A stretch of 64,000 bases of DNA from Tachypleus tridentatus (Eukaryota > Arthropoda > Merostomata > Xiphosura > Limulidae). Numbering within the stretch: the first letter of the stretch is position 1; each line of letters opens with the position of its first letter. The position numbers and the translations under genes were made by a program. Positions 1 through 64,000 of the stretch are shown here, piece after piece. The DNA lies in assembly GCF_004210375.1 (NCBI RefSeq), contig NW_027467782.1, positions 31,475,276 to 31,539,275 on the forward strand, given 5' to 3'. Below the pieces are notes generated by a model, which had not been told where the DNA came from, searched no databases, and saw only the letters and a list, made by a program, of their open reading frames with translations.

Positions 1-74
1 ACCCACCACCCCTTGAAAAAGTACAAAATTAAGCTTAAAGTACTTACTATAAAATTGTTGTTTCTCTCACTAAC

Positions 75-345
75 GGCTCGGCATGGCCAAGCGTGTTAAG
101 GCGTACGACTCGTAATCTGAGGGTCGTGGGTTCGTATCCCATTCGCACCAAACATGCTCGCCCTTTCAGCCATGGGGGCGTTATAATGTGACAGTCAATC
201 CCACTATTCGTTGGTAAAAGAGTAGCCCAAGAGTTGGCAGTGGGTGACGATGACTAGCTGCCTTCCCTCTAGTCTTACACCGCTAAATTAGGGATGGCTA
301 GCACAGATAGCCCTCAAGTAGCTTTGTGCGAAATTCTAAAACAAA
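75..345 (+). mobile_element. tRNA-derived SINE (family 1) with perfect 12-bp target-site duplication
   Basis: The head is tRNA-like: an A-box-like TGGCCAAGCGTG at 84-95 and a B-box-like GGTTCGTATCC at 129-139. A non-tRNA body follows and ends in a short A-rich tail. The 12-bp TCTCTCACTAAC occurs at 63-74 and again at 346-357, a clean target-site duplication from LINE-driven insertion. A more diverged copy of the same family lies at about 44,772-44,998. I recall this family from horseshoe crabs, which is memory and not something the sequence proves. Confidence 0.9.
84..139 (+). promoter_or_regulatory. Internal RNA polymerase III promoter (A and B boxes) of the SINE
   Basis: The A-box-like TGGCCAAGCGTG and B-box-like GGTTCGTATCC are separated by about 33 bases, as in a tRNA gene. 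They would drive transcription of this SINE. Whether they still work cannot be judged from sequence. Confidence 0.7.
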
Positions 346-357
346 TCTCTCACTAAC

Positions 358-990
358 TGTGATTGTTGCTACTTTCAATTTTATTTGGTTACAGAGCTAT
401 CAAATAGAAAATCAGATCCTCCCTTGCCATCTGTCACATCCTCCTTTTCAGAATTTGTTACTAATTCTCTCTTACATTTAATTACATATTACTTGTAGAT
501 AGTAGAAAGTCAAGCTTTTCTTTTGTCAATTGATGTGTTAAATTATGTTTTGATTAGGTTGGCATGAATTTCACTTATAATACAACTTTGGTTCCCACAG
601 GAATCACAATGACTAGCTTGGATAAAATTGTAAAGTCTCTTGTCGCATAGTTAATCTGTGATCTTCAGTATATTATTTAAATAAATAATAATTGTTTAGT
701 GCATTACTACCATTAGTATAAAAAACAGGCTTAAGTTTCACTGACAATCAACAGCAAGAAACAAGAAGTTTTGGTAAATACTTTATTTCTTGATTTTCAT
801 GTTTGTTTGTTATTTATTATTATAAAAGTAACTAAAATATAAAAGTAGGGATCTTTTAGGTTAGTAAAGACTAAATTAGGTAAAATAAATAATATGATAA
901 AAGTGTTTCACAAGGCACCCAAATGAACTGCATGTGCTCCAAGTGATTTAAACCTTATAATGGCACAGATAGTAGCTAGAAAAGGTTCAA
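358..990. other. No gene recognised
   Basis: AT-rich non-coding sequence with no long open frame, no recognised repeat and no ATR-like exon. Confidence 0.6.
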
Positions 991-1505
991 AGTGCAAGAA
1001 AACAAAATTTGATTATAAATGTATGTGCACTATTATGAGCTTAAAACTACATCAGATAAACAAAAGTAGTTTCATGTTACAATTCTAAGAATAAAAGAGG
1101 GTAATTTAGTTTTATTTAATGGTGGTTAGGAGATTAATCGAACTGACTGATCTGGTTTTAAGATAGGGTAGAGAAAATGAAAGGTGAAATATGAAGTTTT
1201 CTGGGAAAAACATTTGAAATGTATTTAAGTGGTTTTATAAATTGCACAAAGGAATACTGAAACTTTTTGGAGGAGAAAAATATTTTTAATCTTTACACAC
1301 TGATCCTCAAAACAAATACATAATATATTTACAGACAAACCTTTATTGTAGTTTGTTAAAAATACTTCAAAAAATATGATTTTGTTGTGTGTGAAAGACT
1401 TGTAATGTTAACTGAAAGACTACCAAGTTTTGTTAAGACTTGAAATGAGTACAAAGAGGTAATGTGTTTGGTCATTTTAACTGAATTCATGATGAGAGGG
1501 TTAAA
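990..1505 (+). repeat. Interspersed repeat, same family as 48,780-49,345
   Basis: The segment shares ordered blocks with 48,780-49,345: GAGCTTAAAACTAC, GAGATAGGGTA or AGATAGGGTA followed by a GAAAAT-rich stretch, TTTGAAATGTAT, GAATGTTAACTGAAAG or AATGTTAACTGAAAG, and AAATGAGT-CAAAGAGGT. In the second copy these blocks lie on the right arm of, and beyond, a large palindrome. The family carries no coding capacity that I can see, so it is probably a non-autonomous DNA element. Confidence 0.65.
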
Positions 1506-2045
1506 TCCAAAAGCACTTTAATGAAATCATAACATTACAAGTCCCATTACAACTTTCTGAGCCAAGGAAAGTTCCATGAAGATATAATAATGAAGAGCCT
1601 GCTGCTTCTTTCAAGGGCAATGACCTTTTCATAACTATCTGATATTACAGGTCTTGTTACATCATTTTAGAACCAAAAATAATTTCATGACTATTTGACA
1701 TTATAGGTCTTCTTACATCATTTAGAACCAAGAACACTTTCATGACTATTACAGGTCTTTTTGCATCGTTTAGAACCAAAAACACTTTTATGACTACCTA
1801 ATATTACAGGTCTTGTAACATTTAGAGCTGAGAAAACTTTCATGGTGATGCAATGTTACAGGTCTACCAAAGGTGTTCAAAATCAAAATTATTTTCATCA
1901 GGATGTAACATTGTGTCCTTTTGAATTTACCACTTTCATAGTAATTTGATGTTGTAGGTTCTTTCATTTTTAAGAACACTCTTGATATGTTGTAACTGTA
2001 AAGGCCTATTTACATCCTTCCAAGTCCAGAACACTTTCTGGTTGA
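1505..2045. repeat. Degenerate minisatellite, unit about 60 bp, roughly 9-10 copies
   Basis: Tandem, imperfect copies of a unit containing TTACAGGTCTTGTTACATC, then TTTAGAACCAAAAACAC, then TTTCATGACTAT. The copies in the middle (about 1,650-1,860) are best preserved and the edges are decayed. Confidence 0.8.
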
Positions 2046-3007
2046 TCCTTTTGCATTTTTTGAAGTGAAGAATATTTATGCTTTTATTTATACAGTGAAG
2101 AACAGATACTATTAAAGTCGTATTCAATGAATAATATTTGTAAAAATTATTAATTTAAAAGAGTGGAATAGAGATCATCAAAATAGTACAGCCTTGATAT
2201 TGATGAATCTTCTGTCCAGCTGAAGGAAGTGATAGAAGACACCAATAAGAACTACATATAATCACATTCTGTTCTCATTTATAAAATCACACATTTCTCT
2301 TCACTAATTCACCAACTTGTGACAACTGCTGCAGCCCTTCCAGGTAGCACCTCTGAAGTGGAGTGTGTCTCCTCCAATGTGCACAGCACAGTCACAGACA
2401 CAAAACACTACACCCACCTTAAATGAAGTTGATATGAGGAATAAGAATGACTAGGGCTATTTTTTATAACATTAATCCACAACTGTTTGCAGGACCATGA
2501 GCAGTGATTTCCTGGTTAATAAAAACATGATCAGTAACAAAAAGTTGGATGTGTTTATTGTTATTACTTAGTAAAATCTACATATACATCTATACTAATA
2601 ATGAAATTAACTTTGACATGTGATTCAAAAGCACTCATGTAAAGTAAAGTCAGATACATGCCCTAAATCTAATAAGCTACATGTGTGTCACTCTGTCCTT
2701 TTTTTGACAGTTGGCTGGATTTTGTTCCTCTTGCACAAAATAGTAAAAGTGTTTTCTTTTTGCATCCCTCACATTTAGTTATCTTAAATCAACAAGTAAA
2801 GTATAGTGTTCCCTCCCTAGTGCAAAGACAATGGCTTTACAGAACAGAAGAACCAAATCTTGTATTGTACTCTTAGACTTTGAGAGAAGGATGAACCCAC
2901 CATAAATGTTTCCCTAACTCATGGATTGTGTTTTAAATAATAGATATTATTGTATAAGAAAATTTAAAGGCTGAACACTATGTGCTTGGTGTGATTCTTT
3001 TGTGTGG
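2046..3007. other. No gene recognised
   Basis: Unremarkable AT-rich DNA. Short open frames such as 2,685-2,876 have no recognisable motif and look like chance. Confidence 0.55.
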
Positions 3008-4962
3008 TAAGGGGTCTTACCAGGAAAGGTTCCATATTTTTAGTTTACTTTCTGTAGATGGGTGGCCTTGTGGTGACCCCTTCCAGGATTAACCTGAGAA
3101 CCAGTTTTGGACGTTTTCAACAGGTGTTGTGGACATTGTGTCAGATGTTGGTGTTTGGGTATGATGTTCATGAAACCCTGGTGTAGCTGCAATGTCCTTG
3201 TTTAGCATTGAAACGTGTAGCCTCATAGGACTCCATTGTGGGCAGGGTCAATGGGTAGTAAATCTTCCTCTCACTCTTATGAATTCCGTAATCCTTGAAA
3301 ATCACCACAACCATCAGATCTTGTAGCACAATTTTTAATCCTTCATTCTTTATCTGATTAATCCTTAGGGCATATGTCTCCCATTTTCATTTAAAAGGGA
3401 TTAGAGTGGAATATTAGCTTTCCCAAGTCCATCAAGAAGCTATGTTTTGGGGACATCTTTGTGGAAATATCAACCCCAAAACACAGTGAACACCTCCTGA
3501 ATTTTAAGGCCATTGGGGATATACTCATTGATGTTACTCCCCCTTGCTACTGTGAATTCTTTACAAGGAGTAATTGTTGAGAGTAATTTGAAGAACATTC
3601 CTGAGTTGGAGATTCTTGCTTGTTTCCCCAACCAAGGAGTTTCTGTTGTGCAGCCATTTCTTCACTTGCAAGGACAGAATTATGCTGCCAACCAGTGTCG
3701 TAATTTTGACATTTAAATTGTTACATCTGTCTGCCTTGACATCTACCTGAATTGTAAGGTGTGGGTATATTCCTAACCCTCTCTGATTTTTTCAGTGCCA
3801 GCAGTTTTGATTTCAAAGACATCACATCGTAGTTCTTTGACATGCACTTTTTGTGGTGGCAAAGACCACAATGCATATGAGTACAAACTGGAACCACATT
3901 ACATTAAAAGTAGTGGTTGTCACCTCTTTTACTTTTGTCCTTGTCTTAGGTGGGTGGAGGAGAAAGAGGTACAGTGTTTTAAAACAGTTGACAACATTTA
4001 GCTTGAAACTCAGAAATTATTTTTCCCCAACTCCATTTCAGACATATGCTTCTGCACTATGTACCACTGCTGCAGTGCGAGTGCAGAAAGATTTATTTTC
4101 CAACAATGTGAAGAGTATTTTGCCCTCTTTGGATAAGTGAATTGGCAAGTCAGTGTCTACTCCTCACTCTGTTCCCACCATTCTTTCCAGTGATTGCCCA
4201 GGTCCAGGTTTTTCAGCCCTGCTTCTGGCAATATGCTATTAAACTTTAATCCTTACCACAGCATTCCCTTGAGGTTCTATCTTCCTCAGTGAGCTGTGCT
4301 CTTTTAGAATAGACAGTCTGCCACTCTTCTTTTTAGCCTTCATATTCAGGTGCACTGGTAGAATTGGGTGTGCCATTGGATGTCATTGCTGTTTCCACTG
4401 ATCAGCCCATACTGCAATAGCTTATTATCATTCCCACTTGTTTATCTTTCTTTGAGTCATCTGAGGAAGGCAGATATTTCCAATTGAATGTACTATCTCT
4501 TTAATAAATATCTTTCAAACCATTCTTCTATTCCTATTTATGCATATGGTTTAAAGAAGGTGTTTCTGTACAACCTGCCAAGGTTTTTCTCCAAATGATT
4601 GAGAGGGGGAAGTTGTCCTTACTAGGTTATGCATTGGTCACAGCTTTTTAACTCATTATTTTCTTTCATCTGCAACTGAGCCACCAATCATAAGTGATGG
4701 CACCATTTTCTATATGCCTTAAGTATGGGTTTACCTTTGACATTGGAAATGGTAACACTGTCCGACTTCCTCATGTCTTTAACTTTTTATGGGCCATTTG
4801 CCTTTTTTAATTCTATTTAGATTTTTTATACAAATTTTGGACATTGTTTTGTTTTAATTTAATTTATTTTTTGCCTTTTATAAGACATTCCTTTTTCCTA
4901 TTTTACTGCTTGTTTGGTGTAGATAGTCTAGTTGGTTTGTGCCAATAAACACCAACCAACTG
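3008..4962 (+). mobile_element. Internally deleted LINE (Jockey/I-like), same family as 35,612-41,185
   Basis: The 5' part matches the large LINE (GGTGTTGTGGACATTGTG, then the CATGAAACCCTGGTGT block). It is followed by the gag-like zinc-finger region at about 3,795-3,990, where Cys, Cys and His of a knuckle are visible (TCTFCGGKDH). The sequence then jumps at about 4,200-4,260 straight to the 3' end (TTCCTCAGTGAGCTGTGCTC corresponds to 39,700). Endonuclease and most of the RT are missing. The 3' end, CCAATAAACACCAACCAACT at about 4,943-4,962, matches the end of the large copy near 41,180. It is non-autonomous and non-functional. Confidence 0.8.
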
Positions 4963-5720
4963 AACACAATGTAGAAATATCAAAGTTGTTTTGATTAACA
5001 AAGTTTCCATTTCTTTGTTAGGTGGAATTGCCATAATAAAATGAGAAAGTGCTTAACAGTCATGAAATACAATTATATAGAAACATCGCAAAGTCTAAAA
5101 TAGTGGTTATGTACATAATAATGTGAAGGAAGTTTTTCATGACAATATGATTGAATCTACTTTACTGAATTATTTTGGATGGTGATGTATTTTATGTTTA
5201 AGCAGTCAGTCAGGTTTAAAAGCAATCCTTTTGGCAAGTTGAAGTAATGTGTTCAATAAATACAAGTTGATTTTTTGTTGCAAACTGCAGGTAAAGAACA
5301 GTATTTAGGGAAAAAGATGCAAGGCTCATATCACTTGTTATTGCACTGAAATTGAAAAAGTATAATTAAGGGAACATGAAGACTGAAGAATTCAGTATTA
5401 CTTATTCAGTAACCTGTTTCTATTGTTTTTTAGCTGTATTGGACTCACTGCAGTTTATTTATTGTATTCAGTGCAATTATTTTGTTACAAAATATAATAA
5501 ACTTAGTTTATTGGAGTTCGTGTATCTGTTAAAATCAGTAAAATATATCCTAGTAAATGACAAGTTTTAGAAAAGATGTTGGAAAGCCCTTCATTTTTTC
5601 ATTTTTTTTTTACATTAACTTGCATGAATAATTTATGTGCATCTCTAAACAACAGTTCATAAGTTATTTGTAATATATAGGAATACATTCGTGAAGATGA
5701 GAAACACACTTCAAGTAAAA
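4963..5720. other. No gene recognised
   Basis: AT-rich, non-coding. If ATR is continuous upstream this is intron, but I found no upstream ATR exon in the window. Confidence 0.5.
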
Positions 5721-5894
5721 ATGTATTCTGAAGACAGCTGGTATGGATATTAGAACTTTAATTAACATAAAGCAGAGTCAGTTGCAAACTCTCTCTTTGT
5801 TAACCTGAAGATTACATGAGAAGATCAAAATATTCTTCTGTGCTTTATGTTAATTAAAGTTCTAATATCCATATTAGCTGTCTCAAGAATACAT
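5721..5894. mobile_element. Hairpin MITE with about 55-bp terminal inverted repeats
   Basis: The left arm (about 5,721-5,777) contains GATATTAGAACTTTAATTAA. The right arm (about 5,836-5,894) contains its reverse complement TTAATTAAAGTTCTAATATC, and the outer ends ATGTATTCT and AGAATACAT are also complementary. The central loop is about 60 bp. It has no coding capacity and sits about 80 bp upstream of the first ATR exon seen here. Confidence 0.85.
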
Positions 5895-5977
5895 ATAGGA
5901 ATACAGATTATTTTGAAGTAGAGAAGTTTGAGTTGAAACTTAAATAAATGTTTATCTTCTTTTGTTTTGTTTTTTAG

Positions 5978-6113
5978 ATTAGAAATGAGGAGATTAAATG
6001 AGAACCAAAAGTCTTCATTTTTTTATTTAAGTGTAGAAGATGAAAACTTTGCTTATGATTTGGTTCAAGAGCTAGTTAGGTCTTTCCTAGCAGCTGAAGA
6101 CACCAGAATACAA
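5978..6113 (+). CDS. ATR: ATR exon (end of helical region)
   Basis: Flanked by a T-rich tract ending TTTTTTAG and by donor GTGAGT. It encodes LEMRRLNENQK...VEDENFAYDLVQELVRSFLAAEDTRIQ; the VED-FAY-ELxRxxLA pattern is shared with vertebrate ATR. Enters with one leftover base (previous exon ends in phase 2) and ends in phase 0. The reading frame is intact. Confidence 0.9.
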
Positions 6114-6889
6114 GTGAGTGGTTATTTTATACTGAAGTGTGTCTTTTGACTCTGTGTTATTGGTTTTATTTCACATTGACATACTTATGAGAAATGGTTA
6201 GAATAATTAGACTACCTATACAAAAGTTGCACAGATTTGAAAAATACTTTATTTTCACTTTACTTAAATTTAAGTTTTTGATTTGTTAAAACTTAATCAT
6301 TTATTTTTTAAAAAATTAGTTTAAAATATAATCTTAATTATCTATGAACCTTGCCATTTATTTCTTTCACTATACATGAGATATTAAATTTTTTCAGAAA
6401 TCTCAAAACAATTTGTTGATCACAGTAATCACTAGATATTCAGTGAGATATGACATTTAGTTTACGTTACCCAGTTGCTTTCTTACCCAACAAATGGTTT
6501 GTAACATGATGTTCTGAAATATGGACAAACATGTTTTGAATCTCCTGTGGTCTTCAAAATATGGATACAAATGGGTGAAGAAGTTCAGTGCAACAAAACA
6601 TAAGCCACATTTTAAGGTGTGTTACCAAATCCTGGACGTACGAATGACAGCAGAATGTGCTTTTATATATTTCAAATGCTGCATACCATTTTGGATTGTA
6701 TATATGCTTTGAACAAAATACAGATTGTGACAATCATAACTCGCCACTGAAACACACTGTAAATGGAGAAAGTTTTAAATCGTCATCAGGTAAATAGAAT
6801 AAATAAACTATCAAAAGATCCTCTACTGAACTATCACTTCTCATTTGACAGTGCTTAGGTTTGGAAGAGCTTTTTCTTTTTTAAGGTTG

Positions 6890-8830
6890 TATTTACTGCT
6901 CACAAGGTTCTATCACTTTTGGGGATATGGCATTATTGTTAGCAGCTCGAGATGGTGATTCCTCCTTTTCTTCCATTTTCCATCTTTCCCCTTGACTTTA
7001 TCCGTGTAGGCTTCTGTGCTCAGTGAGAGCTCTTTGTTGACATACTGCTTCCTACCAGGATACGTTTTCTTTATCCTCTGGCAATCCTCCTCTGTTCATG
7101 ATCTTTTACCTACTTTTTTTGCCAGTTAGGTCCATCTTTTGTTTCAGTTGGTCTATTTCTCCTGGAATTTGTTCTAGGTATACTCCTATCAGATCTGACA
7201 ATTTCACTTTTCCCTTGCTTGCCATTGTCATCCATTCTAACTCTTCCATTATATTGCAGTTTCCTCTTTGTTTGGGGTTTTATCTTCCACCTGTAGCCAT
7301 TCTTCATAATTCTGTGTGACTGACTGTTAAGTTTCTATTTATACTTTTCTTTTTCTTTTCACAGGTCTTCTTTTCATTCATCATTATTTTGATCCTGTTC
7401 TGTGGTCAGACACCAGGATTTTTTTAAACTTTAAATCCACACTGTACTTCCATGATGTGTTCAATTTATCTTCCATGGCTTCACACATTCACCATTGAGA
7501 TGGGGTGTTCCACAAAATCACATATAGGTTCATGATTTTCATGATATTTCGTGTTTCATAACCAAGCCCATCCCAGACTGTATCACCCTTGGACTGAATG
7601 GGAAAACAGAAGGGGTTTGTTGTCCATCCCAATCATTCCTAGAATTAATAACTCAGTATGGTCTGATTTTTCAAAATAAGATTTTGTGGTTATGTGGTGA
7701 TACTGCTTTGGATTTCACCACCACATTGTCACCTTCCTTGCTTCAAGTGGAGTATGGGCATCCTTACAACTCCAGTTCCAAATTGCTGAGGTGGTTGACC
7801 CTGTAGGCACCCAGCTGAATGAGTTACTCACAATAACCAATCAATTACAGAATAGGGTGGTGGTATTTTATGGGTGTAGATGATGTGATATTCTTCTCTT
7901 TATGATAACCATTGACAACAGAATGAGACATCAAGATGTAATTCATCCCTTTTATTGGAAACTGTCATTCTACTCTCAACTAAATGTTGTTACACTATAA
8001 GAAGGTTTTGAATTTAGAGTGAACTCATTTACTTAAGTTCTCACACATATTTCAAGTTAACTATCTTCCTAACTCAATTTTCTCCATCTTGGCTGTGGGT
8101 CACAGCAATGATTTGTGAAATTGTTCTGGTTCTGTCATTGGCTATCTCTTGTTTCTTGTTTTCTCATCTTAATATTAGGGGTATGATATTGTCTATGGAT
8201 GGTCCTGGCCCATTTCACAGTTATGGGAGTTGATTACATGCAACAGACATTCTATTGGTACCAATTCAATAGCTCAGATCTAATCCTAGTGTCATACCCA
8301 GGAATTAGAGTGGGTTTCAATTCCCCATTTCATGGGATTGAGGTAAAGAGGGTATGCTCTTTATTCTACACTCACATGGATGTTGGTATCCCATGGGCAT
8401 GTTTTGAAAGTAGTTGATTTACTATGTGTAGTCCATTGCATCCAAGCTGCTGTACACCTGGGTGTGTATCTTTTGTTTACCTGCCTTTCCTATTTTGAGA
8501 TTGAGTTACAGTATTGGTTATGACCACTTTCTTGCCACATTCTCTCTCACTCTGATGTACTCCTCTCATTTTTTTTCCCTTATATTTCACACATTCCATA
8601 ATCGGATGAAGAGTATCCCTGGCTCAGAAATGGTCCACTTCCCCTTTCTATGATCTTCAGATCCGATTCTTTCATTTCCAAGATATCCTTCAGATAATTT
8701 TAAAATATTCTTTGTCATATCCTCACACTGGTCCCTCCTTGTTATCAATGTAAGATTCTAGCTAATATTGTGAGAGTAGATAATTACCATATCAGAAGTC
8801 TTAATTTTCCCTATACTGAAAATGTATTTT
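6890..8830. repeat. Unclassified interspersed repeat, related to 23,330-25,070
   Basis: Higher GC than its surroundings and moderately repetitive. Its centre shares the block AGAGTAGGGTGGTGGT / AGAATAGGGTGGTGGT with 24,005. Its right end shares an ACTGAAAATGTATTTT followed by TACTTGCC/TACTTACC pattern with about 24,850 and 12,350. It may be the 3' part of a DIRS-like element, but no coding motif is preserved and the orientation is uncertain. Confidence 0.45.
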
Positions 8831-8998
8831 CAATGTACTTGCCATCTCTCACAAGATTAACTGTTCTTATTTAGTGTTGCCCTTTGTATGTGAACTTTTT
8901 CTTGATGCATACTACAAGTCTTCCACTCCCCTTGAATTGGGATTTGTTTATCAAGGAAATCATCATCCATTATCCTCTCATATTCCTGTTAATACTTT

Positions 8999-9825
8999 AG
9001 GTCTTTTACAGTAAACACAGTCACATGATACCTTATATCTTTCACATTAAACACAGTCACACATAATACCTTATATCTTTCACAGTAAACACAGTCACAC
9101 ACGATACCTTGTATCTTTCACAGTAAGCACAGTCACACGTGATACCTTATATCTTTCACATTAAACACAGTCACACATAATACCTTATATCTTTCACAGT
9201 AAACACAGTTGCACATGATACCTTATATCTTTCACGGTGAACACAGTCACAACGTGATATCTTTCTTCTATATCTTTATCTCTTCTTCTATATCTTTCAC
9301 ACTAAACACAGTCTTGCATAATACCTTATATCTTTCACACTAAACACAGTCACACGTGATACCTTATATCTTTCACAGTAAACACAGTCACACATAATAC
9401 CTTATATCTTTCACAGTAAACACAGTCACACGCGATACCTTATATCTTTCACAGTAAACACAGTCACACGCGATACCTTATATCTTTCACAGTAAACACA
9501 GTCACACACGATACCTTATATCTTTCACAGTAAGCACAGTCACACGTGATACCTTATATCTTTCACATTAAACACAATCACACATAATACCTTATATCTT
9601 TCACAGTAAACACAGTTGCACATAATACCTTATATCTTTCACAGTGAACACAGTCACAACGTTATACTTTATATCTTTCTTCTATATCTTTCACACTAAA
9701 CACAGTCTTGCATAATACGTTATATCTTTCACATTAAACACAGTCACACATAATACCTTGTATCTTTCACAGTAAACACAGTTGCACATGATACCTTATA
9801 TCTTTCACAGTAAACACAGTCACAC
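8999..9825. repeat. Minisatellite, unit about 37 bp, roughly 20 copies
   Basis: Tandem copies of a unit containing ACCTTATATCTTTCACAG, TAAACACAGTCACACA and a variable CATAAT/CGTGAT/CGCGAT joint. Variant copies recur in the same order twice (compare about 9,090-9,330 with 9,500-9,760), which suggests duplication of blocks of several units. Confidence 0.9.
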
Positions 9826-9853
9826 GTTTACTGTGAAAGATATAAGGTATCAT
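9788..9853. repeat. Perfect 28-bp inverted repeat at the end of the minisatellite
   Basis: Arms 9,788-9,815 and 9,826-9,853 are exact reverse complements with a 10-bp loop (ACAGTCACAC). The right arm is an inverted copy of the minisatellite unit (TTTACTGTGAAAGATATAAG). Confidence 0.95.
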
Positions 9854-9974
9854 ATATGGTATTGTGTGTATTTATTGTTATTTTTATTTCTCCACTTCTT
9901 TCTGGAACTGAAGTTTTTCATGCTGTGTTTATGACTGTTTTCTTATGTAAAGTACACATTTTTCTTTTTTGTAG

Positions 9975-10123
9975 GACTGTGCATCTTATGCACTGCAGGA
10001 AACCTTACAGATATATACTTGTCAAAGTGGAGAGTTGTCACAAATTGTGAGACCAAGTGGTAGTCTTTGGAACAGGTTTTCAGAAGAGGTTCAAGAAATT
10101 TTGGTACCTTTGCAGCACTCTAG
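9975..10123 (+). CDS. ATR: ATR exon (helical/FAT junction region)
   Basis: Acceptor TTTTTTGTAG, donor GTATGT. Encodes DCASYALQETLQIYTC...LWNRFSEEVQEILVPLQHS, aligned with the vertebrate ATR segment starting DSAAYAIQELLSIYDC. Phase 0 in and phase 2 out. Frame intact. Confidence 0.92.
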
Positions 10124-10430
10124 GTATGTATTTTATTTTTTATTATGATGAAATTTAGACAGTAATTTTCAGTTATTTTCTTTCTTATCAATTTTTTTTC
10201 TAACATTGTTCATTGTGTTATGTTTTTCTTTTATCTTTACTGTGTTATAAAACATTACAATTCAACAGTATTTTAGCATAGTTTAAACATTAAAAACTCA
10301 ATTTTTTTTAATATTTTACATAAACTGAAAAGTTATTTGAATATTGAAGTTGTTCTGCTTTTTTAATAAAAGTTAAAAAAAAAAGTTCATCAGGTTTTCT
10401 GTTATTATTTGATAGGTACATTATGTCTAG

Positions 10431-10530
10431 TAACAAGAGGACTTCCTTTCCATGCCCAATATATGGGAGCAAACTAGGAAGCACTTTTAAAGATTGGGCC
10501 TGTAATTGGGCATCTTGTCTTCTCCAGAAG
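10431..10530 (+). CDS. ATR: ATR exon
   Basis: Acceptor TTATGTCTAG, donor GTAAGA. Completes the split codon from 10,123 and encodes SNKRTSFPCPIYGSKLGSTF then KDWACNWASCLLQK. The IYxSKLGSxFxxWxxxWA pattern is diagnostic of ATR. Phase 2 in, phase 0 out, frame intact. Confidence 0.92.
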
Positions 10531-10853
10531 GTAAGAAGCACAGAGTCAGGTTAAATACCATATTCATATGGAGACATTGTACATATGATGGTGATTCAAG
10601 TTGGTGTTGACAGCAATGAACATTGGAAGACTTTGTTTTACGATCTTCTGATTGGACTACTAATGCCTTAAATTCTATTATCCTGTGTTCTGTCACATAA
10701 TGAATTATGATTTTCATTCTAACTGTGTAGAAGTAATCAGTACATCGTCTTCAAAAAGAGGGGATTGAGTGAAGTGTGTCACCAGTCTTCATATCCATTG
10801 TTCATGCATGAGATACTCTTGTGAGCTTCATCACATCCTATGAAATAATTCAG

Positions 10854-11019
10854 AATACTGAAAATGCCCTGAAGGTATTTGTTTTTAATGGAGTGATTAC
10901 TGATGCCTTAGAACTTAATGAACATTCTGATATCGAGTATACAGCATCAGTGCTGTACTGCCTTTGTTGTTCATGGTGGTTGTCCTACATATTAAGATGA
11001 AATCCCCAGAATTGTGGAG
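10854..11019 (+). pseudogene. ATR: ATR exon, broken by two frameshifts
   Basis: Bounded by AATTCAG and GTGTAA. Read in three consecutive frames it gives NTENALKVF...HSDIEYTASVL, then LPLLFMVVVLHI, then DEIPRIVE, which together follow the ATR order (helix, LLP-hydrophobic stretch, acidic stretch). The exon is 166 bp where phase 0 to phase 0 needs a multiple of three. Two single-base losses, near 10,957 and near 10,995, restore the frame. In the starting frame the exon is not open to its end. The segment GVITDALELNE has no clear vertebrate counterpart. Confidence 0.65.
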
Positions 11020-11297
11020 GTGTAAAGATGACTGATTTATACCAAAGTGAACTGAAAATGTGAGCTGAATAATGTGTTCACAGCAGTTTTTGCGTTATCA
11101 TAGATGTTATAAATTACAAGAATCTATGAAATATTTTGCTGCATATTTTAGTAGTAGAATTTTTAAAAGCAAAATGGAATGTGAAATAATTTTTTAACGT
11201 TGATAATCAAGGTAGATTTTAATCTCACTAAAATTTAGAATTAATATGTGTTATTATAAAAAGAAAAGCAAAACTTTTTATGTATTTGGGTCTATAG

Positions 11298-11505
11298 ATC
11301 TACAGAGAGATTATGGCTGTTCTAAGCCATGTTGACCAAGCTGAACAGAGCAAATTGAAGTTTCATGAGAAGACTGACCTTTGCCACTTGAGTGCCCAGA
11401 CTGTGTTTTCAATATTGGATTGTTTAACGGTTTGGTGTCATCAGTATTTTGTGATGTTGAGATCTAGTAACCAGAATAACTCCAAGCCTGCAAATAAAGG
11501 GAAAG
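11298..11505 (+). CDS. ATR: ATR exon
   Basis: Acceptor GGGTCTATAG, donor GTAGTT (weak but acceptable). Encodes IYREIMAVLSHVDQ...TDLCHLSAQTVFSILDCLTVWCHQ, then a polar linker ending NKGK. The LCxLSxQTVFSxLDxLTxW pattern matches ATR closely. Phase 0 in, phase 1 out, frame intact. Confidence 0.92.
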
Positions 11506-12149
11506 GTAGTTGGAATACTCATTAATTAATCATGAGCTTAAGTTACTGGTATTTTATGTTCTTTTTCTTTGAGAAATTAAAGACTGTAAATATTATAAAA
11601 CAATTAAAATGCCTGTTCTAGTCATTGATTAACAGCCTTATTTATGTTTTTACAACATAAAAATGTCACTTTGCTAGGAAATAAGTAATGATTTATTAGG
11701 CTAATAATTTCAAAATTTGAAGCAGAGTTACCAGAATATTTTCTCATGTAAAATAATTGAATTTACTACAAGACTTTCATCTGTAGAAGCTAGTGGTGGT
11801 AATAACTTTTGGGTAACAAATTTTCTACAGTGTTCTTTAAGAAAAAATTAAGTTCATTATTAGTCTAGCCTGTATTTCTAAAACTGTTGTGTTGCCTTTT
11901 AGATTCCTTTAGGTAGAGGAGAAGGTTTGTCCACTTAGTTGTTGTTACTTTCTCATTGTGTAAAACATCATTCTTTGGCTACAGTTTGAGATCCAGTCAT
12001 ATATATTTATATACACACACAAAACATTGTGGTCCAATAACCCTAACCACTAACATGAGATACAGTTTTCATGACTGCCTAAATCAAACCTTGGCTACCT
12101 GGTTGAGGCTAACCTATACGAATGATTACTCGTATTCTGTTCCACCTTG

Positions 12150-12420
12150 GATATAAAAATTAAGTTTCAGGTGAAGAGCATATCTGTTCTGGAGGTAGTT
12201 CAGTTCTCCCACTCTTGTACTATTCTTTTTCTTGGTATACTCCTGTTCTATGAAGACACTTTCTGTATGGATCATGCCTGCACCAGCCCCTCCACCTTCT
12301 TAACATGGGATTCTAGTGTCAGTAGATGGTATATTTCGAAAGTTAACTGAACATGTATTTTCGATAATACTTACCTTCACTGACACTCTCCTGTTCTACC
12401 TTCCCACTAAAACCAAATGT
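12150..12420. repeat. Short remnant of the repeat family seen at 6,890 and 23,330
   Basis: Contains GGGATTCTAGTGTCAGTAG and ATGTATTTTCGATAATACTT followed by ACCTTCACTGACACTC. The first corresponds to GGGATTTAAGCTCTAATGTG and the second to ATGTATTTCGTATAGGTACT in the copy near 24,790-24,890. Confidence 0.5.
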
Positions 12421-12970
12421 ATTTCTCAGAAAAAGTGACTGTGTTGTCAGGATGAGATGGTTATATACAGTACCTAGTTAGAAGGCACATTAAAGTTTGT
12501 GGAGCAGTTTGCTAGTTAGAACTTGTCTAAGGTATTTAAGTTGGGTATAAAAGACTGAAGTTAGTATTTTCACTGCTTAGATGGGCAAAATATGGAATCC
12601 TTAGAAATCATGAAATAGCTGTAATGTCTGCATAGGTAAGTATTATTGGAAGTGCATTTTTAGTTTAAGAAAGCATTAGTTTCCATTTTTGATACATCAC
12701 CATCTAAACCCTGAGTTTGACTTATAGTTTAATGAAGAGCAATTGAATATTTTAAATGGTAGTGTGTACACAAACCTATGTATGTCACTTAGGTCTTTAA
12801 CATTCAAGAGATGTACAAGCAAGTCATCATGTTCTTTCAAGAGCTGTAGTTTGTGACAGGACCTTTTCATCCATGTAGCAAGTGTATAGTTATACTGTGA
12901 CTTAATCTGGTGCATTATATTCAGTACTGTGTGGTCTAACTTTCATGCAGTATTAAGGACTTAACAATGT

Positions 12971-13400
12971 TTAATCCTTTTACAATGGGTCATGGATCAA
13001 AGGCCATCTTGTTGTGTTTGTTGACTTGCATTCAAGATTGTATTGAACAAATATTTTATGAATTTATGTCAGTAAGTTTGGAATCAAATTGTAGATTATA
13101 ATTTTACTATTTAATGTTATGTATGAGTTAATTTCTTAGTTTAAAAATAAGTATTAAAAGAACATAAATATTGATTTTAGTGAGTCACATGTTATGTTTA
13201 ATGCTGCACAGTTTAAAATTAGATGTTTGTGGTGTCAAAATAGTAAGTTCACAGTTTCATACAAATTAGGAACTCAGATTACTAACTTTGACAAGCTAGA
13301 ATATAAAATAAAAAAGGTATGAGGTCTTTAACACAGTGGGCCCTATTCAACTCTTTCCAATTTTTGAAACAGTCCATTATATACTCTTACTACAGTATAT
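12971..13400. mobile_element. piggyBac-like MITE, copy A
   Basis: Begins TTAATCCTTTTAC followed by GGGTCATGGATCAAAGGCCA. It matches copies at 16,948 and 50,559 over several hundred bases, including the CAAGCTAGAATATAAAATA block near 13,295. The TTAA plus CCCTTT-like start suggests piggyBac-type ends. The other end is not clear. Confidence 0.5.
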
Positions 13401-15419
13401 GACATGTGAATAACCAATCAGTAGCTTAAGATGTTCCTAAAGTGGTTTTTTAGCTATTTTAATCTTCGAAAAAGCTAGTGTTCTTTCAATCTAAGTTTTC
13501 AAGGAGTTCGGTTGTGTCTTTAGTCTGCTCATAGTTTCATATATTTTAAAATTGATATAAATCTAGTTACTAAGTGGAATTCTATGGTATCAGTGTAGTT
13601 ACTTATGATTTTTTGGTTATTCAACTGTATGTATAAAACCTAAAAAAAAATTGTTGGATATCCTCCACTTGTGAAATTTCAAAAGGCTTAGCAACTTATG
13701 TCCAGCAACAACCAAGTACAGAGATCGTAGAGAGAAGAGAGAATTGTTTGCTTTTCCCATTTTTTTTTTCTATATTTTAAGAAAAGTTTAATAATTTATT
13801 TCTAAATAGTCATAATGTATATACATATATATAATGTATAATAATTTAAATGTGTCTGTATATTACAAAATACTAGTCCACTAAAACACAGCCAAGACAG
13901 AAAAGACTAAAGGTCAGTTTTATGTTACTGGATATGTAATATGAGAGCACCAGATCAATGCAAGTTGCACAATGCTAGCTAGGCATGACTGGAAGGTCAG
14001 TAACATAATAAATATATATGTAACATATAGCATTATGAGACTTAGTCTACTTAAACTAAACATTTGTTACAATATGTCATCATCATAGCACTAAAAAAAT
14101 AAAATTATTTATTTCCTAATTTTTTAATGATAGTTACAAAGCTAGTTAAGTGACAGACTTCACAGCTGGAGTGTAGAAAATAACATAATGTATAAAGTTT
14201 TGCTGAAATCAAACATCTGAAATATATTGAGGAAGTTTTAGAGATTATGCAAATAATATTTGAGATTTTTTGGGATGAAGAACAGTTTTTTAACTCATAA
14301 CATGAAATCACTTTGCACTCATACTAGTAATGAAACAGACTCAATTTTCACAAACAGATCTTTTATAAAAATAGTTCATGAAACATCTGATTTTTGTAAA
14401 AAAAATACTTGTATCTGTACTAATGTCTACCAGATTTTGTGAAGGTACATGTGCTGTATCAAAAGTTATAGTACAAATACTTAATGTGTGCAAATGTGTA
14501 GATGAACTTGTATATTATACTGAGTCTGTAGCAAAAGGGCTAAATGACTTCTAGTTATCATAATTTTTTCTTGATCTGTCTCTAGCAAAAGCTATCCTTC
14601 ATATATAAAATGAAGTAGCATGTATAAACTATCTGTTACACCTTATTCATTGATATTTGTATGTAACTTCTAAAAATATGTAACCTGTAAACTTTAGAAC
14701 TACATTGATAATGAAGAGAAATTCATCTTTGTATGTGGCTTATGTACTTGTATTGTATATTGTGTCTTCAACTTGGTTCACAGATGAAAACTTTGACTGC
14801 ATTTAACAGAAACAAGATATGTCAGCAGTCTCATTTGAAAAATCTGATAAGCTGACAATTTTACAGATTTTGGTTTAAAGTGGAGAAACTATAGAATGAT
14901 GTGTTGGAGCTTTCATCCTGGAAGGAAGCAAATGTGATGATTGTTATGGTATAAATAAAACCAGAATTTACAAAATATTCGATTTCTCAAAACAAGCAAA
15001 GTAAGTTGCAGTTTAATAATAAAATGATCTTGTGGAAACCACCAAAATTTGTTGCCAACTTGCCCTTGAAAGTAGAAATTCAGCTAATAAATGATGGCAG
15101 AGTTTCAATGTTGAATTCATTTGCAATTTTTCAGTTTCTGTGCCACATCTCCTTTAGCTCTATATATATATATCAACATACTCCATGAAATGCTTCAGTT
15201 CATTGTAGAGTCAAATTATTGCAACATCAGTATTTTGGGATTCATCTTTAGTGGTTTTTTATTGTTTTTCTGATTAGCTTCAAAGATCTGAAGTTGTTTA
15301 CATGTACAATCTGTACTATTATAGTTCATTCAAACTTTGCTGCTTTCAACATCTGTTTTGTAACTGATATCAACTTCTGTTTAGAACTTTATCGTTAAAA
15401 TAATAGATAAAATTCCAAA

Positions 15420-15785
15420 TTATTGTGCTGTGACCAATTTTCTTTTGACTTGATGGAGGTTGTTAAGATTTTGTTATTGACAAATAAAAACCCATAATTA
15501 CACATTTTTGCAAGGTGACCTGTTTTTCTTGGACCTGACAGAAATTTTTGTGATTCTATCCTTTACATAATAAGACATGGTTTGTAATTATTGGTGACTT
15601 AATGGAGGTCCTATGGGTTTTGTTCTTGACAGAATAAAAAACGATTCTTAGTTGTTGAGATGTAATCTGCTACTAGGACCTCAAGATGGCTGTTTTGGTT
15701 CTGTTGTTAACAGAATAGAATTATTCTCAGTTATTGAGATGTGACCCATTACTAAGACCTCATGATGACTGTTGTGGTTCTGTAT
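15420..15785. repeat. Degenerate tandem repeat, unit about 90-110 bp, three to four copies
   Basis: Recurring blocks TTGAGATGTAATCTGCTACT / TTGAGATGTGACCCATTACT, then a GACCTCA-ATGG/ATGAC-TGTT block and CAGAATAAAA/CAGAATAGAA. Confidence 0.65.
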
Positions 15786-15912
15786 ATTCATATGCTCATG
15801 CATAGAATGAATACACCAACTTTCCTTAATCTATAATAAATGTTTTACATGTAAAGACAATGTATTTTTCGTTTTTTGTGATTTGCTTTTGCTAATGCAT
15901 GAATTGACAAAG

Positions 15913-16099
15913 TTGTTATTTCTCTTGTGGACCCACATAATGATCCCAACTATAAGTCTGTTTATGACTTCCTGAAGAGTGTTCCAGAAGACCTTTTAGC
16001 TCCTTTGTTTGTCAAGCTTATGCTTGGGCTTTAATGTATTTAGAATTATCAATCAAGAATAACCAAGAATCATCACGGCTACAGTTGGCTTTCTTGCAG
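15913..16099 (+). pseudogene. ATR: ATR exon with a single-base frameshift
   Basis: Bounded by GACAAAG and GTAAAT. The first frame gives VVISLVDPHNDPNYKSVYDF then LKSVPEDLLAPLF. The second, starting near 16,008, gives CQAYAWALMYLELSIKNNQ and ends RLQLAFLQ. Both halves align with consecutive parts of ATR. Without a shift the frame stops at TAA (about 16,034). One missing T in the TTT run near 16,006-16,009 would restore it, so a homopolymer base-calling error is a real alternative to mutation here. Confidence 0.75.
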
Positions 16100-16804
16100 G
16101 TAAATAATTTTGAAATTATATCTCTTGTAATTTTGTATAATAAAATATTAATACTACTAAGATTACATCACATGCCAGAATATTCTGTTTGATTTCAAAT
16201 GACAAAATAATAGTTTAAGGAAAACAATAGATATTGGTAATTTTGCATTGAAACAGATTTTAAGTGTGAATCTGCAATATTCATGAAATGAATAGAAACC
16301 AAACTGTGTAAAGTTTAATACTTACAATCTTTCAATGAGCTAATTGTATAATAGAATTCTGGGCTTGTACCTCAAACTCAGATTTGTACTATAACTTTTG
16401 CTACTGTCAGACTTACATCTTCTGTAGTACAACTTTACATGCACATATACATAAAATTATAGCTCTCAAAGAATATTTTCAGAGTACTCATGTTAAAATG
16501 TTTTTATTTTTTATTGTCTACACCTTTTCTCCTGATAATTTGGTTATTTGGTTCATATCAACAAAATTTCCCATTATTTCAATGGTACTGTCACAGGGCA
16601 GACTCAGTGTACCTTATTTCTGATCCTGTGCCTCTCCTTACCTGTTAATGAACTTCAGAATCACTCTTTATAAGAATAAGGAATCTAAGAATATTCAGTA
16701 TTCAAATGCAAAAAATGTTTTTATATATATATAGGATGAATGCATTGTTTTTTATTACTACTTTTTTCAGTTTTGATCAGTATGCATCTATTTTTTTGTC
16801 TTAG

Positions 16805-16910
16805 AAACTGTACATCCTCCTTGATGAACCAGATGGAGTGGCAGAAGTAGCAGCATTTCGTCAAGAAGACCCCACACTTCATGATTTGATTCTAGGTCAT
16901 GAAGCAACTG
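16805..16910 (+). CDS. ATR: ATR exon (FAT domain)
   Basis: Acceptor TTTTTTTGTCTTAG, donor GTATGT. Encodes KLYILLDEPDGVAEVAAFRQ then EDPTLHDLILGHEATG. The DEPDGVAxVxAxRxxxPxL...ILxHE signature is one of the best conserved stretches of ATR. Phase 0 in, phase 1 out, frame intact. Confidence 0.96.
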
Positions 16911-16947
16911 GTATGTAAAAGTAAATATTTCTTTATGTATGTAACTG

Positions 16948-17320
16948 TTAACCCTTTCCAGATGGGTCATGGGTCAAAGGCCACATCATTGCACTTGTCA
17001 ATTTACATTCAAAATTTTATTGAACTACTATTTTATAACTTTATCTTCTTAAGTTTGGTATCAAACTGTATGTTAATATTTAAATTTTCATATTATACAT
17101 TATTTAAAAAGACACCTAAACATCGATTTTTGTGTGTCATGATGTGTTTAATATATGTGTTTTTATCTGATTTTTGAGTTATCTGTGAACTTTTAAATTT
17201 GGTTATTTGTTAGTAATTCAAATTAGCATATACTAAGGTAATTAGAGAACTGATTTTGTGGTCTTTATTTACTGAGTACTAACTTAAACATAATTAAATT
17301 TTATCCTGTGTATAGTATTA
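16948..17320. mobile_element. piggyBac-like MITE, copy B
   Basis: Begins TTAACCCTTTCCAGATGGGT, then CATGGGTCAAAGGCCA, matching copy A at 12,971 and copy C at 50,559. TTAA is the piggyBac target. No transposase is present. Confidence 0.55.
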
Positions 17321-17335
17321 TCTACTAATTGATTT

Positions 17336-17463
17336 GTTCCCAGTTGGTACAGCAGTAAGTTTATAGATTTACAATGCTAAAATCAGGGGTTCAATTCCCC
17401 TCGGTAGACTCAGCAGATAGCCAGATGTGGCTTTGCTATAAGAAAACATACACACACACACAC
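17336..17463 (+). mobile_element. tRNA-derived SINE (family 2) with CA-repeat tail and 12-bp TSD
   Basis: The tRNA-like head contains B-box-like GGTTCAATTCC. Its anticodon-loop position reads TTTACAA, compatible with a tRNA-Val(UAC) ancestor (inference). The body CAGCAGATAGCCAGATGTGG is followed by an (AC)n tail. The duplication ACTAATTGATTT lies at 17,324-17,335 and 17,464-17,475. Confidence 0.9.
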
Positions 17464-17475
17464 ACTAATTGATTT

Positions 17476-19526
17476 TTGTTGTTTTTTATAAACTGGTAAG
17501 TCTATAACCTAGTTATTTTTGGTGAATTTCTGTTTTCTCAATCACTATGATTTTCTTTTACACAGATATACTATCCATTTATTTTATTAATTCAAGCTAT
17601 GCTATTTTTATTAATCTATTCTATTACATTGTATCCAACATAAAATTTATACAATTATACACTTGTGCTTTTAATGTTTTAAAAAGTTGTCCAAAGATGA
17701 TGAGAAGTCTTCATGACAACACTGGTATTACTGATGATGATCTTTTTGCTTCCAGCATCTCTCTTCATCCTCAGATAACTTAACTCTGGGTGTACAAGCT
17801 AAAGAGGCATATTGAAAACTTCTTAAACAGCTTACCTGTTTGCTGTGGATGGACATACTTTGTCAGCATTCAAAACTCTAGTAAAGTATAAAAGCAAAAT
17901 GGGGTACAGTTGATTTCAGATCTTGATAATGCCAATAGAAAGAAATAATTAATTAACATTATTGTTGAAGCCATTCAAGTTGCAGTACTTTTATGCAATG
18001 CTTAGTTGTGGTAGTTACACATGAAAACTGGCTCTAAAAATAAACAAACTGATTTTTGCTAAAGCAGTGAAGCAATGTTTTACAGTTTATTTCTGTTGTT
18101 GCCTTACAGAACATTGGGAGCTTTGGCGATGTAGGTACAAGTAATCTAAAGAGGATTATTGGTGATGGACTTAAAGATGATGGAAATGTTTTAATTCCAT
18201 CAAAGAAATATGCTTACATGCTAATTTTAGCTACAGCTTATGAAGTCTCTTTTGACAAATCCTGTTTTTTTAAATATTGCCTTTAGAATTAAGAACTTAA
18301 AACTTGTATACTGTTATAATATGCATTATTAGCTGAGATGTTTATGCTATTCTAATTGTTATAACAAATTAATTAAATTTTGATTGTGAGACACTAAGAT
18401 CTTGTGTCATGCCAAGTAAGTAATACTTTTGGTGATCGGTTTATCTTTTTCAGAACAAGCATCATAGTGTGAGAATTGACATTTGCTCAGTAGGTAATAC
18501 CCTCTTCTCTAACTCATTTTCCATTGCATCAAGAGCTATGAAAGTTAACATAATTTCTTATAATGTTGTAATCACTCACACAAAGCATAACTTTTATAGT
18601 CTTCGATCTCATTTGGTTACACATCCCAGAAATTGTAAATTTGTAAATCAGACCCAATGTGACATGCCCACATATCACATCCTCTTGTTTCAGAAATTGC
18701 CAGTAGTTATCTGTGATGTTTAATACCACATTATGTGTAAATAATAGAAAGCCAACATTCTAAGGCTGGTGTAGAATCTCTAGCATCAGGGAAACATTTG
18801 CTGAGGCTTTGTTATCTTAACATCTTTTATATTTTGGTTTTTCTGATTTACTTGCTCCTGATTATGATATAGTGACCTAATTTTAATTCACTAACTTGAC
18901 AGGTTCTCTTCTGCCAAAGAAAATCCACAGTCAATCTAATGAGACTCCAACAAGGGGATCATTGTGATTATCAAATAGTACTTCTGTATGTGAAATCAGA
19001 AAACATCATGTTTAAGTGTGTATCTTTATTAATAACTGTTTATAGATACCCCTGTTATTCCATCCTTCATTGTGTGCACTAAAGAGAGGTTTTTTTGTGC
19101 ACTTTCTATTTTTAATGTGTTTAGTTATTCATTATGTAATTGGGCTGTAACAACCAGTTTTTTGTGTCTTAAATATGAAATGTATATTCTTGCTCACATC
19201 CAACAAAAGGTCTGGAAAACTGGCATCTTGAATAATTTCAGTGTCTTTGAAATACTTCTCTTGCTGCTGTTTATGAGCTAAGTTCTCATCAACAAAGTTT
19301 TGCAGGCACATGAATTCATATTTTCTTTACTAACCAAACATTTCTTTCTGCTGTAATGGTACTGCTAATGTGGGAATGTTTCTTCTATGTCATTCTGAAA
19401 TCAAGTATTGTATTAGTTTTGAAGCTACAATTTCATATTTAGGCTGAATTTCTCTGTTATTTTATTTTGTTGTAAACAATTTTATTTTACTCTGTGATGA
19501 CGACAAAACCCACTTGTAGAGAAAAA
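17476..19526 (+). other. ATR intron, no gene recognised
   Basis: Mostly AT-rich. Two short stretches look mildly protein-like (17,690-17,820 and 18,110-18,286) but match nothing I recognise. Confidence 0.5.
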
Positions 19527-19660
19527 TATATATGTAAAAACGGCTGGTATGACTAGAGAAAGCTCTATGTACAACGATGACTGAAGAAGGTCGAAACATT
19601 GTTCGCTCTTCTACATAATGCTTTCTCTACCCATACCAACAGTTTTTACATATATAATTT
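19527..19660. mobile_element. Hairpin MITE-like element
   Basis: Left arm TATATGTAAAAACGGCTGGT and right arm ACCAACAGTTTTTACATATA are near-complementary, and the inner GAGAAAGC/GCTTTCTC also pair. The middle carries GAAGAAGGTCGAAACATTGT. A solitary right end of the same family lies at about 43,437-43,478 (CATACCAGCCGTTTTTACAT). Confidence 0.8.
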
Positions 19661-20523
19661 TCTTATACTGTGTAGTGTTTCAAATTTAATTTAAAACAAA
19701 ATTTATCAGAGTGTTATGCATCAAAAGTTAGATCTTTCAACCAGCTTTATTGTTTTGACATTAAAAATTGAAGCCTTGTACCATTGTTTTGGCACCAGAG
19801 TTACAGTTTCACACTTAGATCAAATTTACTTGAATCTTTTGTAATGCTTTGAAACTACAGCTCATTTTGAAAGTCCAGTTGGACATTCAAACCAAATTTC
19901 ATTGTTTTTTTAGTGTTTTAAAATTATTATTTTATTTTCAGACTGTACCCCATTTTTACTTTACATTGCTTTAATATTACTACTGATAATTTATGAAATG
20001 AATGTATTTGTTCTGTTTTTAATAGTAAGATGTATTTAAAGTAAAAAATTACATGTTGATATATTTGGTAATTCTTATATAGTGGTCTCTTTGTTTGTTT
20101 TTAGTTCATAAATTCATATATGTGTATATATACATGGGTGCTCTTATCCTAAGCTATTTGACTTTTGTTAATTTTGTTAATCCCCACATTGCTATTTTAA
20201 CCTTGTGATAAAACAAGAATACATGAAGTCACCAAAGACAAGAGAAGATATCATTTCACATGTATTTCAGATAACTTCTGGAACATTCTAATTAACAATT
20301 ATTTAAATAGCAAGTTTTTCTCCTTGGTCTTGTGGATATATATAAACAAAATCTGTCATCATTATATCTAAATTTTAAATGATTCATTAGGTGTAACCTT
20401 TAGAACTCTTACTATTGTTAAAAATAAATTTGTTGTTTTATTGCTTGAAGTACTTAAATATAAGATCAAATTGTTTGATAGATTGTTTAGGCAGAATATT
20501 CATGATGGAACTTTGTGGAATGG

Positions 20524-20664
20524 ATGGCTACTGCTTGTTGTGAAGACACAAGTGTAGAGGATGACATTTCAAAAGTCTTCCGCCTTTAGTCTTAAAGACA
20601 AAAAGCAGAAGACTTTTGAAACGTTGTCCTCTACACTTGTGTCTCCACAACAGGCAGTAGCTAT
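20524..20664. mobile_element. Hairpin MITE immediately upstream of an ATR exon
   Basis: The left arm (20,524-20,580) includes AGACACAAGTGTAGAGGA and TTTCAAAAGTCTTC. The right arm (20,609-20,664) includes GAAGACTTTTGAAA and TCCTCTACACTTGTGTCT. Arms are about 57 bp around a short partly palindromic core. The element ends 65 bp before the next ATR exon, and the exon's reading frame stays open back through the right part of the element. Confidence 0.88.
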
Positions 20665-20729
20665 CAATTCTACAAAGTTTCATCAAGATCAAATTGCTGA
20701 ATTTCAAATTCTGTTATCATGTTTGATAG

Positions 20730-20880
20730 GTCAACTACAAGATGCATTTTCCTGTTATGAACGAGCTGTAAAAGTTAAACCAGACACAATTAGTCACCAT
20801 CAGGGTCTTCTTCGATGCTTGATGGGTTTAGATCAGTCAAACACAGCACTTACCTATGCTACTGGTCTTCTAAATGAGAG
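20730..20880 (+). CDS. ATR: ATR exon (FAT domain)
   Basis: Acceptor TGTTTGATAG, donor GTTTGT. Completes the Gly codon from 16,910 and encodes GQLQDAFSCYERAVKVKPD and, further on, RCLMGLDQSNTALTYATGLL. This is a TPR-like helical repeat of the FAT region, with the ATR pattern LxDAxxCYxRAxxxxPD. Phase 1 in, phase 2 out, frame intact. Confidence 0.95.
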
Positions 20881-21146
20881 GTTTGTGTTTGTTTGTTTTA
20901 TGCACACTTTTTAAGTTATTTTCATCCAACAGGAAATAGAGTTGCTTTCTTAAACATGGGTATTTCTTCTTTTTATAATTTGTCTAGCTATACACCTGAC
21001 AGGAAATAAGATTCATTTGTTAATTATAATTATTTTCTTATATTCATAATGCTTTGTACTAGCACTAACTCTAAATAAACTTCGACATTTTCTGGTGAAA
21101 AATGTGAAAGTTTAGATAAATTTTCTTTGTTGCATTATTTTTATAG

Positions 21147-21237
21147 ACCAGAATGGTCAAATGAGATAAATCCATTTCGTGTAGAATCAGCATGGAAGTT
21201 AGCAGACTGGGACGGCCTTTCTGAGTTCCTAAAATCG
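21147..21237 (+). CDS. ATR: ATR exon (FAT domain)
   Basis: Acceptor TTATTTTTATAG, donor GTAAGT. Encodes RPEWSNEINPFRVESAWKLA then DWDGLSEFLKS, matching ATR SEWTDELNTYRVEAAWKLSQW. Phase 2 in, phase 0 out, frame intact. Confidence 0.95.
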
Positions 21238-21327
21238 GTAAGTACGATAAGATCAAAAGTATTTTCAAATTTTAAATTAATATAGTGGCTAGGATGATTT
21301 GTTAGCTACATTCATTGGCACAATTGT

Positions 21328-22300
21328 TTGAGCATAAATGTTTTCTTTATTTATACTTCTGTGCATAAATGTCTTCTTTATTTATACTTCTGTACATAAA
21401 TGTCTTCTTTATTCATACTTCTGTGCATAAATGTCTTCTTTATTCATACTTCTGCACATAAATGTCTTCTTTATTCATACTTCTGCACATAAATGTCTTC
21501 TTTATTCATACTTCTGCACATAAATGTCTTCTTTATTCATACTTCTGCACATAAATGTCTTCTTTATTCATACTTCTGCACATAAATGTCTTCTTTATTC
21601 ATACTTCTGCACATAAATGTCTTCTTTATTCATACTTCTGCACATAAATGTCTTCTTTATTAACTTCTGTCATAAATGTCTTTATTCATACTTCTGCACA
21701 TAAATGTCTTCTTTATTCATACTTCTGTACATAAATGTCTTCTTTATTCATACTTCTGCACATAATGTCTTCTTTATTCATACTTTGTACATAAATGTCT
21801 TCTTTATTCATACTTCTGCACATAAATGTCTTCTTTATTCATACTTCTGTACATAAATTCTTTATTCATATACTTCTGCACATAAATGTCTTCTTTATTC
21901 ATACTTCTGCACATAAATGTCTTCTTTATTCATACTTCTGCACATAAATGTCTTCTTTATTCATATTGCACATAAATGTCTTCTTTATTCATACACATAA
22001 ATGTCTTCTTTATTCATACTTCTGCACATAAATGTCTTCTTTATTCATACTTCTGCACATAAATGTCTTCTTTATTCATACTTCTGCACATAAATGTCTT
22101 CTTTATTCATACTTCTGCACATAAATGTCTTCTTTATTCATACTTCTGCACATAAATGTCTTCGTAATTCATACTTCTGCACATAAATGTCTTCGTTATT
22201 CATACTTCTGCACATAAATGTCTTCGTTATTCATACTTCTGCACATAAATGTCTTCGTTATTCATACTTCTGTACATAAATGTCTTCTTTATTCATAGTT
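21328..22300. repeat. Minisatellite, unit 31 bp, about 30 copies
   Basis: Head-to-tail copies of a 31-bp unit containing CATAAATGTCTTCTTTATTC then ATACTTCTGCA. The central copies are nearly identical and the edges vary (TGTGCATA or TGTACATA at left, a TTCGTTATTC variant block at 22,160-22,265). The array starts about 90 bp after an ATR donor site but its unit matches intron, not exon. Confidence 0.95.
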
Positions 22301-23329
22301 CTATACTAGTTTAATTGTTCTTCTGATACAGAAGAGCATCGTAAGTCCTCATTTATCTAAAGAAACTGTCCCAAGAGACATATCAGTTTGATTTGTTAAA
22401 ACAGTGAGTGTTTATTTATCTCTTATTATGGAAAAAAAAATTAAAAAACTATTGTGCCTGCAACATGTATAATAAAATTGCATCATGATAAAATAAACTA
22501 TAATTTGTACAATTTACAGAAATGAATAAAACATTGTTTTACAAGTAGTAAGATTAAAGTTTGTCATTTTTATATTCAAACTTTTATTGATTAAAGTTTC
22601 AATTAATAATGTTTTATACAACACATTGAAAAACTCATTACTGCCACTTCACTGGAAATTCGTGGTTTCACTGAAAGTCTTTTCACTAGAGATGTAGTAC
22701 TGTAATATAAATAACAGTGAATCTTGTTTGTTTTTTTATTAGAAATTTGTTTAGAATAGCACTTGCTAATAATACCAGGAGGTTTAATGACCCTTCTTGT
22801 AGAGCTGGCTGTCTGGCAGCAAGTAGAGGAGGAATCCTTTACTTACTTTACCAATCGACTTCTGTTTATTTACTGTCCTGTTGACAAGCTCGTATTTTAG
22901 TTTTACTGCTGTATCATACAGTTTCCTTTCTTCTGAATGTTGTGAGGAATACTTTCTATGGTTGTCACTTTTGCCATATTATTGCACGTGGAGCCATATT
23001 CTTTCATTAGAATTGAGTGGATATGGCAGAGCTTGTTAACTGTCTCATTTACTTCTACCCCTATGTGGTATGGCATACAGTAACAGAGGATGGTCTTACT
23101 ATACAGTTTCTTTATTTCTGTCATCCATATGGGAAAATACTGAATTACTGATATGATACCTTTCCTATACTAACATAATTGCTTTCCTAGAGTTGCGTTA
23201 CACTCTCTTTGTATAAATTTTGTTTATCACTAGCCTTGAGACTTCTGTCCAGATTCATGTTTCCATGCAAATAAGTATGCAACAACCCTCCAACAGTAAG
23301 AGAGAACACACTTTTCTAGCACAGCTGAC
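22301..23329 (+). other. ATR intron, no gene recognised
   Basis: AT-rich non-coding DNA grading into the unclassified repeat that starts near 23,330. Confidence 0.5.
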
Positions 23330-25070
23330 TTCCTCCATTCTGAAGTATACAATCATCATTTCATGACTGGGCAGTTTATAAGCATTGGGTTTGTCTGTTG
23401 GCAGATGTGACAGCTTTTGTACAGCAAGTGGTGGACAAGTTCATGAAGCCTCTGCCTTTCTTTTGTACATGACATATCTCCACTTATGTTTCTTGTTTGA
23501 GATGGAAGGAATTTTGTCAGTTTTTTTTATTATTACCTGCATCGTAATCATGTACCAATGCTGGCTTGAAACTACCTAAACCTTTTTTATTCTTTTGTAC
23601 AATTTAGTTTCCTCAAGTTTGTTTCATTCACCTTATTTCTGTAGAAATCTCCAATCTTACAATGGTGTTTTGATGCATGCTCTTTTACTTATCTTTTCAA
23701 AAGTTGTGTGTTTATCTTCTTCAGCATTATCCTTTCATATTTGGTTGATTTGTTGCTACCATTTGTTAGGAGCATAATGCCCTTGTTACTTAAGTCCTTT
23801 AACCCCACCCCTATTTTGTTCTCATATGTTTTCATCTGCCTGTGTAGTTTTACTAAAATATTGTAAAGTGTTTCATTTCTCTGTATTCTACATGGTATAT
23901 CTCCCTTTCAGTGCAGTATGGAAGTTCTTGCAACTTACCAGTTTCTAACTGCTGGAGTGGTGGACCATGAAGGCTTCGTCAAGTGCATGACAACTTTCAA
24001 TCAGTAGAGAGTAGGGTGGTGGTGCTCTGCTAGTGCATATAGTGTGTATCCTTTTACTACTGAGCAATGGATGAAAAATTCCCAATATTGTATGGTTTTC
24101 TGTTAAACGAGTCTGCCTCAGTCATTTTACTCCTGGCTAACTTTTTCCCACATTTTACTATCACTTGAATATCAGTTCTCATGCAGTCTTGTGTTTGAGT
24201 CACATATAACCAGTCAGCATACGGCCTCCCATGTATGAATGATAGGGACCCTACACCTACCATGGACCAGACAAAAAATTCCTGACACTACATGGTTTAT
24301 GACTGGAGTTGACCCACCATGTTTGCATTCCCTTTTTTTTTTTACCATTTCCCAGGTGTTAAGTTCTCAGGTAGCCTTTTCTTAGTTGTGTACTGGGTCT
24401 TCAAACATTTGCCGTATCTAAGTTGCCAGAAAAAATGTTGCTTTTCCTTTCTGCTTCCTGCCATTGAAGTGAAGATTTTTTGGGACCCTTCTCCTTCTGT
24501 AGACTAGAAGACATGTATTCAATACTACCTGGTTTTGGACTAGAGTTAACCTACCATGTACTTTCTATTGCACCTAGCTACTACACCATCAAGCATATCC
24601 ATTTTCCATACTGGACTTGTTTTCTTGGTGACACGTATCTTCACTACAGGTGAAGACTATACCCTGCATGTGTGTTCCTATGCTTTTGTAGTATAGGGTA
24701 TTGTGCTCCAGTTGTTTTCTTCAGGCACTTTCTGAAGGGAATTCACCTAAGTTGCTTTTGTTTTGGTTTCTCCACTGTTTTAGTGTGGGATTTAAGCTCT
24801 AATGTGAGGGTAGGTGAGATATTGTATTGAATGTTAAGGTTTTCCAATGTTGAAAATGTATTTCGTATAGGTACTTACCTCTGTCACACTTCCCACCCTT
24901 CTTGTTTACTTCCAGTACATCTTTAATTGAGTAATTTAAAGTGATAATTGAATAATTATTATAGATTATGCCAGCTGTGCTAGGATAGTACATCACACCC
25001 CTATTGATGGAAAGTTGTCTCATGCTCATTTTTATACTACAGTTCATCAATAGCATGTGGAAATGTTAAT
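23330..25070. repeat. Unclassified interspersed repeat, related to 6,890-8,830
   Basis: Shares with the copy at 6,890 the block AGAGAGTAGGGTGGTGGT and, near its right end, GTTGAAAATGTATTTCG followed by TACTTACCTCTGTCAC. Internal segments such as CATGTATGAATGATAGGGACC look like decayed retroelement sequence. No coding frame survives. Confidence 0.45.
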
Positions 25071-26023
25071 TGAGGTGTGAGTCTCAAGGCTAGTGGAGAG
25101 TAACAAATTGTGCATGTGGAGGGCAGTATGACCTGAAAAAAAAATTGTTATGTGAGAGGATCTAAGTTTTTATTGCAAGTACATTTATGGTGTTGGAAAA
25201 TTTTAACTTTATGCAGTACTGCCTGGAAATTGTTATCAGATATTATGTCATGGAACTTTCTATTTGCAGTTCATTGTTTTCCATAATCTAGAAAACAGCT
25301 TGTTGTGTGGCTTCCATCTCTGTTCTTGAACTTCTTGTATAAGACTTTTAAGTTTCACAAGAAGAATGTGTTGTTTTGCAAGACAGTAAGTACCCAGTCG
25401 TCTCTCTGTTTAATATAGGGACCATTTGTGAGTGCGATGACAGATCACTGCTTACATTTTAAATAACTGCTGACAAAATTTTTCTGATTCCCTCTTTGTC
25501 TTCTCTCTCTATTTTCTGTTCAGGTTAATTACCACAGATTCCAGTGGTACCAGATGTTTATTTAACATGAGGAACTATGAAACAAGTTGGTGATCAGTTA
25601 TCTTAATGGTGACTCTTTAACATAGGTCCAACCATAACTGTATCTTTAGGTGCCATTTAGGTAGTCTCTTTCTTGATTGGTATCTGTAAATCATTGTGGA
25701 GCTGTAATTTCCCAACTAAAAAGGACAGTGGTTCAATGATGAACTTTCTAGAAAAGTTTATTTTTATTATTTTACATTTAACTTTGAAAAGTGAAAATTG
25801 CTTGATTCTGCAGAACACTTTAAGGCATTATAAACAAGGGAGAAAATACAAAAGATTAATAATTGGTGCAGCTATGTGTATTTTAATAGTCAATATAGTT
25901 TCAGTTAAAAGGTAATAAATGAAGTTCATTCTAAGAATGTGTATATTTTTGCCTGCTAATTGTTCCATGTTACCTGTACCTTAGTAGTTTTGTAACTCCG
26001 ATTTTTATTTATCAAATTTTTAG
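25071..26023 (+). other. ATR intron, no gene recognised
   Basis: Non-coding. An open frame at 25,673-25,915 has no recognisable motif. Confidence 0.5.
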
Positions 26024-26086
26024 CAGATTTCTTCTGATAACTGGGGAGTTGCAGTTGGAAAAATTCTTCTTTCTGTTAAAGAAAAG
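26024..26086 (+). CDS. ATR: ATR exon (FAT domain)
   Basis: Acceptor ATTTTTAG, donor GTATGA. Encodes QISSDNWGVAVGKILLSVKEK, matching ATR TTWSVRLGQLLLSAKKR. An alternative start three bases later (second AG) would only drop the Gln. Phase 0 in and out, frame intact. Confidence 0.88.
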
Positions 26087-26182
26087 GTATGAGAAACTTT
26101 TAATAACTAATATATAGTCATTTATATAACAAGTTTAATATGTAGTAACTTATGGATGACACTTTTTTGCCAAGTGCCCTTG

Positions 26183-26221
26183 TTTCTTAATTAGTAATTG
26201 TAAAAATTACTAATTAAGAAA
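26183..26221. repeat. Perfect 17-bp inverted repeat
   Basis: TTTCTTAATTAGTAATT at 26,183-26,199 and its reverse complement at 26,205-26,221 with a 5-base loop, 97 bp after an ATR donor. Confidence 0.9.
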
Positions 26222-26829
26222 GCAAATTTTAAAGTTAGCTTATTTACAACAAACAAACATACTTATCTCAAATAATAGGAACGTTTATGTTGATCTTTCC
26301 AGTGGTGGATTAAAGGTTGTATGTGCTTAGTGGCTAATAATCTTTGAGGGTCTTACAATGGGCCTCCATTAAGACCATAAGCCCTAGGGCTGAGCCCCTT
26401 CTAGCTCCAACCTAAATGACCCATTGGATCTTTCAATTTAAATTATATTGTAGACTTTAAGAAAATGTTTATTGTGTTGCACTCTTGGTTTCACTCAGTG
26501 TCAAGCCTCTGACATATTTGTACCACACACTGCAAAAGTAATTGTTGAGCATTTTAGTCATCCTAAGTGGTGCTCAGCAATAACATATGGTAAATGTACA
26601 TTTTTATTCTTTAAGTTATGTTACATTTTGAAATTTGAATGACAGTATGATTACTTTCTAACATTTAATGTAGAATATCCTGTTTGTGAAATAAAATTTG
26701 GCATCAACATTATCCATGTCTGTTCTTCTGTAATTTCAAAAGTAAATGTTGAGTTTTGTTTCTTTGTGCAACTTTTCAAACTGGAGACAGGCAAATGATT
26801 GAACAGAGACCACTATTTGCAATATATGA
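26222..26829 (+). other. ATR intron, no gene recognised
   Basis: No repeat or open frame that I recognise. Confidence 0.5.
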
Positions 26830-27990
26830 TGTATGGTCAAAAGTTCTAAGACTTCACTTTTATTGCACAGAACAATGTACATACATCAGTATTATATTAT
26901 ATCCCGTTCAAAGTAATCCCTCCAGCTAATACACACTTGTCCTGATGTTCCTGCCATTTTCGAAAGCCTTCAACTTTTGTGTGACTAAGTTCTGCTTTCA
27001 CACAATTGTGGATGGTTGGAATGTCATCAAATCACCTTCCTTTCAACTTAATTTTGATTTTTGGGAACAGAACAAAATCACATGTGGCAAGATTGGGAGA
27101 TTACAGGGGGTGTGGTATCACAGGAATGTTTCTTTCTGCCAAACGTTCTTGAACAGATACAGCACTATGTGAAGGTGCATTGTCGTGACAGAGAAACCAA
27201 TAATCATTTTCCACAGCTCGCAGCAGTTTCTTCTAATTTCTTCCCTCAAGCAAATTAGGACCTTTTTATAAAATGCTTGGTTAACTGTCTGGCCATTAGG
27301 CACACATTCATGATGAACAATACCTTGAACATCAAAAAACACGATCAACATTGTCTTTACATTTGATCAAGACTGTCATGTTTTTTTGGAAGTGGTGATG
27401 ATGGAGATTTCCACTGGGGTGACTGAAATTTCGTTTCAGGGTCATAACTGTGTACCCATGACTCAATCACCAGTAATAATGATGTTGATGAAATTTGGAT
27501 CAATTTCTAGCCTTCTTTTCAGATCCTCACACACTTGTTGATGGTGAAACTTTTGGTCATCCATCAACAGCCTTGGAAAAAATTTTGCAGACACTTGACA
27601 CATGCAGAGTTTTTCAGCTAAAATCACATGACATAATGCAAAGGAAATGTTCAGTTTGTCAGCAATTTCATGAATAGTTAATCTTTGATGACTTTGACTA
27701 TTTTCTTTCATCTTAGCAACCATTTCATCAGTGGATGATGTCGGTGATTGCCCAGAATGGTCGTCATCTTTGACTGATTTCTGGACATCTTGGAAGTGTT
27801 TTATCCACTGATAAACAACAGTTTTACTTAAGCAATCATAATTAAAAGCAGTTCTTAACATTTCAATGATTTCTGTTCCTACTGTACCATTTTTCATACA
27901 AAATTTGATGCAAACATGTTGCTTTTATTTTCTGTCCATTTATATTTCAACAGAAGCAAGAGATGCTTCTGTCTTTGAACACGGGTATAA
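26830..27990 (-). mobile_element. mariner transposon, dead
   Basis: Minus-strand transposase remnant. The N-terminal helix-turn-helix part starts KFCMKNGTVGTEIIEMLRTA at about 27,910. It runs through LTIHEIADKLNIS and ends the first block at NFINIIITGDE, the first catalytic Asp region. A second block from about 27,351 begins MLIVFFDVQGIVHHECVP. Beyond 27,170 the frame is broken, and the segment that should hold the last catalytic Asp has no recognisable DAPAH-like motif. It is a canonical mariner layout with several stops and shifts. I could not fix the terminal inverted repeats. Confidence 0.85.
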
Positions 27991-28059
27991 GGTCTGGATA
28001 AGTGGTTTATCCGTGAGGTAGATCACTATTTGTACTTTGTACACACCTCAGTAAAGCTT

Positions 28060-28776
28060 ACTGCCTCTGTACTGGCACCTGTAACAGAAGAAATCTTTTT
28101 GATCAGAACTCATATATAAGATATATCAAGTTGTTTATGAGTTATGTTTGGAATATTATTGTGTGAGTAAACATTCAAATAATAAATAATATATATTAAA
28201 ACAAGAACACTTGAGTTCATGTCCTTTTTAAGTCACACAGTTTGAAAAATTATGAGTTCTCTTACATAGTAAAAGTTGAGCTAAGATTGTCCATTTCATT
28301 GATTCCATAAACTGTAGTGGAAAACTATTTTGTAATTTTAAAACAAATCGTCTTTTTTTTGCTATTACTTATTAGTCAAGAAAATATAATATCAACAAAA
28401 GTATCATATTTTGTAATTGTTATTGTATGTATGTATATATATTATCTACACTGTATGAATATTCAAACTAAATCTACATCATGGGAAAAGAAAATGGCTC
28501 CCCTTAAAGAACTATGTACATCTACTTATTGTAGTTGTTGTATATAGTTGAAATCTAGTCATTTATTTGAAAGGGATGAAAATAAGTATGTGTATCTGTA
28601 TCATAGTAATAGTTCTTAGTTTAAATTTAGCTATTTATTTGAAACAGATTAAAATAAGTATGTGCATTTGTTTATCCTAGTTATGGCTTTTATTTTAAAT
28701 CTAGCTATTTATTTGGAACAGGTGACATAGAGATTTGCATCTGTTTACCTTGTTTGTTGTCAGGGTGTTTTAGTTT

Positions 28777-28780
<4 letters not shown>
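28060..28780 (+). other. ATR intron, no gene recognised
   Basis: AT-rich. It ends in loosely repeated segments (GTATGTGTATCTGTATCATAG / GTATGTGCATTTGTTTATCC near 28,585 and 28,657). Confidence 0.5.

Positions 28781-28812
<32 letters not shown>
28781..28812. repeat. (TA)n microsatellite
   Basis: About 16 TA dinucleotides, directly before the left LTR of the gypsy element. Confidence 0.95.
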
Positions 28813-28814
<2 letters not shown>

Positions 28815-28833
28815 CTGGATTCTTTGTAGTTGG

Positions 28834-29300
28834 TGTCTGGGACTTGGCAACAAATTTCAATAACAAACAAACAGCATACAGTTCTCTTGTTTCAGGTAAT
28901 AATGTATTAAAACAATTAAAATGTATAAACAAATGTTTTTTTCATTATTTGCTAGCACAGTTGTATCTAGAGCATTAAATACTTGTCTTCTTTTCATCAA
29001 AATCCACATAGCTTGGTCCAGTTACTTTAGAATCCAATTTACAAAACAAATTAATTCTTGTCTTCTATGTTGTTACAATATAGTTTGTGATAATTTCAAG
29101 TTAGAAATCACCAATATATGCTTTTTATGGCTAAACTCACAATCACACAGGCTAGATCTATCTGTTCAATCAAACTAACCCAAACTACATTTTTGACACA
29201 CATTTTTATAACCTCACAGAGGTCTTAAACATTTTTCACATTATGAATTATTGTGATAAAATAATATTCAATCAAAACAATGAGAAAAATTTAGAAGTTT
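28834..29300 (-). repeat. Left LTR of the gypsy element (3' LTR in element orientation)
   Basis: Pairs with 32,434-33,000. The alignment is old and gapped, and the right boundary is uncertain. Confidence 0.6.
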
Positions 29301-32300
29301 CTAATAAAATAATGCAATAGTACAGCAAGTATAAATCACAGTCTGTGATTCGTACACAGAAAAGTAATTATAAACTACTGCTACTAAAAATAACTAAATT
29401 GAACACTCTCTCTTATACTACTTAAGTAATAACACTTACATTAAACTTAAACACTTGTGTGGATATAACAATAAGCTTCTCTTTAAGAAACGTGTTTACA
29501 ATTATTTTTTGTACTATATACAAAGACTGTTTCCAGTTCATCCAAAAAGTCTACTCATACAGTCTGCACCAACATTTGCAGTCCTCTTGTTGGATTCAGT
29601 GTGGGACCAGAAGTTCTTGGGGTACAATACCTAACTCATGATTACTGCACAGTCAGTTTTATACCTCTGGATCTTTCCAAGTGGTTGATGATTCATTTGG
29701 ATGATGAACTCCTTCCATACAGACTGTTGAAGAAGTTCCAAATGTCAGTATGGTGGCCAAACACTTCTTGAGTCACAGATCTCACTGCTCAGTGTCTTTC
29801 TGAACAGATCCCTGAGTTTCTTCAGATGGTTACATCGTACACAGTGATGGTGGTTTTTTTGCAACATTTTTCTCATCAAGAAGTTGAATGCTGCTGCTGA
29901 ATTGATTAATCCAGATGGCATCTTTCTTGAATTGGTACCATTCATCAGGTGTCAAAAAGGCTCTTTAAACTTTGCCAATACACTTTTCTGAGATTGACCT
30001 TAGTGACGAACTTGGGCCCATTTATTTTCACTGCAATAGCATCTGGGTTGCCCATAGGTTTGGAGCCAAATTCTGTCATAAAGTTTATTTTCTGGAAATC
30101 TGTACAGATGGTTGTGAGACATTCATGGTCTTCATGATTACCACCAGTGAACAGTAAACTTAATTCAAAGGCCCAGTTATTCCAGCTTCTAACATTACTT
30201 TAACTTTTAGCTTAATCAGGCTTTTATTATGTAGAACATTTGGTAGGGCTTCACTTTGACTGAGTTCTTGGTCATAGTCACAGTCTGTCTGGCTTTATCT
30301 GTCTGTGGAGACAGATGCACACTGCTACTTCTTTCTTCAATTTGTCATTAATTTCTTCATTGATGTTGACACTTTTGTACATGTCATCTACACCCAGTGG
30401 TCTCAGATTTTCATTTTTTGTGTGTGTGAAAATTACTTCAGATGAGTTTGTTGTGTCTTTAAGGAACAGAAACCTTCTTACTGAAATGTTAATCCTTCGA
30501 CTTCTTAGGTGTTAGTTGTCCAATCAAGTCCATGGCAACTGTGTTGGATAGCACTTTCCTATAAGAGACATTTCATCTCATGGCTCTATGGCTACATTCA
30601 TTCTAGGTAGAGTCCCTTTATTTTGTATGCCATCTTCTTTATTCCTTGGTGTCATTTCACAAGTTACTTGTTGGCCAACTTCTTCATTACTTGAGTCTAG
30701 TGCTTTGTTGGTACAATGATCTGTTTAACTTCTGGTAGAAGTGCTTTGATAGATCTGATACAGCACTTCCTTCTGATTCTCTGTTCTGTATATCCTTTTT
30801 TTCCTCATTTTTGTGCTCAATTGTCTCTTAGACATTGTTTCAAAGTTTCATCATTGAAGGGTCTTTCTTCTGTGCTTCCTTCAATTCCCATAGACATACA
30901 TACACAATGTCACTTTTTGAGATTTGCAGAGGGTTGATGTTTTGCTTGCTTTTATTTTTTTGAATTCTTGTGGTGACTGCAGATACTTCATCAGCCTCCT
31001 TTCTGTCTGGTTTTTTCAAATTTCTGTTGTCAGGTATATTGCTGATTACCATGTCATAAATGGGTGCTTTCTTATGTGTTGTCTCAAGGTCTCCCACATA
31101 GTATGGAGTTTCCCTTTATTGTTACTATAGGAAACTTTCTCACTGTCCCATCAGTCAGCACACATATATGTACTTTTGCCATTATCTGGTCATTTGATAC
31201 TAGAGTAATTCTCACTTCTGCTCCCAGTGTTTCATTTCACTGTCATGTTTTTGTTGCCAAACATAGTGTTCACCTACTGATAAGTTGTGATTGATCCGTT
31301 TGTTAATTTGAACTGACTGTCATTCAAGTACTGTTTAATCATGAATTATTTTATGTGATTTCTGGCAACAGTGACAATCATTCTTCTCTAGTATCTTACT
31401 AGCACCATCTTTGTAGGTAACTCTAACTGCTTGATTTGAGATTCTTGTTGGTTGCAAACCTGCAATCATATCACAATATGTCTCATTTTCTAACAAGTGT
31501 AGTATCTCCCATTTGTCTGACGACTTCTTGTCACCTGTGGTGGCATCCTGCTTGTAATCCCTCTTCTTGGCTTTGAATGGTTATGATTGGATTTGCCTGT
31601 TATGTTCTCCCCATGGGCTTCCACATACTATTTTGCCAGCTTGATCATCTTTATCATGTCATTTGGTGCTCTTTCTGGTACAAAAAATGACATGTAAGTG
31701 GAGTACATGATAATGAATTATTCATCTGTTAGTAGGTTTACCAGTCCTTCAAAACTATCTTCACACTTGGCCATGTAAATTCACCTTGTGAAATATTGCT
31801 GTAGACATGCCACAAACTGAAATATAGTTTCTCTAGTGTCAACTTTGCCTTTTCTAAATTCTAACAAAAACCATCCTATGTAATTTCATTGCATTTCAGC
31901 AAGGCAATTTTAACATATTCTAGTCCATGGCATCTTCTGATATTACACCTACATACACTTGTAGTCCTTTTACTGTGAAAAGGAAACTAAGCCAAAATGT
32001 CAAATTGTTTTGTCCCAGTTTTGACCTTGAGGGGTGAATCCTTCACTTCTCATTAGATCATTCATGTTGTCTTTCTATTCATCAAGTTTTGTCAGCCCAT
32101 TGTTAATGATCCTTCAATTTGCTTGTTAAACTTAGTGACTTCAAGTTGTACTGTTATATTCTCTTTGTTTTTAGTCTCTCCTCTCTCTCAGTTTCCAGTT
32201 TTTCATTTCTTTTTTCAGCCTTTTTTTTTTTCTTCTCTTTTTTTGTTGTTTGTTTCTCTCTTTATGTCTTGTTGTTGTGTAACAAACTCTCATATATCAC

Positions 32301-32433
32301 CATCTTTAAGGCTAAGTTATTTGCCCTTCACCATCCACTTATCAAAGCCAGTTAAAATGGTGTATATGTGGCCTCTACAATATTTATTCTATTGCTTCAG
32401 CTGTGAATTTATAGGCCTATGCTTTACAGTAAG

Positions 32434-33000
32434 TGTCTGACTTGTTGGCATTTCAACAGTGAAGAAACAGCATAGAGTTCACTTTTTTTTAAATAACAGT
32501 AAATTAAAGCAAGTCAAACATATATTCAAATGTTCATTACACTGTTGGCTATTACAGTTGTATCCAAATCTTTAAATTGTTGTCTCCTTTTCTTAAAGCT
32601 CACACAATCTTGTTCATATATATAATTTTTACTTTGTTGTTACAATACAGTCTGTGATAATTTCACTTCAGAAATAACCAGAATACACTCTTTATGGCTA
32701 AACTCCCACTCAGACTGTCTAGATATATCTAAGTGACCAACTCAAAGTGCATTTTGGATGCATATTTGTTGTCTGAAAGAGGCCTCAGTTGCTTTACACA
32801 ATGGTTTTCATGGGATATTATGATGCAATAATTTGTGATAGTGTGTAAAGGTTGTTGGAAGGTTCTACTGACATGATTCAGCAATATACAACAAGTGCCA
32901 ATTCACGACAATTTAATCGAAGTATGATACATGCACAGCTACGTAACAAACCTGTGGTAAACCATCTCCACAAAAAATAAGTGAATTTAACACCAAAGAT
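32434..33000 (-). repeat. Right LTR of the gypsy element (5' LTR in element orientation)
   Basis: Starts TGTCTGACTTGTTGGC and shares ACAGTTGTATCC, GTTGTTACAATA and TTTATGGCTAAACTC with the left LTR. End approximate. Confidence 0.6.
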
Positions 33001-33435
33001 GTATTCAAACTGTTTAAATCTACCTGTTCATTGAGAGCATATGAAAATAAGTTCATACCATGAATGTGATGTTATGTAGAAGATCTTGTAACATAAATTT
33101 TCAATTAATTTTGATTTTGCCATTGGTTATAATCATACACAACATTATAGCAAAGTTCTTGAGAAAAACTTAGTTTCCTTCCTGAGTTTTGAAGTATAAT
33201 CATAGTATAAATAAACTTTTGTATCTCCATAAGAAAATAAATGCTTTAATTAACAAAGATGTATTTCCAACATTAAAGTGCAATATATATTTTTTTTATA
33301 TGTTAGTAATGTAAATGTATTTGGAAGAAGTGAAGAGGCATGTCACTTAAAGATTATTCATGTCTCTAGGAAATATTCAAAATACTTTTGGATTGATGTG
33401 GTAAATTTTGTTCCACCCTTGACTATCTCACATAG

Positions 33436-33527
33436 TGTAAAATTGTAAGAACTCAGCAGATGGGACCTTTATCAGCAGCCTCCATGGAAAATGGTGCATA
33501 CCAGCGTGGATACAGTCACGTTCTCAG
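33436..33527 (+). CDS. ATR: ATR exon (FAT domain), source of the downstream minisatellite
   Basis: Encodes CKIVRTQQMGPLSAASMENG then AYQRGYSHVLR, matching ATR LVRAEQIVPLSAASFERGSYQRGYEYIVR. Donor GTAATT. Phase 2 out. The start is uncertain: CACATAG gives an in-frame start, but about eight residues expected between SVKEK (26,086) and this point are missing. If the exon began at the better acceptor CATGTCTCTAG (about 33,369) the same frame would cross TGA and TAG. So either a micro-exon was missed or this exon is damaged too. Confidence 0.82.
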
Positions 33528-33765
33528 GTAATTATATTAAATCTCCATTTATATAAAAGTATAAATCACCATACATGTTATCATGTTCTTAAGTAATTTT
33601 TTATATCTACTTACAAGGGAATAGTTAATACCAGTGTGGATTCCACCATGATCTCAAGTGATTGCAATTGATTTTATTTCTATTTACAAGATAAATTGTA
33701 TGTACCAGGGTAGATATAATGTTCTCACGTAACTGTTTTTATCACATTATAAGAAAAGTGATGCA
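33528..33765 (+). repeat. Three diverged copies of the exon 3' end and donor site
   Basis: Following the exon, units of about 62-70 bp resemble the exon tail. They carry CATACATGTTATCATGTTCT|TAAGTAATT, then TACCAGTGTGGATTCC and ATCTCAAGTGATT, then TACCAGGGTAGATA and TTCTCACGTAACT. Each ends in a donor-like site in the same relative place as the real TTCTCAG|GTAATT. Confidence 0.75.
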
Positions 33766-33896
33766 TTTCATGCTTACAGAATTAAGAAATAAGAGTTTAA
33801 ATGAAAGTAACTAACAAAGGATTAACAATCATATTGACAAAAGTCTTAAAGTAATGGGGACAAAATAAACTGAAGAAGCAAAAATATAAAAGTTCT

Positions 33897-35611
33897 GAGG
33901 TTACATGGAGAATGGTACATATCATTGTGGATATCTTTGAAGTAATTGTTTTAATGTCTAATTACATGGAGAATGGTACATATCATTGTGGATCTTTGAA
34001 GTAATTGTTTTAATGTCTAATTACATGGAGAAGTACATTACTGGTACATATCATTGTGGATATCTTGAAGTAATTGTTTTAATGTCTAATTACATGGGAA
34101 TGGACAAAATTGTGGAATCTTTGAAGTAATTGTTTTAATGTCTAATTACATGGAGAATGGTACATATCATTGTGGATATCTTTGAAGTAATTGTTTTAAT
34201 GTCTAATTACATGGAGAATGGTACATATCATTGTGGATATCTTTGAAGTAATTGTTTTAATGTCTAATTACATGGAGAATGGTACATATCATTGTGGATA
34301 TCTTTGAAGTAATTGTCTAATTTGGAGAATTAATGTCTAATTACATGGAGAATGGTACATATCATTGTGGATATCTTTGAAGTAATTGTTTTAATCATGG
34401 AGAATTGTGGATATCATTGTGGATTTGAAGTAATTGTTTTAATGTCTAATTACATGGAGAATGGTACATATCATTGTGGATATCTTTGAAGTAATTGTTT
34501 TAATGTCTAATTACATGGAGAATGGTACATATCATTGTGGATATCTTTGAAGTAATTGTTTTAATGTCTAATTACATGGAGAATGGTACATATCATTGTG
34601 GATATCTTTGAAGTAATTGTTTTAATGTCTAATTACATGGAGAATGGTGGACTTTGAAGTAATTGTTTTAATGTCTAATTACATGGAGAATATCATTGTG
34701 GATATCTTTGAAGTAATTGTTTTAATGTCTAATTACATGGAGAATGGTACATATCATTGTGGAATGGTGTTTTAATGTGAAGTAATTGTTTTACATGGAT
34801 GGAGAATGGTACATATCATTGTGGATATCTTTGAAGTAATTGTTTTAATGTCTAATTACATGGAGAATGGTACATATCATTGTGGATATCTTTGAAGTAA
34901 TTGTTTTAATGTCTAATTACATGGAGAATGGTACATATCATTGTGGATATCTTTGAAGTAATTGTTTTAATGTCTAATTACATGGAGAATGGTACATATC
35001 ATTGTGGATATCTTTGAAGTAATTGTTTTAATGTCTAATTACATGGAGAATGGTACATATCATTGTGGATATCTTTGAAGTAATTGTTTTTGTCTAATTA
35101 CATGGAATGTCTAATTAGTAATGGTTTTAATGTCTAATTACATGGAGAATCATTGTGGATATCTTTGAAGTAATTGTTTTAATGTCTAAATACATGAATT
35201 TTAATGTTGAAGTAATTGTTTTAATTACATGGAGAAATGGTACATATCATTGTGGATATCTTTGAAGTAATTGTTTTAATGTCTAATTACATGGAGAATG
35301 GGATATTGTGGATATCTTTGAAGTAATTAATTGTTTTAATGTCTAATTACATGGGATATCTTTGAAGGTTTAATGTCTAATTACATGGAGAATGGTACAT
35401 ATCATTGTGGATATCTTTGAAGTAATTGTTTTAATGTCTAATTACATGGAGAATGGTACATATCATTGTGGATATCTTTGAAGTAATTGTTTTAATGTCT
35501 AATTACATGGAGAATGGCACATATCATTGTGGATATCTTGAAGTAATTGTTTTCATGTGTAGTTACATGATGAATAATATTTACCATTGTGGATTTCTTC
35601 AGGTAGTTGTT
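33897..35611 (+). repeat. Exon-derived minisatellite, unit 61 bp, about 28 copies
   Basis: The consensus unit runs TCTAATTACATGGAGAATGG, TACATATCATTGTGGATATC, TTTGAAGTAATTGTTTTAAT, G. Its ATGGAGAATGGTACATATCA block matches the ATR exon's ATGGAAAATGGTGCATACCA, and over 30 aligned bases I count 24 identities. GAAGTAATTGTTTTAAT corresponds to the exon/intron junction CAG|GTAATTATATTAAAT. The most 3' copy (35,566-35,611) has drifted separately and keeps CTTCAG|GTAGTT, a closer donor match. Several copies are truncated or rearranged (34,060-34,130; 34,310-34,440; 35,090-35,370). Confidence 0.9.
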
Positions 35612-35995
35612 CCCCTCATTCTGGATTCCTGTGATTGTTGAGGGGACCTCCCAGGGGAGGTTCTGTTCTTTTAGTTTACCCTTTTGGGATCTAAAGATCC
35701 ACCAACATGTGTGTTGTGCATGGTGACCCATGAAGAGGAGGAGAAGATCCTGATGGTTGAGGGGTCCAACCCTAACATACCACTGTGGCCTTGAATTCCT
35801 GTAGATGGGCAGCCTTGGGGTGGCTCCCCTTGGGTCAGTTGGCTGGTTCACTTGGCCTAGGGTTAACCAAGTACCAGTGTTGGATGTTCTCAGCAGGTGT
35901 TGTGGACATTGTACCTGATGCTGGTGTTTGGGTATAGTGCTCATGAAACCCTGGTGTTGCTGCAGTGTTCTTGTTTGGCATTGTAATGCATCCAC
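35612..35995 (-). other. Antisense open frame in the LINE 5' region
   Basis: A minus-strand frame of 167 codons (35,995 down to 35,492) starts in the LINE 5' region and runs out into the minisatellite. Its first 120 or so residues are matched by the plus-strand frame 58,604-58,939, which lies in an inverted copy of the same LINE (shared NTGTWLT, DPRGATPRLP, GNLKEQNLPWE or GKLKEQNLPWE). No domain is recognised. It may be chance openness of a GC-rich 5' UTR. Confidence 0.4.
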
Positions 35996-38900
35996 TCATA
36001 GGGCTTTATGGTGGGTGGGGACAGTGGACACCGAAAAATTCATTTTTTATTATGGACCATCCAAATAAAAAGTTAACCAAAATAGTGAAAAACAGTTTAT
36101 GAGTAAACAATCACATCTTGAAGATTCTGAACAGCAATCTTTAACATTTGTAACTTCTGTACCTTATTTTATTATACTACATTTTCTTTCAGACAAACCT
36201 TTAGGGCAAATGTCTCCCTTTTTCATTCAGAAGGGACCAGAAGGTCTCACTGGCTCTCCAAAGTTGGTCAGAAGGATTCGCTCTTGTGACATATTGGTAG
36301 AAATATCCACATCTCGAGCACAGTGAATTCCTCTTACATTCCAAGGCAATATACCTATTGAGGTTATGCCTCATTCAACTCTGAATTCGTAACAAGAAGT
36401 TATTGTTGATAGGGATTTGAAGAACATCCTGAGTCAGAGATTCCCACTGGTTTCTCCCACCACAAGGAGTTTCTTCAGTAAGGTGTATCTCCACTCCCAA
36501 AGATGGAATTTTGATGCCGATCAATGTCCTCATTTTAACATTTACATCACAGCATCCACCTGCTACCAACAAGGCAGGTTATTTTAACTGCAAGGTACGA
36601 CCATACATTCCAAACCCTCTCGGATAGTTCCAGTGTCAGCTATTTGATCACTCAGAGACATTATGTCTTGGTTCCTTGACATGTGCTCGTTGCAGTGGCA
36701 AGGATTATGGTGTCTATGAGTATGAAACAGACCCTTGTTGCATCACTTGCAATGGCTCTCACCCATCTTACTTTTATTCTTGCCCTAAATGGTTGGAAGG
36801 AATAAAAAGGTACAGTGTTTAAAGACGATTCAAAACATTACTTGCTTTGAGGCTTGAAAATTGCTATCTACCACTTTATGTTGGACTTATGCTGATGCAC
36901 TTCATTCCACTACTACAGTGGGAGTGCAGACAGATCTCTCTGTACCTCCAAAAGAATCATTCTCAAAACAAACAGAAAGTCTTCTGACATCCATGGTTAA
37001 AAAAGTTAATGAATCAATGTCAACACCCATCTTTGTCTCTAACATTAATTTCAGCAAACCCCAATATCTGCTTCCTTTGGTTTTGGTTACACTTTCTTCT
37101 CCTTTCCCAAGGTGCAAAATGATCATTTGTTTGCACCCTAAGTCACTGGAATCCTCTTCTAACAACAAAGACTTGCCCAATCAACCCAGGGTAGGATCCA
37201 TTGAGGTTGGTAAACCTCCCTCGAATAAAGACAATAAAGAAATAAAACATGGTCTGCACCCAATTTGCCTACACATAAATAAAAGTAGCCACCTTGATAC
37301 AATGGAACTGTTGAAGTTTACATTCTAATCTGGGTGACATCAAAACACTTATTTCTTCCTACCATCCTGTATGTCTTTCCTTGCAGGAAATCTTTCTGAA
37401 ACTTGCTGATACAATCACCTTTCAGCAGTTTTCTTTGTACAGAAATGACAGGCTGTGTGATGGACAAGTGCATGGAGGGGTAGCACTGTTGGTTGATCAG
37501 CATGTGCTTACCCTGTCTTTGTTACTCAACACACCCTTGGAGGCTGTAGCCATTTGTGTTTCTTTGTGTCGTACCATCACTGTTTGTTCTCTCTACCTGT
37601 TGCCTAGAGAGACCTATGATCAATCAGACCTTGATGCTCTCATTAAACAGTTGCCATCTCCATTTTTAATGCTGGGGGGCTTTAATGGAAATCGTCCCCT
37701 CTGAGGAAGTGCTGATATTGATGGGAGGGTCACTGTAGAGTGTATGCTCTCTGATCACAACTTTTCTCTCTTCAATAGTGGTTCTTATACTTATTTTCAT
37801 GCATCTAGTCAGTTCTTTACTGCTTTTGATCTCTCCATTTACTCCCCTTCACTATTCTCCCACTTTTCGTGGAGGGTTGACAATAACCCATGCAGCAGTG
37901 ATAATTTTTCTACAATTTTGAGAGAGACTGGCTGTGGTCAATGCCACCCAACCCATGTGCACCAATGGAAAAAGGATCAAGCAAACTTGCTCTCTTCTAC
38001 TGTTCTTACAGAACTTGATCCTGCCATCATCTGTATGCCATCAATAGACGACTGTGTGACAGCAATAACTGACTGTATTGTACAGAAAGCTGCTCAAAGT
38101 ATTCCTAAAGCCTTGACATGTTTTCACAATATCATCATCTGTGGTGGAATCTTGCCTGCCACATGGCACAGAAGACTCAAAAATGGACGTGGGATACTTT
38201 TCATAGGTATCCCACATTCTCGAATCGCATCGCTTTCCAACAGGCCCGTGCACATGCTTGGTGGGTAATATGTCAAAGCCAGAAGGACTCTTGGATTAAG
38301 TTCACAACCAACATATCTTTTATCACCAGTTGGGCAGAGTAATCACTTCTTTCCTTTGAGCTGATTGTCTCTGTGACTATAATCGTCCCCTTACACTGGC
38401 TCTTCATCAGTCTGTCAGTACATTCGGTTGGATCTGATGATGTGCACAATGAAATGCTGTGCTATCTCTCTCCTGCTTCTCTTGCTGTTTTTCTGATTGT
38501 TTTCAACCAGATCTGGCAGGAGAATGTTTTCCTGATGCCTGGCACTGAGCTATATTCCTATCTTTCTCTAAGCCTGGGAAGGATCCGAAGATTCCTTCAA
38601 ACTACCATCCAATTGCTTTGATGAAATGTCTCTGTAAGACCTTAGAGAGGATGGTTAAAGCTCGTCTTGTTTGGTTCCTTGAAGAAAATAACCTCCTCTC
38701 GCCCACCCAGTGTGTGTGTCCTAACGACAGTGCTCCACCATGGACCACTTGATTCGACCTGAAACATTAATCAGAGAAGCTTTTCTCAAATGACAAAATC
38801 TTGTATCAATATTCTTTGATATTGAGAAGGCTTGTGACACAACATGGAGGTATGGCATTTCATGAGACCTCCATATATATGGGTTACTTGGCCATTTACC

Positions 38901-41185
38901 CATGTTTATTAAAAAATTTTTAATGGACAGGTGATTCCAAGTTCATGTGGGTTCAACACATTCCCGTTTTTATCTACAGGAACTTGGAGTTCTTCAGGGC
39001 TGTGTTTTGAGTGACACATTTTTCAGTATAAAGATTAATGCCATCACTGAACTACTCCCTCTTACTGTTGCATACGGTCTCTATGTCAATGACTTTCACA
39101 TTTCATGTCAATCATCAAACATGCAGTATATTGAGCGACAGCTACAAACTGCCCTCAATTGTTTTCTGAAGTGGATCACTGCAAACAGTTTTAATTCTCT
39201 CTCTCTAAAACTGTTTGTATGCACTTTGCCACCAATGGGGTATTCACCCTGATCCTGAACTCAATATTGGTGAAGTTGTGCTAACTGTGGTCCCTGAAAC
39301 AAAGTTCTTTGGGCTTATCTTTGACTGTAAGCTGAGCTTCATAACACACATCAAGCAGCTACAGGTCAAATGTACAAGAGCACTGAACATCCTCCATGTC
39401 CACTCTTTCACATCTTGGGAAGTGGATCAATGTTCTTTGCTAAAGATATATCAGGCTATTACTTGATCAAAACTAGAGTATGGATCACTGGTCTATGGCT
39501 CTGCCAGCACCTTGGCCTTCAAGATCATCATCAGGGACTTCAGCTCTGCACCAGGGCTTTCAGCACTTCCCCTGTTCATAGCTTATACGTAGAATCTCAT
39601 GAACCTTCTTTGAACCTCTCTTTGCAACTGTCTTTACTGTATGCTTCAAAACTTCAGTCCTTACCATAACATTCCACCTGGGATTATGTTTTCCTTCCTC
39701 AGTGGGCCATGCTTTTGCAAAATAGACAATCAGCCATTGCTCCTTTTGGCCTTTGTATCCAAGTACAGTTGGATGAATTGGGTCTATCCTTGGATAACAT
39801 TTGCTGTATCCACTGGTCAGCTCATCCTACCATGGCTTATTACAGTCCCAAGATGTAACCTTTCTTTAAGTCATCTGAGAAAAGCAGACACTCCTGATTG
39901 GAAATACTGTATGTTATTTGCAGAACATCTTTCAAACCACCCTTCCATTCCTATTTATACAGATGGTTCAAAATCAGGTGACTCTGTGGGCTCAGCCATG
40001 GTTTGGTGGTTGTGCACAGAATCCTCTCTACAGTTTCTGTGTTCACTGCTGAACTGTATGTCATTTCTCTTGTCCTGTATCACACAGAAGCTAAGCAGTA
40101 CTCAAATTGTACTATTTATACTGACTCGCTTAGTTCTCTACTGGTCCTTGAATTGTTTCATCTTAGTTCTTACTGATATTCAAAATCGACTGGCCCATTT
40201 CTCTTTAACATCTACTTCTGTCCAGTGTTTCTAGATACTGGGCCACATTGGTATTTGCAGGAACGAGCTTGGTGACACTGCAGATAAATCTGTCTGCTCT
40301 GGCTCTATCACTGCTGTTTCTGTTCCATACGTGGACTATGGTCCTGTATTCAAGGCTCAGCTTCATGCCAGTTAGCAGTCGACTTGGAGTGAGCAACGTG
40401 AAAACAAGCTTTTCTAAATAAAACGTGCTATTGGACTTTGGCTATCTTGCTTTCTTAAGGACCAGAAATGGAAAGAGGAAATTGTCCTAACTAGACTACA
40501 CATTGGTCACAGTTTTTAATTCATCGTTTTCTTTTATCTGGGACTGATGCACCAATGTATTGTCTGTTACATTAAGCCACATTTTACTGTTTTGGTGTCA
40601 TTACGACTTAATTATGGCACCATTTTAAACATGTTTTGTCCCAAGGTTTATTTGTTAGATATTGTTATTGGCGATGGTGACATTGTCCACCTTTGAAATG
40701 TTTTTAGTTGTTTAAAGTCTATTAATCTTTTTAATGCTATTTAAGTTTGTTTTTTTTTACTTTATATATTAGACATTTTTTTGATGTGATTCACTTTTAA
40801 GAATCAAAGTACATCTAGTTCGATCTAAAATTAGAAAATGGCCATAACATCCAATAACTTGAAACCAGGAATGGAAAGGCCAACTTCAGGTGACTAATGC
40901 TACTTTTAACTACCTGTTGGTCATTCTGGCAAGTTATGATAATTATAATTATGCTATAAAAGTCCTTCACAACTTGTATTACTGTAGTTTTCTTCTTACT
41001 GCTGTAGACTAGATGTAAAAGTTGGATTTAATGCTATTTGTGTTTTAATTCAAAAATGTAACTTTGTTTTGTTTTATTTTAATTTCCTTTAATGAATTTT
41101 AATAATTTTACTTTACTTTTAACTTTTAACCAGATGTTTGGTGCACATAGCCTGGTTGCTAGAACACCAAATCAACCAGCCATCC
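35612..41185 (+). mobile_element. Jockey/I-like LINE, near full length, inactive
   Basis: Five parts are seen in order. (1) A 5' region up to about 36,060. (2) A gag-like ORF1 remnant with zinc knuckles at about 36,675-36,800 (CARCSGKDYGVYEYETDPC, CITCNGSHPSYFYSC). (3) An APE-type endonuclease at about 37,380-37,700 (YRNDRLCDGQVHGGVALLVD, SLYLLPRETYDQSDLDALI, FLMLGGFNG). (4) A reverse transcriptase at about 38,560-39,470, with QTTIQLL for the usual NYRPIAL, LGVLQGCVLSDTFF, and YVNDFHI where an active element has YxDD. (5) An RNase H-like segment near 39,950 (PIYTDGSKSGDSVGSAM). Numerous stops and shifts are present. The 3' end near 41,160-41,185 (AACACCAAATCAACCAGCC) matches the copy at 4,943. 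It inserted at the end of the exon-derived array. Confidence 0.88.
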
Positions 41186-41508
41186 ATGTAATTGTTTCCA
41201 TGTCTAGTTGCATGGAAATGTTACATTATATTTGGGGTATCATCATATCATCAGATATTATTCTTTTATCTTAGTAACAGTGAATTAGAAGTATGTTTTT
41301 TATTATGCTGCTTTCAGCTGTGTTTTCTTTTCATGCTAAAAAATGTTTAAATGGTTTAGAAAGATATTTAACATGATTCTCTATCTCAGTTGTGTTTTTC
41401 TTTTTTGTTTACTTTTTTTATATATATATACTAGTTTTTCTGTATTCGTCAGACACTGAAATGTAGTTTGTTAAGATTTTAGGGAGTATGTGTTTGTTTT
41501 TCTTCCAG
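41186..41508 (+). other. ATR intron, no gene recognised
   Basis: A T-rich stretch leading to the acceptor TTTTTCTTCCAG. Confidence 0.6.
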
Positions 41509-41647
41509 ACTACACATGTTGACAGATATGGAGAAAGCAGTCTAAGTTTTACAGGTCTCTGCCCTTCATTTCAAGGAAGCTACTCCTCAGTCAGTAGATT
41601 GAACTCCACTCTTAGAAGAGTGGAGAGGAAGAAGAAAATTGGTTCAA
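41509..41647 (+). pseudogene. ATR: ATR exon with two in-frame stop codons
   Basis: Strong acceptor TTTTTCTTCCAG, donor GTATGT, length 139 bp, phase 2 in and phase 0 out, exactly as its neighbours require. The frame reads RLHMLTDMEKAV, TAA at 41,546-41,548, VLQVSALHFKEATPQSVD, TGA at 41,600-41,602, TPLLEEWRGRRKLVQ. RLHML-(D/E)(L/M)E and the final W-(R)...Q match ATR RLHMLCELE and WVARLEMTQ. Because length and phase are preserved, the stops are substitutions, not frame errors. Both could be C-to-T changes (CAA to TAA, CGA to TGA), which is inference. Confidence 0.85.
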
Positions 41648-42438
41648 GTATGTGTTTCAGGTTTTACTTTTATTGCAAATAGAATATATAAAAACTGCAG
41701 TCTCAAAAGCTAGGAATGATTTTTTTATCTAATGATATTGATAATTTAACTTATAGTTTGTATACATTACTGATTATTTCTTTAAAGCTTTAAAGATACC
41801 AAATGAGATGTGAAGAGAAAAATAGAAAGCACTTATCATTCTTGTTTTAAAAAAAAGTGTCTCATTATATATCGGGAGCAACTACTCTAATGATAAGAAC
41901 TTCAACATTTATATCTTTGATATTGTACATTTTTTAGGTACGAGAACACATTTCTGAGTTTAAAAACATAAATTGTTTAAAGCAGATTATACAATATAAA
42001 TAATAAAGAATCATTTAATGATCATATACACAAACGTTTTAAAATAATTAGTATACTAATAATCAAAGTCTACATTAAAACAAAGATTAAAATTTTATTA
42101 ATCTAACCTTGAACAGGCACTTATAGTTCTGTTTGTCTCTCTAGAAATAATTAAAAGTAATATAGAAATGAAATTTACTGAAATACCATGACCCAAACTT
42201 AAAGATATACCATTTTAATTATAACAACTGTTTCATTGGTTTTCATATAATATTTGTCTATTTTTACTTAATTCTTTATTTTAAAGGCTAAAATTTAGAT
42301 GAATTATATTTTATGATTATAAATGTTTGTTAATTGTATTTAACTTCCCTTTAAACAGTACTTAGTAGAGGAGATCTTGAATTAGAAATAATATTTTGTA
42401 TTCATGAGTGTTTTTTTTTTTACTTCTTTGTTTTACAG
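41648..42438 (+). other. ATR intron, no gene recognised
   Basis: AT-rich, no repeat that I recognise. Confidence 0.6.
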
Positions 42439-42581
42439 TCCTCACTTCATTATCAGGAACCTCTTCTTAATCTGTACCGGGTTCTCCTTACAATAGCCAA
42501 GAACCACATTCCTGAGCAGACCAAAAAGATTGATTACGAAATCGTAACTTGCTGGTTACAAAGTGCAAAACTTGCCAGAAA
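42439..42581 (+). CDS. ATR: ATR exon (FAT domain)
   Basis: Acceptor TTCTTTGTTTTACAG, donor GTAGGT. Encodes SSLHYQEPLLNLYRVLLTIA then, after NHIPEQTKK, IDYEIVTCWLQSAKLARK. The EPxLxLxRxLL...CWLQSAxxARK pattern is characteristic of ATR. Phase 0 in, phase 2 out, frame intact. Confidence 0.95.
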
Positions 42582-44771
42582 GTAGGTTTTATTACACTGC
42601 AAATAAATTCTTGTAATCACCTCATCTGTACTGTTCCTTTAACTTTTCAGTCAATTATTAATCTGATCTATTCTTTCATTAATATCATATAGTAACATAC
42701 ATTTCTCTGAAATGTGTATGGAGTATTTCAGAGGCATCAGACCTGGAGGTGTTGTAACATCCCCACTTTTACATATTTTACATGCATAGCAACTGTAAAT
42801 TATTATATCAATTTTCTGGTGAGGACATGCCCTAAATCTTTACAGACTTAGCTGACTTTGACAGCAGGGGGAAACACTTTTAGCAGCTTCTTATACTTTA
42901 AATTCCTCGTTGTACATTTTGCGTGTCTAGTCAAGCACTCCACCTATTTCTCTCCTTCCTGCACCACTAATACTGAAGATATCACATTGAAAAGTTCCTA
43001 AACCTGTCAGTGCATGCATGTAGAAGTTATTACTCATTTCTAATTCTTTGTAAGACATTATTGAGCTTTTATGTACATTCTCACAGAGAGAATATTATAT
43101 AATGTGTTTATGGGGTATCATTTTCTTCTAACACTTTGTTCACATTAACAGAATCATTAATGTTTATTAAAATATTTTAATTTATAATCACAGTAAAGTT
43201 ATATATTAGTCTCACAATTTATACAAGTAGCACACCTTGGTTGTAAGCTTCTGATGAAAATTTAAACTAAATGCAGTTTTAAAAAAAACAAATTCGTAAT
43301 CCAGTTTACTGAGTTAAGTTGGGGGAGTATTTCTCATCAAAATCTGACTTTTTGATTCTGTTGTTAGTGTCACATAGTAAAATGTTAAAGAAATAATTTA
43401 TGATCCATGATGGTGAGAAAACCTGCTACATAGAGTTTTTCTCTGCCCATACCAGCCGTTTTTACATATATATTTTAATTATGCATTGTCACTTTAGCCT
43501 AAAATTATGTCAAGTTAAAAGACATGTATTATTTGTAACCCAGTTATAAGTTTTGAAAGAAAACTTCATATTTAAAATGATTCTATCTTCATAGGTAAGG
43601 TCCATAAGTTTTATACAGGAATGATCAAACAAAAGAGGACATTACAAACCAAATCATACTGTTTCAAAAATAATTTTGTTTACCATCTGGCATTGCTTTT
43701 ATTTCTCTTTTTGTCAACAGTATGATAATGGAGATTTAAATGTGTGCCATTACTCAGAATATTGTAAGAACCATTGAACTTTGTCTAGAATAGATTATTT
43801 TTGAAGTAGCTTAATTTTTAGGGATTAGCTTGATACCAGAGTAGCAAAATGTCCAAAATCGTGAGGGTACAGACCTCAAACTTTACAGAAATATGGAGGC
43901 CTACTGATGGATGTAGTGAAACTAAAGCTTGTTTCAGTTGATCTGATAGATATTTGATTATGTTCTTCTATCTCACATTTTCTGTACATAAGTGAATAAA
44001 TACAACATACATGTTTCAGGGGACTGTAAGTCTGGCATAAGAGGTGATGAGGATAACATTTTGTGTGTGTGGATTGATATGGTTCTTGTGCAGAACTGGG
44101 TTTGAATATGAAAATGATATTGTATTGATAATTTGACAATTACCCCACTAGCAGTTTTCTGAACTTTAAGGTGGAATTATTCTGTGGCATGGTGGGCTTT
44201 TATAATAGATTACTTTTACCAGTTACTGTGTATCTCTTATATTTCTGAATTCTAGTGTTTTTTAGTCTTGATGTTTCTACAGCATATTGGAATCCACAGA
44301 AGATGCTGTATATGATCTCTCTCTGTTAGGTGATTTGATGCAAATTAATTACAGTTGTTTTGGCTTCTAAATGCTTTTCTGACTTAATATTGTGTACATA
44401 TCCTGTATATGTGTTTTTAGAGAAATCTCTGACATATAGTTTTCTTCTTAGAGTAATGCTAAAATAATAGGACTTGAACCCCATATAACAAAAGGTAATA
44501 CGAATAAATGTATACATCTGGTTACTACTGATATCATACATAATCTACCTAGGATATCAATCAATCTAAACTTGTATACCCCTATTGAAAATATTCAAAC
44601 ACAGAGAATGAGTCAATGATTTTGTTGGAGTGCTGCAGCTCATGTTGCCAAATAGTTGTGCTCTGTCTAACGATTGTACATCTTGACAATATTCTGACAG
44701 CACAGTCTCCATTACAGAAGGCTCTTTCATGCAACTGTCATGTAGAAATTACATCTGAAACTTGATAATTA
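42582..44771 (+). other. ATR intron
   Basis: Nothing recognised except a solitary end of the hairpin family (43,437-43,478, see 19,527-19,660). Confidence 0.55.
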
Positions 44772-44998
44772 GGCTTTTCAGCTCGTAATCTACAGATTAC
44801 AGGATTGAACCTCATTACTGAACATGTTTGCCCTCTCAGCTGTGGGAACATTATATATTGTGACAGTCTGTCCCACTATTCAGTCTGACAAAGGTTAGTG
44901 GTGGATGGTATTGGCTAATTGCTTTCTATATAATTCATCACTCAAAATTAGAGAAGGCTAGTGCAGATGGCTCTTGTGTAGCTTTGCATAAACATTCA
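44772..44998 (+). mobile_element. Diverged tRNA-derived SINE (family 1)
   Basis: Follows the element at 75-345: GCTCGTAATCTACAG corresponds to ACTCGTAATCTGAG, and GACAGTCTGTCCCACTATTC and GTGTAGCTTTGC are also shared. The A box is damaged and I see no target-site duplication, so it is older than the first copy. Confidence 0.75.
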
Positions 44999-45579
44999 AC
45001 GAGTCTCAGGACACCATGCTTTCTATAATTGATTTAATTTATGGGGACATTAGTTTCTCAGTGCTTGTTTTGGAAGTTTGTTAGCACAGGAATCTGTAAG
45101 TGCTGTATCTAGGTTTGTTTTTTTTATGATAATAAATGCTCTTTGTTTTAACTAGTATATTTTTATAGCCACTTCAAGTTCTTGACATGCTTGAAGCTTT
45201 CATGTGTTCATCAACTAATCTTGTGCATATTAATAGCTTGTGTTCAAGTTCACTGCTAAAGTCCAGAACTGGTACTAGATTTGAATCATTAGAATAAATA
45301 TTATATTTGATAGTAATTCATCTGATAACTGTAGAATTAGTACCATACACTAAGTGAAGAATTTATTTAAGAATGAGTTGTAATTAAATTATATCATTAG
45401 ATTTAATTGTTATTAAAAACTAAGAAGTATCTGTGTAATAATTAATTGCATAATTATATTAATTATGTAATAATTAATTGCACTATTATATTGCATACAT
45501 TATGATTAGAACCCATTAACTGTACAATGAATCATGTCCATTAATTTTCAGAATAGTATTTTCAACCTGTGTTTTTTAG

Positions 45580-45679
45580 AAGTGGTCATCAACAGAGGGC
45601 TTATAGTTGTCTGCTAGAAGCTTCAGTATTAAACATACCTGAGACATTTGTGGAAAAGTCTAAGTGGCACTGGAATAAA
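45580..45679 (+). CDS. ATR: ATR exon (FAT domain)
   Basis: Acceptor CCTGTGTTTTTTAG, donor GTAAAT. Encodes KSGHQQRAYSCLLEASVLNI then PETFVEKSKWHWNK, matching ATR KAGHHQTAYNALLNAG...LYVERAKWLWSK. Phase 2 in, phase 0 out, frame intact. Confidence 0.94.
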
Positions 45680-46699
45680 GTAAATATAAATCTCAGTGGT
45701 AATATTTTTTGTAATTATTAAAGCAGATACTGTTCTTAGTTTGTAAAACTTTTGATGAAATTATTTAAAGTACCTCTTTTTAATATTTTTGAAATGCCAA
45801 AATTGTGAAATTGGAAGCTCCAGGATTTTGCTGTGATTTAAAATTTTGAACTATTATGTTATAATGTAGTAAATTTGAAAATTATTAATTTATAAATGTC
45901 ACTTTTTTTAAACTTTGAAACTGTTAAATTATGAACATTGTATGTTCTAAATGTATACATTTGGAAGTACAAGATTCTGGAACTTAAAAGCATTAAGAAT
46001 TTAACCTTGAAGTGAAAAATTTTTATATTTGAGGCAGTAAAAATGTTTTCTCATCAAACACCATAACATTTGGTATTTCTAAACTGTAATATTTACTTTG
46101 AATCTGAGTTTTTGTGAAGATTATAATGATGAATTTGTAATTAACAAAAATGTTACAGCAGTCTATTTATTTTGGCACTTTACTGGCAAATTTTAGTGTT
46201 TAGTTATAACAGTTTTCTGTCAACTTGCATTTTTTGAACTAATAGTAAATAAATAAATTTTATTTATGCATATGATTGTTATCTCAAATTAGAACCACAT
46301 CAGTGCAGTATTAGTATCTTATACCTCTTAAAAAAGAAACAATTAGTTCAAATGTGAGTTGCATTACATCAAAAATAAAATTTCCAAAATATATTTATAT
46401 CTTCTTACCTTACAGTTATTATTCAGCTGCTATGGTTTTTTTTCCTTTGTCCATCTAAGTATAGGTCTGATTTTTTTCTCCCTTGCTCCAGTGTTTTATT
46501 TCACCTTTAAATCTATCTCATTACACTTTTCACCTACATCAATGTGACCTCTGTTTTAAAACTGTATATAAGCATTTCTTAACAGGTGCATGTAGTACAG
46601 TTGTTGAAGATATTTTATGCATTTTTTCAGGTTATATATTTGACTTTCGTGAAGTAAAAAAAAAAATTGTTTGGTATGTACGTTTACAGCTTGAATTCA
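45680..46699 (+). other. Intronic stretch; expected ATR exon not found
   Basis: Vertebrate ATR continues after this point with about 35 residues (GDVHQALIVLQKG...) before the segment encoded at 49,822. I found no match on the + strand between 45,680 and 49,821. The interval is largely occupied by a DIRS-like fragment and a palindromic element. Confidence 0.55.
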
Positions 46700-48274
46700 T
46701 GAATTAATGTATCCAGCATGGAAACAAATTAGGCCTCTCCTATCTCACCTCTGATATATAACATTGCTCCCAAATTGGGAAAGGAGTCGCTCTTAGTTGA
46801 GGCTGTCCATGACCTTATCTGTAGTAAGGTGGAAACATAGGTTTGATGTGGTGGTCTCCAGGGGACTGTGATGCTGAACTTTTAGGTGATCCTGGACATT
46901 CTGGAGATAATTTAGATTTGCTTTTTCTTGTGCCTTCCTTTCATCTGTTTGCTTCTAATGAGGCTAATTTTGATCACCTTTTACCAACTTCTTTTCTTTA
47001 CTTAGTTCATTCAGTGTGTCATGTTTTTTGTCATTACTTGGTGGGTTTTCCTTGGGGGGTGGAAAGGTCTGAAGGTGAGTACTTAGTCCTCCCTCCATTC
47101 CCTGATACTGAGGCTCATATAAGAGATGTTTATTGCTCAGTTTTGTAAAGGGACAGCTATGTCTTGTCTGCCATGTTTGTCAGAACAGCATGTTTAACTC
47201 ATTATCATGAGGTAGATACACGTTTAGACTCTCAGAGAATAGATCAGCTCCTGAAAATGTGAAGTTCCATAAAGAAGTTTATGCTTAATCTGAATATATC
47301 ACAGTTTTGTAGGATTTGTTTGACCTTAACTAACACTGTAATATTTACTGTATGGACACTTTTTTTTTCTCCTCATTTCAGTTGTCGACTTCAACACTTT
47401 CCTGAATTTCTTGGCTGGTATTTCATTGAAACATATTAGAGGGCATTTGTCTACTTACTGACAACCTCCATGTGTTATATGAGTCCTTTTTTCTCAAACT
47501 CTTGATTTTTGCAGGCATTCCAGACCCTTCATATTCAAGGGCTTATGTCACCCATCTGCATTCGTCTTAGTTGTTGGTTGCTTGACTTTCCTCAGCTCTT
47601 ACAGGAGGTCTAGTTCCAATGTTGTCCTGACCCTAACAACAACCCCTTGTTTCATCATTACTTACAATATTTTATGCCCTTATCTACAGGGTTCCATGTT
47701 CAATTGATTGGAGTATTGCCAGCAGTGTAAATGACTACTGTATTCCTTTGTGTCCTGTGGGGACTCATCTACATTAATTTTTGTACATGTAGAAAACCTT
47801 TACCACAGATCCATGGGTACTACAGGCCCTTGCATCAGAATTGATCATTCATTTCTCATATCCACTACCATTTTTTCATCATCTTATAGTATTTCATTTC
47901 CTGCAAGTCCTCAAATGTTTTACCTTCATTCCATCCATGGTTATCAGAGATGTGTTGGTCATTGGAGTGATTGAGAGAGTTGTTTCAGTTCTTACTAAGG
48001 TTTATTTCTGTATATTTGTTGTGCCCATATTGTCATCAGTCTTTTCATTTAAATCAATTCCTAAATCTTCCACAGTTCACGGTGGAGTCATTCCTCATTC
48101 TATATTGGTGTTTTTTTGTTGGGAATGTTGTTGACCATGTTTAATGTTGCTAATGCCTATCTACACATTTCCATGGTGAAGTCATCCTGCTACTATCTAT
48201 GTTTTATGCACAAGGGTTTGGTGCTGCAGGTCATCTCTCTGCCCTTTAAACTCACACTGGTTCCATATGTTTAC
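46700..48274 (+). mobile_element. DIRS-like retrotransposon fragment (reverse transcriptase)
   Basis: Reading through several shifts, 47,800-48,274 gives TTDPWVLQALASELIIHF, then ERVVSVLTKVYFCIFVVP, then MFNVANAYLHISM and YYLCFMHKGLVLQVISLPFK ending LVPYVYS. That order (TDPWVL, E-VVPV, D-DAY-HIP, RFLRF, LPFGL-PxxFT) is the usual one of DIRS and Ngaro reverse transcriptases. The catalytic-Asp position in the DAY motif reads Asn. The sequence stops at 48,274, where the palindrome begins. The upstream part may be the gag region. No tyrosine recombinase is seen. Confidence 0.65.
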
Positions 48275-48962
48275 AGTTTATAGTTCATGTTATTTTCTTT
48301 ACCCTATCTCAAAATGGAATCAGTCAATATTAGCTATCTCGTAAGCACCAGAAAAAAACAACCAAAAAAGCACCCATCTTTTCTTTCCAGAATGACTTCA
48401 AATTGTAAGATAAACCTACATTCTTTTATCCCAAGAAGTTTTAAGCTCATAGCAGAATAAATCTACTTATAATTAAACCATTATCCCACCATTATAAGAT
48501 GTTAATCACCTGGGAAACATGCAGCTCACGTTACATTAATAAATTAAATTTACTCGTGAGTTGCTTGCTCATGAAAAAATATTATTATTACTTATTTTGC
48601 CTAAACTAAACTAAAAGGATCCTTTTAGTGTAGTTTAGTTCAGACAAATTAAGTAATATTTTTTTCATGAGCAAGCAACTCACAAGTAATGTAATTCATT
48701 AATGTAACGTGAGCTGCATTTTTCCCAGGTGATTAACATCTCATTATGGTGGGTTAGTGGTTTAGTTATAAGTAGGTTTATTCTGCTATGAGCTTAAAAC
48801 TACTTGGGATAAAAGAATGTAGGTTTATGTTACAATTTAAGTCATTCTAGAAAGAAAAGATGGGCACTTTTTTGGTTGTTTTTTTCTGGTGCTTACAAGG
48901 TATCTAAAATTGACTGATTTCATTTTGAGATAGGGTAAAGAAAATAACATGAACTATAAACT
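48275..48962. repeat. 688-bp near-perfect palindrome (foldback element)
   Basis: Two arms of about 344 bp meet at AAAAGGATCCTTTT near 48,619. The outer ends AGTTTATAGTTCATG (48,275) and CATGAACTATAAACT (ending 48,962) are complementary, as are CATGAGCAAGCAACTC and GAGTTGCTTGCTCATG near the centre. The right arm and the following 380 bp belong to the repeat family at 990-1,505. It abuts the DIRS-like RT, truncating it. Confidence 0.92.
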
Positions 48963-49345
48963 TTTACTGGAACAAAAATTGTTTGAAATGTATTACTTAG
49001 GAGATTATAGGGACTACACAAAGGAAATTTGAGATTCTTGAGGTGACAAAAAGTATTTTTTTTTTATTTTAATATGAAAATTACTTTGCCTGTGGACTAT
49101 TCAAAGTAAATGCTCAATAAATTCGTGAAAAAATCTCCATTGTATTTTTTTTTAATTCTTCACTAAAGATATGATTTTTGTATGTGAATGACTTGGAATG
49201 TTAACTGAAAGTATGCCAAATTTTGTGAGGACAGATACACTGTATTGAAAATTAGAAGTATTAAATATAAAAAGAGTAGAAATGAGTGCAAAGAGGTCTT
49301 GTGGTCAGTCAAGTCAACCAAGCCCATGTTGAGAGAGTTAACAAT
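48963..49345 (+). repeat. Continuation of the 990-1,505 repeat family
   Basis: Shares TTTGAAATGTATT, CACAAAGGAA, AATGTTAACTGAAAG and AAATGAGTGCAAAGAGGT-like blocks with 1,210-1,480. Confidence 0.6.
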
Positions 49346-49821
49346 GGTATTTCTTTTTTGGGTATTTTAACAAAAGCAAAAATACATAATAAGTGCTTCA
49401 TTTTTTAACTTTTCTAATGGTAAGTTATGATTTAAGAAAGCTGAAGTTTTCCATTCTCATTTCAAAATATCTAATATTTTTGTTAAATATATACTGCCTT
49501 TGTTACACTGTTAAATCCTCCAGAGTTTTAATAGTTTATTCAACTGTAAAATTTGAAGCTTCAGTCTGATCAAATAATGTAAAATATTATTCCATCACCC
49601 TAAACTATTGGTATCTTCTCCTTCCATCTGGGTTATTAGTGTGTAGATATAAAATCATAATGTAGATTGGGTGTTTTGAATAAATTCAAATCTGAATACT
49701 GTGGTAGTTCCATCTCTGTATAAATTTTGCTTAGGACCACATGAATAATATAGAGCATATGAAATAATTTAAGATAACTAAGTTCATTTATTGTAATACC
49801 ACTTTTTGTTATCTTTATTAG
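49346..49821 (+). other. ATR intron, no gene recognised
   Basis: AT-rich, leading to the acceptor TTATCTTTATTAG. Confidence 0.6.
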
Positions 49822-49997
49822 GCAACATTAATGCTTGCCAAATATAGTGAAGAATCGGCTGTCTTGGAGAGTAATGCCCTTATTCTAATGTACCGAGATG
49901 TGGTTGCCATTCAGCCTGAATGGGAAGAAGGTCACTTCCATTTAGCCAAGTATTATGACCGAGTTATGACTACATTAGAGAAATCAGAAAAGAAAAG
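49822..49997 (+). CDS. ATR: ATR exon (FAT domain)
   Basis: Acceptor TATCTTTATTAG, donor GTGTGT. Encodes ATLMLAKYSEESAVLESNAL, then MYRDVVAIQPEWEEGHFHLA and KYYDRVMTTLEKSEKK. The PEWE(E/D)GHF(H/Y)LAKYYD motif is a hallmark of ATR. Phase 0 in (assumed) and phase 2 out, frame intact. Confidence 0.95.
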
Positions 49998-50558
49998 GTG
50001 TGTGTGCCTAGGTTGTTTATTTCACAAAATATTTTATTGCTAAATTTCTTACACAGTATAAGTATATGTTTTTTCACACTCAGAATTTTTTCTTCATCGA
50101 ACAAATTCATCATTATATCATATACATCTATGCTGAATGACTTTGCTTGACAATTTCAGGGTTATGTTGCATTTTACAAACACTGTTGAATTAACATCTT
50201 CTGATAAATTTTACTATTTTTTCCTTTAAATCTAATTTGTCTTTATATTTTTTATGTTTAACATTTTCTATACAAGCACCCTTTTCTGCACTTTGCAACC
50301 CTTTTACAGAATATCATGATAGTAGTATGAACATCTTCAAATAAAGATGGTCACAAATAAAGTTAATAAATCAAATGTTAAAACATGTAATATTATGTCA
50401 GTTTGAGTTCTTAATTTTATACAGTATGAAAATTGTGATGTCTACTCCCTAAGTCTCCTCTCTAATTAATTTACTATCCCTTCAAGGAATATGGAACTGA
50501 TGTAAATTACTTATTATAATATTGTTACTACTCAGGCAAAGCATAATTTTTGTAGTGA
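49998..50558 (+). other. ATR intron, no gene recognised
   Basis: AT-rich non-coding DNA. Confidence 0.6.
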
Positions 50559-51050
50559 TTAACCACATCGAGGCAAATTTTCCTATGGATTGGAGGCAGA
50601 GGGCATGTTATCATGTTTGTAGAGTTATATTCAAAATATTATTGAACTACTATTTTATAAATTCATGTCAGTAAATTTGGCATAAAACTATACATTATTT
50701 AATTTCTTAATTTGAAAATAAATATCAAAATAAGATTGCTAAATATCAGTTTTTTTTGTCATGTGATGTGTTTGGTCATATTACATTTTATAAAGCTCAC
50801 AATACAACATCTCTAGTTTCTTATGAGTTACAAACTCAAATTATTAATATTGCAAGCTGGAATATAAAATAAGAACCTCTTATATTTTCTGTGTCCTGAG
50901 ATATCATTCTGTTCAATGAATCCACCATAATTGCTCTGTCTCCTTTTCCATTTTTGAAACCATATTTTTACACATAACCCACTGCACTTCATGAGGTATA
51001 CATAGCAAATCAAAAGCTCAGACTTCTCCTTCACATTCTTTTCTCAGCCT
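50559..51050. mobile_element. piggyBac-like MITE, copy C
   Basis: Begins TTAACCACATCGAGG and matches copies A and B through TTATTGAACTACTATTTTAT and CAAGCTGGAATATAAAATA. A possible right end is GCAAGGCTTAA at about 51,045-51,055. Confidence 0.5.
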
Positions 51051-52849
51051 TTGCAAGGCTTAAGTACTAAAGAACCACCTTTTTTAAATATAGACAAAAT
51101 GGAGATTGGATGTATTTTTTAGACCCAAATGCTGCTTAGTTGGTAGCCTTGATACATTGCAGTGAAATTCTATGGGATTTACATAATAATTTATATATTT
51201 TTTGTCATTTCAAAATGCATATATAAAATTTAAAAAGATTATTTTGTTTTATATTTTTCTCGTGTTAAATTTAACAATGTTTACAGTTTATGCCAAGCAA
51301 GTATAAACCTTAACATTTGTAGGTAGCAAAGATAATTATTTTCTATATTTGTTCACATAGTTTTCTGTTTTATGAATAATGACTGAAATTTAAAAATTAA
51401 TTTGAAAATAGTAATAATATACATACATAATGTAACTGAAATGTGATTATATTTTACAAAACACTAGGTGCACTATTTGTAAAAAACTAAGACAGTTGTA
51501 CTTTTTAAAGACCACTGTTGGATATGCTAACATTAGCTGCTCATGTGTCACGTGATTGCAACTTTTGTGGCATTACTGTTATTCAGACACAGCTGAAAGC
51601 TCAATAAAAGATAATAAATGTAAATAGATGAATAATGTTAAATTTAAATTATGCTTTGTTCATTCTAAAATTACTGTAATATGTTAATAGGAAACTTCAA
51701 ATGTTTATTTTAAGTACAGGGTGTTTGGAAAGTCACTGCGCAGTTTTATAATCATGTACATGTTTTGACTGTTTTCTTTGGCTGTGATATGTAATTAAGC
51801 AATACAGGGTTTTATATATAAGTAGAAGACAAGGAAAATAAGGGATTAATGTCGAGAAAAATTACACCAGTGACAAGTTTATATAAACTATGTCAAGTGT
51901 GTGAGTGGTGAATAAACTTAGCTGAATATGTCTAATGTTACTGGGACCATTATCTCAGTTTAGTGAAAGTACATTTGCTTTGATGACTTCTGTTGTTTAT
52001 TAACATGCCTTTTCTTTCCAGTTTTGGGTTTTGTTGGAAAACAGTTTTGTTTCCTAGTAAATAATAACAATTCTTCAGAAGGTATGCTCATGGGGTAGGT
52101 AATTTTATACACTAATGTCAGTTGCATGTTTGCCAAGTGACTTACTACTTATATGGCAAGATTATTCATTAGGCTTGTTTCAAAATAGCTTTAAGCTATT
52201 TACGATAAACAAATTGTATTGTTATGTAACAATATGCAATCATTCTATAAGGAAAAGTATGATGTAGATTTATTGTCTAGTTATTTATGGTGTCTTCAGG
52301 TTGGTAAGCATTTGATACTAATTTAAAAGGTTTTAGAATTGTACAGATGAAGATTTGCAATTTTCAGATAAATAAAAGTATTTTTCATCTTAAGATTGAA
52401 ATTACTTTTCACTCTTGGAAGTCAGCATTTTGACTTCATGTGTTCATGATGAAGTTTTCAGTAGAAATACTTAATTAAAAAGTCATTCTGTTAGATACAA
52501 AATAGTGGTAATATTTACTGATACTCTGCAAAACAGCATGAAGATATTCTTACATTATCAGAAGTTATAGTATGACTAATATAGTGGTTACCATGGTGGT
52601 TGCAAATGAGATGTATATGGAAAGAGTTGAAAACTAACATGGTTTCCACAATTTTATCCTTTGTAAAACTTTTATAAACTCAGTTTGTTTTGTTTCAACT
52701 TTTAAGTTTGAGACTCATTACAAAAAAATATTTTGGCGAATAAATACTATCTTTTATCTCTAGTAAACCCCCTCATCTTCTTTTTTGTGGAAAGTAAAGA
52801 GATAAGAATGTTATTACAATGGTATATTTATTTGATGTCAATATTTCAG
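51051..52849 (+). other. ATR intron with a solitary Tc1/mariner-like end
   Basis: Around 51,716-51,745 the sequence CAGGGTGTTTGGAAAGTCAC resembles the terminus of some mariner elements. No matching opposite end or transposase was found. The remainder shows nothing recognised. Confidence 0.45.
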
Positions 52850-53045
52850 TGAAGTTATTGTCCACATGGTTCAGTGCTATGGGTGCTCTCTACAGTATGG
52901 ATGCAGACATCTTTTTCACTCCATGTCGAGGATGCTGTCACTTTGGTTCGACTTAGGCACACAAGTTGTAGAGCACCAGAAGAGTAAGAAACCTTCTCAG
53001 AATCTGGAACATTGGGAAAGGATGTTAAACGTTATGACAACCAAA
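52850..53045 (+). CDS. ATR: ATR exon (FAT domain)
   Basis: Acceptor AATATTTCAG, donor GTAAAT. Encodes SEVIVHMVQCYGCSLQYGCR then HLFHSMSRMLSLWFDLGTQV and a linker ending NVMTTK, matching ATR GRSLQYG...QSMPRMLTLWLDYGT. Phase 2 in, phase 0 out, frame intact. Confidence 0.95.
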
Positions 53046-53226
53046 GTAAATAAAATCTCTTCTGTTCTTACAATTCATTGTTGTTTTCTGTTTGGTAACA
53101 AAAAGTATTATTATTTTATTATTATGTAGAATTACAGGTAAGACAGTAACCATACCTTAAGATTTAATTTCTAGTATACCAGTTTCTATGGATTGTATTT
53201 TATTCACAGTTTTAATAATTTTTCAG

Positions 53227-53337
53227 GTCATTACAAATTTTGTGGAAAAGCTTCCTCCATATCTATTTTATACAACATTTTCTCAGCTAATCTCTCGCAT
53301 AGGCCACTCCCATCCTGGAATATCATTACAGCTTCAG
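53227..53337 (+). CDS. ATR: ATR exon (late FAT domain), last one recognised
   Basis: Acceptor TAATTTTTCAG, donor GTATGT. Encodes VITNFVEKLPPYLFYTTFSQ then LISRIGHSHPGISLQLQ, matching ATR VITEHTNYLAPYQFLTAFSQLISRICHSH. Phase 0 in and out, frame intact. The next ATR segment (YPQQAMWMM and the kinase domain) was not found downstream. Confidence 0.95.
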
Positions 53338-56073
53338 GTATGTATAGAAATAGTAAGAAAGGAAGAAAATTGTATATATTTATTCCTAGAGTAGATTAAT
53401 TTTTCATTCAGGCATATTTTAATCTTTATTATTTTGGCACAATTTATTAAGTAGATGATATGTTCATGGGTACTGAAGGTTAATCATACTTGATGAATTA
53501 CATACGCTAATGGAGTGATGTGTTGCTACAGATATAAGTGTTAATGATATGTTTAACAGATTTATATATTGAAGTTCACAGTTCCACACTATTTAATAAT
53601 ACAGTGCTGTCGTATTATAAGACTTGTAGGTGGAGGAACATATCATAGGCCTTTCATTTCATGTAATGAAATTATTAAATGATATAGTGCCAAAAACAAC
53701 ATTAACATAAGGAAGGCAGTTTTCACTTTTCATCAGTGAAGTATAGAAATTTTGTGACTAAACAATTAGGACAACAACAGACTCAGAAACTACACCCTAA
53801 ACCAATTGGAACAATGCTATCATCTGCAGAACAGGGATTTTGATTATCAAAAGAACCCCTAACCCAGATGATCACTGAAACAAATTTTATTGTACCACTA
53901 GCTAGATAATAAAGAAAGTTTGAGGTTGAACAAATCTCATTAGCCAAAAGTTTGCAAATTACCAACTAAATTTCAGAATCATATAATTTTTTTGAAAAAA
54001 ATGGGTAAATAAACTCGAGTCACACTAATTCCACCTGATCACATATGTATAAAGAGTTCATAAAAGTTTAGAAAGTTAATAAATTTCAAGCCAGAAGCCC
54101 TTATTCTGAAAAGTTCTTAAAAAGTAAGGGAAAAAAAATTGCCTTCCAGTATGGTACATTATACCCTCTCAAATGTTGCTCCCCATACAGAAATGTTTTT
54201 TTCATATGCAACACGTCTTGAGCATTTACATACCTTATAATCAACTGATTCAAATGCATCTCCCCTGTAAATCATCATGCAACATCCCTCTAGCAAACAA
54301 AAAGTAGTGTGACACACACTCTAGACACATGTGACACTCCTATTGAATTTTGCCAAATTATCACTTCTCATTTGACAGTACTCATGTCAAGGTGTATTTT
54401 GTCATGCTTTTTAAATTTGTCCAATTTTATGATTTTTTTTAATATTATTCTCAAGAGACTAGGTTGTGGTTGGTAGTTCACTTACCAGTGGTATGATCCT
54501 CATCTTAACCCTCCCCCCCTTCCACCTGTGTTATCAAAAAAAATAATAGATATGTAGTATCTAGCTACTTCCATTCTGTGTTTATTGGTATCTAATCTTA
54601 CTAATGTGTTTACAAATTCAGAGGATATTTCTATGTTAATCAGCCATTGTATAAATAAACATCATTTCAGTTATAGTATAGTCAGTGAGGCACAGTATCA
54701 CCAAAATGATATAAATCAAGAGGTGTGACCCAAATGTAAAGTGGGATTTTTTTTCTTTGTCAAATTCAGAAAAGTACAAGGCTTTTGAATATTGGTTCTT
54801 ATGGACTTAATATAGTCCAGAATGTTTACAAAATATGAGATAACTGAATAGAACTATAGCTTTGTCATGCTAGTACTAACTCATTAATAAATAGCCCAGC
54901 TATAAGAGAGAGGATGGTTTTACTTTTTTTATTAAAGTTTGTGGTACATAGAAGTCTTGATAATAATCCTGTCTTGAAAGGACCATACAAATTTGGAATA
55001 GGAGACTTTTGTATAATATTTAGGTGTTAAAACAAAAACTGACTGAGTCCAAATGTAAATGGTTCAAAAAGTTGTTTGTTAACTCATAATTCTGGCTAAA
55101 AGGTGATTCTGTAAGTCATTTCCAACTGTTCTGTAACCACTTCTAGTTTTGTATCAATCGACAGGCCTATGTCTGGTTTTTGGCAGATAAAATGATAAAA
55201 TTTCTAATAGGTAGATTTGTAAAGTCTTGTATACTTTCTGCTGCTGACGTATGTATTAAGTTAGTGAATATAAATATAATTAGCAAAAGAAATCACTGCC
55301 AACCTTTCTAAGTAAACTAATATATTCAAACTGACCACTATAGCTGAGCAGTTAGTGGTATTTTAATCAATTAATTAATTAGTACATTGTTCTAGAAATA
55401 AAATCAAATGGTGGTGGGTGCTAACAAACAGTTGCCTTCTCTCTGATCAGCAGTTCAAAAACAGTAGCACTGAGAAATTGCCATAACAGAGACAGGGCCA
55501 ACAAGTTTGGTGGAAGTATGAATCAAACTCCAGATGTTTGAAATGTGAAAACTGAACAAGCTTGAAGTAAAATAAAAAAGACGACAACTTATGAAGCAGT
55601 AACTACCCATATTACAAATAGTTTGTCCTGCAGATTTGTACTTAGCAGTAAACAAACAAATATAACATTAGTTTTCTCAGTTGGATGTTTGATATTATAA
55701 AAAATGGTAATAATTAAAGTTGTTTTGGATTTAATATTCAATTTCCCATAATTCAGCTCCACTGGTTTTAAAAATAATATTCTTTTTTTTTAGTTTGTTT
55801 GTATTTTTATCCATTATCATAAACAAAATAATAATTTGATCTAAGTAAGGGTTTTTCTTCTTCCTGATTTGTAAAACTTATTTGACAGAAAAAAATGAAT
55901 ATTATTTACAATGAATATGCATTCTCATTCTTCCTGATTTTTTTAGTGAAGTGTACATCTTTTAGTCTCAAAACTATGGGATGTGGTCTTTTATATGTTG
56001 CTTCTGGCTATTTTATTTCAATTTTCAGCAATAATCAGCCATCATGCTGATGTTCCACCTTCCCTTAAATCTT
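53338..56073. other. No gene recognised
   Basis: Presumed intron or flank. No ATR-like exon and no long open frame. A short segment TATCACTTCTCATTTGACAG at about 54,358 also occurs near 6,833 and is probably the edge of a repeat. Confidence 0.5.
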
Positions 56074-56196
56074 GCCCCCCAGTGGCTCAGCGGTATGTCT
56101 GTGGACTTACAACGCTAAAAACCATGTTTCGATACCCATGGTGGGCAGAGCACAGATAGCTCATTGAGTAGCTTTGTGCTTAATTCAAAACAACAA
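56074..56196 (+). mobile_element. tRNA-derived SINE (family 3) with perfect 11-bp TSD
   Basis: The head GCCCCCCAGTGGCTCAGCGG resembles a tRNA 5' half. The anticodon-loop position reads CTTACAA (tRNA-Val-like, inferred), and B-box-like GTTTCGATACC follows. The body GCACAGATAGCTCATTGAG ends CAAAACAACAA. CCTTAAATCTT flanks it at 56,063-56,073 and 56,197-56,207. Confidence 0.9.
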
Positions 56197-56349
56197 CCTT
56201 AAATCTTTGTGCCAGCAGTGAAATGGACATGAGATACAAGAAATTAAATTTGAAATTCATATTGCAATCTAACTCTTTGCATTTATTGAATATGCTATAG
56301 AAAATATATTCATAATTTGGGTCCTTGTTGTACTCTAACAATTTGTTAA

Positions 56350-57880
56350 TAACCCTTTCTGTACAAATTGTGAAAATTGCCACATGTAGCGTAAAATGAT
56401 TTTACCCACCTACCAATAAAATAATTAATTTTTATACACTTTGTTTTTATGAGTGTATTACTTATATAATATGTTCTTGAAAAATATGCGAGTATATTAG
56501 TATATAACTTTATTGAATTGTAATACTTACGTAAATGGAAGAATCCTATTTATTATGCCATATTTCAAAGTGTCTGTACTGCATTGACCTGGTTTTCAGA
56601 GCATTCATTACAACACTTTCTTGTTTCCTTCCATTTTGGATATCACACTCTGCATCACTTTTTTGGATGCATATTTCAACCACCAGGCAAGGGTGGAATA
56701 GAAACTAAAGCATGGACAGTTTTTTTCCAGGCTATTGCTTGCAACCTGCATGAGGATTGCTAGCAACAAATTTCTTTTTAGTGGCAATTCCATCTGAATT
56801 ATGCATTTCCACCAGTTGCTGTGTGACCATTACGACATACCTCTTGAAAGTAAATATTTTTTTGCAGTATTTTTGTAAACATGAAAACTATTTAGCAGCA
56901 TACATGTCAGCAAGTGTAGGTCTAGCTTCTTAAACCATGCGTGGGGTTTATGACTTGGCTCATAAAGCTTCAGCAACTGTTCTGCTTTATCAACTGCTCC
57001 CATGTTTTCATTAAACTTTTCTATATAGCATAGTTTTTTTGTAAAATTGTCTGGTCTTCCCCCCAAAGTAAGTTTTATCCTTTTCAACAAAATTAGCTGA
57101 ATATTTTGTGGTTATCACATATACTGCTCTTCTGTCTTCCCATTTTACTATCAGAGCGTTGTCATTACGAACAAAAGCTGTGTCATGACTCTCCAGATGC
57201 TCATTAGCGAGCTCTTTTGGGATTTCTCTATTAGTGTGAATAGTAGTCATCCTCATTATATTTTGAGTTTTCAAAAATGTGCCAATCAAGTACTTGTATA
57301 CCAGTTGACTACAGTTACATGACACCCTTGTTCAAGAACAGATTCTAATAAATGGACAGTTATTTATTTTTTCACTAGATGTAAGCTTATTTACTCCTTC
57401 AACATCAAGTAAAGAATATTGATTGTTGGGTATTCTCTGTAGTACGCCCTTAAGCTGTATTCACACCAATTGTTTTCACTGTTGCACATGACAAATAATT
57501 TGATGCCTTGTACATTTAGTTTTTATGAATTGGCGAAAGCCTAGTCATCCTTTCCATAGAACTAATGCTTCATCAATTAAAATATGTTCTCCTACATCCA
57601 CATTTTTCATCAAAAATTTTCTGAAAAGCTCACCAATAGCATCCAAGCTTGTATAAGTTACATTTTTTGACATCATTTATTTTAGTAAAGCATAAAAATT
57701 TTACAAATGACATGCACGTCTCTACTTGTTATGGCAGCCCAGAAAAAAATGAATACCTGTTTCATAGGGCATTCTTGCCCAATACTGGTTCATATTGTTA
57801 TATTTACATATTCTAGTTTAAAATGAAGAGTAAAAATGTAAATATATCAATTTAAACGACATCTTTACACTGGATGCCAT
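56350..57880 (-). mobile_element. piggyBac transposon, decayed
   Basis: Minus-strand transposase pieces. The N-to-middle part lies at about 57,640-57,340 (ILIDEALVLWKG corresponds to the usual IDE-M-FRGR stretch, and there is a LQRIPNNQYSLLDVEGVNKL segment). Next come 57,325-57,011 (IGTFLKTQNI, IPKELANEHLES, IVKWEDRRAVYVITTKYSAN) and 57,090-56,830 (FNENMGAVDKAEQLLKLYEP, KPHAWFKKLDLHLLTCMLLN, SFHVYK). NMGxVDKAxQ-Y followed by WxKKLxxHLLxxxLxNxxxxYK is the classic end of the piggyBac catalytic domain. The ORF is split by frame changes. Termini were not fixed. Confidence 0.85.
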
Positions 57881-58950
57881 TTACAAACAGTGATAGTACG
57901 ACCCAAGGAAACACGGATGGCAACGCCCTTGAAGGGTGTGTAGAGTAGCATATGTCAGGCAACTATGATGTGACGTCTTTAAGTGACTGAACCTCTGACA
58001 CTGGAAACATCGGAGAGGGTTTGGAATGTACGGCCATTCCCTGCAATTTAGATAACCTGCCTTGATGGTGACAGGTGCAGGTGGTTATGTAAATGTCAGA
58101 ATGAGGATATTGTTCGGTATTGTAACTCCATCTTTGTGAGTGGAGATACGCCTCACTGCAGAAACTCGAGTAGAGAACCCAGCTAAAATCTCTGACTCGG
58201 GGATGTTCTTCAAATCCCTCTCAACAATAACTGTTGGATGTTTCCACTGATATGTCTCCAGATCAAAGCTTCTTTTCTGACTTTGGAGAGCTAGCAAGTC
58301 CCTACAGTCCCTTCTGAATAAAAAAAGGAGGACATTTGCCCTCAAGGTTTCTCTGAAAGAGAATGTAGGATAATAAAATGAGGTACAACTGGTGGTACAG
58401 ATGTTGAACATTGCTGATCAGAATCTTCAAGACGTGATTGTTTTCCTATTGACTGTTTTTTCACTATTTTATTTAAATGTTTGTTTGGAGGATCCATAAG
58501 AGAAAAGAAACATTTGGTGCCCTCTGATCCCACCCACCATAGAGCCCTATAAGGAGACGCACTACAATGTCAAGCAAAGACACTGCAGCAACGACAGGGT
58601 TTTGTGAGCACTACACCCAAACACCTGCATCAGACACAAAGTCCACAACACCTGTTAAGAACTTTCAACACTGGTACCTGGTTGACCATAGCCCAAGTGG
58701 ACCAGCTGATTGATCCAAGGGGGGCCACCCCAAGGCTGCCTGTCTATAGGAATTCAAGGTCAAAATGGTGTGTTATGGTTGGACCCCCAACCAACAGGAT
58801 CCTCTCCTCCCCTTCACGGTTCACCACACACGGTAAACACGTGGGTGGATGTTTAGATCCCAGAAGAGGTAATCTGAAAGAACAGAACCTTCCCTGGGAG
58901 TTCCCTTCACCACGTACAGGAGTCCACACTGAGGGGTGAGAATAAGAAGT
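57881..58950 (-). mobile_element. 5' fragment of the Jockey/I-like LINE, inverted
   Basis: Reverse complement of the first about 1 kb of the LINE at 35,612: 58,950 corresponds to the 5' end (GTGTGGACTCCTG), and 58,533-58,342 carries the start of ORF1 (minus strand MGSEGTKCFFSLMDPPNKHL). It stops near 57,881 before the zinc knuckles. Confidence 0.8.
58604..58939 (+). other. Open frame antisense to the LINE 5' region (second copy)
   Basis: 111 codons, starting MSTTPKHLHQTQSPQ and containing LLRTFNTGTWLTIAQ and DPRGATPRLPVYRNSR. Counterpart of the minus-strand frame 35,995-35,492. No domain recognised. Confidence 0.4.
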
Positions 58951-59099
58951 GCAGTAAAAATTAAAATAAAGAAATAAAGTTGTTGTATGGAATAAAATAC
59001 AGAATGTGAAATATCAATTTTTCAAATCAATTATATACGAGTGTGCGTGTATAACAAATATTTAAAGAAACACATTAGGGATGCTGCAAACACGAAAAT

Positions 59100-60070
59100 T
59101 GTGACCATAGTGATGACTACCAGAGCACAAAACTTTAATGATACTGAGAATTATCACAGGGAATATTAGGTAGGAAAGTAAATAACGTTTTTTGCAAAAA
59201 GTTGTCATTCGGTTTGAGGAAAAGAACTTGCAAATTTATGCTTTTTCCCAATGTCAATATTTTAATATTTGAAGCAATCCAAAGTTGACTATGTGAGAAA
59301 TGGCTCAACAGCTCCATGTAACAATCATTACCTACATCTACGAAATTGGAAAAGTTTCAAAACTTGGACACTAGGTTTCGGATAATTAACATGTTGAGAG
59401 AGTCACTATTTGTTAATCTTTGACAACAAGAAATGCTCATGAACCAATTCTGGAAAGAATTGTTAGTGGCAACGAGAAGTGTTTTTTTTTTTTTTTTTGT
59501 TATGAGCATACTCAACGTAAGAGACAATTGTTGAATCTCTGTTACACACCTGTACCAACACCGAAGAATGGCTGATATCCAAAAAAAAAGTTTTGCCTTG
59601 TGTTTGGTGAGATCTGGGAAGTGCAGTTTATCACAAACTTTTTGATCCAAATCACAGCTGAAAGATATTGTCATCAGTTGGAGTGCTAACACCAAGCACT
59701 GGTAAGGAAAAGAACTGCATTAATCAATATAGAAGACTAATGTTTTTTCACGACTTAAGATTGTGTTTTGAATCCTACACACTTCATAAATGACCCTAGA
59801 AAAACTTCAGGCCTTAAAATGGGAAGTTGTGCCTCATCGATCCTATTCACTAGATACTGCTCCATCTGATTATCATGTTTTAAGATCCTCACAGCATTAC
59901 TAAGATGAAGAAAGGTTTGTAAAACGAGGAACTCAAAACTGACTTAAGATTGTTTTTTGAATCCAAATTCAAGGAATTTTGTTCACGTGGAATCCATAAC
60001 TTACTTAAAATATGGAATAATGGCATATAAAATGAAGTCAAATACAGTGGTATCTTCTTGAATGACTCCA
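59100..60070 (+). mobile_element. mariner element of the SETMAR/Hsmar type, heavily decayed
   Basis: Read across frames it shows, in order, a HLH(E)IGK-KLG-type segment (about 59,330-59,380), NxxxERIVSGNEK-like sequence (about 59,440-59,490), QRKRQLL and a Trp-Trp-Asp region (about 59,610-59,625). It ends with MTLEKLQALKWEVVPHRSYS then APSDYHVLRS near 59,790-59,890. The PSDYH motif carries the third catalytic Asp of DD34D mariners. Frame changes throughout. Confidence 0.75.
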
Positions 60071-61830
60071 TTCCTGAACTATTTGGTTTTCAAACATATT
60101 GTTTGAGAAAAAATGTCTTGGTTGTCGAACATAAACTCGGTTCCCGAACAAAGTTGTTTAGCCTGAACCCTGAAATAGCCCGACTGATGAGCTGAACGAC
60201 CGTTCGACCATTTTCGCCCATGCCAAGTTTGCCCAAAACATTTTGCTCACACATGTCGCTCAGTCCACACCCCACTAAAATCTGTTGTGAACGTTTTTTT
60301 TCTAAATATTCTGATTAAATAAGTCATCATGAAGTCAAAGAAGGATAATGAAAGCGGCAAACCAAAAAGAAACGTTGTAAGAGCCACAATAAAGGAGAAA
60401 AAAGATCTTGTAACGAAGTACGAGAGTGGTGTTCGCTTGTCTGACCTTGCTGCACAGTTTGGAATGGCAAAGTCTGTGGTCTGCACCATGCTGAAAAATA
60501 AAGGAGGTGATGTTGCAAAAGGAGTGACAGTGCTTACGAAACAAAGATCACAAACAATGGAAGAGGTGTAAAAAGTGTTGTTGATTTGGGCAAACAAAAA
60601 ACAGTTAACTGGTGATAGCATTTTTGAGACCATCATTTGTGAGAAAGCAAAGCAGTTTTATGCTGACCTCCTGAAAAATACTTCTGGAACGAGTGCTGAT
60701 CCAAGTGATGTCTTTAAGGCTAGTAGGAGTGTTTTGAAAAATATTGGAAGAGAAGTGACATACATAGCTTCGTGAGACATGAGGAGGGTGCTCATTCTAA
60801 CAAAGATGCTGCTGATAAATTTGTCAGGGAATTTAAGGACTATGTAGAAGCTGAGGGTTTTATTCCCGAACAAGTGTTCAACTGTGATGAGACAGGCCTT
60901 TTTTGTAAGAAAATGCCAAAGACAACCTACGTCACCAAGGAGGAGAAGTCACTGCTAGGGCACAAGCCAATGAAGGACAGGCTAACTCTATTGTCATGTA
61001 ATAATGCAAGTGGGGTCTTAAAACTTAAGCCTTTGCTTGTTTACCATTCTGAGAACCCAGTTGTTTTTTTAAAAAAATAATTTTCTGAAAAGAAAATTAA
61101 ATGTCATGTGGAGGGCTAATAGTAAAGTATGACACAGAGTTAACCCTCAGAGAGTTCTGGAAAAATCACTTTAATAATCTCCATTGCTTGAGGATCATAG
61201 ACAAAGCCTGGAAGGAAGTGTCTTTGAGGACCATGAACTCAACCTGGAAGAAATTGCAACCAGATTCAGTATCAGATAGAGATTTTGAAGACTTTGAGTC
61301 TGAGCCTATTGTCGAGGATATTGTCTCACTAGGCAAGTGTATGGGCTTGAATGTGAGTGGTGATGATGTGTAGGAGTTGGTGGAAGACCACAACACTGAG
61401 CTCACCATGGAAGAACTCCAAGACCTTCAGAAGGAGCAGCAACAGAAGGCAACACTGAGGAAGTGTCTTCAGATGAGGAGGAGGGAAGGGAGGGTGTTCC
61501 TAGTTCATTAATCAAGGAAAGTGTGGAAAATAGGGAGAGTTGCAAAGTTTTGTGGAAAAATTTCACCCTGACAAAGCTGTAGCAAACTGCAGCATAAACC
61601 TTTTCAATGACAATGCCATGTCTTACTTCTGAAACATTTTAAAATGCAGGCAGAAACAAATCTTATTAGACAAGTTTTTAGTGAGAAATAGGTCCAGTGA
61701 GTCTCAATCGTGTTGTAGTGGTGCAAAGAGAGAGAAAAGAGAAAAAACCCCAGAAGGAAAGTCACCTGACGTTTTTTATGGAAGGTGACTCCCCTTCCAA
61801 TAATCTTATAACCTTTCATAAGATCACTTC
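60045..61830 (+). mobile_element. Tigger/pogo-type DNA transposon with internal deletion
   Basis: Starts near CAGTGGTATCTTCTTGAATG (60,045), a Tigger-like end. The transposase begins at 60,329 (MKSKKDNESGKPKRNVVRAT). The psq-type helix-turn-helix includes YESGVRLSDLAAQFGMAKS, followed by a CENPB-type DNA-binding part (60,560-60,775, WANKKQLTGDSIFETIICEK). The DDE domain opens at about 60,830 (FKDYVEAEGFIPEQVFNCDE, TGLFCKKMP, HKPMKDRLTLLSCNNASG). After about 61,105 it jumps to the C-terminal part (61,138, ELTLREFWKNHFNNLHCLRI), so the segment with the second and third catalytic acids is missing. There is a stop after MEEV (60,569-60,571). Confidence 0.88.
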
Positions 61831-64000
61831 TTACTCTTCTTTACTCAGCATTTCCCTGCATGCAACCTAAAATCTTGTTTTCCTTATGATTAACTAACAT
61901 ATATTGTCTAGAAGACCTTAGGAACACTAACAATTATGCCTCAATCTTACTTACTTGATTTTTACAATGTCTTAAATGCAATATGAGGTCCAGAAATTTA
62001 TTAACTTCACCTTATTTTAGTTCTTTTATCCTCTGTTCTCTTACACTCCTAGGTATGTTTTAGTATTGTATATAGAATCCAGGTTAACTGGGTAACAACT
62101 AAAATATTCCTGGTTGACCAAGTATGATAATGACTGAAAATGTCTGATGACCATTGCTGTCAGTGAACAAAGGTAATGAGGTGACCTTATTCACTGGACA
62201 AAGAATGTAAGTTGAAATTCTTGATATGAGCCTACTTTCTTTGTTCACACTTTTACTAAATGATCAAGAAGAAAGATGCACTACTTTGAAGAGCTAAATA
62301 TTTAGCATTACAGATATCAATCTTGAAGTAAAGAGGACTGGAAGGTTAAACACCAACCATCTTGTAGAAGAGGAACATTGTATTGTTTGAAATGGTAAGT
62401 GAGCTGCATCAGCTATTCCAATTTATCAGTACAATAATGAATTTTAGTAGTCTGTTCTCTTTATTATACTTTTAAAATTAAACAATAAGTTATTCTCTTG
62501 TAAACACTCTTAAACTCCTATATTTTGTTTGTTTTAATTGATTTTTTTCCTACCTAGTGTACCTGATTTGCATGTTTGTTTGTTTTCTTTAATTAATTTT
62601 TTTACCTAGTGTTTTCCTAGCATCATTACAATATGTTACTGATTTGCATGTTTGTTTGTTTTTTCTCTTCATCATTTAGTACTGAAACTTATGTTAGTGA
62701 ACTTTCTATTTGTCTTTCCTACAAGAAAACATCTCTTAAACAGCAACTTCTATAACTTTTTTAAGAAATAAAAATTCATCCAATGTTTTTAGGTAAAAAT
62801 AAAATATCTTCTATTTCTAAACTATTTGGTTCAGAGACATCTCAAGAAATATTTCTAAAACAGAGGGTTAAAGTCAGAAGCAATGAATTTGCCATTACAG
62901 GCAAGTGCTTACAATCAGATTCGATCATTTATAATATGTAAGACTCATTTAAGTCATATTGTAGATTTGCAGCTATATATACTACATAATAGTAAATGTT
63001 GGTCTGTTCTTTTACATTCTTAACCCTGCATTAGAATTTCACCCTGTATAAAACAGCTGCTCAAATAGGTACAGTAATCTGAAATTACACAAAGTCCATT
63101 ATTTCAATGGCATTTACTGTATATGTATACTAAGAACAATACATCTCTTTGGTAACCTGCTGCTGATATTACCAGCAAGTGGCAACAAGTTAATCCCAAT
63201 CACATTATGTCAGGGCTTACAGAATGTTATCAAGACTGCATAGATTTCTTTGAAGACCTGACTGACAATTGCCATATTTTATATCCAAGAAGCTGCTGTG
63301 GTAGTGACATTTTCCATTATTAAGCTACAAGGTAGGTATCTGGAGGTTTTAAATAAAGCTGCTGATAAACCTAGCAATTTTTATTAGAACTCATAATCAA
63401 GTGTTCTTCATAAACCCAATATAGGAGAACTAAAATTAATTTAGTACATCACTTCTTAGCTTGCAGCCTGAGCAAATATAATTATTGTCAGAAAACAACA
63501 AAATTATAAACCCTGTCATTTTGAAAATCCTTCAAAGGTAATGAGCACATTGTTTTTTTGTAACTTACAAGAGGGTAAAAATTGTAGATAATGGAAAAGT
63601 AATTAAAAGTTTTAATGACATTATAAAATCTAAAAATTATCAAATGTTTATACCCTAGTATTTTAGTAGTATTAAAAAGGATAAACAAATTCTTGCTTTT
63701 ATGACCTTGATGTTATGCACATAAAACACTTTTACAGGGGCATAAAAACTGTCAGTGTTGAGTTCCTTTAGATTTTTTTATGAGTAAAATTTCTGAAGAC
63801 AGTGATTGTATAGACTTATGAAAAGTTAACAAATGTTTGAAAACGTCTTGATATTACTATTTTTGACTACAATTTTCATGATAACAAAACACTGCATTTA
63901 CATCTCAAAAGGTCCAAAATCAAATTCTATGACTACATGATGCACTAAACTCATACCTCACTGAATAACAAAATATACAACATGATTACTCCAGTTATGT
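61831..64000. other. No gene recognised
   Basis: AT-rich, no coding exon. A small direct duplication (TGATTTGCATGTTTGTTTGT) occurs at about 62,565 and 62,640. Confidence 0.5.

Follow-up and report, generated by a model that had tools for sequence, protein, structure and literature searches.

ATR exons and the minisatellite behind one of them

The window, by which we mean the whole stretch of 64,000 nucleotides analysed here (C19:31,475,276-31,539,275 of the 2.17-Gb Tachypleus tridentatus assembly), carries exons of an ATR gene copy, a 61-bp minisatellite in the intron behind one of these exons and a non-LTR retrotransposon (LINE) within that minisatellite (Table 1). The ATR exons were first located with a human probe, and when translated and concatenated they matched ATR in the PDB with an E value of 8.5e-87, the sole other match being MEC1 (6e-5). 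The exon in front of the array, called the seed exon below, has boundaries that agree with those in predicted proteins, P0002 among them, and both its sequence (MEKGAYLRGYEYL) and its join to MHMLTD are conserved in two spider ATR proteins, so the exon is the ancestral source and the array is derived from it. The opposite direction, an exon derived from the array, was ruled out by the exon sequence retained in the two spiders together with the in-frame stop within the unit, the translation of which (MENGTYHCGYL-stop) was read by eye. The following exon is closed by a stop in the window copy and reads open in the copy on contig C3; the seed exon sits in a degenerate copy of ATR.

Table 1. Coordinates of the seed exon, the array and the features around them within the window
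Feature	Position	Strand	Remarks
ATR exon, seed of the array	33,436-33,527	+	CKIVRTQQMGPLSAASMENGAYQRGYSHVLR; start 24 nt shorter than in subfamily B copies
Authentic 5' splice site CAG/GTAATT	33,525-33,533	+	GT at 33,528
Three diverged bridge copies of exon tail and donor	33,557-33,739	+	~33,557-33,610; 33,614-33,664; 33,695-33,739
Spacer	33,760-33,885	+	without detectable exon homology
61-bp minisatellite array	33,901-35,611	+	31 whole or partial units, 11 perfect; TRF period 61
Diverged 3' edge copy abutting the LINE	35,557-35,611	+	strongest array donor, CAG/GTAGTT; GT at 35,603
Non-LTR retrotransposon (LINE) inserted in the array	35,612-41,187	+	endonuclease and reverse-transcriptase matches
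Further diverged array unit past the LINE	41,188-41,250	+	score 48; best unit alignment in the window outside the array
Following ATR exon	41,509-41,647	+	LHMLTDMEKAV, then TAA here; open in the C3 copy

The array block begins ~370 bp past the exon and stays in register from 33,901 up to the LINE at 35,612. A sequence-only reading of this DNA had derived the 61-bp unit from the tail of the seed exon, and the alignment of unit and exon against shuffled controls bore this out: an ungapped block of 30 bases aligned with 24/30 matches (score 35), a score that none of 5,000 dinucleotide shuffles reached, the best of them scoring 34. When a profile built from 15 array units was scanned over the window, with 33,876-35,540 masked, the first-ranked place was 33,483-33,539, comprising the exon end, the donor and 12 intron bases (E 3.9e-5), followed by the 3' edge copy (35,564-35,611, E 8e-3) and the bridge copy at 33,614-33,664 (E 0.15), after which came a chance-like place at 27,754-27,802 (E 0.24), the post-LINE unit at 41,188 (E 0.77) and the bridge copy at 33,695-33,739 (E 12). 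In the reciprocal search of the window the top 25 places of the exon tail all fell within the array. The unit had also been said to run on through the donor into the start of the intron; here the exon part stood, but the intron part was only modest, since the donor-and-intron part of the unit was matched to the junction as well by 105 of 5,000 shuffles and by 180 of 5,000 random window places. The repeat unit therefore spans the exon-intron boundary of its host, with a strong exon part, a profile match that continues through the donor and an intron part that is modest when taken alone, and because of the shuffle and profile results we regard the exon part of the homology as firm and the intron part as likely.

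Two or three diverged copies had been proposed to bridge exon and array. Compared with the exon tail, the middle segment (33,606-33,680) scored 28, which 0 of 2,000 shuffles equalled, while 33,557-33,610 and 33,680-33,760 each scored 25 (10 and 3 of 2,000 shuffles as good); as the best unrelated place in the window scored 26, only the middle bridge copy is firm, and the two outer ones are backed by their position and by the register of their donors. No exon homology showed in the 126-bp spacer in front of the array, for which 1,665 of 2,000 shuffles scored as well; array and bridge copies are therefore not linked by a gradual transition. Identity to the unit, profiled in 15 of the 22 complete arrays found in the genome, fell from 0.997 in the first two units to 0.961 in the middle and 0.815 in the last two, so it is only the 3' edge of the array that has diverged. 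The alignment, profile and bridge-copy tests together support the proposed birth from the end of an exon together with the 5' splice site there, and the diverged copies beside the exon, taken with these identities, agree with the proposed divergence near the exon followed by a more uniform block downstream.

That a LINE splits the array is an addition to the sequence-only reading. A likely target-site duplication flanks the element (GTAGTTGTT / GTAATTGTT, 8/9 by eye), and its 5' part is common to 58,936-58,307 on the opposite strand. The last copy of the array had been said to keep the best donor; this copy does hold the strongest array donor, but because a diverged unit resumes at 41,188 it is the last before the LINE and not the last of the array. 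The array as a part of the LINE was ruled out, as the LINE begins with CCCCTCA inside a unit, just as the related element at 58,936 begins with it, and further array sequence is met on the far side of the LINE.

Multiplied ATR pieces and their arrays across the genome

The seed exon is one of 27 copies in the genome (22 on C19, 4 on C4 and 1 on C8), which again adds to the earlier reading; a protein search of the genome for the exon returned 26 places, all among these 27, and so no diverged ATR exon elsewhere that lacked the array. Other pieces of the gene are multiplied too, the exon at 49,822 with 26 matches, the exon at 20,735 with 22 and the UME domain with 18, giving 18-27 matches for each of the four pieces tested, mostly on C19, with ATR segments lying on C19, C4, C8, C3, C9 and C10. 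The protein models of these copies are named atr-like. Within set distance ranges on the same strand an upstream neighbouring exon accompanied 17/27 copies, a downstream one 13/27 and both 6/27, and since only these six hold both tested neighbours many of the exon copies are partial segments. In P0022 (zinc finger CCCH domain-containing protein 15-like) and P0021 (LOC143242566) ATR residues with 98% identity cover 29% and 45% of the query respectively, which suggests that some unrelated gene models may have taken in stray ATR exons. Among the titles and abstracts listed in the literature searches, none dealt with ATR amplification in horseshoe crabs.

FATC, the end domain of ATR's kinase class, gave 5 matches in the genome, and the one that was read, on C3, matched ATR best (E 7e-5, with TOR1 at 0.056) and lies ~51 kb downstream of exon 49,822 as copied on C3, on the same strand. 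With one of the five being read, C3 holds the sole ATR-like C-terminus identified. At the C3 locus (L030/L031, C3:67,880,000-67,899,999), whose copy is the closest to the ATR C-terminus, the array is preceded immediately upstream by a gap of 500 N, and the gap by other sequence; neither the seed exon nor the 5' part was found there, and C3 has its UME match on the opposite strand. The main ATR gene may therefore be misassembled.

Twenty-one aligned exon copies fell into three subfamilies: A (the window copy and 7 others) with 24 nt missing at the start, B (9 copies) with a full start and Y changed to C, and C (4 copies) with a further 12 nt missing. Five copies that were read later have the 12-nt loss, and L029 has a variant of it. 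Both the 24-nt and the 12-nt deletion keep the reading frame, and the further loss in L029 apparently breaks it; the donor GT is altered in L015 only and intact in the other 26 copies.

The array was found at all 28 loci read, namely the 27 exon copies and C3, and at 22 of the 28 it meets the LINE at the same junction, the edge donor string being kept in 22/22 of these. At four of the six loci without this junction (L011, L016, L020 and L022) the stretch read stops while still in the array. At the fifth, L013 (C8:158,066,200-158,076,199), the duplicated segment breaks off within the array after ~17 units and gives way to unrelated sequence, in which lies a tRNA-like SINE; at the sixth, L023 (C19:14,140,300-14,150,299), a gap of 500 N falls inside the array with no window match beyond, which may mark another break within the array or else a misjoin. 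Because every locus read carries the array and 22 share the LINE junction, array and LINE most likely already lay in the ATR intron before it was copied. Genome-wide, 1,196 exact 54-bp unit cores were counted against 0 for the reversed-pattern control, and among the ~100 core matches listed all adjoin exon copies on C4, C8 and C19; the search took the exact pattern only, and the C3 array, with its varying units, is absent from the matches listed.

The shortest array measures 353 bp (L035) and the longest reach at least 7.5 kb (L011, L016 and L020, with L022 about the same); the arrays hold from a handful to >100 units and from ~4 to 120 donor cores per locus, as given by one assembly in which arrays may be collapsed or misjoined. 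The 2-kb flanks of 21 copies differ by 0.1-2.3% substitution, and arrays of 5,215 and 787 bp have flanks 0.15% apart, while those of 6,254 and 1,719 bp have flanks 0.29% apart; the length instability is thus one seen between paralogues in a single assembly, not between alleles.

It is possible, if unlikely, that the array was a fragile site which aided the breakage and amplification of ATR, offering homology for exchange between copies and breakpoints for duplication. The C8 copy that leaves for unrelated sequence inside its array, the gap within the L023 array, the gap just upstream of the C3 array and the finding that only 6/27 copies have both tested neighbouring exons in the set distance range would all fit such a role, but only a single gap-free break inside the array was seen, and the gaps may be assembly artefacts. 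Slightly more doubtful still is the fuller version, in which a minisatellite seeded by an exon junction became a fragile site, helped to break ATR and scattered ~27 degenerate pieces of it, mostly over one chromosome; if this were true, DNA of a repair gene would have bred a repeat that later shredded that same gene.

Donor-like sites and splicing past the array

Roughly 28 donor-like sites had been reported to sit just after the true donor, and we counted 29 in the window array (GTAATT, GTAGTT or GTGATT), 27 of them in GAAGTAATT. GT is retained in the 27 GAA/GTAATT sites; these internal donors are without the G before GT, and among the strong sites CAG/GT occurs only in the edge copy. The U1 duplex was -3.3 kcal/mol for the internal array donors, -7.8 for the edge donor and -8.1 for the exon donor, which ranks 4 with ties among the 531 GT sites between 33,401 and 41,600. 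Several GT sites of the LINE equal or exceed the exon donor in U1 pairing and no array donor reaches it.

Protein models returned for T. tridentatus numbered 15 (~200-600 residues, all of them predicted and some being isoforms of one gene). The 13 that hold the seed exon all splice from its own donor past the array to LHMLTD, and 10 of these 13 end at the stop of the next exon. No array-encoded peptide and no new intron or exon derived from the array was seen in the 15 predicted models, nor did any of them use array units as splice donors. The importance attached to the many donors in the sequence-only reading is therefore not borne out, given the weakness of the internal sites and the use of the exon's own donor in 13/13 models, and on these predictions a splicing role of the array is unsupported. 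As donor cores vary from ~4 to 120 per locus and the models splice past the array, we take it to be passive intron DNA.

A minisatellite giving several splice donors was reportedly described by Turri in 1995 for the human gene IFI6 (6-16, G1P3). A later account presents the IFI6 repeat units as serving as splice donors (PMC4526556), and the ATR array resembles that minisatellite in that 5' splice sites lie within a tandem repeat at the end of an exon; it differs in that the IFI6 units are used as donors, whereas no such use was seen for the ATR array and its internal donors are without the G before GT. On this precedent the array could be a bank of 5' splice sites, to which U1 snRNP would bind so as to tune splicing or to shield the long intron from early poly-adenylation, and the 29 GTAATT-like sites in the window, together with an edge donor that comes near the exon donor and is kept at every locus with the LINE junction, fit this. 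We nevertheless consider it improbable, since the internal donors are weak, none in the array reaches the exon donor while sites in the LINE equal or exceed it, the spread of donor cores among copies means that no dose is kept, and all 13 models skip the array; retention of the edge donor says little at a divergence of 0.1-2.3%.

Related arrays and the proposed origin

The sequence-only reading had regarded a minisatellite seeded by an exon/intron junction as an unusual kind, but this kind is already known: two papers on amphioxus (lancelets) describe tandem arrays across exon-intron boundaries, named mirages, which are unstable in length and are reported to leave splicing intact (PMC3087553, PMC3902484). 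The amphioxus mirages of Adh3, the globins BflGb6 and BflGb9, troponin C and PGBD5 are the closest known system. Unlike them, the ATR array has an arthropod host, starts ~370 bp past its exon, is split by a LINE and is present at 28 loci read; its unit is 61 bp, with up to ~120 donor cores, whereas the BflGb6 mirage has 3 or 6 units of 150-160 bp. Set against the mirage trait of a homogenised centre from which boundary units are excluded, the ATR arrays are diverged at the 3' edge (0.815 against 0.961 in the middle) but not at the 5' edge (0.997). Set against another mirage trait, AG/GT splice signals in many units, the ATR array keeps GT in 27 sites and has CAG/GT, among strong sites, in the edge copy alone. 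Mirage minisatellites outside lancelets were not found described in the library searched, where a nematode review (PMC9071541) contains the word "mirage" once. The ATR array thus suggests that mirage minisatellites, found described only in lancelets, arise in arthropods also.

Intron gain by tandem duplication is reportedly treated in a further paper (PMC4974935), and the route across an AG/GT is discussed in PMC3087553. The ATR array resembles such intron gain in beginning with a tandem duplication of an exon-intron boundary, and differs from it in that no array-derived intron or exon was met in the 15 T. tridentatus models.

With a probability of roughly 0.8, we read the array as a mirage-type minisatellite that was born from the tail of an ATR exon and its 5' splice site, and was later copied. 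A tandem duplication of ~65-70 bp inside the intron would, in an ancestor of T. tridentatus, have taken in the last 45 bases of the ATR exon, the 5' splice site and ~20-25 intron bases. The first tandem copies would then have drifted apart, one of them losing ~7 bp and the G before GT to become the 61-bp unit, which may have expanded and been homogenised by slippage or unequal exchange before a LINE jumped into its last units. Later the ATR region would have been copied to ~27 places, mostly on C19, where each array presumably grew or shrank independently, and the array would be carried in the intron and spliced out, most likely with no function. The sequence itself shows the homology between exon and unit, one firm bridge copy, the diverged 3' edge, the shared LINE, the array at all 28 loci read and its varying length, and we infer how large the earliest steps were and in which order they came, the mechanism of exchange and the lack of function. 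The modest intron part of the unit, two of the three bridge copies scoring under the best unrelated place, the spacer without exon homology and the undiverged 5' edge of the array run counter to this origin, as do L013, and L023 after its assembly gap, which leave the array without reaching the LINE.

That the array is instead a foreign satellite or a part of a mobile element that came to lie beside the exon and resembles it by chance is the least credible reading of all: the LINE does abut the array, the spacer is without homology and the best shuffle fell one point short of the observed score, but the LINE starts inside a unit with the array resuming beyond it, the profile, the middle bridge copy and the reciprocal best matches concur, four other arrays of the window have no top-ranked place on a located ATR exon, and the array stands at 28/28 ATR loci read, with all the genome matches listed lying beside exon copies.

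The beginnings of minisatellites are rarely visible, and under an origin from the exon junction source, intermediate and product lie here side by side. As the array is present at 28 loci and the flanks of 21 copies are so close, one genome supplies near-identical replicates in which the stages of its birth, homogenisation and expansion can be compared.

Other repeats in the window were recorded alongside, and Rfam gave no match in the window at gathering scores. Four further arrays (starting at 1,627, 9,002, 21,333 and 28,545) were tried as offspring of an exon and were rejected, as none had any of its top-ranked places on a located ATR exon; the unit of the first matches its own flank (score 38). 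The second and third (9,002-9,825, 38 bp; 21,333-22,302, 31 bp) are two more minisatellites in the window ATR copy, and the latter starts ~100 bp after an exon. The 72-bp unit of the fourth (28,545-28,745) matches within 32,881-33,200, 4 kb downstream (score 43), and 28,806-29,163 resembles ~32,407-32,730 at 68%. Other LINE copies and transposase remnants lie at 3,085-4,688, 57,947-58,936, 57,011-57,331, 60,727-61,080 and 27,463-27,924, where the Pfam matches of the transposase remnants are to DDE_Tnp_1_7 and, below its cut-off, DDE_1; the remnant at 27,463-27,924, which has no Pfam match, is presumably mariner-like.
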